A stretch of DNA of 64,000 nucleotides, from the NCBI GenBank assembly GCA_934574095.1, contig CAKTMW010000001.1, positions 6,047-70,046 on the forward strand, in the 5' to 3' direction. The first letter of the stretch is position 1. The number at the start of each line of letters is the position of its first letter. The notes below the pieces were generated by a model. The model ran no database searches and was not told the origin of the DNA. It saw nothing but the letters and a program-made list of their open reading frames with translations. Below are positions 1 through 64,000 of this stretch, one piece after another. This DNA is from an uncultured Oscillospiraceae bacterium. Lineage in GTDB: Bacteria; Bacillota; Clostridia; Oscillospirales; Oscillospiraceae. The position numbers were made by a program, and so were the translations under genes.

Positions 1-3
1 ACA

Positions 4-366
4 TTACGTATCCTCATGCGCCGCGTTCCGCAGCAGTTCCTCCGCCGGTACGCCGTACAGCCTGGCCAGCGCCAGCAGGTTGGCGGTGCTGGGGTCCGCC
101 GCGCCGGTCTCCCATTTGCTGACCGCCTGACGGCTGACGCCGATACTCTCCGCCACGAATTCCTGGGTCATGCGGCACCGCTCCCGGTGGCTTTTCAGCG
201 CCTTGGCCAGCGATTCCACCGCCTCCCGGTTCTCCTGCCGCACCTCGCCGCTGCGCAGGTACTTCCGCAGCGCCCGGATCAGCAGGATGAACAGATAGAC
301 GATGGCGACAACGATGACCGCCGTTATCAGGAACATAAGGAGAGTGCTGATGGAAGCAAATCTCAT
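4..366 (-). CDS. Membrane-anchored XRE-family regulator
   Basis: A protein of 120 residues. An N-terminal hydrophobic segment (about residues 4-30, rich in V, I, L and F) is followed by a basic stretch and then a C-terminal XRE/Cro helix-turn-helix (about residues 60-115). The recognition region reads MTQEFVAESIGVSRQAVSKW, the usual form for this family. The start at 366 is chosen because GGAGG lies 8 bases upstream; an in-frame ATG at 399 has no such site. It follows a 28-residue membrane peptide (401-487) with 34 bases between them, so the two are probably co-transcribed. XRE proteins normally carry their DNA-binding domain at the N terminus and are soluble, so a membrane-tethered form suggests sensing at the membrane. 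The target is unknown. Confidence 0.8.
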   Translation of the reverse strand: MRFASISTLLMFLITAVIVVAIVYLFILLIRALRKYLRSGEVRQENREAVESLAKALKSHRERCRMTQEFVAESIGVSRQAVSKWETGAADPSTANLLALARLYGVPAEELLRNAAHEDT

Positions 367-400
367 AATGCCATACCTCCCTTGAGGAAGTCTCTGCACA

Positions 401-487
401 TCATCTGCATAGCAGGTACACCCCCGTCACCAACAGCGCCGTCACCGCCGCGCCCAGAGCCGTCAGGCCCAGATAGATCGTCATCAT
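401..487 (-). CDS. 28-residue single-span membrane peptide
   Basis: A very short open frame starting MMTIYLGLTALG and almost wholly hydrophobic, which would form one membrane helix. The ribosome binding site AAGGAG stands about 8 bases before the first ATG, which is the main reason to believe it is translated. It sits just upstream of the membrane-anchored XRE protein on the same strand, so it may be its partner or a small membrane effector. I do not recognise a family. Confidence 0.55.
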   Translation of the reverse strand: MMTIYLGLTALGAAVTALLVTGVYLLCR

Positions 488-630
488 TGTGTTTCGCTCC
501 TTTGCGTTTGATGGCGTTATTGTACCGGAAATACTCCGTTGCCGCCACCAACTACCGCGCAACTTTGGGTTGCAGCGGAATTTTTCGCGCTTCCGAGCGC
601 TGCCTGTGGCGGAAAGGGCCCAGGAGAGCT

Positions 631-917
631 CCGTAGGGCGGGCCCCGTGTGGCCCGCCGCGTGATAAGGGCACGTCCACGTCGGCGGCATGTGGTCATGC
701 CGCCCTACGGAATTCTATCTGTGGCCGTTTCGTAGGGCGGGGTGACCACACCCCGCCCTACAATAACCGCAGAAGTAACAACGGCGGGGCACATTGGCCC
801 CGCCCTACGCACCGGCCATCGATAAACCGTCCGTAGGGGAGGGGCTCTGCCCCTCCCTTTCGATTTACGGTGGCCTTTTCATCAAACGGCGGGCGGGGCA
901 GAGCCCCGCCCCTACGG
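631..917. repeat. Cluster of GC-rich CCGTAGGG palindromic repeats
   Basis: This gene-free stretch is made of several short palindromic units sharing CGTAGGGCGGG...CCCGCCCTACG, at about 631-715, 738-762, 785-808, 830-860 and 890-917. Related units occur at 41020-41090, 43504-43690 and 54292-54418. They resemble REP-like intergenic elements and have no coding potential. Position between convergent or unrelated genes suggests selfish repeats or transcript-end structures. Confidence 0.8.
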
Positions 918-939
918 AAATTATAGAACTGCCCCTATT

Positions 940-2598
940 TTACAACTTCGTCACCATGGGGATGATCATGGGACTTCTCTTGGTGTGCTTATAGAGATAG
1001 CTGCTGACGGAGGACTTCACCGTGCGGCACACCTCGCCGTCGTCCTTGCGGCGGCGGGCGGACATACCGTCCACGGCCTTCATGGCCACCTTCCGCATCT
1101 CCTGCATCAGCTCCTCGGACTCCTTCACGTACACAAAGCCGCGGGTGACGATCTCCGGGTCGCACAGCAGCTGGTGGTCGTGGCTGGACATGGGCAGTAC
1201 CACCACCACCATGCCGTCCTCGGCCAGGATTTTCCGGTCGTTCAGCACCACCGCGCCCACTTCGCCTACGCCGCCGCCGTCCACGAATACCTCGCCGGCG
1301 GGAACGGTGGTCTCACACTTCATGTGCTTGGTGGTCAGTTCGATGACGCTGCCGTTGTCGGCCACGCAGATGTTGTTGGGGTGCATCCCCATGCTCTCCG
1401 CCACCCGCTTGTGGATCTGCAGCATCCGCTGCTCGCCGTGGAGGGGGATAAAGAACTTGGGCCTGGTCAGGGCGTGGATGATCTTCAGCTCCTCCTGGCA
1501 GGCGTGGCCGGACACATGCAGCATGTCCGCCTTGTCATACACCACGTCCGCGCCCTTGCGGAACAGCTCGTTGATGACCCGGCCCACCGTCACCTCGTTG
1601 CCGGGAATGGCGCTGGCGGAGATGATCACCTTGTCGCCGGGGCCGATATCCACCTGCTTGTGGGTGGAAAAGGCCATACGGTACAGGGCGCTCATCTCCT
1701 CGCCCTGCGAGCCGGTGGTGACGATGACCTGCTTGTCCAGCGGCAGGCCCTTGATCTTGTGGATGTCCATCAGCGTGTTCTTGGGCACCTTCATATAGCC
1801 CAGCTCCGTGGACACCTTCATGATATTCTCCATGCTGCGGCCGGTAACGGCCACCTTCCGTCCGCAGGCGGCGGCGGCGTCCAGCACCTGCTGGATGCGG
1901 TGCACGTTGCTGGCAAAGGTGGTGACGATGATGCGCTTGTCGCAGCCGGTGAACTGGCGGGCAAAGGTCTTGCCCACCGCTTTTTCGCTCATGGTATAGC
2001 CGGGGCGCTCCACGTTGGTGGAGTCCGCCAGCAGTGCCAGCACGCCCTCCCGGCCCAGCTGGCCGAACCGGGCCAGATCGATGACCTCTCCGTCGATAGG
2101 CGTGGAGTCGATCTTGAAGTCGCCGGTGTGTACCACCGTGCCCATCCGGGTATGGATGGCAAAGGCCACCGAGTCGGCGATGGAGTGGTTCACGTGGATG
2201 AATTCCACCTGAAACTTGCCCGCCCGGATGGTCTCGCCTGCCTCCACGGTGATGAGCTTGGTGGATTGCAGCAGGCCGTGCTCCTGCAATTTCAGCTTGA
2301 TCAGCCCCGCCGTCAGCCGGGTGCAGTAGATGGGCATATTGATCTGCTTCAGCACGTAGGGGATGGCGCCGATGTGATCCTCGTGTCCGTGGGTGATGAA
2401 CAGGCCCCGGAGCCGGTTGTGGTTCTTCACCAGATAGGTCACGTCGGGGATCACGCAGTCGATGCCGTACATATCATCGCCGGGGAACGCCATGCCGCAG
2501 TCCACCACGATGATCTCGCCGCCATACTCATAGGCGGTCATGTTCTTGCCGATCTCGTTGAGACCGCCAAGGGGGATGATCTTGAATTTTTCAGCCAT
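940..2598 (-). CDS. rnj: Ribonuclease J
   Basis: A protein of 552 residues, the usual length for RNase J. It is a metallo-beta-lactamase/beta-CASP nuclease that degrades and matures RNA with endonuclease and 5'-exonuclease activity in the cytoplasm. The zinc-binding motif HGHEDH is at residues 70-75, the opening (KIIPLGGLNEIGKNM) is typical, and the beta-CASP region contains the NVHR and SGHA motifs. Its start is supported by AGGAG upstream (reverse strand, near 2607). A leader of about 300 bases precedes it (see the promoter at 2898-2935). Many Firmicutes have two RNase J genes; I cannot tell which paralogue this is. Confidence 0.95.
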   Translation of the reverse strand: MAEKFKIIPLGGLNEIGKNMTAYEYGGEIIVVDCGMAFPGDDMYGIDCVIPDVTYLVKNHNRLRGLFITHGHEDHIGAIPYVLKQINMPIYCTRLTAGLIKLKLQEHGLLQSTKLITVEAGETIRAGKFQVEFIHVNHSIADSVAFAIHTRMGTVVHTGDFKIDSTPIDGEVIDLARFGQLGREGVLALLADSTNVERPGYTMSEKAVGKTFARQFTGCDKRIIVTTFASNVHRIQQVLDAAAACGRKVAVTGRSMENIMKVSTELGYMKVPKNTLMDIHKIKGLPLDKQVIVTTGSQGEEMSALYRMAFSTHKQVDIGPGDKVIISASAIPGNEVTVGRVINELFRKGADVVYDKADMLHVSGHACQEELKIIHALTRPKFFIPLHGEQRMLQIHKRVAESMGMHPNNICVADNGSVIELTTKHMKCETTVPAGEVFVDGGGVGEVGAVVLNDRKILAEDGMVVVVLPMSSHDHQLLCDPEIVTRGFVYVKESEELMQEMRKVAMKAVDGMSARRRKDDGEVCRTVKSSVSSYLYKHTKRSPMIIPMVTKL

Positions 2599-2897
2599 AA
2601 TAACTCCTTTGATACGTGTCGTAATTGGTACATTACACGGCTTTATGGGGGCAAAAATGGTACATAAAAGGGCATAATAACCCCCCTAAAAAACGTACCC
2701 GGAAAAGCGCGCAGCAAAACAAAGGCGGCCCGATGTCCCGCCGGCCCTGCATCGCCGGGAGAGCATCGGAGCGTTCGCCCCGGATGACCGTGTGTTGAAT
2801 TGTGCTATATCGGCCCGCCGCACCGGCGGGCTTTATATCACCGCAGAGCGACGCCGCCCTGCGAAACAACCAAAAAACAGCAGAAATTTTCTGCATT

Positions 2898-2935
2898 GTG
2901 TACAAATTATAGCACACTTTTCCCCATTTGTACAC
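2898..2935 (-). promoter_or_regulatory. Promoter-like site within a 10-bp inverted repeat, upstream of rnj
   Basis: On the minus strand TGTACA (2929-2934) and TATAAT (2906-2911) are 17 bases apart. The pair is enclosed by perfect 10-base arms GTGTACAAAT/ATTTGTACAC (2898-2907 and 2926-2935), so an operator may overlap the promoter. It would give rnj a leader of about 300 bases (2599-2900). That leader contains a GC-rich hairpin (about 2811-2836) and no convincing gene. Confidence 0.5.
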
Positions 2936-3026
2936 CCCCAACTTTTCGCCGCCTTCCGCCACGCTTCGCCGTCAGCGGCCAAATAGGCGGAAAAACTTCC
3001 CTTTCCCAAATTTTTTCAAAAAAGTA

Positions 3027-3055
3027 TTGACAAAATCAGATGGTAATGATATAGT
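3027..3055 (+). promoter_or_regulatory. Promoter of the tRNA-Met/Glu/Val operon
   Basis: TTGACA (3027-3032) and TATAGT (3050-3055) are separated by 17 bases, 25 bases upstream of the first tRNA. The surrounding sequence is AT-rich, as expected for a strong stable-RNA promoter. Confidence 0.8.
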
Positions 3056-3079
3056 AGTTTGTGCCTGTCGAGAGCACAT

Positions 3080-3156
3080 GGCGGCGTAGCTCAGTTGGCT
3101 AGAGCATGCGGTTCATACCCGCAGTGTCACCGGTTCGAATCCAGTCGCCGCTACCA
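3080..3156 (+). tRNA. tRNA-Met (CAT anticodon)
   Basis: A full cloverleaf: acceptor arms GGCGGCG/CGCCGCT, a D arm, an anticodon stem TGCGG/CCGCA with loop TTCATAC, a GGTTCGAATCC T arm, and an encoded CCA end. The anticodon stem lacks the three G-C pairs of initiators, so this is an elongator Met tRNA, or a tRNA-Ile read with lysidine. Confidence 0.92.
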
Positions 3157-3204
3157 TCGCGGGAGAGATGGAAACATCTCTCCCGCACCCTTCGACAGGG
3201 TTAT

Positions 3205-3279
3205 GGCCCGTTGGTCAAGTGGTTAAGACACGGCCCTTTCACGGCTGTAACATGGGTTCGAGTCCCGTACGGGTCACCA
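3205..3279 (+). tRNA. tRNA-Glu (TTC anticodon)
   Basis: Acceptor arms GGCCCGT/ACGGGTC, anticodon loop CTTTCAC, T arm GGGTTCGAGTCCC and an encoded CCA. It is second in the three-gene tRNA operon. Confidence 0.94.
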
Positions 3280-3310
3280 CTTCGGCAATCCGTCTCGGGC
3301 TGCCGAATAT

Positions 3311-3387
3311 GGAGGCTTAGCTCAGCTGGTTAGAGCGCCTGCTTCACACGCAGGAGGTCACTGGTTCGAGTCCAGCAGTCTCCACCA
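3311..3387 (+). tRNA. tRNA-Val (CAC anticodon)
   Basis: Acceptor arms GGAGGCT/AGTCTCC, anticodon loop TTCACAC, T arm TGGTTCGAGTCCA and an encoded CCA. A tyrosine integrase gene points at its 3' end, so this tRNA is the likely attachment site of the element that follows. Confidence 0.94.
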
Positions 3388-3391
3388 CGAG

Positions 3392-3426
3392 AAAACCTTG
3401 GAATCACAATGGTTCCGAGGTTTTTC
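3392..3426 (+). terminator. Terminator of the tRNA operon
   Basis: Hairpin arms AACCTTGGAA/TTCCGAGGTT (one G-T pair) followed by a run of five T. It lies directly after tRNA-Val. Confidence 0.75.
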
Positions 3427-3502
3427 TTTGCCTTTTTCTGGAAGAAAAGAGCCTCTCTGCTTGCGGTATTTTGGGGTATTTTCGGGCAATTTCGGGGCTT
3501 CT

Positions 3503-3591
3503 TGTTGCAAAAGTGTTGCAAATTTTTTCGGTCCTCTATCCGTTGTGCCACAAGGGTTTGCGGCTTTTTAGGCAGAGTCGTTTGTTGCAAA
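3503..3591. repeat. Three TGTTGCAAA repeats beside the integrase gene
   Basis: TGTTGCAAA occurs at 3503-3511, 3514-3522 and 3583-3591, between tRNA-Val and the integrase stop codon. Short direct repeats at this place are what integrase arm-binding sites look like; this role is inferred. Confidence 0.45.
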
Positions 3592-3595
3592 CTTT

Positions 3596-4666
3596 TTAGA
3601 AAGCTTCCTTGCAGAATGCCCGCCGGACCTTCTCCGCAGTTTGCTGCTCCCGATTTTTACGATCATAGTGAGTATAAACACTCAGCGTCATGTCCATCGT
3701 GCTGTGTCCAGCCAAATACTGGATCTCCTTTACGTCCAATCCAGCTTCAAAAAGACGGGTGATGTACGTGTGGCGGAGAATATGGGCAGTTATATGGGTT
3801 TCCGGCAGCTCACGCTCAATTAGCTTCCACATACTACGGAAGGAGGACAGCGTCATCACTTTTTTGTTTTTCAGGGACAAAACAAATTTTGAGGAACTGC
3901 GGTCTCTTTGCTTGCGTAACCATGCTTCGACCTCATTTGACATAGGAATATCCCGTCTGCCAGCTTTGGTTTTCATAAGTTCACTGACGGTTGTTTCGTA
4001 GCGGCCCAATACGGCGTTATGGCGAACGCAGATCATTCTTCTCTCGAAATCAATATCGCTCCATTGCAGACCGACGATCTCACCTCGACGCATTCCGGTT
4101 TGGAGTGCAATCAGGAGAAATGTATAGGCCCGCTCATTTTTGACCCGCTGGAGGAGCAAGTCACTTTCCTGCGGAGTCAATGCGTCTTTTTCGGCGATCC
4201 TTTTTCCACTTGGCTTCAGCATACTGCTGACTGGAGATTTTGCAACCAAGCCATTTTCCTGCGCCGCCTTAAAAATGCTTCTCAGCGCAATCAGCACCTT
4301 TGACTGGAGAGAATTGCTCTTGTCAGAAAGGGCTGCCATGATGGATTGAATCTGCATGGGAGAGATATCCCGCAGACGATAGCCACCGATATACGGAAGT
4401 ATGTGCTGGTTCATAACATACTTGATGGCATTTTGGCTGTTTTCCCGGAGGTACGGCTTTTTATAGATGTCATACCACATCTGGGCAAAATGTCCGAAGG
4501 TCTCCTCGCTGCAAATATCCACTCCGGCATTGACCATGATCTGCGCCTTTAACACCTTTTCTTCCAGTTCCTTCTGGTCTTTCCCGCGGATGTATTTTCG
4601 CGTTCCATCTGGAAGTTGAATTGCTTTTGTCAGGTAAGTATATTTTTTCTTTGCTTTTGTTGCCAT
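3596..4666 (-). CDS. int: Tyrosine recombinase (integrase)
   Basis: A protein of 356 residues that cuts and rejoins DNA at attachment sites. It has a basic N-terminal DNA-binding region (KAKKKYTYL...), a SAM-like core-binding domain, and a C-terminal catalytic domain. The catalytic signature is visible: Arg in TGMRRGEIVGLQ, His-x-x-Arg in HILRHTY, His in LAGHS and the nucleophilic Tyr in SVYTHY. The start at 4666 has GAAAGGAG upstream; the open frame extends 23 codons further without a site. It is related to the integrases of phages and Tn916-like elements. No excisionase gene is seen beside it. Confidence 0.93.
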   Translation of the reverse strand: MATKAKKKYTYLTKAIQLPDGTRKYIRGKDQKELEEKVLKAQIMVNAGVDICSEETFGHFAQMWYDIYKKPYLRENSQNAIKYVMNQHILPYIGGYRLRDISPMQIQSIMAALSDKSNSLQSKVLIALRSIFKAAQENGLVAKSPVSSMLKPSGKRIAEKDALTPQESDLLLQRVKNERAYTFLLIALQTGMRRGEIVGLQWSDIDFERRMICVRHNAVLGRYETTVSELMKTKAGRRDIPMSNEVEAWLRKQRDRSSSKFVLSLKNKKVMTLSSFRSMWKLIERELPETHITAHILRHTYITRLFEAGLDVKEIQYLAGHSTMDMTLSVYTHYDRKNREQQTAEKVRRAFCKEAF

Positions 4667-4708
4667 GTGGCGTTCTCCTTTCAATAACGCCTTGTGATAC
4701 ATAACCGC

Positions 4709-4737
4709 ATTATATCGCTGAACACGGTGTAACACAA
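4709..4737 (-). promoter_or_regulatory. Promoter of the integrase gene
   Basis: On the minus strand TTGTGT (4732-4737) and TATAAT (4709-4714) are 17 bases apart, about 45 bases before the integrase start. Confidence 0.55.
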
Positions 4738-4854
4738 GAAATTATTTTAAATGCGTATGGCAAAAAACAAGGGGTCATGCTTAGCGATGCCGTATATTAC
4801 TGAATCTTCCAACACCTTTCCGGCTTGCTGGCAGGGGGGTATGCCTTTATTTGT

Positions 4855-5515
4855 TCATGCGGCGGCACGGTATCTGACGGGCAGTACCAGTGCCACATCA
4901 TCTGTACCCTCTGCGGTGATGGTGACAGGCGAAACAGGGCTGAGCACATGGAGGCACACCTTCTCATGACCAGAAAACTGCTGTAAGGCGTCCCACATAT
5001 AGGAGAGGTTAAAGGCAAACGCGACCTCGCTGCGGACGGGCAGCTCGATTGCCGCCCGATACCGCGCGGATGGTGTTTGCAGCGACAGACACCCTTTTTC
5101 AAAATAGACCACAGGTGTGGTTTTCGCAGGGAAAGCACATTCCTTCAGATAGGTCAGCCTTTGCAGAAATTCTTTGCGGTCAACCACATAGCTCTCCCGT
5201 TCGCTGTGGGGAATGACGACCTCCGGCGTCAGCGTGTCGCAGGTTTCCAAGCGGCGGACATAGGCGCAAAGCCCATCTGCCGCGAAACGGACATACCGGG
5301 TGCCCACCTGAACGGACACATTTTGATCGCCAAAGGCTTTCAAGATCCACATGGTGTCCGCGGGAACAACGAAGGTCTTATCCACGGTCATGGCATCGTT
5401 TGCACAGACGGCCAGACGCTGGCCATCCACACAGTAGAGCTGCTGCCGGTAGAAGCGTACACCGCTCATCACGGGACGGCTGTCACTCCGCCGCTGGGCT
5501 GCATATCCATTCATA
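4855..5515 (-). pseudogene. DNA polymerase III sliding clamp (beta subunit), 5'-truncated
   Basis: About 220 codons match the second half of DnaN. The stretch SDSRPVMSGVRF...DGQRLAVC corresponds to the start of domain II of the clamp, and the end (VALVLPVRY) matches the usual C terminus. A full clamp is about 370 residues, so roughly the first 140 are missing. The reading frame runs on past 5515 only as antisense of livF and includes no plausible start. Sequence divergence and location beside an integrase suggest an element-encoded clamp, not the housekeeping copy, but this is inference. Confidence 0.75.
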
Positions 5516-6130
5516 TCCCTGATTGACGCCAACGGCGCGGGCAAGACCACCACGCTGCACACCATCTCCGGCCTGCTGCAGGCCGCCTCCGGCTCCATCA
5601 CGCTGGACGGCACGGACCTTCAGTCCGTACCCGCCAACTCCATCATCCGGATGGGGCTGGCCCATCTGCCGGAGGGCCGTCATGTGTTCGCCCAGATGAC
5701 CGTGGAGGAAAACCTGAAAATGGACGCCTATTCCATTTCGGATGCCAAGCGTGTGGCGGAGAACATGGAGCGGGTCTACGGCCATTTCCCCCGGCTGAAG
5801 GAGCGCCGCCGCCAGCTGGCGGGCACGCTCTCCGGCGGTGAACAGCAGATGCTGGCCACGGGCCGGGCGCTGATGACCAACCCCCGTATCGTGCTGATGG
5901 ACGAGCCCTCCATGGGTCTGAGCCCCCTGCTGGTGAAGGAAATCTTCGCCATCATTGAGGAGCTGCATAAAAGCGGCATCACCATTCTGCTGGTGGAGCA
6001 GAACGCCAAGATGACGCTGGTCGTCAGCGACCGGGCCTATGTGCTGGAGACCGGCACCATCTCCATGGAAGGCGCGGCGTCGGAGCTGGCGGAGGACGAC
6101 CGGGTCCGCAAAGCCTATCTGGGCGCGTAA
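5516..6130 (+). pseudogene. livF: Branched-chain amino acid ABC transporter ATPase LivF, 5'-truncated
   Basis: About 204 codons of LivF remain. The fragment begins just before the Walker A motif (ANGAGKTTTL) and includes the signature LSGGEQQM, Walker B (IVLMDEP) and the LivF-typical HLPEGRHVF. The first 30 or so residues are gone, as are livG, livM, livH and the binding protein normally upstream. There is no start codon or ribosome site at the junction; the first ATG (5651) lies beyond the Walker A site, so no active ATPase can be made. The break coincides with the truncated dnaN on the other strand. Confidence 0.8.
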
Positions 6131-6143
6131 GGGAAGAACATAT

Positions 6144-6770
6144 ATGGATCATTTTGTCATTACGGTTGCGCGGGAGACCGGCAGCGGCGGCCACGACATT
6201 ACCCGCAAGCTGTCCCAGCAGCTGAATATCCCCTATTATGACCGTGACCTGCTGCGCAAGGCCTCGGAGGTCAGCGGCATCCACGAGCGCCTTTTCGGCG
6301 TAGCGGACGAGCGCATCGGCTGGAAGGAGATGCTCTCCGCCGCGGAGAAGGTCTATACCGGCGAGATCCTACCGCCGGACAGCAACGATTTTATCTCCAC
6401 CCGGAACCTGTTCAGCTTTCAGGCGAAGATCATCAAGGAGCTGGCCACCACGGAAGACTGCATTATTCTGGGCCGGTGCGCCAACTATCTTCTGATGGAT
6501 CAGCCCAATGTCAAGCTGCTGCGGCTGTTTGTCCACGCGCCGCTGGAGGCACGTCTGGCCCGTGTGGCGTCCTATTCCCTGGCCTGGAGCGGCCGCAAGG
6601 TGGCAAAGTATGTCCGCACCGAGGATAAGCGCCGCGCCGCCTATTACCGCTACTATACCGGCGAGGAATGGCGGGACGCCGCAGGGTACGACTTGTCGCT
6701 GGATTCTGAGCAGCTGGGTGAGGACGGCTGCGTAGAACTTATTCAAAAGATCATGCCGCTGTTTACCTGA
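6144..6770 (+). CDS. Cytidylate-kinase-like family protein
   Basis: A protein of 208 residues of the AAA/cytidylate-kinase-like family. These are P-loop proteins common in Clostridia whose substrate is not established. The N terminus (ITVARETGSGGHDI) holds a P-loop-like stretch, followed by IPYYDRDLL and IILGRCANYLL, all typical. The start at 6144 follows GGGAAG and lies 13 bases after the livF stop, so it was probably part of the liv transcript before the upstream truncation. A strong terminator follows (6857-6894). Confidence 0.8.
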   Translation: MDHFVITVARETGSGGHDITRKLSQQLNIPYYDRDLLRKASEVSGIHERLFGVADERIGWKEMLSAAEKVYTGEILPPDSNDFISTRNLFSFQAKIIKELATTEDCIILGRCANYLLMDQPNVKLLRLFVHAPLEARLARVASYSLAWSGRKVAKYVRTEDKRRAAYYRYYTGEEWRDAAGYDLSLDSEQLGEDGCVELIQKIMPLFT

Positions 6771-6856
6771 TTGGGAGACCGGCTTCGCTTCTTTGCCGAT
6801 TACCGTCTTACAGCGGCCGAAACGGATTGCATTTCTGAAAAAGCAGCTTACGGAAC

Positions 6857-6894
6857 AAAAAAGATGTCCGCCTATGTTGGCGGACATCTTTTTT
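6857..6894. terminator. Terminator between the kinase-like gene and the Rrf2 gene
   Basis: Perfect arms AAAAAAGATGTCCGCC/GGCGGACATCTTTTTT around the loop TATGTT. The symmetrical A and T tracts let it work for both convergent genes. Confidence 0.9.
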
Positions 6895-6909
6895 CGCGCG
6901 AAGTACAGA

Positions 6910-7341
6910 TCATATCACATAGTCATACCCGTCAGGGTCATTGTGCATCATATCCGCAAGGGTGATATTCTCAAAGTATTCCGTAATGAGTTTATCCAGT
7001 CCCTTCCACATGGGAAGTGTGCGGCATTCAGCGGAGCGGGGACAAACGTCAGCGCCGGGATCAAGGCAGGAAACAGGCGTCATAGAATCTTCTGTGATGC
7101 GCAGAATGCTTTCCACAGTGTACTGCTCAGGCGCTTTTGCCAACTGATATCCGCCGCCTTTCCCCCTTACGCCGGTCAGCAGCTTTGCCTTTACCAGCAG
7201 CTTAATGATGTTCTCTAAGTATTTTTCAGATATCTCCTGCCGCTGCGCAATGACCTTCAGGGGAATAAAACCGTCCGACTGATGCTCGGCCAGGTCGACC
7301 ATGACCCGCAGCGCATAGCGTCCCTTGGTGGAAACCAGCAT
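6910..7341 (-). CDS. Rrf2-family transcriptional regulator (IscR/CymR-like)
   Basis: A protein of 143 residues with the Rrf2 winged helix (MLVSTKGRYALRVMVDLA..., recognition region EISEKYLENIIKLL, wing GKGGGYQL). Three cysteines (CLDPGADVC...C) sit where IscR binds a 2Fe-2S cluster, although spacing differs from E. coli IscR. CymR, the Firmicutes cysteine repressor, belongs to the same family. The start at 7341 has GGAGGG upstream. It is divergent from cysK, with an inverted repeat at the cysK promoter as its likely operator. It probably senses cysteine supply or Fe-S status. Confidence 0.88.
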   Translation of the reverse strand: MLVSTKGRYALRVMVDLAEHQSDGFIPLKVIAQRQEISEKYLENIIKLLVKAKLLTGVRGKGGGYQLAKAPEQYTVESILRITEDSMTPVSCLDPGADVCPRSAECRTLPMWKGLDKLITEYFENITLADMMHNDPDGYDYVI

Positions 7342-7421
7342 ACGATCCCTCCTATTCCGGTATAAACCCATTATACAACATGGTTAGTAGGAAAATCAAT
7401 GTAAAATTTTGCGGAAAGTCC

Positions 7422-7450
7422 TTGACAAACGGACGCGGCGGCGCTATAAT
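7422..7450 (+). promoter_or_regulatory. cysK promoter
   Basis: TTGACA (7422-7427) and TATAAT (7445-7450) with 17 bases between them, both perfect matches to consensus. Confidence 0.88.
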
Positions 7451-7453
7451 CAC

Positions 7454-7476
7454 ACTAACCTACAATAAAGGTTGGT
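7454..7476 (+). promoter_or_regulatory. Putative Rrf2 operator at the cysK transcription start
   Basis: Imperfect inverted repeat ACTAACCT...AGGTTGGT (7 of 8 positions paired) immediately after the -10 box, where a bound repressor would block transcription. A related half-site GGTTAGTAGG lies at 7382-7391 near the Rrf2 gene. Binding by the neighbouring Rrf2 protein is inferred from position. Confidence 0.55.
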
Positions 7477-7482
7477 ATTAAC

Positions 7483-7527
7483 ATGAAATACGACCTGCAC
7501 CTCCGATGTTGCCGCGGTGACATATAA
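7483..7527 (+). CDS. Leader peptide with consecutive cysteine codons, upstream of cysK
   Basis: A 14-codon frame reads MKYDLHLRCCRGDI and ends at TAA, lying between the cysK promoter and gene. Two Cys codons in a row (TGT TGC, 7507-7512) in such a short peptide, placed before a cysteine synthase gene, suggest ribosome stalling when Cys-tRNA is scarce. Seven bases covering these codons (GATGTTG, 7505-7511) can pair with CAACATC (7555-7561), just before the cysK ribosome binding site at 7567-7572. No terminator hairpin is seen, so control would act on translation. The peptide's own ribosome site is weak (GGTTGG). Confidence 0.5.
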   Translation: MKYDLHLRCCRGDI

Positions 7528-7581
7528 CACAGGAAACACAAACACGAACCACCACAACATCATTTTAGGAGGAATATCATT

Positions 7582-8514
7582 ATGAGCAAGATTTATACAT
7601 CCGCTGACCAGCTGATCGGCAAGACCCCGCTGCTGGAACTGACCCATATTGAGAAGGAAGAGGGCCTAGAGGCCAAGGTGCTGGGCAAGCTGGAATACTT
7701 CAATCCCGCCGGCAGCGTGAAGGACCGTATTGCCAAGGCCATGATCGACGACGCGGAGCAGAAGGGCCTGCTGAAGCCCGATTCCGTCATCATCGAGCCT
7801 ACCTCCGGCAATACCGGCATCGGTCTGGCATCCGTGGCCGCCGCCCGCGGCTACCGTATCATCATCGTCATGCCGGAGACCATGAGCGTGGAGCGCCGCC
7901 AGCTGATGAAGGCCTACGGCGCGGAACTGGTGCTGACCGAGGGCGCCAAGGGCATGAAGGGCGCCATCGCCAAGGCCGACGAGCTGGCCAAGGAGATTCC
8001 CAACAGCTTCATCCCCGGCCAGTTCGTGAACCCCGCCAACCCTGCCGTCCACAAGGCTACCACCGGCCCGGAGATCTGGGAGGACACCGACGGTAAGGTG
8101 GATATCTTCGTGGCGGGCGTCGGCACCGGCGGCACCGTCACCGGCACCGGTGAATATCTGAAGAGCCAGAACCCCAACGTGAAGGTGGTGGCCGTGGAGC
8201 CTGCCTCCTCTCCCGTGCTGAGCAAGGGCGTGGCGGGCAGCCACAAGATCCAGGGCATCGGCGCAGGCTTTGTGCCCGACGTGCTGGACACCAAGGTGTA
8301 TGACGAGATCATCGCCGTGGAGAACGAGGACGCCTTCGCTACCGGCAAGCTGATCGGCAAGAAGGAGGGCGTGCTGGTGGGCATTTCCTCCGGCGCCGCC
8401 GTGTGGGCCGCCATCCAGCTGGCAAAGCGCCCGGAGAACAAGGGCAAGACCATTGTGGCGCTGCTGCCCGACACCGGCGACCGCTATCTCTCCACCCCGC
8501 TGTTCGCGGACTGA
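7582..8514 (+). CDS. cysK: Cysteine synthase A (O-acetylserine sulfhydrylase)
   Basis: A protein of 310 residues that makes cysteine from O-acetylserine and sulfide using pyridoxal phosphate. The cofactor lysine is K47 in NPAGSVKDR, the substrate loop TSGNTG is at 74-79, and the phosphate-binding GTGGT loop is present. Length and the C-terminal [10 protein letters not shown] are typical of CysK. AGGAGG is 9 bases before the ATG. It is a single-gene transcript ending at the hairpin at 8531, controlled by a consensus promoter, a probable Rrf2 operator and a Cys-Cys leader peptide. Confidence 0.97.
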
Positions 8515-8530
8515 ATTGGATTATATGTGT

Positions 8531-8573
8531 AAACGGGAGACTGCCGTACTGCGGCAGTCTCCCGTTTGTTTTT
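8531..8573 (+). terminator. cysK terminator
   Basis: Long perfect arms AAACGGGAGACTGCCG/CGGCAGTCTCCCGTTT followed by GTTTTT. Confidence 0.9.
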
Positions 8574-8578
8574 CGTCG

Positions 8579-8794
8579 TTACTTCCACGTCAGATCCAAA
8601 TGACGCTCATGCGTCATGCAGTCTCTCAGGTACAAATTGATGAGGGTCTGATAGGGAACCCCCACGCAGTCGGACTCTTTCTTGAAATAGCCGATCACGC
8701 TTTCGTCAAGGTTGATGGTCACAGGCTTCTTCAAGGATTTTGCATAGGGATTTTTCCTCGGATTGAGGTTTTTGATATCATATTCTTCTCGCAT
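8579..8794 (-). CDS. brnA: BrnA-type antitoxin
   Basis: A 71-residue protein with the ribbon-helix-helix style C-terminal half of BrnA (KKPVTINLDESVIGYFKKES). BrnA binds and neutralises the BrnT ribonuclease and represses the operon. Its gene follows brnT by 12 bases, the order seen in known brnTA loci. The pair sits in a more AT-rich patch than its surroundings, consistent with horizontal gain. Confidence 0.82.
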   Translation of the reverse strand: MREEYDIKNLNPRKNPYAKSLKKPVTINLDESVIGYFKKESDCVGVPYQTLINLYLRDCMTHERHLDLTWK

Positions 8795-8806
8795 GAGAGA
8801 TACCTC

Positions 8807-9088
8807 CTAAAACTGTTCGTCATAGACGCTCCGCTCGGTTCTGGTTGCCTTTCTTGCCGATATGATCCGTATCTTTTCATCCGCGCCGCGGTAGCAATGG
8901 CTGACAATACAGACGCCCTTTTTGCTCGTCATACCGATAATCAAAAATCGTTCTTCCTCGTCCGAATGGTCAGGATCGTCAAACAAAATAGCATATGTGT
9001 CCTCGAATACGGTTTGTGCTTCGTCAAAGGATATTCCATGCTTGCGCTGGTTGATGTGGTTTTTGTTTTCATCCCATTCAAAGGTCAT
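8807..9088 (-). CDS. brnT: BrnT-type toxin (ribonuclease)
   Basis: A 93-residue protein with the BrnT signature: FEWDENKNHINQRKHGISFDEA at the N terminus (residues 3-24), a central DPDHSDEEERFLIIG and a C-terminal RIISARKATRTERSVY. BrnT is a RelE-fold endoribonuclease that halts translation. The start has AAGGTGG upstream. It forms a type II toxin-antitoxin operon with brnA. Confidence 0.88.
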   Translation of the reverse strand: MTFEWDENKNHINQRKHGISFDEAQTVFEDTYAILFDDPDHSDEEERFLIIGMTSKKGVCIVSHCYRGADEKIRIISARKATRTERSVYDEQF

Positions 9089-9111
9089 TGTTCCACCACC
9101 TTCATATTTAT

Positions 9112-9140
9112 ATTATACGTATTTCATAAATATCTGTCAA
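9112..9140 (-). promoter_or_regulatory. brnTA promoter
   Basis: On the minus strand TTGACA (9135-9140) and TATAAT (9112-9117) are 17 bases apart. The AT-rich palindromic stretch between them (ATACGTAT at 9115-9122) may be the BrnA operator. Confidence 0.75.
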
Positions 9141-9260
9141 CTTAAACTTTTTTATCAGGTACAGCCTACGTCTTAATAAAACCTTAAACCTCCCCCTGAT
9201 TGTTTCTTAATCCGGCGTTTGCTACCATAAGGGCAGAAAGAGAAGAAAGGATGTGCCTTT

Positions 9261-10517
9261 ATGGAGACCACGCTGCGCACCATCAACGCCGTTATCTCGG
9301 CGCTGTTTTTTATCTGCTATACCTATCAGTTTCTCTATATCCCGCTGGTGCTGGCAAAAAAGCCCAAGCCCCTTACCGCACCGGCCAGACCTCACCGCTA
9401 CGCGGTGCTGATCGCCGCCCGGAACGAGGAGAACGTCATCTCCGGTCTGCTGGACAGTCTCCGGGCGCAGACCTACGACATGTCCCTGGTGACGGTATTC
9501 GTGGCGGCGGACAACTGCACCGACCGTACCGCCGCCATCGCCCGCGCCCACGGCGCGGTGGTGTATGAGCGGTTCAACCAGCTGAACGTGGGCAAGGGCT
9601 ACGCGCTGGACTTCCTGCTCCAGAACATCGGCGCGGACTATCCGGAGGGCTTTGACGGCTATTTCGTGTTTGACGCCGACAATCTGCTGGCCCCGGACTA
9701 CATAGAGCGGATGAACGGGATGTTCTCCAACGGCCACCAGATCGTCACCAGCTACCGCAACAGCAAAAACTTCGGCGGCAACTGGATCAGCGCGGGCTAC
9801 GCTCTGTGGTTCCTGCGGGAGAGCCGCTACCTCAACGGGGCCCGCACCCGTCTGGGCAGCAGCGCCGCCGTGGGCGGTACGGGCTTTCTGTTCTCCCAGA
9901 GGGTGCTGGACGAGAGCCGCGGCTGGCGCTTCTATCTGCTGACCGAGGATATCGAGTTCTCTGTGTACCACATTCTCCGGGGCGAAAAAATCGCCATTTG
10001 CGAGGACGCCGTGCTGTACGATGAGCAGCCCACCGATTTCCGCCAGTCCGTACGGCAGCGGCTGCGCTGGGCCAAGGGGTATATCCAGGTGTTCCGCCGG
10101 TACGGCGCTGAGCTGCTGAAGGGCGCAGTCAAGGGCAGCTGGAGCTGCTTCGACATGTCCATGTCCATCCTGCCGGCCTTCATTCTGACGGCGCTGTGCC
10201 TGCTGGCCAACATCACCTTGTCGGTGCTGGGGCTGATGCAGGGCGACGGGGTGTGGTTCGCCATGCGGTCGCTGCTGGAGTGTATGGGCAGTATCCTGGC
10301 CACGCTGCTGGTGTTGGGCGGCATTACCGTGGCCACCGAGTGGAAGCGCATCCATGCCCCAGCGTGGAAGAAGATCGCCTATACCCTGACGTTCCCGCTG
10401 TTCATGCTGACGTATCTCCCCATCTCCATGGCGGCGCTGTTCATGAAGGTGGAGTGGAAGCCCATCCACCACAGCGTGAACCTGTCCTCGCTGCCCTATC
10501 CCGCCGCCAAGAATTGA
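9261..10517 (+). CDS. Family 2 glycosyltransferase, membrane-bound
   Basis: A protein of 418 residues: one N-terminal membrane helix (about 7-32), a GT-A catalytic domain and three to four C-terminal membrane helices (about 290-400). Catalytic motifs are visible: FDADN (DAD at 138-140), TED (near 236) and QRLRW (near 267), as in processive beta-glycosyltransferases of the cellulose/hyaluronan synthase group. It probably builds or transfers a surface polysaccharide using a nucleotide sugar; the sugar is unknown. Its start is preceded by AAAGGA. The two-component genes follow 69 bases later, so a link is possible. Confidence 0.88.
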   Translation: METTLRTINAVISALFFICYTYQFLYIPLVLAKKPKPLTAPARPHRYAVLIAARNEENVISGLLDSLRAQTYDMSLVTVFVAADNCTDRTAAIARAHGAVVYERFNQLNVGKGYALDFLLQNIGADYPEGFDGYFVFDADNLLAPDYIERMNGMFSNGHQIVTSYRNSKNFGGNWISAGYALWFLRESRYLNGARTRLGSSAAVGGTGFLFSQRVLDESRGWRFYLLTEDIEFSVYHILRGEKIAICEDAVLYDEQPTDFRQSVRQRLRWAKGYIQVFRRYGAELLKGAVKGSWSCFDMSMSILPAFILTALCLLANITLSVLGLMQGDGVWFAMRSLLECMGSILATLLVLGGITVATEWKRIHAPAWKKIAYTLTFPLFMLTYLPISMAALFMKVEWKPIHHSVNLSSLPYPAAKN

Positions 10518-10586
10518 CCTTGTGCAATCGGGCGGGAGGGGGTATGATAGAGATAGACCAAACTTACTGCCGCAGGAGGACACACT

Positions 10587-11282
10587 ATGTACACGATTCT
10601 GGTGGTTGATGACGAAAAGGATATCGTTTCCGCCCTTGAAATATACCTGAAGGCCGAGGGCTACCGGGTGCTGTCCGCCGGCAACGGCAAAGAGGCTCTG
10701 TCCGTGGCCGCCCGTGAGGATGTGCACCTGATCCTCATGGATATCATGATGCCCGTCATGGACGGCCTGACCGCCATGGCCCAGCTGCGGCAGACCAGCA
10801 ACGTCCCCGTGATCCTGCTGACCGCCAAGGGTGAGGACACCGACAAGGTGCTGGGCCTGAACGTAGGGGCGGACGACTACATCACCAAGCCCTTTAATCC
10901 GGTGGAGATGCTGGCGCGGGTACGCTCCCAGCTGCGGCGGTATTTGCAGCTGGGCGGCGGGCAGGTGCGGCCCAGCACGCTGGTCATCGGCGGCATCTGT
11001 CTGGACGACAACGCCAAGGCCGTCACCGTGGACGGCGACCCGGTGGCGCTGACACCGAAAGAATACGATATTCTCCGCTTCCTCATGCAGAATGCCGGGA
11101 CGGTGTTCTCCCCCAGCGAGATCTACCGCCGGGTGTGGGACGACGTGCCGCTGAACGCCACAGGCGCTATCGCCGTGCACATCCGGCATCTGCGGGAAAA
11201 GCTGGAGATCAACCCCTCGGAGCCCCGGTATATCAAGGTGGTCTGGGGCAAGGGCTATAAAATGGAGGGAACCCTTTCATGA
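10587..11282 (+). CDS. OmpR-family response regulator
   Basis: A protein of 231 residues with a receiver domain (phosphorylated Asp52 in MDIMMP, Lys101 in TKPF) and a C-terminal winged helix (LTPKEYDILRFL...VHIRHLREKLE). It overlaps the histidine kinase gene by four bases (ATGA), so the two form an operon and a cognate pair. The signal is unknown. Confidence 0.95.
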   Translation: MYTILVVDDEKDIVSALEIYLKAEGYRVLSAGNGKEALSVAAREDVHLILMDIMMPVMDGLTAMAQLRQTSNVPVILLTAKGEDTDKVLGLNVGADDYITKPFNPVEMLARVRSQLRRYLQLGGGQVRPSTLVIGGICLDDNAKAVTVDGDPVALTPKEYDILRFLMQNAGTVFSPSEIYRRVWDDVPLNATGAIAVHIRHLREKLEINPSEPRYIKVVWGKGYKMEGTLS

Positions 11283-13219
11283 AACGACTTCTGGATAAGA
11301 CCTGGGCCAAGCTGACAGCCTTTTTCCTGACGCTGGTATTCCTCGCGCTGACGGTTCTGAGCGGTATCGGCGTCGGCATTCTCGCCAGCTACGACGCGTT
11401 TCTGGACGGCGGTACGCACCTGCGCCAGACACTGTACGAGTCTCAGTGTATAGACGCCATTTACAGCGCCCGCAACTATCTGCGCGATCTGCTGGTCAAT
11501 GAGGAATCGCTGGCCGACGACACGTCCGGCGCGGACAACAGCACTACCCACAGCGCAGATATCACCTCCGGGGAGCTGCAGCAGGCAATAAACGACCTGC
11601 CCGGCGCATTCGCCGGAAGATTTCCCCGCGAGGACACCTCCTGCCATCTGGCGGTTGCCAACAAGGATACCGGCGAGATCACCTTTGAAAACTTTGCGCT
11701 GACGGACAGCGACAAGCCGCTGTATTCCGCGCAGGAGACTTTTTCTTTCCCCTTTGCCGATGGGCACACGGAGGAGTTTACCATCATCGCCGACCTGCTG
11801 CCTACGGATGATATCCCCAGCTATTCCTATCTGTTGGGCGTGTGGCTGCTGGAGCACATCGGACTGACTGTGTTCCTGACGGCGCTGTTTCTGCTGCTGG
11901 CGCTGTTCTGCTTCTGCTTTTCCATGGCCTCCGCCGGACACTGGGCAGGCCGGGAGGGCATCCACCTGACGTGGCTGGACAAAATTCCGGCGGACGTGTG
12001 GCTGCTGGCGCTGGTATGCGCCTTCTTCATCGGCTGGGACAGCTTCCGTTATGACGCGGAAACACAGTTGGTCTTTGTCGCTCTGCTGGCGCCCTTCCTG
12101 CTGCTGTTCCTGTGCGTGTTCAGCGCCCAGTGCAAGGCGGGGACGCTGCTGCGGGGCTCACTGACCGCACGTTTTCTCCGTCTGCTGTGGCGCATTCTCA
12201 AGGCTGTGGCCCGCGGCCTGTACCGCATCGCCGCGGGTCTGCCCCTGCTGTGGAAGACCGCGCTGGTGACGCTGGCGCTGTTCTTCGTCGAGATGATCCT
12301 GCTGGCGGCGGGCTACGGCTCCGTGGACGGCATCTTTGTGATGGCGAAGCTGGTGGAGTTTCCTGTCATTCTGTATTTTGCCCTGAACCTGCGCATTTTG
12401 CAGAAAGGCGGCGAAAAGCTGGCGGACGGAGATTTCTCCGCTCCCATCGATACCAAACCGCTCATCGGCGACTTCAAGCGCTACGGCCAGCGGATGAATG
12501 AGCTGCGCACCGGCATGGAGCGGGCGGTGCGGGAGCAGACCAAGGCCGAGCGCATGAAAACTGAACTCATCACCAACGTATCCCACGACATCAAGACCCC
12601 CCTGACCTCCATCGTCAACTATGTAGACCTGCTGCAAAAGGTGGACGTCCAGCCGGAGACGGCGCGGGAGTACATCGCCGTGCTGGACCGCCAGAGCCGA
12701 CGGCTGAAAAAGCTGACGGAGGACCTGGTGGAGGCGTCCAAGGCGTCCTCCGGCGCGCTGCCGGTGGACGTACAGCCTACGGACGTGGCGGTGCTGTTCG
12801 ACCAGATTGTGGGCGAGTATCAGGAGCGGCTGGCCGGCTGCCGCCTGACGCTGGTGGCCCGCCCGCCGGAGAAGCCCGTCTCCGTCCGGGCCGACGGCAA
12901 GCTCCTCAGCCGCGTCATGGACAATCTGGTGGGCAACATCTGCAAATACGCGCTGGAGGACACCCGCGTTTACGTCGCAGCCTCCTGCGACGCGGAGACC
13001 GTCACCATCAGCTTCAAGAACGTCTCCCGCGACGAGCTGAACATCTCTCCCGACGAGCTGATGGAGCGCTTTGTCCGGGGCGACGCGTCCCGCCATACCG
13101 AGGGTAGCGGTCTGGGCCTGTCCATCGCCGGAAGTCTGGTGCAGCTGATGGGCGGCACGTTCGGCCTGTCCATCGACGGCGACCTGTTCCGCGCCGATAT
13201 CACCCTGCCACGAGCTTGA
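11279..13219 (+). CDS. Sensor histidine kinase
   Basis: A protein of 646 residues. It has an N-terminal membrane helix, an external sensor region (about 40-180), then further membrane helices (about 185-370), a HAMP-like linker, a HisKA domain with the phosphorylated His near residue 435 (NVSHDIKTPLTS) and an HATPase domain (N box near DNLVGNICKYAL, G box GSGLGLSIAG). The multi-helix membrane part resembles kinases that sense cell-envelope stress. It pairs with the upstream regulator, and two hairpins follow its stop codon. Confidence 0.94.
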   Translation: MKRLLDKTWAKLTAFFLTLVFLALTVLSGIGVGILASYDAFLDGGTHLRQTLYESQCIDAIYSARNYLRDLLVNEESLADDTSGADNSTTHSADITSGELQQAINDLPGAFAGRFPREDTSCHLAVANKDTGEITFENFALTDSDKPLYSAQETFSFPFADGHTEEFTIIADLLPTDDIPSYSYLLGVWLLEHIGLTVFLTALFLLLALFCFCFSMASAGHWAGREGIHLTWLDKIPADVWLLALVCAFFIGWDSFRYDAETQLVFVALLAPFLLLFLCVFSAQCKAGTLLRGSLTARFLRLLWRILKAVARGLYRIAAGLPLLWKTALVTLALFFVEMILLAAGYGSVDGIFVMAKLVEFPVILYFALNLRILQKGGEKLADGDFSAPIDTKPLIGDFKRYGQRMNELRTGMERAVREQTKAERMKTELITNVSHDIKTPLTSIVNYVDLLQKVDVQPETAREYIAVLDRQSRRLKKLTEDLVEASKASSGALPVDVQPTDVAVLFDQIVGEYQERLAGCRLTLVARPPEKPVSVRADGKLLSRVMDNLVGNICKYALEDTRVYVAASCDAETVTISFKNVSRDELNISPDELMERFVRGDASRHTEGSGLGLSIAGSLVQLMGGTFGLSIDGDLFRADITLPRA

Positions 13220-13229
13220 TACTTTAGCT

Positions 13230-13306
13230 TGTCAAAAAAGACATAGCCTTTTTTGACAGACCGAAAATAAGGCGTGAGTCTTACGAAAGAGACTTACGCC
13301 TTATTT
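13230..13306 (+). terminator. Double terminator after the two-component operon
   Basis: Two adjacent hairpins: TGTCAAAAAAG/CCTTTTTTGACA (13230-13258), and AAATAAGGCGT...ACGCCTTATTT with additional pairing inside (13265-13306). Both arms are AT-ended, giving T tracts on either strand. Confidence 0.8.
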
Positions 13307-13313
13307 GTTTATG

Positions 13314-13357
13314 TTGGCAAAAAGGAAGGACGTTGTATAATGGTTGTACATACAACG
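13314..13357 (+). promoter_or_regulatory. Promoter and palindromic operator of the MarR/ABC operon
   Basis: TTGGCA (13314-13319) and TATAAT (13336-13341) are 16 bases apart. GTTGTACATACAAC (13343-13356) is a palindrome directly after the -10 box, and CGTTGTA (13331-13337) repeats its left half, so TACAACG can pair with either. This is the expected place for the operator of the adjacent MarR-type gene. Confidence 0.65.
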
Positions 13358-13394
13358 ATGTAGCTGCAACTTCTTTTGAAAACCGGAGGTGCTC

Positions 13395-13661
13395 ATGGAT
13401 ATTACAGAGCGGAAGATCACAAAAATCGCCCGCAAGGCGGAAACGCTGGTGCTGCGGACGCTGCGGGAAGAGGACGTGGGCACGGCGGAGATCGAAGCGT
13501 CCTTTTACGAATACCTGACCGGCGTCTTGACACCGGAGGAGGCCGCCGCCTTCGCGGCGGCGCTGGACAAGCTGTACACCGCGTCCAAAAAGGAGAGCCG
13601 TGCGGGCTTTCCGCACTTTCAGAAGATGACGGGTGGTGAAGCGGACGATGCGGAAGAGTAA
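13395..13661 (+). pseudogene. MarR-family regulator with its winged helix deleted in frame
   Basis: The 88-residue product keeps both ends of a MarR protein. The first 32 residues (RKAETLVLRTLREEDVGTAE) match the N-terminal dimerisation helix of a clostridial MarR group. It then passes straight to the C-terminal helices (ASFYEYLTGVLTPEEA...RAGFPHF). About 70-80 residues that should hold the DNA-binding winged helix are missing, without a frameshift. It has a good GGAGGT ribosome site and start at 13395, so a dimerising but non-binding protein could still be made. The call depends on my memory of full-length relatives. Confidence 0.6.
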
Positions 13662-15377
13662 GACGTTCCGCCCGGACCGGATCGGCTCCTATTTCCGCAT
13701 GGAGTGGCTTTCGCTGGCCCTTGTGACGGTCTCCGGGCTGATCTATAACGTGGGTCTGCTGGCCACGCCGTGGTTTGAGGGGCGGCTGGCCCAGTGCCTT
13801 GCGGATATTCTGGGGGGCAATAAGACCGCCGCCCAAATGGCGGTGCTGGTGCTGGCCTATATCGCGGTGACGCTGCTGGTGCAGGCGGCGCGGTTCATCA
13901 AGCGGTTCTATGTCCGCCGCTTTGCCAACAACATCAACCGCCGGATGAAGGGTGCCCTGTACGCCAATCTGGTGCGGCAGAGCCGTGCCGCTCTGGAGCA
14001 GGAGGGCGCGGGCGAGCTGATGACCAAGGCCATCTCCGACGTGGACGACTGCGTGGAGGGCATGCGGAAGTTCACCACTGAGGTCTTCGATACCGGCGTG
14101 GCGCTGGCCGGTTACGCGGTGATGCTGCTGGTGTACGACTGGCGGCTGGCGCTGCTGAGCCTGCTGTTCACACCGGTGTCCTACGCCTGCGCGGCGTGGA
14201 TGAAAAAGCCGGTGCAACGGGCAGGCGCCGCCTATAAAAAGGCGGCGGGCGCCCTCAGCGCCGCCACGCTGGATCGTGCCCAGAACGCCGTGACCTACCG
14301 TATCTACGGCTGCGAGAGCGCCCGCGAGGAACGGTACGAGGACGCGCTGCGCGACTACGAAACGACCGCCGTCCGCAGCAATGTATGCAGTCGGCGCTGC
14401 CGCCGCTGTATCTGGCGGTGTCGGGAGCGGGCACACTATTCATTCTGTGGTTCGGCGCAAAAAACGCGCTGGGAACCGGCTGGAACGCGTGGGACATCGC
14501 GGCGTTCACCACGTTCCTCTCCTGCTTTACCAAGCTGACGGTGAAATCCTCCAAGGTGGCCAAGCTGTTCAACGCGGTGCAGAAGGCGGAGGTGTCGTGG
14601 AAGCGCATCAAGCCGCTGATGAAAACGCCGGAGGAGCTGTCGCCGCTGGCGGTTCCGGCGCCTGCCGATGTGACGCTGGAAAACCTGTCCTTCGCTTATG
14701 GGGACACGCCGGTTTTCTCCGGTCTGACGCTGACGGCCCATCCCGGCGATATTATCGGCATCACCGGCCCGGTGGCCTGCGGCAAGTCCAGCCCGGGGCG
14801 GGTGTTCCTGTGCGAATCGCCCTACGGCGGCTCGGCGAAATTCGGGGCGAGGGAGTTTTCCTCCCTGACGCCCCGGCAGATCGCTGCGACAGTGGGCTAT
14901 CTGGGTCACGACCCGGAGCTGAGCGCCGATACCATCCAAAACAACGTCCTCTGCGGCGACGAGCAGGACGCCGCGCCATATCTGGCCGCTGTGGCGCTGC
15001 AAGGGGAGGTGCGGGCCATGGAAGACGGCCCCGATACCGTCATCGGCAGCGGCGGAACCCGCCTGTCCGGCGGGCAGGCCCAGCGGCTGGCGCTGGCCCG
15101 GACGCTGGCCCATCCCCGGCCGGTGCTGGTGCTGGACGATCCCTTCTCCGCCCTGGATCGCGGCACGGAGGATGCGGTGTTTGCCAATTTGCAGAGCTGC
15201 GCCAAGGATAAGGTGGTGTTCCTGATCTCCCACCGGCTGTATCATTTTCTGCAGCTGCAACGGGTGATCTTCATGGAGGACGGCAAAACCACCGTGGGCA
15301 CCCACGCGGGGCTGATGGCGTCCGAGCCGGTGTACCGCCAGCTGTATGAGAGCCAGACGGGAGGTGAGCCGGCATGA
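13648..15377 (+). pseudogene. ABC exporter subunit (membrane plus ATPase), frameshifted
   Basis: Two frames together encode one half-transporter of about 575 residues: membrane domain from 13648 and ATPase domain to 15377. The frame breaks near 14383, where ...TAVRSN in the first frame continues as MQSALPPLYLAVSG in another; restoring one base mends it. The ATPase part has Walker A GPVACGKSS, signature LSGGQAQRLALART and Walker B VLVLDDP. It overlaps the next transporter gene by ATGA and would form a heterodimeric exporter. Whether the break is genuine or an assembly error cannot be told here. Confidence 0.75.
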
Positions 15378-17014
15378 AGAAAAAGCAACACGGCGTGTTT
15401 GCCGCCATCGGGATGGCGGCAAACACACACCGCCTGCTGACGGTGGGGACGCTGCTGTGCGTGGCGGCGTCGGTAGCGGCGTCGCTGCTGCCGCCGCTGC
15501 TGCTGGGGCGGGTGATCGACCGGCTGACGGTTGGCCTGCCGCTGACGGTTCTGGCGGTGCTGCTGTACTTCGGCAGTCTTGCGCTGGAGGGGGTATTCTC
15601 CTCAGCGCAGGAGAGCCTGTTGGTGCTGTTCGGCCAGAAAATGACCCACGCGCTGCGCTCGGAAATGTCCCAAAAGCTGACGCGTCTGCCTGCCGGTACG
15701 CTGGCGGGCCAGAACCCCGGCGAGGTGGCGGCCCACTTTTCCGGCGATGTGGACACGGTAGAGGCGCTGTTTACCTCCGGCATCATCAGTATGGTGGCGG
15801 ACGCCTGCCGCATCGTCTCCATTCTGGCGGTGATCGCGGTGAAAAATACCGGCCTTGCGCTGGTCCTGCTGCTGGTGCTGCCGCTGTTCGCGGTCTTTAC
15901 CCGCCATGTGCAGAAGCGGATGCTGGCGGCGCAGCTGGACAACCGCCGCGCCGTTGCCGCCGTGTCCGGTCAGGTGCCGGAGACGCTGCACAACATCCGC
16001 ACCATCCGGGCGCTGGGCATCGAGGACTATATGGAGCGCCGCTATGACCGGTGTATCGGCGACAGCTACGCCGCCATGGAGCGCACCAACTTCTATGATG
16101 CGGTCTATTCGCCGGTGGTGCTGCTGCTGAACGCTGTTGTGGTGGGCGTCGTCATGCTGCTCTCCGCCTCCGGAAAGGCGGAGATACCGACCCTGTTCGG
16201 CATGTCGGTGGGCACCTCGGTGGCGGTCATCAACTATATCTCCCGGATTTTCGCCCCCATCGAGAGCCTTGGCATGGAGATCCAGACCATCCAGTCCGCC
16301 ATGGCGGGCGTCAAGCGCATCGACGCATTCCTCGCCCAGCCGGAGCGCACCGTTCCGCAGGAGTGGGAAAAGGCGGCGCGGGGCGATGTGGCGCTCTCCC
16401 ATGTGACCTTCGGCTATGGGGAAAAGCCGGTGCTGAAGGACTTCTCCCTGACCGTAAAGCAGGGGGAGCAGGTCACGCTGGTGGGCCGGACGGGTGCGGG
16501 AAAAAGCACGGTGTTCAAGCTGCTGCCGGGACTGTATTCGCCCCAAAGCGGCACGGTCACCATCGGCGGCGTGGACGTTTCGGCTATTCCGGACGGGCAG
16601 CGGCGCACCTGCATCAGCTGCGTGGAGCAGCATTTTGCCCGTGTGCCGGGGACGGTGCTGGAGCAGATCACTCTGAACGACCCGCAGATCACCGAGAGAA
16701 TGGCGCGAAACGCGGCGAAGCTGGCGGGGATCGACGATGCCATTCAGGCGCTGCCGGAGGGCTACGACACGGTGTGTGCGGACGGCATGTTCTCCCAGGG
16801 CGAGTGGCAGCTGCTGTCCATCGCCCGCGCCGCGGCGGCCGATCCCGCCGTGCTGCTGCTGGACGAGATCACCGCCAATCTGGACGCGGAGACCGAGGAG
16901 CAGGTGCTGGAAGCGCTGCGCCAGGCCTCCAGAGGGCGTACCGTTCTCTCCGTGTCCCACCGGGTCTATGAAAGCCTCGGCGGCAGGACGGTGGAGATCA
17001 AGCCGCAGCCGTGA
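15374..17014 (+). CDS. ABC exporter half-transporter (heterodimer partner)
   Basis: A protein of 546 residues with six predicted membrane helices (about 1-300) and a C-terminal ATPase. Walker A is GRTGAGKST, Walker B is VLLLDEI followed by TANLD, and the H-loop is SHRVYE. The signature loop reads FSQGEWQ instead of LSGGQ, so it is degenerate, as often seen in one half of heterodimeric exporters. Drug or peptide export is the usual role of such MarR-linked pairs. Its partner gene upstream is frameshifted. Confidence 0.9.
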   Translation: MKKKQHGVFAAIGMAANTHRLLTVGTLLCVAASVAASLLPPLLLGRVIDRLTVGLPLTVLAVLLYFGSLALEGVFSSAQESLLVLFGQKMTHALRSEMSQKLTRLPAGTLAGQNPGEVAAHFSGDVDTVEALFTSGIISMVADACRIVSILAVIAVKNTGLALVLLLVLPLFAVFTRHVQKRMLAAQLDNRRAVAAVSGQVPETLHNIRTIRALGIEDYMERRYDRCIGDSYAAMERTNFYDAVYSPVVLLLNAVVVGVVMLLSASGKAEIPTLFGMSVGTSVAVINYISRIFAPIESLGMEIQTIQSAMAGVKRIDAFLAQPERTVPQEWEKAARGDVALSHVTFGYGEKPVLKDFSLTVKQGEQVTLVGRTGAGKSTVFKLLPGLYSPQSGTVTIGGVDVSAIPDGQRRTCISCVEQHFARVPGTVLEQITLNDPQITERMARNAAKLAGIDDAIQALPEGYDTVCADGMFSQGEWQLLSIARAAAADPAVLLLDEITANLDAETEEQVLEALRQASRGRTVLSVSHRVYESLGGRTVEIKPQP

Positions 17015-17025
17015 CTTCCGCTGTC

Positions 17026-17068
17026 AAAAAAGGAGACAGGATCGCAAAAGCGATTCTGTCTCCTTTTG
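17026..17068 (+). terminator. Terminator after the ABC exporter operon
   Basis: Arms AAAAGGAGACAGGATCGC/GCGATTCTGTCTCCTTTT, with one mismatch, end in a T tract. Confidence 0.88.
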
Positions 17069-17136
17069 TCTCTCACAGCATCCGCCGGAAAATCGTCCGG
17101 CGGGCTCCTGCGCTCCCTCCCTCCGGCGGCCTGCGG

Positions 17137-17574
17137 TTATTTCAGCTTGGCGTATTCCGCGTCCGTGACCGGCTGGCACCACTCGTTGCTGGTGTTCTCA
17201 CCGGGAACCTCCACGGCGATGTGACTGAACCAGGAATCGGCCTTTGCTCCGTGCCAGTGCTTCACCTCCGGCGGAATGGTGATGACCGTGCCGGGGGTCA
17301 GGCTGACGGCCTCCTTGCCCTCCTCCTGATACCAGCCCTCACCGGCGGTGCAGATCAGCAGCTGGCCGCCGCCCTTGGCGGCGTGGTGGATGTGCCAGTT
17401 GTTCCGGCAGCCCGGCTCAAAGGTCACGTTGGCCAGAAACACGGCGGAAGCGCCCGGCTGCGTCAGGGGTTTCAGATAAGACTGCCCGATAAAATACTGA
17501 GCATACGCGTCGTTGGGCGCACCGATGCCGAAGGCGTCCTGCTGTGCAAAGACTTCTTTCTCCATTGTTTTCAT
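17137..17574 (-). CDS. Cupin-domain protein
   Basis: A 145-residue single-domain cupin. The metal-binding signatures are visible: NNWHIHHAAKGGGQ (first motif, His-x-His) and PPEVKHWHGA (second motif). Small cupins of this type often accompany redox proteins; substrate unknown. Start chosen at 17574 with AAGGAG about 10 bases upstream. It is last in a merR-flavodoxin-cupin operon on the minus strand (gap of 36 bases). Confidence 0.85.
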   Translation of the reverse strand: MKTMEKEVFAQQDAFGIGAPNDAYAQYFIGQSYLKPLTQPGASAVFLANVTFEPGCRNNWHIHHAAKGGGQLLICTAGEGWYQEEGKEAVSLTPGTVITIPPEVKHWHGAKADSWFSHIAVEVPGENTSNEWCQPVTDAEYAKLK

Positions 17575-17610
17575 ACTGCACACACTCCTTTTATTATATT
17601 GATGGTTCTT

Positions 17611-18252
17611 TTATAATCCCAAGCTATCCGCCCAGCTCTGTACATCCGCCGCGCCGGTGCCGGCGGAGAACCGCTGTCCCGCCAGCCAATCGGCATCAGG
17701 AGCCAGCGAATCAAGGCCGCCGAGGCTTCCGTCAATGCCGCTGCCGCCGGAGGTGGCAAAGGGAATGACGGTCTTGCCGGAGAAGTCGTAGCTCTCCAGA
17801 AACGTATAGACGATCTTCGGTGCCTGTCCCCACCAGATGGGATGGCCGATGAACACCACGTCATACCCGTCCATATTGTCCACACTGCCGGAGATGGCGG
17901 GGCGGGCGGCATCGTCGTTCTGCTCCTGATTGGCCCGGCAGCCGTCGGTGTTATAGTCCAGATCGGCGTCGGTGTAAGGCTCCTGGGGCACGATCTCGTA
18001 AAGGTCGGCGTCCAGCGCTGCTTGCAGATATTCCGCGATGGTTTTGGTATGGCCGGTGGCGGAGAAATAGGCCACCAGCACCTTGCTGCCGGTGCTTTCC
18101 GGCGTTTCCTCAGTGGGAGCGGGATCGGCGGCATCCGCGGCAGCATTGTTTTTCGGCTCGTCCGCCGCATTGCTGTCGGCGTTGGTCACGCCGCAGGCCG
18201 CCAGCGTTAGCACCATGGCTGCCGCCAGCAGCAGGGAAAACAGTTTCTTCAT
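17611..18252 (-). CDS. Flavodoxin-like lipoprotein
   Basis: A 213-residue protein. Residues 1-20 form a lipoprotein signal peptide with lipobox LAACG. A low-complexity Ala/Asp/Pro linker follows (about 22-55), and then a flavodoxin fold beginning VLVAYFSATGHTKTIAEYL, whose STGHT-type loop binds FMN phosphate. Aromatic IWWGQAP also contacts flavin in relatives. It would work as an FMN redox protein on the outer face of the membrane. The start (18252) with GGAGTG lies just after the merR stop. Confidence 0.9.
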   Translation of the reverse strand: MKKLFSLLLAAAMVLTLAACGVTNADSNAADEPKNNAAADAADPAPTEETPESTGSKVLVAYFSATGHTKTIAEYLQAALDADLYEIVPQEPYTDADLDYNTDGCRANQEQNDDAARPAISGSVDNMDGYDVVFIGHPIWWGQAPKIVYTFLESYDFSGKTVIPFATSGGSGIDGSLGGLDSLAPDADWLAGQRFSAGTGAADVQSWADSLGL

Positions 18253-18256
18253 GTGG

Positions 18257-18610
18257 TCACACTCCTTTTTCTTTTTGTATCTCATGGCGCAGATAGTCCA
18301 GCCGCTGAAGCTGGCGCTCACGGAAGTGAATTTCGTCTAAGGTTTCCTTCCGTTTTTCCTCCATCATCCGCAGCCGCTGCCTGCCGCTGTCCGGCTGCTC
18401 CAGCAGGAGACGCATATAGATCTCCACCTCCTCGGCGGTAAAACCGATGTCATGCAGCGTCATGATGGTGCTGAGCCGTTCCAGGTTCTCGTCATCGTAC
18501 TGCCAAGCGCCCATTACCTTTTTCACCGCGCCGCACAGTCCCCAGCTTTCATACTCGTCCAGAATATGGGGCGGGATACGGTAGCGCTGGCTGGCCTCGT
18601 CCTTTGTCAT
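18257..18610 (-). CDS. MerR-family regulator
   Basis: A 117-residue protein with a shortened MerR helix-turn-helix (MTKDEASQRYRIPPHILDEYESWG) and a C-terminal coiled coil ending LDYLRHEIQKEKG. The start at 18610 fits the TAGGAG site; an ATG two codons upstream is too close to it. It heads the flavodoxin-cupin operon and probably controls it through the palindrome at 18632-18660. Confidence 0.85.
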   Translation of the reverse strand: MTKDEASQRYRIPPHILDEYESWGLCGAVKKVMGAWQYDDENLERLSTIMTLHDIGFTAEEVEIYMRLLLEQPDSGRQRLRMMEEKRKETLDEIHFRERQLQRLDYLRHEIQKEKGV

Positions 18611-18631
18611 GGCCATCACTCCTAAAGTAAA

Positions 18632-18660
18632 ATACAGGCATCCTCTGTGGATACCTGTAT
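18632..18660 (-). promoter_or_regulatory. MerR-type operator palindrome
   Basis: Arms ATACAGGCATCC and GGATACCTGTAT flank TCTGT, with one mismatch. The core GGATACC/GGTATCC around a five-base centre closely resembles operators of MerR regulators, which sit between -35 and -10 boxes. Confidence 0.75.
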
Positions 18661-18714
18661 TGTATACTCTCTTAGGCCATATGTCGAATACCTGGTTTGA
18701 GGACGCAGAAATGC

Positions 18715-19581
18715 CTAAAGCGTATTTTTGATGCCATCCAGAAACTGCTTCGCCGCCGGAGAATAGGCCTGATCCTTCTTCCACGCCAGCACCGTGCCCG
18801 TTTCCAGCGTGGGGGAGAGGGGCACGAAGGTCAGCGCGTCGGAAAGACTGCCGAAATCATAGCACAGCGCCGCGCCGACACCGTTTTTTACCATGTTGGC
18901 GGCGTTCAGGATCAGGTTGAAGGCGGCAGCCACCTCGATCTTCTCATAGGCGTCGCCAAACCAGCCCGCCAGCTCATTGCGAACCGTCTCGCGGCCGCTG
19001 ATGAGCAGCGGAACGCCGATCAGATCGTTGGGCGTGACGGCGTCTTTTCGTGCCAAGGGATGGGTCTTGGGGACCAGTACGCCCCAGCGGTCCTTTTGCG
19101 GCATCCGCAAAAACGCGTACCGGCCGATGTCCACCGGCTCGGCCAGCAATCCCATGTCCAGCAGGCCCTTTTCGATGCGCTCCTTCACATCGTCGGCGAT
19201 GGCGCTGTAAATGCGGAACTGCACCAGCGGATGCTGCCTGCGGAATGTCCGGATATGCTCCGAAAGAAACGTCATGGCGGCGGTCTCGCCGCAGCCGATG
19301 GCGACCTCGCCGGTCAGCTCCTCCTCGTGATGCTGCAATTCCCGCTCCGCCTTGTCCGCCAGCTCCACGATCTCCTGCGCTCTGCGGCGCAGCAGCATCC
19401 CGTCCTCCGTCAGGACGACCCGGTACTGGCTGCGGTGGAACAGCTTGACGCCCAATTCGTCCTCCAGCTGCATCAGCTGGCGGGAGAGGGTGGGCTGCGT
19501 CACACGGAGCAGCGCCGCCGCTTTTGTGATATTTTCCTCCCGCGCCACAGCGAGAAAGTAGCGCAGCACCCGCAGTTCCAT
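18715..19581 (-). CDS. LysR-family regulator
   Basis: A 288-residue LysR protein: N-terminal winged helix (MELRVLRYFLAVAREENITK, recognition TQPTLSRQLMQLE) and a ligand-binding domain typical of the family (EVAIGCGET...; VLVPKTHPLA). It is transcribed away from an aldo/keto reductase remnant (19662-19781), which was probably its target. A 13-bp inverted repeat lies in the promoter region. Confidence 0.93.
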   Translation of the reverse strand: MELRVLRYFLAVAREENITKAAALLRVTQPTLSRQLMQLEDELGVKLFHRSQYRVVLTEDGMLLRRRAQEIVELADKAERELQHHEEELTGEVAIGCGETAAMTFLSEHIRTFRRQHPLVQFRIYSAIADDVKERIEKGLLDMGLLAEPVDIGRYAFLRMPQKDRWGVLVPKTHPLARKDAVTPNDLIGVPLLISGRETVRNELAGWFGDAYEKIEVAAAFNLILNAANMVKNGVGAALCYDFGSLSDALTFVPLSPTLETGTVLAWKKDQAYSPAAKQFLDGIKNTL

Positions 19582-19606
19582 AGAATCACCTCAAGAATAG
19601 CATAGC

Positions 19607-19647
19607 GCGCTTCAGGCATTTTTGCAAGGCAAATATGCCTGAAGCGC
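19607..19647. promoter_or_regulatory. 13-bp inverted repeat upstream of the LysR gene
   Basis: Perfect arms GCGCTTCAGGCAT (19607-19619) and ATGCCTGAAGCGC (19635-19647) are separated by 15 bases. Location, 26 bases from the LysR start, fits a LysR operator acting on both directions. Confidence 0.6.
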
Positions 19648-19661
19648 CATATAAAGTGAGA

Positions 19662-19781
19662 ATAAACGGTCTTTCCCTAACTGCCGCCGAAATGGCGCAG
19701 CTGACCGCGCTGGACAGGCGCGAACCCCTCATCGGCAAGCCGGAAACGCCGGAGCTGGTGGAATTCTCGCTGACATGGTGA
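19662..19781 (+). pseudogene. Aldo/keto reductase, C-terminal remnant
   Basis: Forty codons in one frame end at TGA (19779-19781) and read ...LSLTAAEMAQLTALDRRE...LIGKPETPELVEF. This is the usual end of aldo/keto reductases (LSxEEMxxIxALD). The rest of the gene, normally about 280 residues, is absent, and the promoter region directly abuts the remnant. Confidence 0.55.
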
Positions 19782-19848
19782 AGAGGAATAGCGCCGCTGC
19801 CGCCGCGAGATGCGTCAGCGTGTGAGCCGATGGCGGCGTAAAAAGTAC

Positions 19849-19881
19849 CGTGCCGTTTGCCCTAACAGGGCAAACGGCACG
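19849..19881. terminator. Hairpin downstream of the acetyltransferase gene
   Basis: Perfect arms CGTGCCGTTTGCCCT/AGGGCAAACGGCACG with three loop bases. The T tract is poor, so it could be a weak terminator. Confidence 0.6.
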
Positions 19882-19888
19882 ATATACG

Positions 19889-20524
19889 CTAATCCTTGAT
19901 GTGCCTGATCTTCTCCATATCCCCGCTGCACAGGGCGTCCATATTCCGGAATATCTTTTCCGCGTCCCAGTCCCACCACCGGAGCTTCAAAAGGTATTCC
20001 GTCAAGGTCTCATCGAACCGGCGGCGGATCACCCGGCAGGGATTGCCGCCCGCCACGCAGTAGGCAGGAATATCCTTCACCACGACGGAATCCGCTGCGA
20101 TGATGGCGCCGTCACCGATATGAACGCCCGGCATCACCGTCACGTTCTGACCGATCCACACATCGTTCCCCACGACCGTATCGCCCTTCAGCGGCAGCTC
20201 CTCAAGGGTGGGCGCAAACCGCTCCCAGCCGCCGCCCATAATGTTGAAGGGATAGGTGGTCACGCTGTTCATGCGGTGATTCGCACCGTTCATCACAAAC
20301 TCGATCCCTCTGGCGATGGCGCAGAATTTGCCGATGATAAGCTTGTCACCCAGGAATTCGTAGTGATGGGTCACGTGCTCCTGGAACCGTTCCGCGCCGT
20401 CCACGTCGTCGTAATAGGTGTAATCTCCCACCACGATATTGGGGCGGGTGATCACATTTTTGATGTAAACCACCTGCTTGATGGCCTTATTGGGATAGAT
20501 GCTGTTGGGGTCTGGCCCTGTCAT
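19889..20524 (-). CDS. CatB/Vat-type O-acetyltransferase
   Basis: A 211-residue left-handed beta-helix acetyltransferase. Its opening (GPDPNSIYPN...VVGDYTYYDD) and the hexapeptide region (VGNDVWIGQNVTVMPGVHIG) match the xenobiotic acetyltransferase group (CatB, Vat). The group includes enzymes inactivating streptogramin A or chloramphenicol, using acetyl-CoA. The active-site His lies in GANHRMNSVTTYPF. Resistance activity cannot be assumed, as many chromosomal members have other roles. Confidence 0.88.
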   Translation of the reverse strand: MTGPDPNSIYPNKAIKQVVYIKNVITRPNIVVGDYTYYDDVDGAERFQEHVTHHYEFLGDKLIIGKFCAIARGIEFVMNGANHRMNSVTTYPFNIMGGGWERFAPTLEELPLKGDTVVGNDVWIGQNVTVMPGVHIGDGAIIAADSVVVKDIPAYCVAGGNPCRVIRRRFDETLTEYLLKLRWWDWDAEKIFRNMDALCSGDMEKIRHIKD

Positions 20525-20712
20525 ACCGCTCGCCCTCCTTTACGCTTCCGCTCTGCCGACTCTTTTTCATCAAGTATAGCATAGGGGACGCTTTTCGTCC
20601 ACAAAAGGCGGACGCTTTTTAAGCGGACTTGCGCCGCAAGATCATGTGTACCTCCGCATCGCTGCAGCGGCATATCATCGCGCTGCCAAAAGCCGCTTTG
20701 CGGCTTCTGCCG

Positions 20713-21597
20713 TTATTGATCTCCGTTCTCCGCCACCCATGTCCGCACATAGTCCACGAACAGGCGGGTGGAGTTGGACAATGCCTTCTCGTCCTTCACG
20801 CCGATACCGATGGTGCGGTGGAAGGTCATGGGCGGACGGCAGGCGGTAATGGGCGCGGGACTGTGGCGCACCATCAGCTCCGGCAGCAGACTGATGCCCA
20901 GCCCTTCCGACACCATGGACAAAATCGTCCGGTCCTCACGGGCCACATACTTCACGTTGGGCCGGATGCCCATCTCGTCAAAGGCCGCCATGATCTCATA
21001 GTCGTCGCCCTCCTCCAGCTGGATAAAGGGCTCCGACGCCAGCAGCTCCTTGGGAAAGGTCTCGCTGCCCGCGTAAGGGTGGTCGCAGGGCACGATGACC
21101 TGCAATTCGTCCCGGTGCAGGGCGTAGGTCTGCAAGCGCTTCACCGACGGCAGCCGCAGAAAGCCGCAGTCCACCGCGCCGGTGACGATCCAGTTCTCGA
21201 TCTGGTCGTAGAAATCGCCGGTGACCACCTCGAATTCAATATTGGGGTACAGCTTGCCGAAGCTCTTCAGGATGCGGGGCAGCCACTGGGCCGACACGCT
21301 GGAAAAGGTGGCGATCTTCACCAGGCCGCTATCCATGTCCTTCAGACCCTCCACCGTCTGCATCAGGGCGTGGTGGGCGGCGCACAGCTTCTCGATCTTG
21401 GGCAGCACCGCCCGGCCGTCCGCCGTCAGCACCACGCCGCCCCGGTTGCGGCTGAGGAGCGTGATGCCCAGCTCGCTCTCCAGCGACGTGATGGCGTGAC
21501 TGATGCCGGACTGGGTGAAGTTCAGCGCCTCCGCCGCCTTGGTAAAGGTGCCGCAGGACACCACCTTCAAAAACACCTGATACTTGGAAATACTCAT
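20713..21597 (-). CDS. LysR-family regulator
   Basis: A 294-residue LysR protein with the winged helix (MSISKYQVFLKVVSCGTFTKAAEALNF split over residues 1-27; recognition TQSGISHAITSLE) and a periplasmic-binding-like effector domain. The start at 21597 has GAGGTG upstream, preferred over an ATG 13 codons earlier. It is divergent from the zinc-ribbon gene. A short hairpin with T run follows it on the minus strand (about 20689-20708). Confidence 0.92.
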   Translation of the reverse strand: MSISKYQVFLKVVSCGTFTKAAEALNFTQSGISHAITSLESELGITLLSRNRGGVVLTADGRAVLPKIEKLCAAHHALMQTVEGLKDMDSGLVKIATFSSVSAQWLPRILKSFGKLYPNIEFEVVTGDFYDQIENWIVTGAVDCGFLRLPSVKRLQTYALHRDELQVIVPCDHPYAGSETFPKELLASEPFIQLEEGDDYEIMAAFDEMGIRPNVKYVAREDRTILSMVSEGLGISLLPELMVRHSPAPITACRPPMTFHRTIGIGVKDEKALSNSTRLFVDYVRTWVAENGDQ

Positions 21598-21671
21598 GAG
21601 ATGCACCTCGCTGTCGTCTATGCGGCTATTATACATGACGACCGCTCATGAAATCAATAGCAAAGATGCGT

Positions 21672-21700
21672 TTTACAAATGCGAGCTTCCGTGCTATCCT
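21672..21700 (+). promoter_or_regulatory. Promoter of the zinc-ribbon gene
   Basis: TTTACA (21672-21677) and TATCCT (21695-21700), 17 bases apart. The same hexamers and spacing are used before rpsO (45399-45427). Confidence 0.65.
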
Positions 21701-21732
21701 ATGTACAGCTTACGAAACGGAGGATGTGAACC

Positions 21733-21951
21733 ATGGCCGCGCCTGCGAAGACCATCCGCTGCGCCCTGTGCGGCAGCAGCAATGTGGCATACCGGAACGG
21801 ACGCTACTGCTGCGTTTCCTGCGGCGCCCGCGGCGACCATCCCATGTCCGACGCGGAGTTGGCCTGCATCGACCAGGCCCTTTCCCTGGGCGGTGACAGT
21901 ACGGAGCTGGCGGCGCTGCGACGCCGCTATCCCCGGCTGCGAGTCAGATGA
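21733..21951 (+). CDS. Small zinc-ribbon protein
   Basis: A 72-residue protein with two CxxC pairs (CALCGSSN and CCVSCGAR) 17 residues apart, which would bind one zinc as a zinc ribbon. A helical tail follows. It has a GGAGG site 8-9 bases upstream. No specific family is recognised; it may bind nucleic acid. Confidence 0.7.
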   Translation: MAAPAKTIRCALCGSSNVAYRNGRYCCVSCGARGDHPMSDAELACIDQALSLGGDSTELAALRRRYPRLRVR

Positions 21952-22005
21952 TCCCCCTATCTGTACCCAATCTTTTCCATAATGAGGGCATCCTCCCCTC
22001 GGATC

Positions 22006-22040
22006 GCACCCGGCCACCCGCCCGTGGCCGGGTGCGGTTT
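22006..22040 (+). terminator. Terminator after the zinc-ribbon gene
   Basis: Arms GCACCCGGCCAC/GTGGCCGGGTGC followed by GGTTTT. Confidence 0.8.
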
Positions 22041-22086
22041 TGCGCCCTCTCGGACAAACCATATCCATCCACAAGGAGGTCTTTCC

Positions 22087-22389
22087 ATGCGCATCAACTG
22101 GTTTAAGGACGAGAACCATCTCATCTACATCAACGGCGAGACACAGCTGACGGAGCTGGAGCGGACGCTGCGCTTCCCCGGTCTGGCGGAGGCGGCCAAC
22201 GCGCTGCGGCAGCGCCCCACAGCGGAGGGCTTTACCATCAAAGGCCCCAAGCGCACCAGCGGACGGCTGTTCGTTCCGGACCTGGCCTTTGGCGAGCACA
22301 TCGAAATGGGCGAAAACATCTTCTTTTTCATGGGAGAGATGCGGGAGTGCTACGTCATCTACTGGCCCGACGCGCCGGTAGCCAAATAG
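22087..22389 (+). CDS. Hypothetical protein, 100 residues
   Basis: A soluble, mixed-charge protein that starts MRINWFKDENHLIYI, with an excellent AAGGAGG site 7 bases before the ATG. It lacks cysteines apart from one (RECYV), signal peptide or membrane helix. No family recognised. It sits after a terminator, so it is probably expressed alone. Confidence 0.65.
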   Translation: MRINWFKDENHLIYINGETQLTELERTLRFPGLAEAANALRQRPTAEGFTIKGPKRTSGRLFVPDLAFGEHIEMGENIFFFMGEMRECYVIYWPDAPVAK

Positions 22390-22419
22390 GTCCGGCGCGG
22401 GAGGCGGGACAGCCGGCGG

Positions 22420-22527
22420 CTTCTGTCCGCCGGAGAAGGACGCGCCGCTCTCGCCGATCACGGTCTGGTAGCCGTTGGCCCGTGCGGCTACCTCCACCAG
22501 GGTGTCTGTGGCGTCTCGGCGGCCCAT
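22420..22527 (-). pseudogene. ABC transporter ATPase remnant
   Basis: About 36 codons on the minus strand read ...TLVEVAARANGYQTVIGESGASFSGGQ (in pieces). This resembles the stretch before and including the signature loop of an ABC exporter (DGYxTVIGExGxxLSGGQ). Neither Walker motif is nearby and the frame then runs into unrelated sequence. A small decayed fragment; the match is short. Confidence 0.4.
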
Positions 22528-22532
22528 CGGCA

Positions 22533-22573
22533 GAAGAAGAGCCGGACGCCCCGCCGTCCGGCTCTTCTTTTTT
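22533..22573. terminator. Hairpin at the end of the gcv operon
   Basis: Arms AAGAAGAGCCGGACG/CGTCCGGCTCTTCTT around CCCCGC. The T tract is on the plus strand; the hairpin lies 7 bases beyond the lpd stop. Confidence 0.8.
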
Positions 22574-22579
22574 CCGCGT

Positions 22580-23962
22580 TCAGGTCAGCTTGGCGGTCAG
22601 GGCGTCCAGCGCCTCGGTCATGGCCTCCTCGAAGGAGGGGTGGGGCCGCATGACGCGGCGCAGCTCCTCCGCCGTCTGGCGGTTCACCATGGCGGCGCTG
22701 ATCTGAGAGATCATGTCGCTGGCGTGCTGGCACATGAGGGACGCGCCCAGAATCTCACGGGTCTCGGCGTGGGCCACGATCTTCATGAAGCAGCGGCCCG
22801 GGTCCTCGATAACGGTGCGGGCGTTGCCGAACATGGTGCACTTGCCCACGGCGGCGGGAATGCCCCGCTCCTTGGCCTCGGCCTCGGTGATGCCCACCAC
22901 GGCGATCTCCGGTGTGCTGTAAATGCAGCTGGGGATCACGTTCAGGTCAACGTGGTCCTGAACGCCGCACATCCGCTCCACACAGGCGGTGCCCTGGGCG
23001 GCGGCCACGTGGGCCAGCTGCACCGGGGAGGAGGCATCGCCGATGGCGTACACGCCGGGAATGCTGGTCTGGAAATTCTCGTCCACTTTCAGGCTCTTGC
23101 CCCGCGTCTCCGGGTCCATACCCTCGGCGAACACGCCGTCCCAATAGGCGCGGCGGCCGATGGCGCACAGCACCTTTTCGCCGGTGACGGTCTTTTCCGC
23201 GCCCTTTTGCAGCACGTGGACGGCAAGGCCGATCTCCGTCTCCTCCAGCGACTGCACCATGGCGCCCGTCAGCACGTCGACACCCTGCTTCTTCATGATC
23301 TGCTGGAGATTTTGGCCCAGCTCACGGTCCATGTTGGGCAGCAGGCGGTCCATGCCTTCCACCAGCGTGACGGCGCAGCCCAGATTCCGGTAAAAGGTGG
23401 CGAACTCCACGCCGATGACGCCGCCGCCGATAATGACCAGCGAGTCATAGAGCCGGCCGCAGCCCTCCAGCAGCTCGTCGGAGGTCATGACGCCGGGGAG
23501 ATCCAACCCGGGGATGGGGGGCCGGACGTTGACGGAGCCGGTGGCGATGAGGATACGCTCAGCGGTATAGCGGTTCACCGTGCCGTCGGCGGCGGTAACA
23601 TCCACCTGACCGGGCGCGGCGATGCGGCCCACGCCCTCGATAAGATCGACCTTTGCGGACTTGAGAAGCCCATGGATGCCGCTGCGGAGCTTTTCCGACA
23701 CGCCGCGCTTATAGGCGAAGATCTCGCTTATGTCGAAGGTGGCGTTCGCCGCGTGAACGCCCATGGACGCGCCGTCCACCGCGTCCCGGTAGACCTGGGA
23801 GGCGTGGAGCAGCGTCTTGGTGGGGATGCAGCCCCGGTTCAGGCAGGTGCCGCCCACTTCGCGGCACTCCACCACGGCGGTGTGCAGACCCAGCGCGGCG
23901 GCCCGCAGCGCTGCGGTATAGCCGCCGGGGCCTGCGCCGATGACGATCAGTTGATAATCCAT
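22580..23962 (-). CDS. lpdA: Dihydrolipoyl dehydrogenase (glycine cleavage L-protein)
   Basis: A 460-residue flavoprotein that reoxidises the lipoyl arm of GcvH with NAD+. The FAD-binding GAGPGGY is at residues 9-15, the redox disulfide is in GGTCLNRGCIPTK (about 38-50), a second Rossmann motif is GGGVIGVEFA, and the C-terminal dimer interface begins with a His-containing segment (MRPHPSFEEAM). It is last in the gcv operon, 2 bases after gcvPB. Confidence 0.95.
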   Translation of the reverse strand: MDYQLIVIGAGPGGYTAALRAAALGLHTAVVECREVGGTCLNRGCIPTKTLLHASQVYRDAVDGASMGVHAANATFDISEIFAYKRGVSEKLRSGIHGLLKSAKVDLIEGVGRIAAPGQVDVTAADGTVNRYTAERILIATGSVNVRPPIPGLDLPGVMTSDELLEGCGRLYDSLVIIGGGVIGVEFATFYRNLGCAVTLVEGMDRLLPNMDRELGQNLQQIMKKQGVDVLTGAMVQSLEETEIGLAVHVLQKGAEKTVTGEKVLCAIGRRAYWDGVFAEGMDPETRGKSLKVDENFQTSIPGVYAIGDASSPVQLAHVAAAQGTACVERMCGVQDHVDLNVIPSCIYSTPEIAVVGITEAEAKERGIPAAVGKCTMFGNARTVIEDPGRCFMKIVAHAETREILGASLMCQHASDMISQISAAMVNRQTAEELRRVMRPHPSFEEAMTEALDALTAKLT

Positions 23963-23964
23963 TG

Positions 23965-25371
23965 TTATTCCTCCGGCTGCCAGCGCACCACGGGATGACG
24001 GGCGGCCTTCACCTCGTCGGGACGGCCGATGGGCATGTGGTGGGGCGCGGTATGCATGGTCTCCGCGTCGTCATGGGCCTTCTGATACAGCGCCCGCAGC
24101 ACAGCGGCGGCGTGTTCCAGCGTTTCGGGGCCCTCCGTCTCGGTGGGCTCCAGCATCAGCGCTTCGTGGACGATCAGCGGGAAGTACATCGTAGGCGGAT
24201 GGATGCCCTCGTCGATGAGGGACTTGGACACGTCCAGCGCCGTGACGCCGGTGGTTTTTTTCAGGTCGCTGAGGTCCAGCACGAACTCATGCATACAGAT
24301 GCGGTCATAGGCGGGGGTGTAGGTACCCTTCAGCAGATGCATGAGGTAGTTGGCGTTCAGCACCGCGTTCCGGGCGGCTTCGGGGATGCCCTCGCGGCCC
24401 AGCGTCAGCAGATAGGCCAGCGCCCGGACCACCACCAGGAAGTTGCCCCGGAAGCCCCGCACCTGAATGTGGCCCGGCTCCTCCGCCGTGGCGCTGTGGG
24501 GCAGATAGGGGGACAGGAAGCTCTTGCAGCCCACCGCACCTGCGCCGGGGCCGCCGCCGCCGTGAGGCGTGGCGAAGGTCTTGTGTAGGTTCATGTGGAT
24601 GCAGTCAAAGCCCATATCGCCGGGACGGACAACGCCCATGACGGCGTTCAGGTTCGCGCCGTCGTAGTAGCACAGGCCGCCGGCCTCGTGGACAAGGCGG
24701 GTGATCTCCAGAATGTTGTGGTCAAAAATGCCCACGGTGTTGGGGTTGGTCAGCATCAGACCGGCGGTATCCTCGCCCAGCACGGCACGGAGCGCGTCCA
24801 GATCCACGCAGCCGTCAGGGCCGGAGGCGATGTTCACCACCTGATAGCCGCACATGGCGGCAGTGGCGGGGTTGGTGCCGTGGGCGCTGTCGGGCACGAT
24901 GATCTTGGTGCGCTTATGGTCGCCCCGTGCGTCGTGGTACTGCTTGATCAGCAGTACGCCGGTGAACTCGCCGTGAGCGCCGGCGGCAGGCTGGAAGGTC
25001 ATGTCGTCCATGCCGGTGATCTCGCACAGGTAGGACCTGGCGGTATCCAGCACCTGCTGCACACCCTGCTGGTCGGCGGCGGGAGCCAACGGGTGGACGG
25101 CGGTAAAGCCCTCCAGCGCGGCCACCTCCTCGTCGATGCGGGGGTTATACTTCATGGTGCAGGAGCCCAGGGGATAGAAGCCGCAGTTGACGCCGTGGAC
25201 TTGCTGGCAAAGCTCGGTATAGTGGCGGGAGATATCGGTCTCGCTCATTTCCGGCAGGGCGGGCTTGCTCTCGCGCCGCAGGGATGCGGGCAGCTTGACC
25301 TCAGGCACGTCACAGGCGGGCAAAAGACTGCAATGACGGCCGGGAACGCTCTTTTCAAAAATCAGCTTCAT
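23965..25371 (-). CDS. gcvPB: Glycine decarboxylase subunit 2 (P-protein beta)
   Basis: A 468-residue PLP enzyme subunit. The cofactor lysine is in NLHKTFATPHGGGGPG, and LGSCTMKYNPR is a family hallmark. With GcvPA it decarboxylates glycine and passes the aminomethyl group to GcvH. The start at 25371 overlaps the end of gcvPA by four bases and uses GGAGGTG, so the two subunits are translationally coupled. Two-subunit P-proteins are typical of Firmicutes and archaea. Confidence 0.96.
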   Translation of the reverse strand: MKLIFEKSVPGRHCSLLPACDVPEVKLPASLRRESKPALPEMSETDISRHYTELCQQVHGVNCGFYPLGSCTMKYNPRIDEEVAALEGFTAVHPLAPAADQQGVQQVLDTARSYLCEITGMDDMTFQPAAGAHGEFTGVLLIKQYHDARGDHKRTKIIVPDSAHGTNPATAAMCGYQVVNIASGPDGCVDLDALRAVLGEDTAGLMLTNPNTVGIFDHNILEITRLVHEAGGLCYYDGANLNAVMGVVRPGDMGFDCIHMNLHKTFATPHGGGGPGAGAVGCKSFLSPYLPHSATAEEPGHIQVRGFRGNFLVVVRALAYLLTLGREGIPEAARNAVLNANYLMHLLKGTYTPAYDRICMHEFVLDLSDLKKTTGVTALDVSKSLIDEGIHPPTMYFPLIVHEALMLEPTETEGPETLEHAAAVLRALYQKAHDDAETMHTAPHHMPIGRPDEVKAARHPVVRWQPEE

Positions 25372-26684
25372 TTTGCCAGCACCTCCTTCACGATGGCGGC
25401 GGTCTTGTCCATGGCGTCCTTCGTCACCTTTTCGGTGGCACACCACAGGATGCCGCCGTCCACCGGCAAACCGCCCAGAATACCGGCTTCGGACAGGGCG
25501 GAGAGGACTTCCTCCGTTTTGGGCATATCGGTGACGAACTCGTGGAAGAACTCGCCGTCATAGCGCAGATTCACGCCGTCCACGGCGCACAGGGCGTCCG
25601 CCAGATAGTGAGCCTTGGCCATGGACTGCTCCGCCGCTTGCGCCATGCCGTCAGGGCCCATGGCGGCCATATAAAGGCCCGCCGTCAGGGCGCACAGGGC
25701 TTCGTTGGAGCAGATGTTGCTGCTGGCCTTCTCCCGGCGGATATGCTGCTCGCGGGCCTGAAGGCTCAGCACATAGGCGCGGCGGCCCTGGGCATCCGTG
25801 GTCTCGCCCACGATGCGGCCGGGCAGCTTGCGCATATGCTTTTCGGTGGTGGCCATATAGCCCAGATAGGGGCCGCCCGCCGCCAGCGGCAGGCCGAGGG
25901 GCTGACCCTCGCCCACGGCGATATCCGCGCCGCAGTCACGGGGCGTTTTCATGATGGCCAGCGCCATGGGATTGCAGCCCATGACGTACAGCGCGCCCGC
26001 CTCGTGAACGGCCGCGCCCAGGGCCTCCGCGTCCTCAAAGAGACCGTGGAAGTTGGGCTGCTGCACATAGAAGCTGGCAACGTCGGGCGTCAGCATCTCC
26101 CGCAGGGCGTCAAGGTCGGTCCTGCCGTCTTTTTCAGGGACGATGCGCAGCTCGTCGCCGGTGCCATAGCAGTAGGTGCGGATGGTGTTGATGGTATCGG
26201 GGTGGGCGGCGGCGGACACCAGCGTCACCCGGCGCTTGCGGTCGCGGCACATGGCGGCGGCCTCGGCGGCGGCGGTAGCGCCGTCATAGACGGAGGCGTT
26301 GGACACGTCCATGCCCGTCAGCATGCAGATCATGGTCTGATACTCGAAGATGGACTGCAAAAGGCCCTGACTCATCTCCGCCTGATAGGGGGTGTAGGCC
26401 GTCAGGAATTCTTCCTTGGCGGGGATATACTTGACGATGCTGGGGATGTAGTGGTCATAAGCGCCTGCGCCGCGCAGGATCACGTCGTACACGCGGTTCC
26501 TGTCCGCCATGGCGCGGACGGCCCGGCCTACCTCCAGCTCGCTCATGCCGGAGGGAATATTCAGCGGCCGGTCCAGATACATCTCCGCCGGCACATCGCC
26601 GTACAGCTCACGGAAGGAGGACTGACCGATGGCCTGCAGCATCTCCTGCCGCTGCTGGGGCGTAGAGGGGATGTAGCTGCCCAT
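25368..26684 (-). CDS. gcvPA: Glycine decarboxylase subunit 1 (P-protein alpha)
   Basis: A 438-residue partner of GcvPB. It opens MGSYIPSTPQQRQEML and contains the conserved SGMSELEVGRAVRAMADRN (residues about 48-68) and YTPYQAEMSQG. Start at 26684, one base after the gcvH stop, with AGGAGGG. It carries no PLP lysine of its own; the active site is shared with GcvPB. Confidence 0.95.
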   Translation of the reverse strand: MGSYIPSTPQQRQEMLQAIGQSSFRELYGDVPAEMYLDRPLNIPSGMSELEVGRAVRAMADRNRVYDVILRGAGAYDHYIPSIVKYIPAKEEFLTAYTPYQAEMSQGLLQSIFEYQTMICMLTGMDVSNASVYDGATAAAEAAAMCRDRKRRVTLVSAAAHPDTINTIRTYCYGTGDELRIVPEKDGRTDLDALREMLTPDVASFYVQQPNFHGLFEDAEALGAAVHEAGALYVMGCNPMALAIMKTPRDCGADIAVGEGQPLGLPLAAGGPYLGYMATTEKHMRKLPGRIVGETTDAQGRRAYVLSLQAREQHIRREKASSNICSNEALCALTAGLYMAAMGPDGMAQAAEQSMAKAHYLADALCAVDGVNLRYDGEFFHEFVTDMPKTEEVLSALSEAGILGGLPVDGGILWCATEKVTKDAMDKTAAIVKEVLAK

Positions 26685-26685
26685 A

Positions 26686-27063
26686 TCAGCCCTCCTGCGC
26701 GCAGAAGGCCTCGTAAGCGGCGGCGTCCAGCAGCTCCTCGGTGTCGGACACGTTCTCCACCTTGATGAGCCACGCGTCATAGGGTGCCTTGTTCAGCTGC
26801 TCCGGCTCGTCCAGCAGGTCCTCGTTGACGGCGCAGACGGTGCCGGACACGGGGGACACCAGATCGGACACAGCCTTCACGGACTCCACATCGCCGAAGG
26901 CCTCGCCTGCGGTGACCTCATCCCCCTCGCCGGGCAGGTTCACGAACACCACGTCGCCCAGCGCGTCCTGCGCGAAGTCGGAAATGCCGATCACCGCAAC
27001 GCCGTCCTCTTCCTTCATCCACTCGTGATCCTTGGAATACTTCATTTCAGCGGGAAACAACAT
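26686..27063 (-). CDS. gcvH: Glycine cleavage system H protein
   Basis: A 125-residue lipoyl carrier that shuttles the aminomethyl group between P, T and L proteins. The lipoylated lysine is in [12 protein letters not shown], followed by PVSGTV; DHEWM near the N terminus is also typical. The start has AGGTAAAG upstream. The stretch to the gcvT-glyA gene contains a repeat element. Confidence 0.95.
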
Positions 27064-27111
27064 GATACTTTACCTCCAAATTTTATGTTAAGTTGAATGC
27101 TCTGTCGTTCG

Positions 27112-27219
27112 TGTCATTCCGAGCCAGTGACCGATGTCACTGGCTCGGGAATCCGTCCCCTCTGCTCAGGAAAAAGAAACGGATTGCCACGCCAGTCTGT
27201 GGACTGGCTCGCAATGACA
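27112..27219. repeat. MITE-like repeat with 17-bp terminal inverted repeats, inside the gcv operon
   Basis: A 108-bp unit begins TGTCATTCCGAGCCAGT and ends with the inverted form of the same sequence (16 of 17 match). The inside has another hairpin (AGTGACCGATGTCACT region). Related ends occur in the composites at 37075-37234 and 59220-59344. It lies between glyA and gcvH and is presumably transcribed through. Confidence 0.75.
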
Positions 27220-27232
27220 GGTTATGTTTTTC

Positions 27233-29881
27233 TTAAAGTCCAGTCTTTTCCGCCAGCTTCTCCAGCGCATCCTCGAACTGCTCGTCGTTGAAGCAGTAGC
27301 CCATCTCCAGATGCTGGGCGCGGAGCCTGGCCACGTCGGGGCCGATCTCCTTGCCCCGCAGGATGCAGTCCGCCATCAGGCTGGCCAGCTGGGCGAATTC
27401 CTTCTCGCCGAAGCCGAAGCGGGTCATTTCGCTGACGCCCATACGCAGCGCGCCGGAGGCGGTGAAGCCCTCCTCGTCCGGGGTGGCCTGATAGTTGACG
27501 ATGACGTTGTTGCGCTCCAGACGGCCCGCGATCTCGGCGCCCTCGCCGTAGCCCACGGAGACGATGACCTGATGGGTCTCGGTATAGTCGATGGCGGGGT
27601 CGCCCATCACGTCCAGACCCTCGGCCTTCAAACTGCGGGCGAAGGACTTGGCGTTCTGGATGACGGCCTTCTGGTATTCGTTCTTGAACTGGTTCATCTC
27701 ATAGGCGGCCATCAGCATACCCACCTGAGTGCCCAGATGGTGGTTGGACACGCTGCCGGGGAAGGTGCGGGTCTCGATGGTCTTCCACAGGCCGTACTTC
27801 AGATCCTCTTCCTTATAGTTGACGCCGATGACGCCGCGCTGCGGGCCGAAGAAGGTCTTGTGGGTGGAGCCGGTGACGATCTCCGCGCCCTCGGCAAAGG
27901 GGTTCTGGAAGTGGTCGCCGATGAGGCCCAGCACGTGGGCCATATCGTACATAATGGTGGTGGGTATCTTCTGCTCATCCACAAACTGCCGGATGGCGGC
28001 CACCGGCTCCTTGTGCAGCACCATGCTCTTGCCGAAGATGATCAACTCCGGGCGGTAGCGCTCGATGAGCTTCTTGGTCTCCTCCACGTCCATCTTATAG
28101 GGGTTGTCGGCGCAGACGGGGAAGTTCACCACGGCGGGCTTTTCGGTGACGGGGTCGATGGCGATGTAGTCATGCAGCGCACCCATGGGCTGAGCGGACA
28201 GGTGACCGCCCTTGATGATGTGGTTGTTCATCACGTAGCCAAGGCGCTTGGCCTCCAGCTTGCGGTCAAAGCGGTTCTTCCAGTCCATCAGGGATGAGAA
28301 CACCGCCATGTTGGACATCTGGCCGCTGAGGGTACGGGTCTCCACCTCGGTGCAGCCGAAGTAGGCCCGCATCTCCTCCACCAGCAGCTGCTCCACCTTG
28401 TCGATGAACTCCGTGCCCTGATAGTAGAAGATATCCTTATCGTAGAAGGCCAGCACCTTCTTGTGCTCGGCGTAGCGGCAGCAGGGGTCGCTGCCGGACA
28501 GGATGCGGACGGCGCGGCTGGGGGTATTCTCGGAGGGGATCAGGTTGATGCACTGCTCCTGCCGCCACTGGTGGTTCTCCAGCGCCTTGGTCAGCAGCTC
28601 CAGCGCCTTGGGAGCGCGGTCGCCGCTGCCCACCTTGTGTTCCTCCTCCTGCATGCCGTAGATGAGGGGACGGGCGTAGGGAGGTGCGGCCACGCTCATG
28701 TGGCGGGCGGGGATGACGGCCTTCAGCCGCTTGCCGCGAACGTCTACCTCCACGGTGTCGTCCTCCAGAATGTCGCTGTTGATGTAGCACAGGCCGATGG
28801 CGCGCTTGCCGCTGGCCTCCAGAATGACGGTCTCAAGACCCTCGCCCTCGCTCTTGAAGTAGGGGACCATGGTGCCGCTGGTGACCCAGCCCACCAGCTT
28901 GTCGCCCTGATAGATCTCCATCCCGGCACGCATGACGCCGCGATCCAGCAGCGCGATAGGCGCGATCTTCCGGGGCAGGACGCTCAGGTCGCTGAAGTCA
29001 CGATCCATGTGCCTGACGAAGGACTCATGCTGCTTTTCCAGCGCCTTGCGGCCGATGAAGCCGCCCTTTTCGGCGGCAAAGCTGACGGCGAACTTGGACA
29101 GGGGCACGGCGAAAATGGGAATTTCGCTGCCGTCGGGGGCGTTGCCCATCTCGTGGCCGTACAGGGGCAGGGCGGCCTCCAGACGCAGGGTGTCGCGGGC
29201 GCCCAGGCCCGCGGGACGTGCGCCCAGCTGGATCAGGCGGTTCCACAGCCACGCGGCGTCCTCGCTGCGGACGTAGACCTCATAGCCCAAAGGCTCGCCG
29301 GTGTAGCCGGTCTTGGCCACGCGGGCGGTGTGGCCCTCCAGCGATACGGTGCCCAGGGCGTTCTTCATGGGCTCGGTCAGCTGCGCGCCGCCGGCCATTG
29401 CCGTCAGCATCTCCTTGCACTTGGGGCCCTGCACCGCGATGGCGGCCCACTGACTGGTGATGTTCTCGATCTGGCAGTCGAAGCCCTTCAGCGCTTCATA
29501 CAGGTGCTTGAGGTCCTTGTCGGTGTTGGCGGCGTTGACCACCAGCAGATAGCTGTCCTCCTCAAAAAGATACAGGTACGCGTCGTCCACCGCGCCGCCG
29601 TTTTCATTGGGGATGATGCAGTACTGGGCCATGTTCAGGTCCAGTGCGCTGACGTTGCTGGACAGCACGTGCTGCAAAAACGCCTTGCGCTCCGGTCCGG
29701 TGATCTTCAACCGGCCCATGTGGGACACGTCGAACAGGCTGCACACCTGACGGGTGTACAGATGCTCGGCAATGATGCCGCTGGGGTACTGGATGGGCAT
29801 TTCCCATCCGCCGAAGTCCACCAGCTCCGCGCCGGCGGCCACATGGATGTCATACAGTTGGGTACGCTTCAGTTCGCTCAT
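27233..29881 (-). CDS. gcvT-glyA: Fused aminomethyltransferase-serine hydroxymethyltransferase (GcvT-GlyA)
   Basis: One uninterrupted frame of 882 residues. Residues 1 to about 395 are GcvT (T-protein): LVDFGGWEMPIQYP, LFDVSHMGR, LGARDTLRLEA. Residues from about 410 are serine hydroxymethyltransferase: CINLIPSENTPS, and the PLP lysine near 674 in TGSTHKTFFGPQRG. GcvT releases ammonia and makes methylene-THF from GcvH-bound aminomethyl; SHMT joins methylene-THF to glycine to give serine. A fusion could pass methylene-THF directly. The start at 29881 follows AAGGAGG, and a tandem glycine riboswitch precedes it. The SHMT half is of a divergent kind, so its activity is inferred. Confidence 0.92.
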   Translation of the reverse strand: MSELKRTQLYDIHVAAGAELVDFGGWEMPIQYPSGIIAEHLYTRQVCSLFDVSHMGRLKITGPERKAFLQHVLSSNVSALDLNMAQYCIIPNENGGAVDDAYLYLFEEDSYLLVVNAANTDKDLKHLYEALKGFDCQIENITSQWAAIAVQGPKCKEMLTAMAGGAQLTEPMKNALGTVSLEGHTARVAKTGYTGEPLGYEVYVRSEDAAWLWNRLIQLGARPAGLGARDTLRLEAALPLYGHEMGNAPDGSEIPIFAVPLSKFAVSFAAEKGGFIGRKALEKQHESFVRHMDRDFSDLSVLPRKIAPIALLDRGVMRAGMEIYQGDKLVGWVTSGTMVPYFKSEGEGLETVILEASGKRAIGLCYINSDILEDDTVEVDVRGKRLKAVIPARHMSVAAPPYARPLIYGMQEEEHKVGSGDRAPKALELLTKALENHQWRQEQCINLIPSENTPSRAVRILSGSDPCCRYAEHKKVLAFYDKDIFYYQGTEFIDKVEQLLVEEMRAYFGCTEVETRTLSGQMSNMAVFSSLMDWKNRFDRKLEAKRLGYVMNNHIIKGGHLSAQPMGALHDYIAIDPVTEKPAVVNFPVCADNPYKMDVEETKKLIERYRPELIIFGKSMVLHKEPVAAIRQFVDEQKIPTTIMYDMAHVLGLIGDHFQNPFAEGAEIVTGSTHKTFFGPQRGVIGVNYKEEDLKYGLWKTIETRTFPGSVSNHHLGTQVGMLMAAYEMNQFKNEYQKAVIQNAKSFARSLKAEGLDVMGDPAIDYTETHQVIVSVGYGEGAEIAGRLERNNVIVNYQATPDEEGFTASGALRMGVSEMTRFGFGEKEFAQLASLMADCILRGKEIGPDVARLRAQHLEMGYCFNDEQFEDALEKLAEKTGL

Positions 29882-29918
29882 TGGTTTTTCCTCCTTAAAA
29901 TATTCCATTTTAGGCAGC

Positions 29919-29958
29919 AAAAAAGGGCACAAAGCTGCTGTTAAGCCAGCTTTGTGCC
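29919..29958 (-). terminator. Expression-platform terminator of the glycine riboswitch
   Basis: Arms GGGCACAAAGCTG/CAGCTTTGTGCCC followed on the minus strand by TTTTTT. It lies between the riboswitch and the gcvT start, so glycine binding probably prevents it forming. Confidence 0.88.
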
Positions 29959-29959
29959 C

Positions 29960-30142
29960 CCGTTGAGTTACCTGAGAGATTCCCCTTTCCCATGGAAAGA
30001 GTTGCACCTTCGGTGGTCGGGTGTCGCCGCCCGGCCTTTTCGGAGTATCGTCCGGAACCGGTCCTTTTGCCTGAGAGCTTCTGCGTTCCCCTTCGGCGCC
30101 GCGCAAGGCGGTCTCTCCCGATCCCATCGTCCGATGAGTTCC
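29960..30142 (-). ncRNA. Tandem glycine riboswitch
   Basis: On the minus strand two aptamers follow each other. The first has GGGAGAGACC, GCCGAAGGGGAA and CTCTCAGGCAAAAGGACC; the second has CACCGAAGGTGCAA and CTCTCAGGTAACTC. These are the conserved glycine-aptamer motifs in the right order, and they stand before glycine cleavage genes, as in known cases. A terminator hairpin follows, so regulation is by transcription attenuation. Confidence 0.95.
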
Positions 30143-30163
30143 CTTTTCAGTTGTTGTGCTTTC

Positions 30164-30192
30164 AATTTAGCACAGGGTATGTTTCGTGTCAA
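30164..30192 (-). promoter_or_regulatory. Promoter of the gcv operon
   Basis: Minus-strand TTGACA (30187-30192) and TAAATT (30164-30169), 17 bases apart, about 25 bases before the riboswitch. Confidence 0.8.
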
Positions 30193-30274
30193 TCGCTCTT
30201 TTGCGCGGGAGGAAAATTTTCGGCCTTTCCGCCAAAAACACGCCCCGCCGTCTCGGCGATATGCCCAATGGGCC

Positions 30275-31237
30275 CTACTCCGCCAGCAGGGCTTCCGCCT
30301 CTGCCGGTGACGGCATGGCCGGGATCGCACCCCGCCGGGTAACGCATACCGCCGCCGTGGCGTTGCCCCACCGGGCGCAGTCTGCGGCGTCATCGACGGT
30401 CAGCTGGTCAGGCTCTTTGTCCAGCGCCAGCATCCGGTGGAGGAAACCGCCCCAGAAGGCATCTCCCGCGCCGGTGGTGTCCACCGCGTTTACAGCAAAG
30501 CCCGGCACACGGCGCATTCCATCCGCCGCGGCCACCAGCGCACCCTCCGCGCCCAGCGTCACCGCCGCACACTTTACGCCGCGGGACAGCAGCACCGCTG
30601 CCGCCGCGGCGGGGTCGGACTCGCCGGTCAGGAGAGCCGTCTCCTCGTCCGACAGCTTCATCACATCCACATAGGGCACCATGCTGCGCATATGCCCCGC
30701 CGCCGTTTCCGCGTCCGGCCACAGGGCGGCGCGGTAGTTGGGGTCGTAGGAGATCACCGCGCCGGAGGCTTTCGCCCGCTCCACCGCGGCAAAGGTGGCG
30801 CTGCGGGCCGGTTCGTCCGTCAGGGACAGAGAGCCTACGTGCAGCACACGGGTGCTGTCCAGCACGGCGGCGTTCAGCTCCTCCGGCCGCAGGCAGGTGT
30901 CCGCGCCGGGCTTCCGGGCGAAGGAAAAGCTCCGCTCTCCCTTGTCATTCAGCGCCACGAAGGCCAGCGTAGTGAACACGTCCGCCGCCAGCACCAGCCC
31001 CGACACGTCGATACCCGCGTCAAGCAGCGTCTGCCGCAGAAACTGGCCGTGCATATCGTCGCCCACCTTGCCCAGAAAGGCCGTCCGCCGGCCGAAGCGG
31101 GCGGCGGCGGTCAGCACATTGGCGGGCGCTCCGCCGGGATTGCGCTCGAAAAGCCGCATGCCGCTAGGGGACACGCCGCTGTCGGTAAAGTCGATCAGCA
31201 GCTCCCCCAGCGCCGCGATATCGTACCGGGCGCTCAT
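30275..31237 (-). CDS. PfkB-family sugar kinase (fructokinase-like)
   Basis: A 320-residue ribokinase-fold kinase. Family motifs are visible: NPGGAPANVLTAAARFG near residue 33 (substrate side) and DTTGAGDAFWGGF near residue 255, which holds the catalytic Asp and anion hole. It phosphorylates a ketose or similar sugar with ATP. It overlaps the upstream sugar isomerase gene by ATGA. The pair suggests isomerisation of lyxose or mannose to xylulose or fructose and then phosphorylation. Confidence 0.92.
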   Translation of the reverse strand: MSARYDIAALGELLIDFTDSGVSPSGMRLFERNPGGAPANVLTAAARFGRRTAFLGKVGDDMHGQFLRQTLLDAGIDVSGLVLAADVFTTLAFVALNDKGERSFSFARKPGADTCLRPEELNAAVLDSTRVLHVGSLSLTDEPARSATFAAVERAKASGAVISYDPNYRAALWPDAETAAGHMRSMVPYVDVMKLSDEETALLTGESDPAAAAAVLLSRGVKCAAVTLGAEGALVAAADGMRRVPGFAVNAVDTTGAGDAFWGGFLHRMLALDKEPDQLTVDDAADCARWGNATAAVCVTRRGAIPAMPSPAEAEALLAE

Positions 31238-31923
31238 TCTTTGGCCTCCGGATACTCGTTGCACAGCAGGCGGTAGGGCGGCTCGTCCTCCTCGATGGCG
31301 GGGAAGCGGCCCACCGGCGGGTTGAAGCGGTTGTCGGTGTTATCGTCGTTGCACTGGCTGACCTCGCCGATGAGGATATTGCCGGTGCCCGGCTCCACCT
31401 CGAAATCGTGATAGAGATAGGGCTGGATGGAGATGCTCATGCCCGGCTCCAGCCGCAGCTGGGTTCCGGCGGGCACCGTGCGGGTGACGCCGTCCATGTG
31501 GACGGTCACGTCGCTGACCCGGTCGATCTCCTCGTCCGGCAGGGAGTTATACACCCGGATCAGCAGGGTCCCGCCGCCCCGGTTGATGATGTCCTCCATC
31601 TTGTGCCAGTGGAAGTGGTTGGGGGAATACTGCCCCTCCTTGAGGAACAGCAGCTTTTCGGCGTAGGTCTTGGGGTATTTGTCCGCCATGGCCAGGTTGC
31701 CGTTGCGCAAGGTGATCAGGGAGAAGCCCACCTGATCGAACTTTCCCAGACCGTAATCGGTGATGTCCCAGCCCAGCATATTGTGGCGTATCTCGTCATA
31801 CTCGTGGCCCTTGTCCGCCCATTCCTCCGGCGTAAAGCGGCAGAAGGGCGGCAGGGAGAACCGGTATTCCGCCACCATGGCCTCCAGCTCCCGCAGGGCG
31901 CGGTTGATCTCAGAACGCTTCAT
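31234..31923 (-). CDS. D-lyxose isomerase
   Basis: A 229-residue cupin-fold isomerase. The metal-binding His-x-His is in NHFHWHKMEDIINRGGG, and YHDFE further on supplies another ligand; length and the N-terminal segment match the D-lyxose ketol-isomerase family. It converts D-lyxose to D-xylulose and often D-mannose to D-fructose. It is co-transcribed with a PfkB-type kinase. Confidence 0.88.
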   Translation of the reverse strand: MKRSEINRALRELEAMVAEYRFSLPPFCRFTPEEWADKGHEYDEIRHNMLGWDITDYGLGKFDQVGFSLITLRNGNLAMADKYPKTYAEKLLFLKEGQYSPNHFHWHKMEDIINRGGGTLLIRVYNSLPDEEIDRVSDVTVHMDGVTRTVPAGTQLRLEPGMSISIQPYLYHDFEVEPGTGNILIGEVSQCNDDNTDNRFNPPVGRFPAIEEDEPPYRLLCNEYPEAKE

Positions 31924-31982
31924 CTTGATTTCCTCCCTCTATACTATTATATATTGTATCGTGACAAGAAAATTTCGACCTT

Positions 31983-32690
31983 TTACACCGACACGCGCCG
32001 GACGCCGCCGTTGGCCTTCATAAAGGCCAACGCCTCGTCGTGGGTAATGGGCGGCTCCAGCTTGGCGGTGATCTCCATGCGGAGATAGCCCCCGTCCCGG
32101 CTGAGACTGCTGTCCATCACCTGACCGTGGTGGGCTTGCAGCAGCGCGTCGAACTGCTGCTGCAATTCCTCGGTGTCCTCCATCTCCACCACGATCTCCT
32201 GGGTGGTCAGCGCGTCGGCCCCCACGGGGAAGCGGTGCAGGATGATCTGGATGGCCACCAGGATGGCGGCCTCGATCAAGCCCAGCCAGTACATACCCGC
32301 GCCCACCGCCATGCCGATGGCGGCGGTGCCCCACATACCGGCGGCGGTGGTCAGGCCCCGGATGGAGTTGCCGTTTTTGAAGATGACCCCGGCGCCCAGA
32401 AAGGAAATGCCGCTGACCACCTGGGCCGCGATACGGGCCGGGTCGGCGCCCCGCAGGCCGTCGATGGCGGTCACGTCGATAAAGGCGTACTTGGACAGGA
32501 TCATAAACAGCGCCGAGGTGCAGGCGATGATGCAGTGGGTGCGGACGCCCGCCTCCTTCTGCCGCTTGCTGCGCTCCAGTCCCACCAGCGCGCCCAGCCC
32601 CGCCGACAGCAGCAGCCGGATCAGAAATTCCAGATTGTCAAACAGTGTCAGCGTACTCTCCGGCAGATACGTGCTCAAACCAGACAACAT
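31983..32690 (-). CDS. MgtC/SapB-family membrane protein
   Basis: A 235-residue protein with four to five membrane helices (about 10-140) and a C-terminal ACT-like cytosolic domain. The family signature is clear: GALVGLERSKRQKEAGVRTH and GISFLGAGVIFK...IRGLTTAAGMW. MgtC proteins modulate Mg2+ homeostasis and ATP synthase in pathogens; in gut commensals the role is less known. The start at 32690 fits AAGGAGG better than the ATG two codons upstream. Confidence 0.92.
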   Translation of the reverse strand: MLSGLSTYLPESTLTLFDNLEFLIRLLLSAGLGALVGLERSKRQKEAGVRTHCIIACTSALFMILSKYAFIDVTAIDGLRGADPARIAAQVVSGISFLGAGVIFKNGNSIRGLTTAAGMWGTAAIGMAVGAGMYWLGLIEAAILVAIQIILHRFPVGADALTTQEIVVEMEDTEELQQQFDALLQAHHGQVMDSSLSRDGGYLRMEITAKLEPPITHDEALAFMKANGGVRRVSV

Positions 32691-32862
32691 CGTCATTCCT
32701 CCTTACTGACAGGTTGTGAAGTGTTATGCTATTTTACCACGCTCGCGCGAGATTGCAACACTCTTTTCTTACCGCGCTGGTCATTTCGCCATATTCGGCG
32801 CGGCATTTTTGGCAGATATGTAAAAAACGCCGAAAACGTTTCCGTTTTTCCTGTCGGTATTG

Positions 32863-32891
32863 TTGACAAACAAAAGTGACGTGACTATAAT
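32863..32891 (+). promoter_or_regulatory. Promoter of the ABC importer operon
   Basis: TTGACA (32863-32868) and TATAAT (32886-32891) with 17 bases between. A nearby palindromic GAAAACGTTTCC (32834-32845) could be a CcpA-type site, but the match is partial. Confidence 0.85.
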
Positions 32892-32951
32892 AATTGCTAT
32901 TCCATCCGGTATATGCGCCGGACGAGGAAATTTTACATGGAGGATCATTGT

Positions 32952-34103
32952 ATGAAGAAGTTTTTTGCGCTTCTGCTTGCCCTGGTGATGGCTCTTAGCC
33001 TTGTCGCCTGTGGCGGCGACAAGGCTCCTGCTGATCATCAGCAGGGCGGAAATGGCGATTCTCAGTATCCTGAGTATTTCGCCGGCATGGAGGATCTGAT
33101 CGCCGCGGCACAGGCCGAGGGCGAGCTGACCGTCTACGGTTCCTGCGAGGAGGAGTATCTGACCGCTGCCTGCCAGCACTTTGAGGAGCTGTTCGGCATC
33201 AAGGTCAACGCACAGCGGCTGTCCACCGGCGAGGTGCAGGCCAAGATCGAGGAAGAGAACGGCAACCCCTCTGCTGACGTCTGGTTCGGCGGCACCACCG
33301 ATCCGTACAACGTCTGCGCTGCCGAAGGTCTGCTGGAGCCCTATGCGGCTGTCAACGCTTCCCACCTGATCGACGATATGTACAAGGATGCCGACGGCAA
33401 CTGGTACGGCATTTACAAGGGCATTCTGGGCTTCATGGTCAACACCGACGAGCTGACCCGTCTGGGTCTGGAAGCTCCCCAGGATTGGACCGACCTGCTG
33501 AAGGACGAGTACAAGGGCCTGGTCTGGCTGTCCAATTACAACACCGCCGGCACCGCTAAGCTGGTGGTCAACACCATGATCCAGAAGTACGGCCACGACG
33601 AGGGCATCCAGTACCTGGTCGACCTGGACAAGAACATCGAGGTCTACACCAAGTCCGGCTCCGGCCCCAGCAAGAATGTGGGCACCGGCGAGTGCGTGAT
33701 CGGCATCGGCTTCCTGCATGACGGCATCACCCAGATCGTGGACAACGGCTACACCAACGTGAGCCTGATCATCCCCTCCAGCGGCACCTCCTTCGAGGTG
33801 GGCGCTACCGCCATCTTCAAGGGCGCTGCCCACTCCAACGCCGCCAAGCTGTGGATCGAGTACGCTCTGTCCCCCGAGTGCGTTGAGCTGGCTGCCCAGA
33901 ACGGCTCCTATCAGTTCCTGGTCATCGACAACGCCGAGCAGCCCTCTCAGGCTTCCGAGTTCGGTCTGGACCCCAACAACGTCATGGCTTATGACTTCGA
34001 GGACGCCAAGGCCAACACCACCACCTATGTGGAGGAAGTCATGAAGGCTCTGGCCGTTTCCGGCGCCAACACCGAGGATACCGGCCGTTTCCAGACCGAG
34101 TGA
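32952..34103 (+). CDS. ABC importer substrate-binding lipoprotein (iron/phosphonate type)
   Basis: A 383-residue protein with a lipoprotein signal (lipobox LVACG at about 18-22), a short Gly/Gln-rich linker and a family 1 solute-binding fold. The segment GELTVYGSCEEEYLTAACQHFEE is typical of the FbpA/AfuA/2-aminoethylphosphonate group (written here across residues 48-70). The start at 32952 has GGAGG upstream. Permease and ATPase genes follow. The ligand (ferric iron, aminoethylphosphonate or thiamine-like) cannot be decided, and no phosphonate-degrading enzyme is nearby. Confidence 0.9.
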   Translation: MKKFFALLLALVMALSLVACGGDKAPADHQQGGNGDSQYPEYFAGMEDLIAAAQAEGELTVYGSCEEEYLTAACQHFEELFGIKVNAQRLSTGEVQAKIEEENGNPSADVWFGGTTDPYNVCAAEGLLEPYAAVNASHLIDDMYKDADGNWYGIYKGILGFMVNTDELTRLGLEAPQDWTDLLKDEYKGLVWLSNYNTAGTAKLVVNTMIQKYGHDEGIQYLVDLDKNIEVYTKSGSGPSKNVGTGECVIGIGFLHDGITQIVDNGYTNVSLIIPSSGTSFEVGATAIFKGAAHSNAAKLWIEYALSPECVELAAQNGSYQFLVIDNAEQPSQASEFGLDPNNVMAYDFEDAKANTTTYVEEVMKALAVSGANTEDTGRFQTE

Positions 34104-34233
34104 TCTGACTGACGGTTTATAACGGTTTTCTTACCCAGCAACCTTTACGGGGCGGCGGCATGTGCCGCCGCCCCGTTTTTCCTGTTTTCAATTTTAACTT
34201 ACCATTCCTTTCGGGATGAGAAAGGAGCTGTCT

Positions 34234-35946
34234 ATGGCAAGGACCCAAAGCGCGGCGCTGGACCGGAAAAAGCTGATGGCCGATCCCATCATGGTGACCA
34301 CCATCGTCGTGCTGATTGCATTTCTGACTTTGTTTATCCTCTACCCGCTGGCCATTCTGCTGGTGGATAGTTTTGTGGGAGACGGCACCTTCGGCGTGTC
34401 CATCTTCCAGCGCATTTTCGCCATGCCGACCTTTACCAGAGCCATCACCAACACGCTGAAGGTGGGCTTTCTGGTGGGCATTCTGTCTGCCCTGATCGGC
34501 TTGCTGTTCGCCTATGTGGAGGTCTATGTCCGCATGGGCAAATTCGTGGGCGGCCTGTTCAAGGTGGTTTCCATGCTGCCCGTGGTCTCCCCGCCCTTCG
34601 TGCTGTCGCTGTCCATGATCATGCTGTTCGGCAAGGCAGGCATCATCACCCGCTTCCTGCTGGGCATCTATGACAACAGCGTGTACGGCTTCTGGGGCAT
34701 CGTCATCGTCCAGACGCTGACCTTCTTCCCCGTGTGCTATATGATGCTGAAGGGATTGCTGAAGAACATCGACCCCTCTCTGGAGGAGGCCGCCCGCGAT
34801 ATGGGAGCCTCCCGCTGGAAGGTGTTCACCAGCGTGACGCTGCCCCTGATGCTGCCGGGTCTTGGCAACGCGTTTCTGGTGACGTTCATCGAATCCATCG
34901 CCGACTTCGCCAACCCCATGATCATCGGCGGTTCCTACGACACGCTGGCCACCACCATCTATTTGCAGATCACCGGCTCCTACGACAAGCCCGGCGCGGC
35001 GGCCATGGCCGTGGTGCTGCTGTGCATCACACTGGCCATGTTCATCGTGCAGAAGTACTATCTGGAGCGCAAGACCGCCGCCACCCTCACCGGTAAGGCG
35101 TCCCGCGCCCGTATGCTGATCGAGGACAAGAGCGTCAAGATCCCCCTGACTGTGCTGTGCGCACTGGCCGCCAGCTTCGTCATCCTCATGTACCTGTGCG
35201 TACCCATCGGCGCGTTCTTCCCCACCTGGGGCTTCAAGTTCTTCCCGCTGACGGGCAAGTGGTTCGGTCTGGTATTCTCCCGCTATCACGGCTTCCAGGC
35301 CTTCCGTGACTCCTTCGTGCTAAGCCTGATCTCCGCGCCCATCACGGCGCTGCTGAGTATGATCATCTCCTATCTGGTGGTGAAGCGGAAGTTCAAGTCC
35401 AAGGGCTTTATCGAGGCGGTCTCCATGCTGGCCATGGCTGTGCCCGGTACGGTGCTGGGCGTGGGCTATATCCGCGGCTTCTCCAGCGGCGTGTTCGGCA
35501 GCGGTTTCCTGCAGGGCCTGTACGGTACGGGACTGATCCTCATTATCGTGTTTGTGGTGCGCTCGCTGCCCACCGGCACGCGAAGCGGTATCTCCGCCCT
35601 GCGGCAGATCGACAAATCCATCGAGGAATCCGCCTATGACATGGGCGCGGACAGCTTCAAGGTGTTTATGACCGTGACGCTGCCGCTCATCAAGGATTCC
35701 TTCCTCAGCGGTCTGGTGACGGCCTTCGTCCGCAGCATCACCGCTATCTCCGCCATCATCCTGCTGGTGACGCCGCAGTTCCTGCTCATCACCGTGCAGA
35801 TCAACGAATTCGCCGAAAAAGGCTCTTACAGCCTGGCCTGCGCCTTCGCCACCATCCTGATCGTCATCACCTACGGCGCGGTGCTGCTGATGAACCTGTT
35901 CATGAAGTACTTCGGCACCAGCAGAAAGCTCAAGGAGGACAAGTAA
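34234..35946 (+). CDS. ABC importer permease, duplicated (two-domain)
   Basis: A 570-residue permease with two homologous halves of about six helices each. Both halves have the EAA loop that contacts the ATPase: EEAARDMGASRWKVF and EESAYDMGADSFKVF. Two-domain permeases are usual for FbpB/AfuB and PhnU-type transporters. The start at 34234 follows AAAGGAG; the ATG at 34216 overlaps that site and is rejected. Confidence 0.93.
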   Translation: MARTQSAALDRKKLMADPIMVTTIVVLIAFLTLFILYPLAILLVDSFVGDGTFGVSIFQRIFAMPTFTRAITNTLKVGFLVGILSALIGLLFAYVEVYVRMGKFVGGLFKVVSMLPVVSPPFVLSLSMIMLFGKAGIITRFLLGIYDNSVYGFWGIVIVQTLTFFPVCYMMLKGLLKNIDPSLEEAARDMGASRWKVFTSVTLPLMLPGLGNAFLVTFIESIADFANPMIIGGSYDTLATTIYLQITGSYDKPGAAAMAVVLLCITLAMFIVQKYYLERKTAATLTGKASRARMLIEDKSVKIPLTVLCALAASFVILMYLCVPIGAFFPTWGFKFFPLTGKWFGLVFSRYHGFQAFRDSFVLSLISAPITALLSMIISYLVVKRKFKSKGFIEAVSMLAMAVPGTVLGVGYIRGFSSGVFGSGFLQGLYGTGLILIIVFVVRSLPTGTRSGISALRQIDKSIEESAYDMGADSFKVFMTVTLPLIKDSFLSGLVTAFVRSITAISAIILLVTPQFLLITVQINEFAEKGSYSLACAFATILIVITYGAVLLMNLFMKYFGTSRKLKEDK

Positions 35947-37023
35947 ATGGATAAAGTGAAAAAAGGCGTCCGTCTGGAGCATATCTCCAAGATTTATCAG
36001 GACCCCAAGACCGGCAAGGACTTCTACGCGGTAAAGGACACCTCCCTGACCATCGAGCCGGGCAGCTTCGTGACGCTGCTGGGTCCCTCCGGCTGCGGCA
36101 AGACCACCACGCTGCGTATGATCGCCGGCTTTGAAAGCCCCGACGAGGGCGAAATCTATCTGGGCGACGAGGCCATCAACGCCCTGACCCCCAACAAGCG
36201 GGACACCGCCATGGTGTTCCAGAGCTACGCCCTGCTGCCCCACTATAACGTATTCGACAACGTGGCCTACGGCCTGAAGCTGCGGAAGGTCCCCAAGGAC
36301 GAGATCAAGGAACGGGTCATGAAGATTCTTGATCTGGTGGAGCTGACCGGCATGGAGGGCCGCATGACCAACCAGCTGTCCGGCGGACAGCAGCAGCGTG
36401 TGGCGCTGGCCCGCGCCCTGGTGATCGAGCCGTCCGTGCTGCTGTTTGACGAGCCCCTCAGCAACCTGGACGCCAAGCTGCGCGTCTCCATGCGGACCGA
36501 AATTCGCCGCATCCAGCAGGAAGTGGGCATCACCGCCATCTACGTGACCCACGACCAATCCGAGGCCATGGCCCTTTCCGACAACATCATCATCATGAAA
36601 AACGGCGTGGTGGAGCAGATGGGCAGCCCGCAGGAAATTTACTACCACCCGGTCAACGAGTTCGTGGCGGACTTCATCGGCGAGGCCAACTTCCTGAAGG
36701 GCGTCATGACCGGCCACAACGGCGCTCACGCCCTGCTGACCATCGAGGGGCACGAAATGCCCATCGCCGGACGGGACGATCTGAAGAAGGGCGAGACCTA
36801 TACCGTGGTGCTGCGGCCTGAGTCCGGCCATCTGGCGGATCAGGGCGGCCTGCCCTGCAAGGTGATCGTGTCCTGCTTCATGGGCAGCTACCAGAACTAT
36901 CACGTGATGGTGGGCGACACGCTGGTGAAGCTGGCGGAGCACAATCCCAAGAACAAGCGCATCTATCAGGTGGGCGAGGCGTGCCAGCTGGTGTTCGACC
37001 CGGAGGAGGTCCATGTCCTGTAA
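35947..37023 (+). CDS. ABC importer ATPase (PotA/FbpC type)
   Basis: A 358-residue ATPase with Walker A GPSGCGKTTT, signature LSGGQQQRVALARAL, Walker B VLLFDEPLSNLD and a C-terminal TOBE-like domain (about 245-355). It follows the permease stop by only the start codon, so the three genes are one operon. It drives uptake of the ligand bound by the lipoprotein at 32952. Confidence 0.95.
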   Translation: MDKVKKGVRLEHISKIYQDPKTGKDFYAVKDTSLTIEPGSFVTLLGPSGCGKTTTLRMIAGFESPDEGEIYLGDEAINALTPNKRDTAMVFQSYALLPHYNVFDNVAYGLKLRKVPKDEIKERVMKILDLVELTGMEGRMTNQLSGGQQQRVALARALVIEPSVLLFDEPLSNLDAKLRVSMRTEIRRIQQEVGITAIYVTHDQSEAMALSDNIIIMKNGVVEQMGSPQEIYYHPVNEFVADFIGEANFLKGVMTGHNGAHALLTIEGHEMPIAGRDDLKKGETYTVVLRPESGHLADQGGLPCKVIVSCFMGSYQNYHVMVGDTLVKLAEHNPKNKRIYQVGEACQLVFDPEEVHVL

Positions 37024-37074
37024 ACTGGCGCAAAATCTTGCGATTTTGCTGCCAAAAGGGTTTGCAGCCATAAA

Positions 37075-37234
37075 GCCTCCCTCTGTGAGGGAGGTGGCTC
37101 GGCGTAAGCCGAGACGGAGGGAGAGAATTTAAGGTTTTTATTCTCTCCCCCAGTCAGCTCCGCTGACAGCCCCCTCTCAGAGGGGGCCAAGAAACGGATT
37201 GCCGCGTCGGGCTTGCGCCCTCCTCGCAATGACA
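37075..37234. repeat. Composite intergenic repeat
   Basis: The gap between the ABC ATPase and the ROK-like gene holds a unit starting GCCTCCCTCTGTGAGGGAGG, a central GGGAGAGAATT...ATTCTCTCCC palindrome and a closing CCCCCTCTCAGAGGGGG, then a piece of the TGTCATT/AATGACA repeat. The same composite, inverted, is at 59220-59344. No gene is present. Confidence 0.75.
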
Positions 37235-37298
37235 ATGACAGCCAAATCCCGGAGCGCCGCCATTTCGGCGGCGTTCCTTTCTTTCAGGAGGAACTTCT

Positions 37299-38993
37299 AT
37301 GCTTTCTCAATGGTTACAGCAGGCCCGGAACGGACGGAGCGTCTGGCTCAGCGACGTGCGTGAGGGCTGCGAAGCGCTGCCGGAGCACGTGGCCGTCACC
37401 GTGCAGCTGACGCTGTGCGACGGCGTGCGGCGGGACTTCTCCCTGCCCATCCCCCGCTGGGCGGACGGGGAACAGCGGCGGTTCGTGCAGCAGTACGTCA
37501 CCGCCTTTGTGTTCAATACCCTGTCTGCTCTCAGCGGTCGGGAAATGACCTTCTATCTGGACTTGCGGGAAATGGAGACCGTCGCCCTGCTGGGCGAATT
37601 GGACGACATTTTTCAGGTGCGGCAGACCGCCCGCAGCGGCTACGGCAAGGTGGTCAATATCGCCAACCGCCTGTGCCGCGCCTTTGGCGGCGGCACGTTC
37701 TCCTTTGCTGTCCGTGACCGGAGCGCTTACGTTCCCGCCCCGCCGGAGGTATCCCGCAGCGGCGATCTGCTGCCCCGGCTGCGGCAGGCGGTGGAGCGCT
37801 GCGGCCGCGGCGTATGCTGCGGCATCGACATCGGCGGTACCGACATCAAGGCGGCGGTGGCGGTGGACGGGCGGCTGGTGTGCGTGAAGGAGTACGACTG
37901 GAACCCCGCCGCCAGCCCCGTGGCCGAGGGGATCACCGGCCCCATCGTGTTGCTGGTGCAGCTGATGGCCTGCTGCGCCGCCGGGCTGACCCCGGCGCTT
38001 CAGGCGGCGCTGGACAAGGACGCCGGCGACGAGGAGATGGCCCGCGCCGTGGCCCAGAGCGCCAGCGTGCCGCTGGACGTGCTGGGCGTCAGCTTTCCGG
38101 ACGTGGTGATCCGCGACCGGATCGTGGGCGGCGAAAGCCCCAAAACCAAGGGTATGCGGGAAAATCCCGCCATCGACTACGAGACGGCCTTCGCCGGTCT
38201 GGGCGGTTTGGTGGATCAGCTGCGGCCGCTGTGTCGGGAGGGCGCCGCCCTCCACATGACCAACGACGGCCACATCGCCGCCTTTACGGCGGCGGCGGAG
38301 CTGGCCTTCAGCGGCGGAGCGCCGGATTTCAGCGGCGGCGTCATCGCCCACGCCCTGGGCACCGACTTCGGCGTGGGCTATCTGGACAGCGACGGCAGCA
38401 TCCCGGAAATGCCGGTGGAACTGTACGACTTTCTGCTGGATATGGGCAGCTTTCCCCAGCGGCAGCTGCCGCCGGAGGATCTGCGCTCCACCCGCAACGA
38501 AAACTCTGGGCTGCCCGGCGCACGGCGGTATCTGGGGCAGGCGGCGGCCTTCCGGCTGGCCTATGACACCGACCCGGCGCTGCTGGAGGGCTTTATCGAG
38601 GAACGGAACGGCGTCATCGCCATCCGTCAGACTCCGGAGGATATGCGCAAGCCCTGTCTTGCCCACCTGATGGAGCAGGCGGCGGCGGGAAATGGCGCGG
38701 CTCAATCCGTGTTCCGCCAGATCGGCCGCAATGTGGGCCAGATCAGCCGGGAGATGCGCTTCCTGATGTGGCCCCGGACAGACGTGCGGTATCTGTTTGG
38801 GCGGTTTGTGAAGCACCCGGCCTGCTTCCGGCTGCTGCAGGAGGGCTGCCGGGAGATCGTACCCGATCTCCGGCTGGAGGCGGCGGACGAGGAGCTCACC
38901 TGCACGGCGCTGATGCGCCAGCTGCCCTCCCACGGCGTGACGGTGGCGCAATTCGGCCAGGCCATCGGCGCCATGTACTACGCGGCGATATGA
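37299..38993 (+). CDS. ROK/hexokinase-like protein with N-terminal extension
   Basis: A 564-residue protein. The first 165 residues are of unknown kind; the rest is an ASKHA-fold sugar kinase. The ATP-binding phosphate-1 motif is GIDIGGTDIKAAVAVDG (about 174-190), with ALGTDFGVGYL as the later glycine-rich motif. The sequence NDGHIAAF fits the region where the catalytic Asp is found. Substrate unknown; a hexose or a cell-wall sugar is possible. The start has AGGAGG upstream. It ends with a strong terminator at 39022. Confidence 0.75.
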   Translation: MLSQWLQQARNGRSVWLSDVREGCEALPEHVAVTVQLTLCDGVRRDFSLPIPRWADGEQRRFVQQYVTAFVFNTLSALSGREMTFYLDLREMETVALLGELDDIFQVRQTARSGYGKVVNIANRLCRAFGGGTFSFAVRDRSAYVPAPPEVSRSGDLLPRLRQAVERCGRGVCCGIDIGGTDIKAAVAVDGRLVCVKEYDWNPAASPVAEGITGPIVLLVQLMACCAAGLTPALQAALDKDAGDEEMARAVAQSASVPLDVLGVSFPDVVIRDRIVGGESPKTKGMRENPAIDYETAFAGLGGLVDQLRPLCREGAALHMTNDGHIAAFTAAAELAFSGGAPDFSGGVIAHALGTDFGVGYLDSDGSIPEMPVELYDFLLDMGSFPQRQLPPEDLRSTRNENSGLPGARRYLGQAAAFRLAYDTDPALLEGFIEERNGVIAIRQTPEDMRKPCLAHLMEQAAAGNGAAQSVFRQIGRNVGQISREMRFLMWPRTDVRYLFGRFVKHPACFRLLQEGCREIVPDLRLEAADEELTCTALMRQLPSHGVTVAQFGQAIGAMYYAAI

Positions 38994-39021
38994 TCCCGCG
39001 CACACGGGATGACAGCAAAAG

Positions 39022-39060
39022 AAAACGGGTATCCGGGGAAACCGGATACCCGTTTTTTTT
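39022..39060 (+). terminator. Terminator of the ROK-like gene
   Basis: Arms AAAACGGGTATCCGG/CCGGATACCCGTTTT with eight T at the end. Confidence 0.92.
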
Positions 39061-39082
39061 GTGAAAAGCTCACCCTGACGCT

Positions 39083-40159
39083 TTACCCCGCTATTTTCCT
39101 GTAGAGCTTGTCCGTAAGCACGGTCAGGAGAGAGATCACGAGCCACAGGATCACAATGCCGGGAACCACCACAATAATGATGCGGAAGATACTCTCCGAG
39201 GTTTCGCCGGCAAGAACATTCACAAGCTCCATAAGACATACCGTCGCGGCAAAGGCCTTGGACGCAAAGCAGAATATCTTATCGCAAGCCTCACGGGTGG
39301 CGGGAATGTCGCTCTTGCGCACAACCACGCCGCCCCAGATGGAATATATCACCTTGGGGATCCAGCAGCACAGGAACAGCACAAACGCGAGGACTGCGTC
39401 GCCCTCCGCTTTCGGATCGGTGTACAAAAGGAAGCAAATCTCCAACAGAAGGAAAAGCGTGGTGGTGGCGGTGAGCATACTATTTCTTGCTTTGCGCTGG
39501 GCGGCGGTGGCGTCCCTGTTGGCGCGGTTCTTCAGGATGCACAAAAGGGAAAGAAGCGGGCAAAGGCCGACGCACACGAGACTGCGAATGATCTCGACGA
39601 TCTGCAGATTGTGCCGGATCATGAAGCAGTACACCAGATAAAGCGCAATGGCGATGGCAAGCTCAACGATCATGACAACAGCGCCGGCCGCGCCGCCAGC
39701 GGCGCCCACAGCCCCTCCGCCAGCGAAACCGGAGTCGCCGTTCGCGGGATCTCCGCCGGAGGAACCGTCCGCCCCGCTCTTGGGGTAATAGCCAGCGAAT
39801 GTACCCTGCGTCTCTACATAGTCGCCGCCGAACAACGGAGACTTTTCATAGCTCGTTCCGATCTCTCTGCCATTCGCGTCACGGTGGACGACCTTCTTCT
39901 GACCGAAAAGCGGCTGTTCCTCGCGGCTCTCTCCGCATACTCTTCCATATGCGTCAACATGTTCGATCTTTTCGTCTCCGAAAAATGATTTCTTGACGTA
40001 GCTCCTTCCGGTCTCACGACCGGCGGCGTCACGGTGGACGGCGTATTCGTTGCCAAAAAGATCCTTTTCCATTACGGTTTCGCCAACCACGCGGCCCGCG
40101 TCGTCAATATGGACCGTCTTTTCATTTCCAAAGATATCTGTCTTTTTTTCGCTCTTCAT
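39083..40159 (-). CDS. Membrane protein with N-terminal 25-residue tandem repeats
   Basis: A 358-residue protein. Residues 8 to about 120 hold four to five repeats of about 25 residues with the pattern FGxExxxHxDxxGRxxGxSxxxKxL (FGNEKTVHIDDAGRVVGET, FGNEYAVHRDAAGRETGRS, FGDEKIEHVDAYGRVCGES, FGQKKVVHRDANGREIGTS). A Gly/Ala-rich linker follows, then about six membrane helices (about 155-350). The repeats recall YD/RHS-type motifs and probably form a beta-structure outside or inside the membrane. No function recognised. Confidence 0.75.
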   Translation of the reverse strand: MKSEKKTDIFGNEKTVHIDDAGRVVGETVMEKDLFGNEYAVHRDAAGRETGRSYVKKSFFGDEKIEHVDAYGRVCGESREEQPLFGQKKVVHRDANGREIGTSYEKSPLFGGDYVETQGTFAGYYPKSGADGSSGGDPANGDSGFAGGGAVGAAGGAAGAVVMIVELAIAIALYLVYCFMIRHNLQIVEIIRSLVCVGLCPLLSLLCILKNRANRDATAAQRKARNSMLTATTTLFLLLEICFLLYTDPKAEGDAVLAFVLFLCCWIPKVIYSIWGGVVVRKSDIPATREACDKIFCFASKAFAATVCLMELVNVLAGETSESIFRIIIVVVPGIVILWLVISLLTVLTDKLYRKIAG

Positions 40160-40178
40160 GTTCTTCTCCTTTCTTTAT

Positions 40179-40913
40179 TCACAGGATAAACCCGCCGTCC
40201 ACCGTCAGCACCTGGCCGGTGATGAAGTCCGCCTTCTCCGACGCCAAAAACGCCGCCGCGTGGGCGATATCCTCCGGCGTACCCAGACGCCGCAGAGGCG
40301 TTTCCTCCGCCAGCTGGGGCAGTACCTCCGGCGGCAGCGCGTCCAGCATATCGGTTTTGATGACGCCGGGCGCGATGCAGTTGACCCGGATATGGGTGGG
40401 CGCCAGCTCCGACGCCAGCGAACGGGTCAGGCCGATCAGCGCCGCCTTGGTGCAGGAATACGTCACCTCGCAGCTGGCGCCCCGCTGGCCCCAGATGGAG
40501 GAGATGTTGAGAATACAGCCCTCGTGGGCGTGGAGCATGGCGGGCAGCACCGCCTGAATGGCGTGGTACGCGCCGTCCACGTTGGTGGAGAAGTACCGGT
40601 GCCACATCTCGTCGGTCACGTCCTGAAACAGCGCCTGTCCCGCCACGCCGGCGTTGTTCACCAGCAGCGACACCGGGCCCCATTTCTCCTGAATGGCCCG
40701 CACCATAGCCTGTACCTGCTGCCGCTGGGACACGTCCGCCTGATACGTCATGACTTGACAGCCCTCCGCCGTCAGCTCCGCCGCCAGCGATTCGGCGCAG
40801 TCCTGCCGCACCCGGTAGTTGACGCAGACTCTCCAGCCCTGACGGGCCAACTCACGGGCCACCGCCCGGCCAATGCCCCGGCTGGAGCCGGTGACAAGCG
40901 CGATCTTCTCCAT
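40179..40913 (-). CDS. Short-chain dehydrogenase/reductase (FabG-like)
   Basis: A 244-residue SDR. The cofactor motif TGSSRGIGRA is at residues 8-17, NNAG near 86, and the catalytic Ser, Tyr and Lys are in NISSIWGQRGAS...TYSCTKAA. The end, ITGQVLTVDGG, is typical of FabG-like NADPH reductases. It stands apart from other fatty-acid genes, so the substrate is open. Confidence 0.92.
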   Translation of the reverse strand: MEKIALVTGSSRGIGRAVARELARQGWRVCVNYRVRQDCAESLAAELTAEGCQVMTYQADVSQRQQVQAMVRAIQEKWGPVSLLVNNAGVAGQALFQDVTDEMWHRYFSTNVDGAYHAIQAVLPAMLHAHEGCILNISSIWGQRGASCEVTYSCTKAALIGLTRSLASELAPTHIRVNCIAPGVIKTDMLDALPPEVLPQLAEETPLRRLGTPEDIAHAAAFLASEKADFITGQVLTVDGGFIL

Positions 40914-41019
40914 ATATCGTTCCTCCCTGTGGCTGTGTTTTTCCCTATTGTACCTGAAATAGGGGGAGGATGCAAGGCTTTGTAAGGATGACGCGGTGCG
41001 GTGTTATGGCATATTGTGC

Positions 41020-41090
41020 GGCCCCGTGTGGCCCGCCGCACGATATTCTCCGCAGCAACGACGGCGGGGCACATTGACCCCGCCCTACAG
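41020..41090. repeat. CCGTAGGG-family palindromic repeat
   Basis: GCCCCGTGTGGCCCGCCGCAC and a following GGCGGGGCACATTGACCCCG unit, ending in GCCCTACAG; same family as 631-917. Confidence 0.75.
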
Positions 41091-41143
41091 AAATTCTATC
41101 GGTGGTCGGTGCATAAATGTGACTCAATGCCCCCGCAAAAAAT

Positions 41144-41173
41144 CACCCCATCGTCTATCCGGACGATGGGGTG
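41144..41173 (-). terminator. Terminator of the yitT-like gene
   Basis: Perfect arms CACCCCATCGTC/GACGATGGGGTG, followed on the minus strand by ATTTTTTG, 7 bases beyond the stop codon. Confidence 0.9.
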
Positions 41174-41179
41174 TTGGAT

Positions 41180-42064
41180 TCAGGACGACAGGTGCCGGCC
41201 GAAGTTGCCGCCTACCCGGATGCCCTCCTGAATGATGGTGAAGGCGTGGGGGTCGATCTCGCTGAGCGCCATCTGCACCGAAACCACCTCATATTTGCTC
41301 AGGCACACACACAGCACGTGGACCTGCTCGTGGGAATAGCCGCCCCGGCCCTCCCACAGGGTGAAGCTGCGGTCCAGCTTCTCCAGAATGGTCTGGTTCA
41401 GCCGCTCCGGGTCCTCCTTGGTGAAGATCAGCATCTGCACGGAGATGTTCTGCTGATGCACCCGGTCCAGGAACAGAGCCTGGAACACCACGTAGATGGC
41501 GGAATAGATGGCGGTGCTTAAATCAAACAGCACGGCGCACAGCACATACAGCGCTGTGTTGAAGGTGATGGAAAACCGGCCCACGGTAAAGCCCTTCCCC
41601 AGCTTGCTGAGGTATAGGCCCAGCACATCCAGTCCGCCGGTGGAGCAGCCGCAGGTCAGGATCAGTCCGCTGGAAAAGCCGCTGACGATGCCGCCCAGCA
41701 GGCAGGAGGTCAGCTTATCGGCGATAATGGGGGTGGCAGGGGAGGGGATCACCGCCAGCGCAATGGAGTTGATGACCGTCACGGCGGTCATGCCCACCAC
41801 GAACTCCCGGCCCAAGGTCCGCCATGCCAGCACGATCAGGGGGATATTCACCAGCAGGTAGAAAATACCCGCCAGGTCCACCGTGGGCTCCACGCCCAGA
41901 TTGGTGACGATCAGGGTACGGATCACCTGGCACAGGCCGTACAGTCCGCCGCTGTACATCCCCTGCGGCACGATGATCAGGTTGATGCCCGCCGCCATCA
42001 GGATACCACCCAGGATACCCACGCACAGCCGCAGCCACCTGTTCTGCTGCACCTTTTGTAACAT
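41180..42064 (-). CDS. YitT-family membrane protein
   Basis: A 294-residue protein with five membrane helices (about 10-200; GINLIIVPQGMYSGGLYGL, SSGLILTCGCSTGGLD) and a C-terminal DUF2179 domain (about 215-290). YitT/DUF2179 proteins are widespread in Firmicutes, and their substrate is not known. The start at 42064 has GAGGT upstream; the open frame extends further without a site. Confidence 0.9.
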   Translation of the reverse strand: MLQKVQQNRWLRLCVGILGGILMAAGINLIIVPQGMYSGGLYGLCQVIRTLIVTNLGVEPTVDLAGIFYLLVNIPLIVLAWRTLGREFVVGMTAVTVINSIALAVIPSPATPIIADKLTSCLLGGIVSGFSSGLILTCGCSTGGLDVLGLYLSKLGKGFTVGRFSITFNTALYVLCAVLFDLSTAIYSAIYVVFQALFLDRVHQQNISVQMLIFTKEDPERLNQTILEKLDRSFTLWEGRGGYSHEQVHVLCVCLSKYEVVSVQMALSEIDPHAFTIIQEGIRVGGNFGRHLSS

Positions 42065-42165
42065 ACGCCGGGACCTCGCTTTCCTTCTATAAAAATACGG
42101 TTTTTTCGTCTTTTGCGAGGCGATTATAATATATCCCCCCTGGCTTGTCAAGACTTTCCACTTTT

Positions 42166-42438
42166 TTACAACGTGTACCGCAGGCGGCTGTACATCCGCT
42201 GCCTTGCCCGCCGCAGGCAGCGGCACACCGTGGATTTGTTGACCCCCAGCCGCCGGGCGATCTCCGCACCTTTCAGCCCCTCCTGAAACCGCATCTCGAT
42301 CATTTGCCGCTGGCGGGGCGTCAGCTCCGCGATGGCCTCCGGCAGACGGCGGCGCAGGCGGCGCAGCCGCTCACTGTTGTCCCCGTCCCCCTGCCGCCAC
42401 TGGGCCAGCTGGGCAAAATCAAACTGTAAATCGTTCAT
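42166..42438 (-). CDS. Sigma-70 region 4-like DNA-binding protein
   Basis: A 90-residue protein. The C-terminal half is a sigma region 4 helix-turn-helix (LTPRQRQMIEMRFQEGLKG, then GVNKSTVCRCLRRARQRM). There is no region 2, so it is not a complete sigma factor. The start (AGGAG 11 bases upstream) lies inside the end of the gene at 42419, so the two are coupled. Confidence 0.75.
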   Translation of the reverse strand: MNDLQFDFAQLAQWRQGDGDNSERLRRLRRRLPEAIAELTPRQRQMIEMRFQEGLKGAEIARRLGVNKSTVCRCLRRARQRMYSRLRYTL

Positions 42439-42652
42439 CCCGGTAATAGCTCCTGTCGTAGTAGTGGGCTGTCAGCTGACGCAGCTGACGGCATTGCCGC
42501 AGCAGCGGCATCAGCGCCAGTTCTCTCCGGCGCAGCGCAAAGCGCCGGTCCGGGTCCCTTGTCTCCCGCTGTTCCTGCCGCAGCTGGGCCAGGCGGCGGG
42601 ACAGCAGGTCCGCCGAATAGGCGTAGCTCTCGGATAATTGCGATAGCGTCAT
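42419..42652 (-). CDS. Small basic protein coupled to the sigma-like gene
   Basis: A 77-residue, strongly charged protein rich in Arg, Leu and Gln (RRLAQLRQEQRETRDP), probably all helical or a coiled coil. AAGGAGG stands 7 bases before its ATG. It overlaps the following sigma-like gene by 20 bases, suggesting a regulatory pair. No family recognised. Confidence 0.65.
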   Translation of the reverse strand: MTLSQLSESYAYSADLLSRRLAQLRQEQRETRDPDRRFALRRRELALMPLLRQCRQLRQLTAHYYDRSYYRDERFTV

Positions 42653-42726
42653 GAAACTTTTCCCTCCTTATTGGATATTTTCCAAAAAATATCCCGCAAA
42701 AATATGTCTTTTTGTGAATATTGTTG

Positions 42727-42755
42727 TTGACAAATAAAGTGACTTCTGCTAATAT
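42727..42755 (+). promoter_or_regulatory. Promoter of the tRNA-Thr/Tyr operon
   Basis: TTGACA (42727-42732) and TAATAT (42750-42755), 17 bases apart, 20 bases upstream of tRNA-Thr. Confidence 0.75.
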
Positions 42756-42775
42756 AATCTTCGCTGGTAGCAAAT

Positions 42776-42851
42776 GCTGGTGTAGCTCAGCTGGTAGAGC
42801 AGCTGATTTGTAATCAGCAGGTCGGGGGTTCGAATCCGTCCACCAGCTCCA
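42776..42851 (+). tRNA. tRNA-Thr (TGT anticodon)
   Basis: Acceptor arms GCTGGTG/CACCAGC, anticodon stem GCTGA/TCAGC with loop TTTGTAA, T arm GGGTTCGAATCC-like, and an encoded CCA. Confidence 0.94.
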
Positions 42852-42860
42852 ATTTCATAT

Positions 42861-42945
42861 GGGGGATTTCCCGAGTGGCCAAAGGGGACAGACTGTAAAT
42901 CTGCTGGCAACGCCTTCGGTGGTTCGAATCCACCATCCCCCACCA
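42861..42945 (+). tRNA. tRNA-Tyr (GTA anticodon)
   Basis: Acceptor arms GGGGGAT/ATCCCCC, anticodon loop CTGTAAA, the long variable arm of Tyr tRNAs, and an encoded CCA. It is nine bases after tRNA-Thr. Confidence 0.94.
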
Positions 42946-42983
42946 AAAAGAAAAAGTCGCACGCAGTGTGGCTTTTTCTTTTT
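42945..42983 (+). terminator. Terminator after tRNA-Tyr
   Basis: Arms AAAAAGAAAAAG/CTTTTTCTTTTT with inner CGCAC/GTGTG pairing. Confidence 0.8.
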
Positions 42984-43124
42984 GTTCTCTTCGCTCTTCG
43001 TTCTTATCTTTTCTCTCTTCTCTTTCTTTGCGACTTTTTCCAGTGAAAAATGAAGAGTGAAAAGTGAAGAATTGCGTTGAATCGGCATGTTCTTTGTGAT
43101 ATGCTCTTTGTTGATGTGATTCAT

Positions 43125-43475
43125 ATGGCCAGTCCCCTTTTAGATAAATCTCTTGATTTCGCAACGCAGATCGTTCTGTTTTACGAAGCGTTTTCCAAAA
43201 CCAAAAAAGACACCACGATCACCAAGCAACTTTTGCGTTCCGCCACCCCCATTGGCGCTAATATTAATGAAGCGGTTTACGGCAACAGCAAAGCGGACTT
43301 TATCTCCAAATTGCATATTGCACTGAAGGAAACCGGCGAAAGTATCTATTGGCTTACCCTGCTGAAACGTACCCGGCTGATGGAATACGATTTTGACCCC
43401 CTCCTTTCACTGGCCGATGAGATCAAACGTCTCCTCATCGCCTCTCTGAACACCGCCAAAAGCCGTCAGCCGTGA
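43125..43475 (+). CDS. Four-helix bundle protein (23S rRNA IVS-like)
   Basis: A 116-residue helical protein. KTKKDTTITKQLLRSATPIGANINEA, split over residues about 24-49, is the family hallmark. These proteins were first found inside rRNA intervening sequences and are now known as free-standing genes of unknown function. The start is uncertain: ATG 43125 fits the family, but no strong ribosome site precedes it. The region is richer in A and T than neighbours, hinting at transfer. Confidence 0.75.
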   Translation: MASPLLDKSLDFATQIVLFYEAFSKTKKDTTITKQLLRSATPIGANINEAVYGNSKADFISKLHIALKETGESIYWLTLLKRTRLMEYDFDPLLSLADEIKRLLIASLNTAKSRQP

Positions 43476-43503
43476 CCGCCCTCCGGGCGGTTTTCTTTTG
43501 CAC

Positions 43504-43690
43504 GGGGCATTGAGGACGCCCCCCTACGAGCAGGTGCGATAGAACTCCGTAGGGGCGGGGCTCTGCCCCGCCCGCCGCATAACGGAAGTACCTACGTCTA
43601 CCAGTGGGAAGGGTAGAACCCCTCCCCTACGCACGGGAACAAGATGCCTGCGGCATCGCGCCGCTCCCTATGAATAGGTCGCCCCTACGC
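43504..43690. repeat. CCGTAGGG-family palindromic repeats
   Basis: Several units including CCGTAGGGGCGGGG...CCCCGCCC and GGGAAGGGTAGAACCCCTCCC, of the same family as 631-917. Together with the operator array they fill the gene-free stretch 43476-43904. Confidence 0.75.
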
Positions 43691-43751
43691 ACCGTTTATT
43701 ACACGGGCCGATATGCTCCGCCGTTGTATCCCCCCTTTCCTCTCCTGTGCA

Positions 43752-43887
43752 CAAGAATCTTGAGATTGTCTCTACTGTATCACAAGCTTCTTGCTTTGTC
43801 AAGCACAAATTCTCAAGATTCTTGTTCCCGCTCCTTGACATTCCCTGCCTTCTCCTGTAAAATAAAGGTAAATAACCAAGAACCTTG
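43752..43887 (+). promoter_or_regulatory. Array of four CAAGnnnCTTG operators
   Basis: Four near-palindromes: CAAGAATCTTG (43752-43762), CAAGCTTCTTG (43783-43793), CAAGATTCTTG (43814-43824) and CAAGAACCTTG (43877-43887). Centres are 31, 31 and 63 bases apart, that is three, three and six DNA turns, so they face the same side. The last site touches the ribosome binding region and the promoter lies between sites three and four. They stand before an S24-type repressor gene and are its probable autoregulatory operators. Confidence 0.8.
43835..43863 (+). promoter_or_regulatory. Promoter of the S24 repressor gene
   Basis: TTGACA (43835-43840) and TAAAAT (43858-43863) with 17 bases between, in the gap of the operator array. 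Confidence 0.8.
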
Positions 43888-43904
43888 TGAAAGGAGGCCC
43901 TGCC

Positions 43905-44648
43905 ATGAGCTTTGGTGAGCAGCTGCGGAAGCGGCGGGAAGAATTGGGCATGAGCCGGGACACGCTAGCGGAGCGGCTGGGCGTCAGCCGCTCCGCCATC
44001 GGCAACTACGAGACCGGCGTCAGCACCCCCAAGGAGGACGTGCTGCTGCGGCTCTTCGACGCGCTGCAGATCGACCCCAACTATCTGTACCAGGGCAGCT
44101 TCCGCTACGCCTTTATCTGTACCGACGAGGAGCGGCGGATGGTGGAGAAATACCGCACACTTCCCCTGACCGCCCGCCAGCTGGTCCACATCGTGCTGGA
44201 CGGCCTGTCCGACCTGCGGCAGGAGTGGCAGCAGGTCGCGCCGGAGGAGGATATCCGCACCATTCCGCTGTACGCCTCGCCCGCCGCCGCAGGCTTTGCC
44301 GCGCCGGTATTTCAGGAGGATTACGACCTGATCCCCGTCACCGGGGACGTACCCCGCGGGGCCGAGCTGGCCGTGCGGATCCAGGGCGACTCCATGGCTC
44401 CGTGGATCGCCGACGGCTCGGTGGTGTACGTGAACCACGACCCGCTGCAAAGCGGCGACGTGGGCATTTTCTGCGTGGACGGCGATATGCTGTGCAAGCA
44501 GTATTCCCGCGACCCGCTGGGCATGGTGTATCTCTTCTCCTTGAACCGGCGGCGCGCCGACATGGACGTGGTGTTCCACCGGGGCAGCGGCCGCAGCCTG
44601 ACCTGCTTCGGCCGGGTAATGATGCACGGACTGCCGCTGCCGGAATAA
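43905..44648 (+). CDS. XRE/S24 repressor (LexA/CI-like, self-cleaving)
   Basis: A 247-residue regulator: N-terminal XRE helix-turn-helix (residues 4-62, with SRDTLAERLGVSRSAIGNYE) and C-terminal S24 peptidase domain. The catalytic Ser163 (GDSMAPWI) and Lys198 (MLCKQYSRD) are present, and Ala129-Gly130 in SPAAAGFAAP is the likely self-cleavage site. By family knowledge RecA* or another signal triggers cleavage and derepression. Start at 43905 with AAGGAGG. No phage genes are nearby, so it is a chromosomal stress switch or the last part of a lost prophage. Confidence 0.9.
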   Translation: MSFGEQLRKRREELGMSRDTLAERLGVSRSAIGNYETGVSTPKEDVLLRLFDALQIDPNYLYQGSFRYAFICTDEERRMVEKYRTLPLTARQLVHIVLDGLSDLRQEWQQVAPEEDIRTIPLYASPAAAGFAAPVFQEDYDLIPVTGDVPRGAELAVRIQGDSMAPWIADGSVVYVNHDPLQSGDVGIFCVDGDMLCKQYSRDPLGMVYLFSLNRRRADMDVVFHRGSGRSLTCFGRVMMHGLPLPE

Positions 44649-44707
44649 TTTCCCGTTCAGGCGGACATACTGTGAGCATTCCATATTGAATAAAGGAGTG
44701 TGCTGCT

Positions 44708-44899
44708 ATGTACGCAAACGTGAACCAGAAGGCCTGCATCCAGTGCGGGCTGTGTCCCAGCATCTGTCCGGAGGTATTTTCGCTGGACGACGGCGCGCCC
44801 GCTCACGCTATCACCGACGCCGTGCCGGAGGACTGCCGCCTGACGGCCCAGGAGGCCGCCGACAGTTGCCCCACAGGGGCCATTGAGATTCGGGGGTAG
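44708..44899 (+). CDS. 4Fe-4S ferredoxin
   Basis: A 63-residue single-cluster ferredoxin. Cluster ligands are CIQCGLCPSIC near the N terminus and CPTGAI near the end. It carries electrons at low potential in the cytoplasm. AAAGGAG precedes the ATG. It follows the S24 repressor gene by 59 bases with no terminator between, so the two may share a transcript. Confidence 0.93.
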   Translation: MYANVNQKACIQCGLCPSICPEVFSLDDGAPAHAITDAVPEDCRLTAQEAADSCPTGAIEIRG

Positions 44900-44903
44900 A
44901 TAT

Positions 44904-44937
44904 ATATCCCACGGCTCTGCCGTGGGATATTTTCTAT
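44904..44937 (+). terminator. Terminator after the ferredoxin gene
   Basis: Perfect arms ATATCCCACGG/CCGTGGGATAT followed by TTTTCT. Confidence 0.85.
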
Positions 44938-44945
44938 ATGTTTTT

Positions 44946-45384
44946 GCCTCCGGCGGCCCCTTTCTTTCAATAGCGAAAGAAAGGGGGAAAGAACGCCAGC
45001 AAAAACTACGTTTTTGCATTTCCTCAGCGCGCTATGCCGCATACAAAGCTGTGAGTATTTTCCTCACGTTCACATAAAATTTTCTTTATCGTTTCGTTAA
45101 AAGGATCGTCTCTGCTCCAGCGCCGCTGCCGCTGATGCCTACGCCGAACAACGCAATAGGTTCTACCGTTGAAAATATGAGCGGCAGCGGCGCAAAACGA
45201 AAATCAATACGTCATACACAACGAAATCATCCGTGTTCTGCAAACGCGTGGTATGAGGCCACAAATTTGTATTATGGCATAGTGCGGGCGGATTCTTAAA
45301 CCGCAGGTTTAAGTGGTTTTTTTTCCTACTTTTGTCACCACGGACAAAAGTAGGGCGCTCCGCAGAGCGAAACAATCCCAACTC
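44946..45384. ncRNA. Candidate structured RNA/element, copy A
   Basis: A gene-free stretch of about 440 bases whose sequence and structure recur at 53825-54265. Hairpins in order: CCCCTTTCTTTC/GAAAGAAAGGGG, GCAAAAAC/GTTTTTGC (44999-45017), GTGAG/CTCAC (45051-45067), a 14-bp stem GCGCCGCTGCCGCT/AGCGGCAGCGGCGC (45120-45133 with 45180-45193), CTTAAACC/GGTTTAAG (45295-45313), CCTACTTTTGTC/GGACAAAAGTAGG (45325-45354) and a small GCTC/GAGC hairpin. Several arms differ from copy B by changes that keep pairing. The strand and the function are unknown; no family is recognised. Confidence 0.6.
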
Positions 45385-45398
45385 CCGCAAAATAATGC

Positions 45399-45427
45399 TT
45401 TACAAGTTTGATTTTCTGTGGTATCCT
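45399..45427 (+). promoter_or_regulatory. rpsO promoter
   Basis: TTTACA (45399-45404) and TATCCT (45422-45427), 17 bases apart. The leader of about 110 bases to rpsO can form hairpins (for example GCAC/GTGC at 45433-45449) and may be a site of S15 autoregulation. Confidence 0.6.
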
Positions 45428-45540
45428 ATTTAGGCACGTTAATGTGCGTGATTATGGCCGTCCGGCTTCGTTATGCGGATCATTCACCTGTCCCACGACG
45501 CAGCGGCGCGGCAAAATTCAAGAAAGGTGGATATACAACC

Positions 45541-45807
45541 ATGATGCTGAAAGACCAGAAGACCGCTATTATCGAGAACAACCGCACCCACGCTACCGAC
45601 ACCGGCTCCCCCGAGGTGCAGGTCGCCATTCTGACCGAGCGTATCAACCAGCTGACCGCTCACCTGAAGGTGCATCCCCATGACTTCCACAGCCGCCGCG
45701 GTATGCAGATGATGATCGGTAAGCGCCGCCGTCTGCTGGACTACCTGGCCAAGAAGGACATCGAGCGTTATCGTGCCCTGATCGCCAAGCTGGGTCTGCG
45801 TAAGTAA
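45541..45807 (+). CDS. rpsO: Small ribosomal subunit protein S15
   Basis: An 88-residue protein matching S15 in full: [22 protein letters not shown], with [10 protein letters not shown] and KRRRLLDYL. It binds 16S rRNA early in 30S assembly. The first ATG of two in tandem is taken as the start (AGGTGG 10 bases upstream). It precedes pnp, the classical order, with a terminator-like hairpin between. Confidence 0.97.
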
Positions 45808-45818
45808 TTTGTTGAAAC

Positions 45819-45850
45819 AGGGTGATGTGCGCCGCGCATCACCCTTCTTT
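45819..45850 (+). terminator. Hairpin between rpsO and pnp
   Basis: Arms AGGGTGATGTGCG/CGCATCACCCTT (paired GGGTGATG core) with a weak T tract; probably partial termination. Confidence 0.75.
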
Positions 45851-45991
45851 CACGTTTTGCCGTCTGTGCCAAGACTGGCCTTTAGCAGTTGAAAACGCGC
45901 CGAAGCACCGTTTTTCGACGTGGTTTCAAGTGCTAAACGGTGGTGGCGGCATGGAGGGCGAAGCCATATTTTTACAAAAAGGAGAAACGAC

Positions 45992-48142
45992 ATGTCGACT
46001 ATCATCACTCATCGCCAATTCCCCCAGTATCACAAGTACACCATGGACCTGGCCGGCCGTCCTCTGACGCTGGAGGTGGGCAAGCTGGCCGAGCTGGCCA
46101 ACGCCGCCGTCATGGTGGGCTACGGCGACACCCGTGTGCTGTGCTGCGTCACCGCGTCCGCCCGTCCCCGCGACGGCATCGACTTCTTCCCCCTGAGCGT
46201 GGACTTTGAGGAGAAGATGTACTCTGTGGGCCGCATCCCCGGCAGCTTCAACCGCCGCGAGGGCCGCCCCGGCGAGAAGGGCATCCTGACCTCCCGCGTC
46301 ATCGACCGTCCCATCCGCCCCCTGTTCCCCTACGACTTCCGCAACGACGTGTCCGTCATGTGCACGGTCATGGCCGTGGATCACGACTGCTCCCCTGAGA
46401 TCGCCGCCCTCATCGGCACCTCCGCCGCGCTGGCCATCTCCGACATTCCCTGGAACGGCCCCGTGGGCGCTCTGAAGGTGGGTCTGGTGGACGGCAAGCT
46501 GGTCCTCAACCCCGACAGCGAGCAGCGCAAGGTCTCCGACCTGGACGTGACCGTGGTGTCCACCGGCAAGAAGGTGGTCATGATCGAGGCGGGCGCCAAT
46601 CAGGTGAGCAACGACACCATGTTCGAGGCCATCAAGATGGCTCACAAGGAGAACCAGAAGCAGATCGCCCTCATCAACCAGATGGTCAGCGAGATCGGCA
46701 AGCCCAAGTTCGACTATCCCCACGCCGACTTCGATCAGGAGCTGTTTGACAAGATCGTGGCCGCCACCATGGACGACGCCAAGGCCGCCATGGACACCGA
46801 CGACAAGAACGTCCGCGAGGCCCGCTGGAACCAGCTGATTGAGAAGTGGCACGAGCTGTTCCTGGAGGAATATCCCAACATGGATCAGTATCTGGACGAG
46901 ATCACCTATAAGTTCCAGAAGAAGATCGTGAAGGCATGGCTGCTGGAGGGCCACCGCGTGGACGGCCGCCAGAAGAACGAAATTCGTCCCCTGGACGCCG
47001 AGGTGGGCGTACTGCCCCGCGTTCACGGCTCCGGCCTGTTCACCCGCGGCCAGACCCAGGTGCTGTCCGTCTGCACCCTGGACACTCTGTCCGCCAACCA
47101 GAAGCTGGACACCATCTGGGAGGAGACCGAGAAGCGCTACATGCACCACTATAACTTCCCCGGCTACTCCGTGGGCGAGGCCAAGCCTGCCCGCAGCCCC
47201 GGCCGCCGCGAGATCGGCCACGGCGCCCTGGCGGAACGCGCCCTGCTGCCCGTCATTCCTCCTGTGGAGGAGTTCCCCTACGCCATCCGCGTGGTGTCTG
47301 AGGTGGTCAGCTCCAACGGCTCCACCTCTCAGGGCTCCATCTGCGGCTCCACGCTGGCACTGATGGACGCCGGTGTGCCCATCTCCGCGCCTGTTGCCGG
47401 TATCTCCTGCGGCCTGATTCAGGACGACGAGGGCGGCTTCACCACCTTCATCGACATTCAGGGCGTGGAGGACTTCCACGGCGAGATGGACTTCAAGGTG
47501 GCCGGTACCAAGAAGGGTATCACCGCCATCCAGATGGATTTGAAGAACGACGGTCTGACCATGGAGATCATCCGCAACGCGCTGGATATCACCTATGACG
47601 CCCGCTGCCAGATCCTGGACCAGGTGATGCTGCCCGTCATCAGCGAGCCTCGGCCCGAGGTCAGCAAGTATGCCCCCAAGATGATCACCATGCACATTGA
47701 TCCCGACCGCATCCGCGAGGTCATCGGCAAGGGCGGCAGCGTGATCCAGAAGATCGTGGCCGAGTCCGGCGCCAAGGTGGACATCGACGACGACGGCACC
47801 ATCCACATCGCCTCCCCCGACGCCGAGAGCTGCGAGAAGGCCAAGAAGTTCATCGACGACATCGTGTTCGTCCCCGAAGTGGGCAAGCTGTACTACGGCC
47901 GCGTCGTGCGCCTGATGACCTTCGGCGCCTTCGTGGAGATCGCCCCCGGCAAGGACGGCTTGGTGCACATCTCCAAGCTGGCTGAAAAGCGCATCGAGAA
48001 GGTGGAAGACGCCTGCAAGGTGGGCGACATGATGTGGGTCAAGTTCATGGAGATCGACGAGAAGGGCCGCTGGAACCTGTCTCACAAGGACGCCATGAAG
48101 GAGATCGCCGCCAAGGAAGCCGCCGGCGAGAAGATCATGTAA
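45992..48142 (+). CDS. pnp: Polynucleotide phosphorylase
   Basis: A 716-residue RNA-degrading 3'-5' phosphorolytic enzyme. It has two RNase PH domains (about 10-230 and 320-550; FxRREGRPGEKG and the active-site stretch GRREIGHGALAERAL), then KH (IREVIGKGGSVIQKI, near 565) and S1 (GRVVRLMTFGAFVEI, near 635) domains. Start at 45992 with AAAGGAG. It could also be reached by read-through from rpsO. RNase J (rnj) in the same window is a fellow member of the RNA decay machinery. Confidence 0.98.
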   Translation: MSTIITHRQFPQYHKYTMDLAGRPLTLEVGKLAELANAAVMVGYGDTRVLCCVTASARPRDGIDFFPLSVDFEEKMYSVGRIPGSFNRREGRPGEKGILTSRVIDRPIRPLFPYDFRNDVSVMCTVMAVDHDCSPEIAALIGTSAALAISDIPWNGPVGALKVGLVDGKLVLNPDSEQRKVSDLDVTVVSTGKKVVMIEAGANQVSNDTMFEAIKMAHKENQKQIALINQMVSEIGKPKFDYPHADFDQELFDKIVAATMDDAKAAMDTDDKNVREARWNQLIEKWHELFLEEYPNMDQYLDEITYKFQKKIVKAWLLEGHRVDGRQKNEIRPLDAEVGVLPRVHGSGLFTRGQTQVLSVCTLDTLSANQKLDTIWEETEKRYMHHYNFPGYSVGEAKPARSPGRREIGHGALAERALLPVIPPVEEFPYAIRVVSEVVSSNGSTSQGSICGSTLALMDAGVPISAPVAGISCGLIQDDEGGFTTFIDIQGVEDFHGEMDFKVAGTKKGITAIQMDLKNDGLTMEIIRNALDITYDARCQILDQVMLPVISEPRPEVSKYAPKMITMHIDPDRIREVIGKGGSVIQKIVAESGAKVDIDDDGTIHIASPDAESCEKAKKFIDDIVFVPEVGKLYYGRVVRLMTFGAFVEIAPGKDGLVHISKLAEKRIEKVEDACKVGDMMWVKFMEIDEKGRWNLSHKDAMKEIAAKEAAGEKIM

Positions 48143-48160
48143 CGCATCCCCTGAATAACG

Positions 48161-48197
48161 AAAAAAGAAGCGCTGTTCATCGCACAGCGCTTCTTTT
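48161..48197 (+). terminator. pnp terminator
   Basis: Arms AAAAAAGAAGCGCTGT/ACAGCGCTTCTTTT. It lies between convergent pnp and the NTPase gene and can serve both. Confidence 0.9.
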
Positions 48198-48210
48198 ATG
48201 CACTTTTTTA

Positions 48211-48699
48211 TTATTGGCCTTCCCGCCACCGCCGCAGCTCCGGCAACAGGGCGTCGCGGTTTTCCTCGGTGACGGTCAGCACCGTGACCTGCGGGTGCCG
48301 GGCGATGCGGTGGAGGAATGTGCTCTCCGCCTGCTGCAAAACGCCGAGGATGGGGATATCCCCCTCCAGCGCACGGAACACCGCCGCCTGAAACCGGACG
48401 GCCTCGGCCTCGTGGGGCCCCAGCTCGTCCATCACCAGCAGGCCGCACCCGGCGGTATCGGCCAGCGCGGCGCAGCCCAGATCGTCAAAGCGGCGGGGAT
48501 CGCCGCCGTGACCACAGTAAAACAGGAGGTTCTCCGGGGTGAACGCCCCCTCTCCGGCGGCGGGCAGCAGGTAGACACCGCCCTGATACTTCACGGTGAA
48601 AAAACCGCCCAGCGGGCCGCTCTCCGCCGCCAGCAGGCCGCGGATCAGGGTGGACTTGCCCACCCCCTTGCGCCCGGTCAAAAACAGATGCTTCGTCAT
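48211..48699 (-). CDS. Nucleoside-triphosphatase (THEP1-like, P-loop)
   Basis: A 162-residue P-loop protein with Walker A TGRKGVGKST at residues 8-17 and Walker B-like LLVMDELGPHEAEA. It matches the small THEP1/DUF265 NTPases found with molybdenum or selenium-hydroxylase accessory genes and others. Its gene lies 10 bases after xdhC, so the two form an operon. The substrate in the cell is not known. Confidence 0.85.
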   Translation of the reverse strand: MTKHLFLTGRKGVGKSTLIRGLLAAESGPLGGFFTVKYQGGVYLLPAAGEGAFTPENLLFYCGHGGDPRRFDDLGCAALADTAGCGLLVMDELGPHEAEAVRFQAAVFRALEGDIPILGVLQQAESTFLHRIARHPQVTVLTVTEENRDALLPELRRWREGQ

Positions 48700-48709
48700 G
48701 TCCGCGCCC

Positions 48710-49681
48710 TCAGTGCATGGGGCAGCCGTGGAGTTTTATTCCGGCGTCCTCCCGGCGGGTGGCTCGCACACAGATCATCTCACCGGCGATGGACACGGCG
48801 ATCTCCTCCGGCGTCACCGCCTTGATGGCGGTGCCGATGGGGGTGTGGACGGCGGCGATGGCCTCCTCGCTGATACCGGCCTGCCGCAGCAGCGCATTGA
48901 CGCTGGCGGTCTTGGTGCGGGAACCGATGACGCCGATGTAGGCGTACTGGCCCCGCAGCACCTGCTCCTCCACCACGAAGTCGTGGCGGTGGCCGTTGGT
49001 CATGATGACCACGTAATCGTCATCGCCGATGGTCACGGCGTCGTTGATGTGAGCCAGATCGCAGCACAGCACCGCGTCGGCGGCGGGAAAGCGCTCCCTG
49101 GTGGCCAGCTCCGGGCGGTTGTCCACCACCGTGACGCGGAAGCCCACGGTGGTCAGCAGCGGGCACAGCGCCACGGAGCAATGGCCCGCGCCGAACAGGA
49201 TGGCCCGCTCGCCGATGGGCAGCGGGTGGGTAAAGTGAGCGTCGTCGCATTCTGCGGTGTCCTGCACCGCAGGCGCACCGCCGTCCAGCGCCAGCGTCAG
49301 CCAGCCCGGCTGCCGCAGTGCTACGCGGCGCAGCACGTCGCCCGCCAGCGTTTTCCACACGGGGTCGTCGGCGGCGATGAATTGCAGGTGCACCGTCACA
49401 TCGCCGCCGCAGACCATGCCGATATCCTCCACCTTGTTCCGGTGGAGCCGGTACTCGTGGACGGCGCTGCGGCGCTCCTGCAAAAGCTTTTTGCCCAGTT
49501 CAATGGTCTGACCCTCTACCGCGCCGCCGCCGATGGTGCCGCACAGCAGGCCCGCCTGACCCACCAGCATCTGGGCGCCTCTCCCGCGGGGAGTGGAGCC
49601 GTTGTCGGCAATGATGGTGCACAGCACCGTATCATGGTGCTTTTCCATTTGATAGAGCAGGGTGGTGAAAATGTTGTTCAT
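48710..49681 (-). CDS. XdhC/CoxI-family protein
   Basis: A 323-residue maturation factor for molybdenum hydroxylases. The N-terminal XdhC domain has GSTPRGRGAQMLV and GTIGGGAVEG; the C-terminal Rossmann domain has LFGAGHCSVALCPLL and VIGSRTKT. XdhC-type proteins bind and sulfurate the molybdenum cofactor for xanthine dehydrogenase-like enzymes. Start at 49681 with AAAGGAG. No hydroxylase gene is in the window. YqeC (54413) is a second protein of the same pathway. Confidence 0.92.
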   Translation of the reverse strand: MNNIFTTLLYQMEKHHDTVLCTIIADNGSTPRGRGAQMLVGQAGLLCGTIGGGAVEGQTIELGKKLLQERRSAVHEYRLHRNKVEDIGMVCGGDVTVHLQFIAADDPVWKTLAGDVLRRVALRQPGWLTLALDGGAPAVQDTAECDDAHFTHPLPIGERAILFGAGHCSVALCPLLTTVGFRVTVVDNRPELATRERFPAADAVLCCDLAHINDAVTIGDDDYVVIMTNGHRHDFVVEEQVLRGQYAYIGVIGSRTKTASVNALLRQAGISEEAIAAVHTPIGTAIKAVTPEEIAVSIAGEMICVRATRREDAGIKLHGCPMH

Positions 49682-49821
49682 GGGGTACTCCTTTCGGGGG
49701 TGGGGTATGAGGGGACGGATCAATCCTACATCGGCCCATATAGCGTTTTTAGTGATTGGCTGTAGGGGCCGATGACTCTTTCGGCCCTGACGACGTAAGA
49801 GAGTGCTTTCAAATTCAAGAT

Positions 49822-49920
49822 GGATGCTACGGCGGCATAGCCGCCGAGATCGGAGGCTAAAAGATGGTGCGGTGCAAACCAAGATAGATGCTACAGCGGC
49901 ATAGCCGCTGAGATCGACAC
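49822..49920. repeat. Direct repeat with a compensated hairpin
   Basis: Two copies of AAGATrGATGCTACrGCGGC...GAGATCG, at about 49818-49862 and 49878-49923. The hairpins GGCGGC/CCGCC and AGCGGC/CCGCT differ by a compensating base pair. Together with a hairpin (49768-49788) this fills the gap 49682-49973 between xdhC and the binding-protein gene. Confidence 0.6.
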
Positions 49921-49924
49921 TAAA

Positions 49925-49948
49925 AATATGCCACTGGCATATTTTCTT
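49925..49948 (-). terminator. Terminator after the binding-protein gene
   Basis: Minus strand: AAATATGCCAGTGGCATATTT then TT, 25 bases beyond the stop. Confidence 0.75.
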
Positions 49949-49973
49949 AACGTGTCGACACCGGCATGTTTTC

Positions 49974-51089
49974 TTAACGCCCCGACGCGGCCGCGTCCAG
50001 CTGGGGCAGAGAATTCGCCACCTGCGCGTTATACTGCTCCTGGGTCAGGTCGCAGTGATAGAACAGCTGGAAGTAGTTGGCCGCTTCGGTGTACAGGTCA
50101 TAGTCGGCGGCGTCGGGATACAGCACCTTGGCCATCCACAGCATGCCCAGCAGGCGCTGCACAGAGGGCGGGAAGCCCATCCAGTTATAGGGGCCCATGG
50201 GGACCTCGTAATACGCGCCGTTCCGGATGGAGGTGATGCTCTGCCACGCAGCGTCCTCACCCACGGTGGCGTAGATGCTGCCGGGCGCGAACAGGATCAC
50301 GTCGGGGTTCCAGTTGAGGATCTGCTCCATGTCCACCTCGTTGCCGGTGCCCTTGCTGGAGGGCTCGTCCACCACGGCCAGATTGTTGCTCAAGAGGTCG
50401 ATGACCTCGGCGTGATAGGACCCCCGGGCAATGACGTTCAGGCCCGTGTCACCGGTGATGTACAGCAGGTTCGCCTTCTCTGCGCCGTCGGCGATGGCGG
50501 TTGCCTTATCATAGGTGCTGCGGCAGTAGTCGGCCAGCGTCCTGGCCTCGTCGGTCATGCCCAGCAGGTCGCCCAGCATGGTATAGGTCTCGTCCATAGA
50601 GACCAGCTTGGCGTCGATGTGGAGGAAGGGGATGCCGGTCTGTTCCTGCAGGTCGTTCATGTCCTCCACGATGCTGCTCTTGGCCTCGCCCACGTCGATG
50701 ACCACCTGGGCGCCGCTGGAGAGCAGCGTCTCCAGATTCAGCTCGCCCTTGCCGCCGTACAGCTGACCCAGCAGGGGCAGATTATAGTACTTCTCGTCCA
50801 GAAACTGCTGGGCGCTCTCGTCCCACTCATTGGCCACGCCCACCAGCTTATCGGGGCACAGGGCGAACAGTACGATCTGAGCCAGCGGGCCGGACACGGC
50901 CACCTTGTCGATCTGGGCGGGCACAGTGACCTCGCGGCCGGTGGAATCGGTGAACACACGGGTCTCGGCGGGAGTATCGGCGGCGTTGTCGTCCTCCGCC
51001 GGGGTGTTGGCCTGTCCGCCGCAGGCGGCCAGACTCAGGGTCATCAGCAGCGCCAGCAGCAGGGCCAGCAGTCTTTGGGTCTTTTTCAT
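49974..51089 (-). CDS. TroA/BtuF-type ABC substrate-binding lipoprotein
   Basis: A 371-residue protein with a lipoprotein signal (lipobox LAACG near residue 22), a linker and the two-lobed fold of metal-chelate binders (DSTGREVTVPAQIDKVAV...; WNPDVILFA; PYNWMGFPPSVQRLLG). Ligands of the group include siderophores, cobalamin or molybdate/tungstate (MolA). XdhC lies beside it and cobalamin genes lie beyond; molybdate or a corrinoid are both plausible. It is last in a permease-ATPase-methyltransferase-binding protein cluster. Confidence 0.88.
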   Translation of the reverse strand: MKKTQRLLALLLALLMTLSLAACGGQANTPAEDDNAADTPAETRVFTDSTGREVTVPAQIDKVAVSGPLAQIVLFALCPDKLVGVANEWDESAQQFLDEKYYNLPLLGQLYGGKGELNLETLLSSGAQVVIDVGEAKSSIVEDMNDLQEQTGIPFLHIDAKLVSMDETYTMLGDLLGMTDEARTLADYCRSTYDKATAIADGAEKANLLYITGDTGLNVIARGSYHAEVIDLLSNNLAVVDEPSSKGTGNEVDMEQILNWNPDVILFAPGSIYATVGEDAAWQSITSIRNGAYYEVPMGPYNWMGFPPSVQRLLGMLWMAKVLYPDAADYDLYTEAANYFQLFYHCDLTQEQYNAQVANSLPQLDAAASGR

Positions 51090-51100
51090 CAGTCGTCTCC

Positions 51101-51826
51101 TTATCGCTGGTTTGGTATCTCACACGTCTCCCAGCGCAGCAGGCCGAAGCGGCGGTTCTGGGGCAGATAGAGAGGGAAATCCTCCCGTCCCGTAGCCGTC
51201 AGCCGCTGGCGCAGGAAGTCGTCAGTGACGGGGGTGGTATCGTCCGGGCGGCGATATAGCTGAAAAAAACGCCGGGCGTCGTCTATGGTGCGGAAGGGCT
51301 GCCCCATGGGCAGCTCCCGTTCCACCGCGTGGAAGGGAATGCCCCGTGCCGTCAGCTCCGCCGCGCCGCGGGGATAGCCGCCGTGGCGGACGGCGGGCTG
51401 TGCGGCGGAAAACCGGTGGCAGCCGTCGTTGCGCATGACGGCCAGCACCGTGCCCCGGCACTGGGCCGCCGAAACGGCCAGAATCTCCTCGATATGGCCA
51501 AAAAAGCAGAACACCATGGCGTCATAGGGCTTCTCCGGCGGCAGCCGGGCGATATCGCCGCAGCGGATGTCGATGTTGGCAACGCCCCGCTTTCGGCAGT
51601 TCTCCGCCAGAAGCGCCAGGGCCTGATCGCTGACGTCCACCGCCGTCACCCGCTTCACATAGGGCGACAGCGCCAGCGCCAGATGCCCCGTGCCGCAGCC
51701 CGCGTCGCACACATGGCCGTTCCGGGGCAGGTAGGGGGCCAGCTCCGCCGCCAGACGGGCGTGGAAATCACCCCACGCGGCGGCGTCCTCCATAAAGCGG
51801 ACCTTTTCCGCATTCCATTGAAACAT
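51101..51826 (-). CDS. Class I SAM-dependent methyltransferase
   Basis: A 241-residue methyltransferase. SAM-binding motif I is VCDAGCGTGHLALALSP (about 41-57), motif II is VTAVDVSDQAL, and DIRCGDIARLPPE gives motif III. It overlaps the ATPase stop codon region and precedes the binding-protein gene, so it belongs to the same operon. Its position inside a metal/corrinoid ABC cluster is notable; the substrate is unknown. Confidence 0.85.
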   Translation of the reverse strand: MFQWNAEKVRFMEDAAAWGDFHARLAAELAPYLPRNGHVCDAGCGTGHLALALSPYVKRVTAVDVSDQALALLAENCRKRGVANIDIRCGDIARLPPEKPYDAMVFCFFGHIEEILAVSAAQCRGTVLAVMRNDGCHRFSAAQPAVRHGGYPRGAAELTARGIPFHAVERELPMGQPFRTIDDARRFFQLYRRPDDTTPVTDDFLRQRLTATGREDFPLYLPQNRRFGLLRWETCEIPNQR

Positions 51827-52599
51827 TACCAGTCCTCCACACAGGGCGCCAGCACGGGGCCGGACGCCGTTTGCAGAAATTCCGCCCGGACGCCGTACAG
51901 CCTTTCCATCAGCTCCGGCGTCAGCACATTGGCCGGACGGCCCCACGCGGCGGCGGTCCCGCCGTGCAGCGCCAGCAGGGTGGTGGCGAAGGTCAGGGCG
52001 TGCTGGGGGTTGTGGGTACTGAGGATCACAGTATAGCCCTGGGCCGCCAGACGGCGCACCATCTGCAATATCCGCAGCTGGTTGCCGTAGTCCAGCGCCG
52101 AGGTGGGCTCGTCCATCATCAGCACCTCTGCCTTTTGCGCCAGCGCACGGGCGATCAGCACCAGCTGCTGCTCGCCGCCGGAGAGATGGGCAAAGTTCCG
52201 CTCCCGCAGATGGGCCGCGCCCACCTGCTCCAGCGCCTCGTCCGCCTGCCGTATCTGGGCCGCGCCCGGCTGCTGGAAGGCGTTCAGCTGACGGGCCGCG
52301 CCCATCAGCACCGTGTCCAGCACCGTGTAGCCGAAGGTGGGCGGGTGTATCTGGGGGATGTAGGCGATGCGTCTGGCCCGCTCACGGGGCGGCAGGGCCG
52401 AAAGGTCCTGACCGTCCATTTTTATGTGCCCCCTTTGGGGCGTTAATGTACTTAAAATGCACCGGAAAAGGGTGGTTTTTCCCACGCCGTTGGGGCCGAG
52501 AACGGACACCAGCTCACCCTTTTCCGCCGTGAAGGACACGTCGCGCAGCACCGGGGTATCGCCATAGGCGAAGGACAGGTTTTCCACAGAAAGGCTCAC
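51826..52599 (-). CDS. ABC importer ATPase (FecE/BtuD type)
   Basis: A 257-residue ATPase with Walker A GPNGVGKTT, signature LSGGEQQLVLIARAL, Walker B VLMMDEPTSALD and H-loop STHNPQHAL. The start is GTG at 52599, eight bases after AAGGAG and overlapping the permease stop by four bases (GTGA). It powers the FecCD-type permease. Confidence 0.92.
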   Translation of the reverse strand: MSLSVENLSFAYGDTPVLRDVSFTAEKGELVSVLGPNGVGKTTLFRCILSTLTPQRGHIKMDGQDLSALPPRERARRIAYIPQIHPPTFGYTVLDTVLMGAARQLNAFQQPGAAQIRQADEALEQVGAAHLRERNFAHLSGGEQQLVLIARALAQKAEVLMMDEPTSALDYGNQLRILQMVRRLAAQGYTVILSTHNPQHALTFATTLLALHGGTAAAWGRPANVLTPELMERLYGVRAEFLQTASGPVLAPCVEDW

Positions 52600-53630
52600 A
52601 GCACATGCTCCTTTCTGGTCATAAGATAGATGAAGAACGGCGCGCCGATAAAGGCCGTCAGGATGCCGATGGGAATCTCCACCGCCAGCAGATTGCGGGA
52701 CACGTTGTCCACCAGCAGCAGGAAGATCGCGCCCAGCAGCATGGCCGCCGGTAGCAGGCGGCGGCAGTCGCTGCCCACCGGCTTGCGGCTGAGATGGGGG
52801 ATCACAAGACCCACCCAGCCGATCATACCGCTGACGGAGACGCTGGCGGCGGTCAGCACCGTGGCGCACAGGATCACCACCAGCCGTAGCGCCGTGGTGT
52901 TGACGCCCATGGAGCGGGTCTCCTCCTCGCTGAGGGTCAGCAGATTGACGCGCCAGCGCAGCAGCAGAAGCGGCACCGCGCCCAGCGCCATCGGCAGCAG
53001 GGCGAAGGTCACGTCCTTCATCCGGGTGCCGCTGAGACTGCCCATGAGCCAATAGGTGATGGCGGGCAGCTGATTGGTGGGGTCGGCCACCAGCTTGATA
53101 TAGGAGGTTCCGGCGGAGAACAAGGATGAGATCATGATGCCCGCCAGCAGCAGGTTCACCACCTGATTGCCCCGGATGCCGCGGGCCAGCACGTACACCA
53201 GCGCCACCGTGGCAAGACTGGCGGCGAAGGCCGCCGCCGTGACGCCGAGACGCTGGAGCCCCAGCAAGATCGCCAGCGCCGCGCCGAAGCAGGCCCCCGA
53301 CGACGCGCCCAGAATGTCCGGCGCGGCCATGGGGTTGCGGAACACCGATTGATAGGCCGTTCCGGCGGCGGACAGAGAGCATCCCACCAGACAGGCCAGC
53401 AGAATGCGGGGCAGCCGCACGTTCAGCACGGCGATCTCCATGTTGCCTGTCCATGTCTGGGTCAGGGGAACGACCCTGGACAGCAGGATGCGCACCACCT
53501 GCCGGATGGGCACATCGTACCGCCCCAGCACGAAGGACGCCAGAAACAGCGCCAGCAGCGCCGCCGCCAGAACGGCGAGCCACAGCGCGGCGCGGCGGTC
53601 GGCTGCGGTGCGGGGCATGGTCTGTCTCAT
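52596..53630 (-). CDS. ABC importer permease (FecCD/BtuC family)
   Basis: A 344-residue permease with about ten membrane helices. Family features: LRLPRILLACLVGCSLSAAG-like NVRLPRILLACLVG, FRNPMAAPDILGASSGACFG, and GMIGWVGLVIPHLSRKPVGSD near the C terminus, where the coupling helix meets the ATPase. It is first in the operon; AAGGAGGG precedes the ATG. A minus-strand TTGCGC-17-TACAAT at about 53670-53698 may be the promoter. Confidence 0.92.
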   Translation of the reverse strand: MRQTMPRTAADRRAALWLAVLAAALLALFLASFVLGRYDVPIRQVVRILLSRVVPLTQTWTGNMEIAVLNVRLPRILLACLVGCSLSAAGTAYQSVFRNPMAAPDILGASSGACFGAALAILLGLQRLGVTAAAFAASLATVALVYVLARGIRGNQVVNLLLAGIMISSLFSAGTSYIKLVADPTNQLPAITYWLMGSLSGTRMKDVTFALLPMALGAVPLLLLRWRVNLLTLSEEETRSMGVNTTALRLVVILCATVLTAASVSVSGMIGWVGLVIPHLSRKPVGSDCRRLLPAAMLLGAIFLLLVDNVSRNLLAVEIPIGILTAFIGAPFFIYLMTRKEHVL

Positions 53631-53739
53631 GGGTGTCCCTCCTTTTTACATAGTGATTCAGTATTCTATTGTATAGCGTTATTCTTCTTTGCGCAATACG
53701 ACCTGTTCGGTATCGTCGGATTTTTATGCGATGATAAGA

Positions 53740-53764
53740 AAACAGGCCGTGACGGCCTGTCTTT
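53740..53764. terminator. Hairpin upstream of the ABC importer operon
   Basis: Arms ACAGGCC/GGCCTGT with T runs on both strands. Confidence 0.6.
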
Positions 53765-53824
53765 TCGTATGGGGTATTTCGCGCCCCGGCGCGAGGGGTG
53801 TTTCGCCCCTGCGGGGATGAGGGC

Positions 53825-54265
53825 GGCCTCCGGCGGCCCTCTTTTCCCAGCAGCTGGAAAAGTGGGCAAAAGAGCCGGAAGAAACCAATGGTTTCTTCAC
53901 TTCCTTGCGCGCTATGGTGCATATAGAATTGTAAGTACTTACCACACGTTCACGCAAGATTTTCTTTTTTCGTTTCGTCAAAAGGATCGTCTTTACTCCT
54001 GCGCCGCTGCCGCTGATGCCAATAATGAACAGCACTGTTGGTTCTACCGTTGATAACGTGAGCGGCAGCGGCGCAAGAAGAAAGTCGATGCGTCACACGT
54101 AACGATAACTACCGTGTTCTGTAAACGCGTGGTATAAGGTATCATAATTGGTAAAAGGGATAGCGTGTGGCGGATTCTTAAACCGCAGGTTTAAGCAGCG
54201 TTTTTGGGTACTTTTGCCGCTGTGGGCAAAAGTACCTCGTCCCCGCAGGGACGAAATATTCCTTC
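53825..54265. ncRNA. Candidate structured RNA/element, copy B
   Basis: Second copy of the element at 44946-45384, about the same length (441 and 439 bases). Hairpins: GAAGAAACC/GGTTTCTTC (53878-53898), GTAAG/CTTAC (53931-53942), a 14-bp stem identical to copy A (54001-54014 with 54061-54074; loop of 46 bases in both), CTTAAACC/GGTTTAAG (54177-54195) and GGTACTTTTGCC/GGCAAAAGTACC (54207-54236; 30 bases in both). Conserved single-stranded blocks include GGTTCTACCGTTGA and AAAAGGATCGTC. It fills most of the gene-free stretch 53631-54412. Confidence 0.6.
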
Positions 54266-54291
54266 GCCCCGGAGGGCGAAACCTCCCAATA

Positions 54292-54418
54292 AGGGCGGGG
54301 AAGAACCCCGCCCCTACAACTGCCTATCGATAGACCGCCGTAGGGCGGGGCCAATGTGCCCCGCCGTTGATGGTACGTCAGGTATCGTGCGGCGGGCCAC
54401 ACGGGGCCCGCCCTACGA
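54292..54418. repeat. CCGTAGGG-family palindromic repeats
   Basis: Units AAGGGCGGGG...CCCCGCCCC, CCGTAGGGCGGGGCC and a closing GGGCCCGCCCTACG, of the family at 631-917. It ends just at the stop of the yqeC gene. Confidence 0.75.
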
Positions 54419-55087
54419 AATGGTGCGATACCGCTTCTCCCACAAACTCCCCGCTATTACCTTGCCGGGGAGAAGGGCCACCAGCGCTTCCGCATTGCGC
54501 CAGTCCTGCGGCGTTTCCACCTTGTTGACGTAGACCCAGCCGTCAGCGTAGCCCTCGGCGCGGAGCACCGCCGCTTCCAATGCAGGGGTGACCACATCGT
54601 CCTCCGCCGCGCCGCACAGGGCGGCATAGCGCTCCGGGCGGTGACAGACCTGACGGATGGGGTGGCCGAAGCCGTCGGCTCCCACCACGTAGACAGTCTG
54701 GCGGGCGTTGGGCGGGATCACCGGCTCGTGTGGTGCGTGAGCCTTCAGGGGCAGGCGCTTGGCGCCGTCGGCCTCCACCAGCACGAAGTCCGCCAGCTGC
54801 GCCAGCGCCGCAAAGGGCAGCGCCGGGGCGGTCAGCTTGCCCTCCGCCGTTTCGCTGGCCACGCACACCACGCCACGGGCCGCCAGCGCGGCGGACACGG
54901 CGGCAGCGCCGCCGGACAGCAGCACGGGGTATTGCTCCGGCCTTTGGATATGGGTGGAGGTGGTGACCACCACCGTGCCGCGGCGGCGCAGCTCCTCCGC
55001 CAGCATATACATAAGCGTGGTCTTACCGCCGCCGCCGATGAGAGCGGTGACGCCCTGTTCCACACCCAGCAGGACGGAAATGTCCAT
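54413..55087 (-). CDS. yqeC: YqeC-type selenium-dependent molybdenum hydroxylase accessory protein
   Basis: A 224-residue P-loop protein. Walker A-like IGGGGKTTLMYMLAEELRR is at residues 17-35, and FVLVEADGAKRLPLKAHAPHEPVIP is the YqeC hallmark (written over two parts, residues about 100-124). By family knowledge it helps mature selenium-dependent molybdenum hydroxylases. Its start (second ATG in the tandem pair) overlaps the end of the histidine phosphatase gene. With XdhC and the NTPase it points to a molybdenum enzyme encoded elsewhere. Confidence 0.85.
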   Translation of the reverse strand: MDISVLLGVEQGVTALIGGGGKTTLMYMLAEELRRRGTVVVTTSTHIQRPEQYPVLLSGGAAAVSAALAARGVVCVASETAEGKLTAPALPFAALAQLADFVLVEADGAKRLPLKAHAPHEPVIPPNARQTVYVVGADGFGHPIRQVCHRPERYAALCGAAEDDVVTPALEAAVLRAEGYADGWVYVNKVETPQDWRNAEALVALLPGKVIAGSLWEKRYRTIS

Positions 55088-55650
55088 CATATGTCCTCCG
55101 GCACACGCACCCATTTGACGGGCGTGCCGTTTTCAAAGGTCACCTGATAGCCGGTGCCCGCCTTGCGGTACCAGTCCACCCGCAGCCCGCCGAACCACGT
55201 CATCATGAACCCGGCGATGACGCCGCCGTGGATGACGCACACCGCATCGGTGTCCTCCGCCAGTACCGTCTCCATGGCCTTCAGGTTCCGCTCCGTGGTC
55301 TGGGGCGCACTTTCGCCGTTGGGGCAGGGGAGATGCTCGCTGTCGGTGATCCAGTGCTGGAAGGCGGGATCGTCCTTCAGCTGGTCATAGCTGCGCATCT
55401 CGAAATCGCCGAAGTCCATCTCCCGCAGCCCCGGCAGCGCCGTGTGGGGCACGTCGCCATAGATGGCCCGGAGGGTCTGCTCCGTCCGCACCAGACCGCT
55501 GGTGAAATACCGGGGCGCGGTGGGGTACTGAGCGGCGTGGGCATGCAGCTCCGCCAGAGACTCCGGCAGCACCGGGATATCCGCCGCGCCGTAATACAGG
55601 TCGTTGATGCTGCCTTCGGTCTGGCCGTGGCGTATCAAGGTCAAGATCAT
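55087..55650 (-). CDS. Histidine phosphatase, probably alpha-ribazole phosphatase
   Basis: A 187-residue phosphoglycerate-mutase-fold enzyme. The catalytic His is in LIRHGQTEG at residues 5-13, and the second His is in VIHGGVIAGF. In a cobalamin operon it most likely removes phosphate from alpha-ribazole-5-phosphate or cobalamin phosphate (CobC role). The start at 55650 has GGAGG upstream. Gene order and overlap tie it to the cob genes. Confidence 0.8.
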   Translation of the reverse strand: MILTLIRHGQTEGSINDLYYGAADIPVLPESLAELHAHAAQYPTAPRYFTSGLVRTEQTLRAIYGDVPHTALPGLREMDFGDFEMRSYDQLKDDPAFQHWITDSEHLPCPNGESAPQTTERNLKAMETVLAEDTDAVCVIHGGVIAGFMMTWFGGLRVDWYRKAGTGYQVTFENGTPVKWVRVPEDI

Positions 55651-55997
55651 TTCAATTCCTCCGTTAATCCGCATAATATCCGGGTCACATGGGCCGCCTC
55701 ACGGGCCAGACGCTGCACCAGCGTGCCGTGTACCTCTCGCCACGCCCGCTCCGCGCCGTCCATGGGGACGATGCCGCCGCCCACCTCCCGGGTGATGACC
55801 ACCGCGTTTTCAAAAAGGGGCAGGTACTGCTCCGCGTTATCGCAGCGGCGGGTCAGGGCCTCCAGGTGCCAATAACATTTCTTTCCCGGCACCGGATCGC
55901 CCGCCGCCAGATCGCATACGTCGGCCATGGTCAGGCCGTAATGCCGGAGCGCCCAGGTCAGCTTGCCCTGAAACGCGCCGCCGATCACCAATTCCAT
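55647..55997 (-). CDS. Short CobU-like protein
   Basis: A 116-residue protein with a CobU-like P-loop at the N terminus (ELVIGGAFQGKLTWA) and the CobU C-terminal hallmark VITREVGGGIVPMDGAERAWRE. The central part of CobU, with the guanylylated His, is missing. The true CobU gene in the same operon (56731) lacks exactly this REVGGGIVP stretch, so the two may divide a function. Start at 55997 with GAGGTG. It overlaps the phosphatase start by four bases. Confidence 0.7.
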   Translation of the reverse strand: MELVIGGAFQGKLTWALRHYGLTMADVCDLAAGDPVPGKKCYWHLEALTRRCDNAEQYLPLFENAVVITREVGGGIVPMDGAERAWREVHGTLVQRLAREAAHVTRILCGLTEELK

Positions 55998-56002
55998 ACT
56001 CG

Positions 56003-56734
56003 TCACCTCACCAAAGTCAATACCGCAAGGCCCCACAGCTCGCCCAGCGTCAGGGCGAAGCCCGACACGTCGCCGGACATGCCGCCCAGCTGCCGGTCAG
56101 CGTACCACACCGCCAGCCAATAGCCCACGGCCGCCGCCAAGGGGGCGAAGCTGCCCCACAGCGCCAGCGGCACGATGATCGCCGCCGCCATCACAAGGGC
56201 AGCAAAGACCACATAGGGGGTCTTTCGGCCGGTCATGGCGGCGTACTGGCTGGTGGTCATGGGCCGCAGCGTCAGCACCGCCAGCGCCGCGCAGGCACGA
56301 CTGGCCGCCGGGATCAGCAGCAGGGGCAGCAACGGCAACTCCTCCCGCGCCATGGCGAAGCTCCACTGGCTCAGCGCCAGCAGCACCATGGAGATCACGG
56401 CGAACGCGCCGCAGTGGGAGTCCTTCAAAATCTCCTGCCGCCGGGGCAGGTCGCGGCGGCTCAGCACCGCGTCGCACACGTCCATGAAGCCGTCCAGATG
56501 GAGAAAACCTGTCGCCAGCCACGGGGCAGCGGCGATGAGCAGGCCCGCCGCGCTCTGGGGCAAAAACCGCCCCACATACGCCGCCAGCAGCCACACACCG
56601 CCCACCACCAGCCCCACAAGGGGCAGACAGCAGATCATTTTGCTGCGGGCCTTTTCGTTCCAGATTTTCAGCGGGCAGGGGATGGCCAGAAACATGCCCC
56701 ACGCCATGAAAAAGCCGTAGATCCAATCCTTCAC
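56003..56734 (-). CDS. cobS: Adenosylcobinamide-GDP ribazoletransferase
   Basis: A 243-residue membrane enzyme with several helices. It joins adenosylcobinamide-GDP and alpha-ribazole (phosphate) to make cobalamin (phosphate). Typical stretches are FLHLDGFMDVCDAVLSRR (catalytic acidic motif) and KDSHCGAFAVISMV. The start is GTG at 56734, overlapping the cobU stop by four bases (GTGA). Confidence 0.92.
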   Translation of the reverse strand: MKDWIYGFFMAWGMFLAIPCPLKIWNEKARSKMICCLPLVGLVVGGVWLLAAYVGRFLPQSAAGLLIAAAPWLATGFLHLDGFMDVCDAVLSRRDLPRRQEILKDSHCGAFAVISMVLLALSQWSFAMAREELPLLPLLLIPAASRACAALAVLTLRPMTTSQYAAMTGRKTPYVVFAALVMAAAIIVPLALWGSFAPLAAAVGYWLAVWYADRQLGGMSGDVSGFALTLGELWGLAVLTLVR

Positions 56735-57264
56735 AAGGGCCACGCTCCCTTCCACACACGGGGCAGGCCCGCCGCCATGTCGCACACCACGTCAAATTCC
56801 GCCGCCAGATGGCGGCACACCTGGGCAAGGCCACGGACGTAGACCTCCGTCCAGTCTTGATCGTCCTCGCCGCCCCGCCACAGGTCGTCGCAGACACAGA
56901 CGAAGTGGGCGCTGTGGCGGCTGACGGCCAGCAGCTCCGCCGTCACAGTCTCCGCCGCATTCGCATCGAATTCCGGGCCGAACATGGCCTCAGACAAGGC
57001 GGCGGTAACGCTGTCCAGCAGCACCGCGCCGCTTCTGTCGATGTCCGGCAGGGCGGCGGCCAGGCCGGTGCTGCGCTCGATGGTCCGGAAGCCCCAGCCC
57101 TCCCGGTCGGCAATGTGCCGCAGGACACGCTGGTGATCCTCGCCGTCTCGCGGCGTCATGGTAGCCCAATAGTACATGGGAGCGCCCGCCGCCAGATGGC
57201 GGCACAGGCGCTGGGCGGCGGTGCTCTTGCCGCTCTTGCTGCCGCCGATCAGTAAAATCCTCAT
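56731..57264 (-). CDS. cobU: Adenosylcobinamide kinase/guanylyltransferase
   Basis: A 177-residue CobU-type protein. Walker A is GGSKSGKST at residues 7-15; the segment RVLRHIADREGWGFRTIE holds the His that carries GMP in CobU. The expected NEVGMGIVP motif is replaced by DDLWRGGEDD, which is unusual. It phosphorylates adenosylcobinamide and adds GMP before CobS acts. It overlaps cobT by four bases. Confidence 0.85.
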   Translation of the reverse strand: MRILLIGGSKSGKSTAAQRLCRHLAAGAPMYYWATMTPRDGEDHQRVLRHIADREGWGFRTIERSTGLAAALPDIDRSGAVLLDSVTAALSEAMFGPEFDANAAETVTAELLAVSRHSAHFVCVCDDLWRGGEDDQDWTEVYVRGLAQVCRHLAAEFDVVCDMAAGLPRVWKGAWPL

Positions 57265-58364
57265 GCGCCCTCCACCGTAAAGCTGTCGCCGGAGCGGATG
57301 GGCTCCAGATAGTCGTCCTGAATGGCGGCCTCGGCGAATGTCGCCATGTTCTTCATCACGCCGCAGGCGCCCTCCAGCACCCGGAACAGCAGGGGACAGC
57401 CGCTGCCCTCCCCCAGACGCATATCCAGCGCAAGGCAGGGCGTCAGGCCCAGCGCCTGGGCCGCCCTGGCGTAGCCCAGCTCGTAGGACTGGTGGGACAG
57501 GAACAGGTAATCCGCCGCGGCGGGGCACAGATGCACGGCGCACAGAGCGGCGACGACGGAGATGTAGCCGTCCACGGCGGCGGCGATCCCCTCGTGGGCG
57601 CAGCCCAGAAACGCGCCGGTCATGGCGGCGATGTCCAGCCCGCCCACCTTGTGGAGCACGTCCAGCACGTCGTTTTTGTCGGGACGGTGCAGCGCCAAAG
57701 CGCGGCGCAGCACCTGCTTCTTCCGGTCAAAGCCCTCGTCGGTGAGGCCGCCGCCCCGGCCGGTGACAGTCTCCACTGCCGCGTCCAGCAGCACCGAGAG
57801 CACGGCGGCGCTGGTGGTGGTGTTGCCGATGCCCATTTCGCCGATGCCCAGCACCGAAATACCGTCGGCTTTCGCCTGCGCGGCGGCCTCCATGCCCACC
57901 GCCAGCGCCTGAAGCGCTTCGGCACGGGTCATGGCGGGCTCCGCCGCCATGTTGGCGGTGCCGTAGCGCACCTTGCGGTTCACCACGGCGGGGCAGGGCA
58001 CGTCCACGGCGATACCCACATCGTACACCGTCACGTCGTCGCCGAAGGTCTGGGCCAGCGCCGACATACCGGTCTTGCGGCGGGTCATGTTGACGGCCTG
58101 CTGCACCGTGACGGACTGGGGCGCGCAGGACACGCCCTCCGCCACCACGCCGTTGTCGGCGGCGAACACCGCCACGCGGCACTTTTTCACCTCCGGGCAG
58201 ACCTGACCGGTGACGCCCGCCATGCGGACGGCCATGTCCTCCAGCTTGCCCAGACTTCCCGGCGGCTTGGCCAGCTCCGCCTGACGGCGGCGGGCGGCGG
58301 TCATGGCGGCTTCATCCGCCGGGCGGATGGCCGCGATATAGGCTTGCAGTTCCTGTTCTGTCAT
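57261..58364 (-). CDS. cobT: Nicotinate-nucleotide--dimethylbenzimidazole phosphoribosyltransferase
   Basis: A 367-residue enzyme that makes alpha-ribazole-5-phosphate from nicotinate mononucleotide and a benzimidazole. Typical regions: KPPGSLGKLEDMAV near the N terminus, FAADNGVVAEGVS, GIGEMGIGNTTT, and MRLGEGSGCPLL, the loop that carries the catalytic Glu in known CobT. It overlaps the preceding TIM-barrel gene and cobU by four bases, so the operon is tightly coupled. Confidence 0.95.
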   Translation of the reverse strand: MTEQELQAYIAAIRPADEAAMTAARRRQAELAKPPGSLGKLEDMAVRMAGVTGQVCPEVKKCRVAVFAADNGVVAEGVSCAPQSVTVQQAVNMTRRKTGMSALAQTFGDDVTVYDVGIAVDVPCPAVVNRKVRYGTANMAAEPAMTRAEALQALAVGMEAAAQAKADGISVLGIGEMGIGNTTTSAAVLSVLLDAAVETVTGRGGGLTDEGFDRKKQVLRRALALHRPDKNDVLDVLHKVGGLDIAAMTGAFLGCAHEGIAAAVDGYISVVAALCAVHLCPAAADYLFLSHQSYELGYARAAQALGLTPCLALDMRLGEGSGCPLLFRVLEGACGVMKNMATFAEAAIQDDYLEPIRSGDSFTVEGA

Positions 58365-59137
58365 CGTGTGATCTCCCCCAGATAGCCCCGCGCCGCCAGC
58401 CAGTCAAGGGACGGGGCGCAGTTCATGTTTTCGATGGTAAAGGTGGCGGCGGGACAGGCCGTCAGCAGGGCGTCCAGCGCCTGCTCCATGGGGATATTGC
58501 CCTCGCCCAGCGGGTTGTGCAGATCCCAGTCGCCAAAGTTGTTGTGGATGTGGACGTGCCGCAGCCAGGTCGCCAGCGGCGCGATCCAGTCCATGGGCGG
58601 CGTCTTGCTGACGGTGGTGTTGGCGTGGCCCACATCAAGGCACACCCCCAGACGGGGATCGTTTACGCCCTCCATGATGGCCGCCAGCATGTCCGGGCCG
58701 TCGTCCATGACGTTTTCCAGGGCAATGGTCATGTCTTGGGGCACCTCCGGCAGAAAATCCCGCCAGAAGCGCACCGACTGCTCCACGAACCACTCCGGAA
58801 AGTAGACGAAGGGGACATACCCGTCGTGTATGACAACGTGATTTATCCCCAGCCGCCGGGCCATGGCGATGGTCTGGCGGTAGCGCTTCACCGCGATGTC
58901 CCGCACCAGCGGGTCGATGGCGCTGGGATGCAGCTCGGCAAAGGGCGCGTGGAGCCACAGGCGGGCAATATCCGCCGTTTCCGCTTCCGCAGCGGACACG
59001 GCGGCGCTGTCCTCCAGCGCTGCCGCCATGCAGAAGGCCGTGACCTCAAAGCCCAGAGCATGGCGGCGGGCCAGCTGGGCGGCGGCGCTGTCGATGCCGG
59101 ACAGATGGAGTTTTTCGCGCAGGTGGGCGCGGTTCAT
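58361..59137 (-). CDS. TIM-barrel sugar phosphate isomerase/epimerase-like protein
   Basis: A 258-residue AP endonuclease 2/xylose isomerase-like barrel. Metal-ligand style motifs are visible: VVIHDGYVP, IALENVMDD, LDVGHAN and RHVHIHNNFGDWDLH. It is the first gene of the cob operon (start 59137, AGAGGTG) and overlaps cobT by four bases. Proteins of this kind occur near cobalamin genes in Clostridia, but the reaction is unknown. No cobalamin riboswitch is seen upstream. Confidence 0.85.
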   Translation of the reverse strand: MNRAHLREKLHLSGIDSAAAQLARRHALGFEVTAFCMAAALEDSAAVSAAEAETADIARLWLHAPFAELHPSAIDPLVRDIAVKRYRQTIAMARRLGINHVVIHDGYVPFVYFPEWFVEQSVRFWRDFLPEVPQDMTIALENVMDDGPDMLAAIMEGVNDPRLGVCLDVGHANTTVSKTPPMDWIAPLATWLRHVHIHNNFGDWDLHNPLGEGNIPMEQALDALLTACPAATFTIENMNCAPSLDWLAARGYLGEITR

Positions 59138-59219
59138 GGGCAACACCTCTTTTCTGACAGTATAGCATGGTCGGGGGAAAAAGGAAAGCGGTACGTTTTG
59201 GTCAACGTACCGCACGACC

Positions 59220-59344
59220 TGTCATTGCGTACTTGGCCCCCTCTGTGAGGGGGCTGTCGAGCGCAAGCGAGACTGGGGGAGAGAATTCAATTTTTTTATT
59301 CTCTCCCTCCGGCGCTTCGCGCCACCTCCCTCTCAGAGGGAGGC
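59220..59344. repeat. Composite intergenic repeat (inverted copy of 37075-37234)
   Basis: TGTCATTGCG, then GCCCCCTCTGTGAGGGGGC, GGGAGAGAATT...ATTCTCTCCC, and CCTCCCTCTCAGAGGGAGG. It fills the gap between the cob operon and the DUF4430-type gene. A perfect hairpin GCGGTACGTT/AACGTACCGC at 59188-59212 lies just before it. Confidence 0.75.
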
Positions 59345-59385
59345 ATCGTTCGGATTTCCGTGTGCGCTCACACTGGACAGGTTCT

Positions 59386-59880
59386 TTATTCGCCGACGGC
59401 GTAGCCGCCGCCAACGTCCTCGCCCAGATCGCAGGTATAGACCCAGCAGATCACATCGCCGTCCTGCAAGGTGTAGCCGGAGCAGCCGTAGTTGGGGAAC
59501 TCCCCGTTGACGCTGTACATCCAGCCGGACAGCTCCCCGCAGTCGAACTCATAGAGCTGGGCGATGCCCTCGATATAGGCGCTGTTGTACAGGGGCGACC
59601 AGCTGGACTCCATGGCGATGCCGTTCTCCCGGCACAGGCGCTGGAGCAGGTCGAAGGCCGTCTCCCCCTCGGTGAAGGAGAGCTCCGTCTCCGGCAGGAT
59701 CACGCCGTCATCGGGCACGAAGTCCGCCTTGGCGGCGTTGAGCTGGTCAAGATTGTCCAGAATGGTGGCGCAGGAGATGGAGACGGTGCAACTTCCCGCC
59801 GTCTGTTGGGCCTGCCCGCCGCAGGCGGACAGCAGCAGAAGCAGGAGCAGCAGCGGCAGCAATCGTTTCATTCGGCTCAT
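59386..59880 (-). CDS. Lipoprotein with a DUF4430-type domain
   Basis: A 164-residue protein with a lipoprotein signal (leucine-rich, lipobox LSACG near residue 20) and one C-terminal domain of the DUF4430/transcobalamin-like type: TAFDLLQRLCRENGI, GWMYSVNGEFPNYGCSGYTL and DGDVICWVY. It would sit on the outer membrane face. Start at 59880 with GGGAG. The gene is 12 bases after the large PQQ/dockerin gene, so both may form a surface complex or be coupled. Confidence 0.85.
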   Translation of the reverse strand: MSRMKRLLPLLLLLLLLSACGGQAQQTAGSCTVSISCATILDNLDQLNAAKADFVPDDGVILPETELSFTEGETAFDLLQRLCRENGIAMESSWSPLYNSAYIEGIAQLYEFDCGELSGWMYSVNGEFPNYGCSGYTLQDGDVICWVYTCDLGEDVGGGYAVGE

Positions 59881-59892
59881 AGCGGCGCTCCC

Positions 59893-62808
59893 TTATGCGG
59901 TCTTTTCCGAAGAATCCCAGCGTCCGGCGGTCAGATAACTGTATAGGTTCTGCATATCCGTGATCGTTATCTTGCCGCTTTCATTCATGTTAGCTTGCTT
60001 GATCTCCGCAGGCGAAAGTTTTTCTATCTCATTGCAGTGTTCATACAACCGCTGCAAATCGTACACATCCGTCACGCCGTCGTTATTGGCATCGCCCCGA
60101 ACAGTCAACCCTATCGTCACCGAAACGGCATCCGCATCCGGTCTCTGGTCCGCACTCTCCGGGCCGTTGAAGTACAATACCGGTGTGTATGTGATTTTCC
60201 TCGCGTTGAATTTACTCGTCAGCGGCTCGGTGCTCCACTCGGCGCAGTCGGCGACGCTGCCGGCGGGTATGGTGCGGCTCACGCCGTTGGCGTAGGTCAC
60301 CTTCAGCTCCATGCCCGTGGGGTCAAAGGTCTCACCCGCGCCGTAAACCATCTTTTTCGGGTTTGCTGTTGCTTCCATCTTCGTCACCGCGCTGGTCAGT
60401 GCCATCAGATAGCCGGAATCGTTCTTGAAGTACAGCGTACCGTACCGGTCCGCGATGGGGGAGCAGATGGCATACGCGGAATGTGCGCCCGCCGGCGTAA
60501 ACAGGGGATAAGCCACGGTGTGGCCGTCCTCGGTATCCAGGTTTTCCAGCTCCGCGCTCATCTGGCCCGGCTTGTCCTTCAGCACCCGCAGCACACCGGG
60601 CGTAAAGTTGTCAATGAAATAGACGTAGGTGTATCCATCCACGTTTTCGTAGGCCGTGGTCAGCAGGCCGGAGGTCTGGGGATAACCCTTCGTCTCCACC
60701 CGGTAGGCAATCTTCCAGCTCGTCAGGTCGATCACCGTGATGTTGTGGCCGGAATAAGCGGTAAACTGGCTGCTTCCCGACACGCCCACATAGGCCCGGC
60801 CCTTATATACCACCGGGGTAGAGGTGCTCATGCCGCCCAGGGGGACGGCCTTGGACTGGGCGGCGTCGATCCTGCCGTCTTCCCCGACGACCTCGCTGTA
60901 CAAATACCCACCCTTGGAGGTGAAGTATATCCGGCCGTCCACATAGGTAATGCTGGAGCGGATATCCCCGGCATAGTCGGTCTTGGCGTCCACCAGCGCG
61001 CCGGTGGCCTTGTCCAGCACCAGCAGCTTGCCGGTGGGACTCTTGTAACCACTTTCTCCGTCGTCGGTTCCCACCATCACATACTTCTCATTGACGTAGG
61101 CCCCCGCCCAGTAGTAGCCGCCCTTGGTGGTATAGGTCCAGCGGGCCAGCTTTGTCTCGTCTGCTCTGGCGGGGTCCTCATCGGTGACGGACAGGCACAC
61201 AAGGTTGGCCTCCGCCGTCTCGCTCTCCCAGAAGCCCACGTAGATATACCCCTGGTCGTCATAGGTAATGGGGCAGTTGGACTGGTACCGGCCGCCCAGC
61301 GGGTCCGTATAGAGCCACAGGGACTCCAGCGTGGCCGCGTCAAAGGCCTCTACCTTGCCGCCGTCCAGCGCCACAAACAGCATGCCGCCGCCATAGGTGG
61401 GCGGAATGATGGCGTAGGAGGGTTCTCCGGACATCTTTTTCTGGGCCACCGTCTTTCCGGTAAGGGCGTCCACCTTATACAGTATGTCGCCGCCGGAGAC
61501 GATGAGATAGTCGGCGTCACCCTGCGTAATGAGGATTGGACAGCTGGCGGCCACCCTTTTGTCGTAGCCATTGCCGATCTTGGTGGCCCAGCTGAGGACC
61601 GCCTCATCCCGCTTGACGGGCGTTTTGAAGCTCACCACGCCGTTGTTTTCGTCATTGCCCCGGAAGGAGGGCCACAGGGACGATACATTCCCGCCGGGCG
61701 TACTGGGGACAGCCGCCGCCAGCGTGATAGGCAGCTCCGGGCTGTCCGCCGCTGCGGTAAAGGTCTCACTCTTGCCCACATACCCGGCGCAGGTGGCCAC
61801 GTAGGTGTAGTCGACGCCCTCCATCAGCTGGAATTTTCCATCGCTGCCGGGCCAGACACGGGAATTGTCCCGGCTGTCATAGATGGCCACCAGCGCACCC
61901 ACAGGCGACACATTGACAGTGGTAGGGACCAGGCCCTTCTTTTTTACCGTAACGGTGTAATGATAGGATTTCGCATCTCCGCTGCCGGCAGAAAGAACGA
62001 ACGTCTCCTCTGCTTTCGTGGAATCCAGCGTCAGCGTATGGGGCGATGTGATCTCCTGACCATCCAGCAGGATGGTATATCCGGTAAAAGACGTGACATC
62101 CAGTGTCATTTCCTTTGTACCGGCCTCGATGTTTGCTTCATATGCGTATATGTCTCGTTTGAACGTGGGCTTCAGGACCGCCTTGCCGTTTACCGTCAGC
62201 GCCACTCTTTTCAGGGTCAGCCTTCTGGTAAAGGTCACGGTGTATGTCTCTGTCTCTGTGCCGTCTGGAGATGTAACCACCACCGTCAGCTGGTGGGCAG
62301 CAGAACCATCCATACCCTTAATAACCAGTGTGGCGGTCTCGTTGTTCACGGGCTCGCCGTTTACCCTAACGGAACAACCCTCCGCCGCGGAAGCCCAGGC
62401 GTAAGCCGTAGAGTAAACATCGTCCACCCAAGCGGAAAACTCCTTTTCGCCGGAAGCAATTTTTTCCGCCGTATTCTCCAAATAATGGTAGCTGTTTTCC
62501 CAATCGTTTCTGCTTGCCAGCCGAAGTTCCTTCAGCAGCGGGGTACTGCTGTCGGCGTCGGTGTCATCCGGCGTCTGCTGGGGCTCATCCTGCCCCTCCT
62601 CCTGCGCCGTCTTCTCCTGAGGTGTAGTCTCTTCCTTCTCCTCCGGCTCTTCTTTCTCCTCCGTCAGCGGCACGTCGCCTGTGACGGTCTCCGCCGCCGC
62701 GTCGGTCTGCGCCGTCTGCGCCGCGTCCTGACTGGCCCACACGGTGGCAGGCAGCAGGCTCAGGGTCATGACCAGCGCCAGGACCAGGGATAGTATGCGT
62801 TTCTTCAT
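59893..62808 (-). CDS. Exported beta-propeller protein with dockerin-like C terminus
   Basis: A 971-residue secreted protein. Order: signal peptide (1-25), acidic low-complexity linker (about 30-90, rich in Glu, Pro, Thr), cadherin-like/Ig-type domains (about 95-370), a PQQ-like beta-propeller (about 380-810; repeats such as GKTVAQKKMSG and TPVVYKGRAYVGV), a bacterial Ig-type domain (about 815-890) and a dockerin-like end with two Ca-binding repeats (GDANNDGVTDVYDLQRLY and NMNESGKITITDMQNLY). A dockerin would attach it to a cohesin on another surface protein. Start with AAGGAGG upstream. Confidence 0.85.
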   Translation of the reverse strand: MKKRILSLVLALVMTLSLLPATVWASQDAAQTAQTDAAAETVTGDVPLTEEKEEPEEKEETTPQEKTAQEEGQDEPQQTPDDTDADSSTPLLKELRLASRNDWENSYHYLENTAEKIASGEKEFSAWVDDVYSTAYAWASAAEGCSVRVNGEPVNNETATLVIKGMDGSAAHQLTVVVTSPDGTETETYTVTFTRRLTLKRVALTVNGKAVLKPTFKRDIYAYEANIEAGTKEMTLDVTSFTGYTILLDGQEITSPHTLTLDSTKAEETFVLSAGSGDAKSYHYTVTVKKKGLVPTTVNVSPVGALVAIYDSRDNSRVWPGSDGKFQLMEGVDYTYVATCAGYVGKSETFTAAADSPELPITLAAAVPSTPGGNVSSLWPSFRGNDENNGVVSFKTPVKRDEAVLSWATKIGNGYDKRVAASCPILITQGDADYLIVSGGDILYKVDALTGKTVAQKKMSGEPSYAIIPPTYGGGMLFVALDGGKVEAFDAATLESLWLYTDPLGGRYQSNCPITYDDQGYIYVGFWESETAEANLVCLSVTDEDPARADETKLARWTYTTKGGYYWAGAYVNEKYVMVGTDDGESGYKSPTGKLLVLDKATGALVDAKTDYAGDIRSSITYVDGRIYFTSKGGYLYSEVVGEDGRIDAAQSKAVPLGGMSTSTPVVYKGRAYVGVSGSSQFTAYSGHNITVIDLTSWKIAYRVETKGYPQTSGLLTTAYENVDGYTYVYFIDNFTPGVLRVLKDKPGQMSAELENLDTEDGHTVAYPLFTPAGAHSAYAICSPIADRYGTLYFKNDSGYLMALTSAVTKMEATANPKKMVYGAGETFDPTGMELKVTYANGVSRTIPAGSVADCAEWSTEPLTSKFNARKITYTPVLYFNGPESADQRPDADAVSVTIGLTVRGDANNDGVTDVYDLQRLYEHCNEIEKLSPAEIKQANMNESGKITITDMQNLYSYLTAGRWDSSEKTA

Positions 62809-62821
62809 CCGTTCTGCCTCC

Positions 62822-64000
62822 TTAGTACATGCATCGGAACCATTTCTGATAAAACCGCTGCCAGGGCTTCAATTTCTGGCGGAAGCGCCGCAGCGTGTCG
62901 GCGGCGAACTGCCGCATGGTCTGACGCTGGGTCTCGGTGATGGGGTGGGCGCTGTAACGGGCCTCGGCGTTCAGCCAGGCCAGGGCTTCCATGTCCACCG
63001 TCTCGCCCGCCCAGGCGGACACCGCCGCGCTCTCCGTCAGCAGCGAGCGGTTCTTCCGTTTCAATCCGCCCCGCCACATCAGCTCCATGGCGTAGGCAAA
63101 CAGCGCCGCCGCGCCCTCCCTGGGGTCGGGGTCGTCAAAGGCCACCTGCCGCTTCCGGCATATCTTTCCGCGCCGCAGGATCACCAGCACCGCCAGCAAT
63201 ACCAGCGCCAGAATCAGTAAGAGAATTAGCCACCGGCCCATGTGCAGCGCGGAAAAGCCGCTCTGCACCGTGCTGGCGAACTCCTTCCAGATGGTGATCA
63301 CCTGGGGCTCGTCGTTGGGCCGGTCCACCGTCTCCACCGTGCTGTGGCGCACGGTGTTGTTCTGGTTTCCGTCGCCCTCCTGGGCCTGGGCCCCCGTCAG
63401 GTCGGCATTCTCGTCCGGCTGGAACCACCGCCAGTCGGACTCCGCCATAAGGTTCAGATAGGGCTGCGCCGTCTCGAAGGGCACCCAACCCGCGCCGTCT
63501 TCGTAATACTCCGCCCAGGCGTGGGCGTCGTTGCCGGTCAGGGTCAGGGTGGTCTCGCCGCTCTTGCCGGACACCATGTCCGGCGTGATGAGATAGCCCT
63601 CCACATACCGGGCGGGGATGCCGTAGTACCGCAGCATCATCACCGCCGCCGTGGCGTACTGCACGGCGCTGCCCCGGCCCGTCTCCTGCAAAAAGGAGCT
63701 GACAGGGTCGGCGTCCCCCGTGAAGGTATCCGCGCCCTCGTCATACTCCACCGTCTCCGCCAGACAGGCCCTAACACGGCTCTTGGCCTGGTAGGAGGTG
63801 ATGGACGCCGGGGCTTTCCCCAGCAGCGCCGCCAGCGTCTTCTGGGTGTCCTCCGGAATGGTCAGGTAGTTGTCGTAGACCGTCTGGCGATAGGCGGTCT
63901 CCTGAGCCAGATAGTCCTGGAAGTCCGCATCCTCCAGATGCTGGCTCAGCTCGTCCAGCAGCTCATAGGCCCGCGCCGTCAGGTTGCCGGAGGAGGTGTA
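62822..64000 (-). CDS. Transglutaminase-like membrane protein, partial
   Basis: Open to the end of the window (at least 392 residues; the N terminus lies outside). Transglutaminase fold: MLRYYGIPARYVEGYL and NDAHAWAEYYEDGAGWVPFE are visible, with the catalytic His region HAW. The usual catalytic Cys (RGxCxxYA) is replaced: the sequence is GRGSAVQYAT, so Ala stands where Cys is expected. A membrane helix follows (about residues 260-285) and a cytosolic tail of basic residues. It ends 13 bases before the PQQ/dockerin gene, so they form an operon. Confidence 0.85.
   Translation of the reverse strand, partial: YTSSGNLTARAYELLDELSQHLEDADFQDYLAQETAYRQTVYDNYLTIPEDTQKTLAALLGKAPASITSYQAKSRVRACLAETVEYDEGADTFTGDADPVSSFLQETGRGSAVQYATAAVMMLRYYGIPARYVEGYLITPDMVSGKSGETTLTLTGNDAHAWAEYYEDGAGWVPFETAQPYLNLMAESDWRWFQPDENADLTGAQAQEGDGNQNNTVRHSTVETVDRPNDEPQVITIWKEFASTVQSGFSALHMGRWLILLLILALVLLAVLVILRRGKICRKRQVAFDDPDPREGAAALFAYAMELMWRGGLKRKNRSLLTESAAVSAWAGETVDMEALAWLNAEARYSAHPITETQRQTMRQFAADTLRRFRQKLKPWQRFYQKWFRCMY

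Follow-up and report, generated by a model that had tools for sequence, protein, structure and literature searches.

The window analysed here, a stretch of 64,000 nucleotides from an uncultured Oscillospiraceae bacterium, carries two copies of a long intergenic element. Copy 1 (44946-45378, + strand) lies between a ferredoxin gene and rpsO and runs in the same direction as its neighbouring genes; its limits were set by homology to copy 2. Copy 2 (53769-54290, + strand), the limits of which were taken from the symmetry of its arms, is flanked by an iron ABC permease gene (start at 53630, - strand) and an open reading frame ending at 54413 (- strand), and is opposed to both neighbours. By blastn, 44946-45378 and 53825-54262 were 75.5% identical over 440 nt (E value of 2.7e-78), and both copies retain the whole 440 nt in the same order and with the same spacing. 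This alignment bears out a preliminary description of the DNA, which had proposed two diverged copies of about 440 bp. The coordinates given there do hold the copies but were slightly short in extent, as the inverted-repeat symmetry of copy 2 spans about 53769-54290; the true ends of copy 1 can be placed only to within about 10-40 nt. The window showed no third copy, the best match outside the two having an E value of 0.08.

The two copies share a 14-bp stem, GCGCCGCTGCCGCT, that closes a 46-nt loop, with arms at 45120-45133 and 45180-45193 in copy 1 and at 54001-54014 and 54061-54074 in copy 2; they also share the blocks AAAAGGATCGTC and GGTTCTACCGTTGA and a CTTAAACC hairpin, so that the stem, the loop length, the conserved blocks, and the hairpin had all been described correctly. 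The stem and loop were identified by an inverted-repeat search in copy 1 (45120-45193, + strand), and in copy 2 (54001-54074, + strand) they cap an inverted repeat of 48 nt (77%). Over their full lengths, the left arm of copy 2 (53769-54014) and the reverse-complemented right arm (54061-54290) aligned with each other. With the 14-bp stem left out, the arm-alignment score of copy 2 was 95, whereas 200 shuffles averaged 14.1 (sd 5.6) and reached 36 at most; for copy 1 the score was 56, with an average of 11.4 (sd 5.2) and a maximum of 31 over 200 shuffles. The element is one imperfect foldback, in which the left arm pairs with the right arm along the whole length.

Five hairpins were located at the ends, H1 and H2 in the left end and H3, H4, and H5 in the right end. 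H1 has perfect 12-bp arms in copy 1 (44957-44986; CCCCTTTCTTTC/GAAAGAAAGGGG) and 12-nt arms that are 92% complementary in copy 2 (53836-53867). The arms of H2 are perfect in copy 1 (44999-45017; GCAAAAAC/GTTTTTGC), and the H2 of copy 2 (53878-53898, - strand) was called as an outward-pointing terminator-like hairpin, a call that was not made in copy 1. In copy 1, the 5′ strand of a core-closing helix (45028-45053, + strand), recognized from inverted repeats I6 and I9 and from the fold, has its partner at 45260-45286. Intrinsic-terminator prediction found H3 on the + strand of both copies (45295-45313 and 54177-54195); in copy 1 it reads CTTAAACC/GGTTTAAG followed by a T run. H4 has perfect arms in copy 1 (45325-45354; CCTACTTTTGTC/GACAAAAGTAGG) and was found as an inverted repeat in copy 2 (54207-54236; GGTACTTTTGCC/GGCAAAAGTACC). 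H5 was obtained in copy 1 from a hairpin call and the pair test against copy 2 (45356-45374), and in copy 2 from a hairpin call (54237-54254), 2 of the 7 pairs of which are broken in copy 1.

Folding of 45020-45330 and 53900-54212 gave z scores of -4.2 and -4.1, respectively, each better than all 100 dinucleotide shuffles. When the structure obtained from copy 1 alone was tested on copy 2, 16 of 148 pairs were doubly changed and kept versus 4.5 expected, a count reached by none of 2,000 shuffles, and 26 pairs were broken. The reverse test, with the structure of copy 2 on copy 1, gave 12 kept double changes in 164 pairs versus 5.2 expected (8 of 2,000 shuffles reached this), with 41 pairs broken and 12 more falling on gaps. 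In the copy 1 structure, 13 of the 16 kept double changes fell in the end hairpins, and of the remaining three, one was in a core helix, one in the loop, and one in an outer helix joining left and right. Among the 12 pairs of H1, 4 were doubly changed and kept in copy 2, 6 were unchanged, and 2 were broken; 4 of the 8 pairs of H2 were doubly changed, all of them kept, and the other 4 were unchanged; H4 had 3 kept double changes and 9 unchanged pairs out of 12, and H5, with 5 pairs in this structure, had 2 and 3. The core-closing helix comprised 23 pairs, of which 9 were unchanged, 7 were changed on one side and kept, 7 were broken, and none was doubly changed; the 14-bp stem is unchanged between the copies and hence holds no double change. 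RNAalifold on the two copies yielded kept double changes in 19 of 115 pairs: the end hairpins H1, H2, H4 (including an extension of H4), and H5 held 14 of them, the core 3, and the loop 2. Judged by where the kept double changes fall, covariation between these two sequences supports the end hairpins strongly and the folded core weakly. The end hairpins appear to be conserved in shape more than in sequence. Double changes in palindromes can also be explained by self-templated correction without selection.

Relatives of the element were reached through conceptual peptides. The frame 45078-45299, used as query, retrieved 13 proteins at E ≤ 1; the alignment of these 13, used as a profile, retrieved at least 209 proteins at E ≤ 0.1 (from the best 7,992 candidates scored, with 120 listed), and a third protein search gave 36 proteins, 18 of them new. 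We examined 138 peptides among the matches listed (P0002-P0139), which are conceptual translations, many of them short and some possibly misassembled, and which attest copies rather than hosts; the longest contig per cluster ranged from 501 to 288,377 bases. They represent further copies, read through as peptides, in different contexts, and the left-to-right order was kept in those spanning the element. The 14-bp stem was near-invariant: some variants fit G-U pairs, and SGSDA, SGSGT, and SGRGA imply mismatches. The loop had the forward orientation in 87 of 96 peptides, was inverted in one (P0094), and was unclear in 8; where the 3′ arm was read in the SGSGA frame, it comprised 15 residues in 66 of 74 peptides, 10 in four whose loop sequence differed, and 32-49 in another four.

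The pairing of H1 and H4 was likewise read from these peptides. The loop-side pair of H1 was compatible in 65 of 65 (S/T in 41, P/A in 17, and A/P in 7), fitting T-A, C-G, and G-C in the first-codon letters, and that of H4 was compatible in all 34 (G/P in 24 and P/A in 10). Under a lenient rule, the outer pair of H4 was compatible in 32 of 32 (V/P in 19, S/T in 6, L/T in 4, and A/P, V/L, and L/G in one each), the L and S cases being so for some codons only. None of 20,000 shuffles reached any of the three counts, which are not probabilities, the copies being related and not independent. Three pair types at one place would be hard to get otherwise, except by self-templated palindrome correction or swapping of whole hairpins.

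The ends of the relatives were compared with the two ends of the window copies. For 119 scored left ends, the window left end fitted best in 76 (that of copy 2 in 74 and that of copy 1 in 2) and the reversed right end in 33 (the reverse complement of the copy 1 right end in 31 and of the copy 2 right end in 2), with 10 ties; 14 low-scoring and 5 too-short peptides are left out of this count. Right parts could be scored in 40 peptides, leaving out 6 low-scoring ones and 92 in which the right part was short or missing, and were of the right-end type in 34, of the copy 1 left end reversed in one (P0139), and tied in 5. P0137 has a left end of the window right-end type. In a narrower count of left ends with the DLLL motif, 48 of 60 fitted the window right end reversed, a selective figure that omits the copy 1- and copy 2-like types. 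From these end-fit counts and P0137, the two ends appear to be related inverted repeats that are exchanged in a minority of copies. Terminal inverted repeats, a criterion for MITEs, are present in that the arms align end to end and some relatives' ends match the opposite end of the window copies on the other strand.

Other repeats occur in the window and in some relatives. GC-rich palindromic repeats of the form GGGCGGGG...CCCCGCCC(C)TAC were found at 752-808, 891-915, 41032-41088, 43606-43630, and 54293-54317, one of them directly adjoining the right end of copy 2, and by eye a similar sequence seemingly occupies the P0046 apical loop. Near-tandem copies (80%) of a repeat of 56 nt, which contains a CGGCGGCATAGCCGCCG hairpin, lie at 49797-49852 and 49861-49916, and a repeat similar by translation to that at 49797-49852 is inserted in or beside some foldback copies elsewhere. 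In 7 of the 138 peptides, the copy is followed or interrupted by a repeat that reads SLRSRRLCRRS, and in P0138 this repeat is placed within the H4 hairpin; the same words occur in a - strand open reading frame of the window.

The host is a relative of Vescimonas, as the pnp gene of the window is 89.1% identical to Vescimonas fastidiosa (NZ_AP023416.1) over 100% of the 2,101-base query. In V. fastidiosa, the ferredoxin and rpsO genes are adjacent, with a 178-nt gap that holds no element, versus a gap of about 640 nt in the window. Because the filled and empty states are compared at this one pair only, we consider it likely, not certain, that the element was gained at the ferredoxin-rpsO site; the empty site of V. 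fastidiosa could instead reflect loss of the element. The terminator-like hairpin of the ferredoxin gene (44904-44930) is likewise missing in V. fastidiosa, making the left limit of the inserted DNA uncertain. No target-site duplication was seen by eye when copy 1 was compared with the empty site, where the ends of the element are uncertain. The site of copy 2 is not comparable, because in V. fastidiosa a different gene lies upstream of the iron ABC permease gene. Two replicons of that species other than the main chromosome (860,917 and 142,480 bases) held no copy; a match of H19 lay within a coding gene and was taken as chance. Plasmids, phages, E. coli, and viral contigs also held no copy and returned nothing, or short or stem-only matches taken as chance. 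One pattern scan of genome contigs gave two chance matches, sharing just 14-18 nt with the element, with a pattern that was probably too strict, many relatives having loops that read ASVSTV and not AIGSTV.

Rfam 15 gave nothing at the gathering score over the element, and the weak scattered hits at E ≤ 10, among them miRNA, snoRNA, leader, and sRNA models, were all below the cut-off, in agreement with the earlier remark that no known family was recognized. Elsewhere in the window, two adjacent glycine riboswitch aptamers were matched at 29958-30130 (- strand; Rfam RF00504). A terminator-like hairpin immediately precedes each copy of the element (44904-44930 for copy 1 and 53742-53760 for copy 2); with two cases this may be chance, or it may point to a preference for insertion beside terminators. 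Group IIC introns insert after terminators, and a group II intron was considered because of this placement; no Rfam intron model was among the matches, lenient threshold included.

The preliminary description had left a choice between a large non-coding RNA and a structured mobile repeat. The latter is supported by the empty site, the inverted symmetry over the full length, the exchange of ends in some relatives, and the copies in other contexts, and the RNA part fared less well. An RNA gene present in several copies, in which the core of about 290 nt between H2 and H3 would be transcribed, folded, and ended at H3 to act in trans, would account for the stable fold of both copies (z about -4), the unchanged 14-bp stem, the conserved blocks, and the terminator-like hairpin on the + strand, and a few double changes do fall in the core or loop (2 of 16 in the copy 1 structure test and 5 of 19 by RNAalifold). 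We nevertheless consider such a gene unlikely: the bulk of the double changes is in the end hairpins, with none in the closing helix, where one-sided and broken pairs were found, or in the stem; a search with a simple consensus found no promoter-like site common to both copies; some peptides imply unpaired changes in the stem; the loop varies in length and content among relatives; and Rfam offers no match at the gathering score. It is quite improbable, too, that the element is not one mobile unit but an assemblage of REP-like chromosomal palindromes and terminators that recombination has piled up. The varying number of hairpins at the ends, the occasional exchange of ends, and the other repeats inside or beside some copies would suit this explanation, but the two copies have order, spacing, and all 440 nt in common, the spanning relatives keep the left-to-right order, the arms are symmetric throughout, and TTTCG...CGAAA palindromes are infrequent in the window (1 match versus 0.86 expected).

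Two further explanations concern the genes themselves. The statement that no open frame is shared does not hold strictly, since both copies have a common open frame of 43 codons, at 45090-45218 in copy 1 and in the corresponding aligned part of copy 2. Third positions account for 13 of the 24 differences, the two copies share an ATG in the loop, and the first search with the frame 45078-45299 did retrieve its 13 database proteins. In copy 2, however, stop codons follow the shared stretch. The relatives do not keep the frame: after the loop, the 138 peptides go on in different frames, which form classes of 39, 37, and 21 peptides, a further 9 being mixed and 32 not assignable by the motifs used. 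A small protein gene is therefore very unlikely. No transposase gene was found inside the element, the open reading frames of which are short and not kept in frame, and the element appears to encode no protein. As copy 1 is upstream of rpsO, it might be thought a cis-regulatory leader of that gene, an extremely remote prospect: a promoter-like box, TTTACA-17-TATCCT (45399-45427), lies between the element and rpsO and is for the most part retained in V. fastidiosa, where the gap holds no element, and copy 2 is beside unrelated genes in the other orientation.

Known repeat systems with which the element can be compared include those of Streptococcus pneumoniae, which belongs to another lineage than the host. 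The SPRITE repeat of that species is described as terminator-like, and BOX, RUP, and SPRITE as bunched and even inserted into one another (PMC10969869); their likeness to the element is one of terminator-like character and nesting, and is drawn from that description, not from sequence. Bacterial MITEs are given a size of about 100-200 bp in the outline by Delihas (2007; PMC2229807). According to the same outline, Correia/NEMIS, RUP, and ERIC MITEs are, like the element, short, often intergenic, and without a transposase, and have terminal inverted repeats; listed as further likenesses are long stem-loop transcripts and, in some, open frames, the transcription of the element being predicted. 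Unlike the MITEs of 100-200 bp outlined there, the element spans about 440-520 bp and has at each end a series of hairpins that covary, and target duplication was not found at copy 1.

REP/BIME repeats, linked to IS200/IS605-like RAYT transposases, resemble the element in having palindromes as the repeated unit, and the account consulted describes tags and a hypothesized role in termination (PMC3733652); REPs measure 20-40 bp, whereas the element is much larger and organized as a foldback. The words GTAG and CGTC both occur in places in the element (by eye, uncounted), the former inside the H4 stem of copy 1, where copy 2 has GTAC, and no consistent unpaired tag was seen. Structured RNAs of Rfam share the strong fold and the terminator-like hairpin, but none matched at the gathering score. 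The element could be among the candidate RNAs of the human microbiome, known here by description only, which are characterized as palindromic and terminator-like (PMC8040213). Literature searches over open-licence papers turned up no report of the element; supplements, where candidate RNAs may be listed, were outside this scope.

We conclude that the two copies probably represent a non-autonomous, MITE-like foldback mobile DNA element of about 440-520 bp that carries a transcription terminator-like hairpin. An enzyme supplied elsewhere in the genome would move the element by recognizing its hairpin ends, possibly as single-stranded DNA. Since a transcript entering from the left would end at H3, each copy would act as a portable terminator between genes, and the upstream message would receive a long hairpin at its 3′ end. 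A bolder and rather unlikely version of this mobile-element reading is that of a new class of foldback element in gut Clostridia, moved as folded single-stranded DNA, with interchangeable ends, an invertible or replaceable loop on the 14-bp stem, and a terminator delivered by each insertion; its terminal hairpins would be recognized by shape, so that the stems could drift freely while pairing is kept. The element would represent an apparently undescribed family of mobile repeats, the ends of which are conserved in shape and not in letters, in gut bacteria that have received little study. Its copies would place terminators beside genes, and the element gives rise to false "hypothetical proteins" in catalogues, in view of the at least 209 database proteins at E ≤ 0.1.
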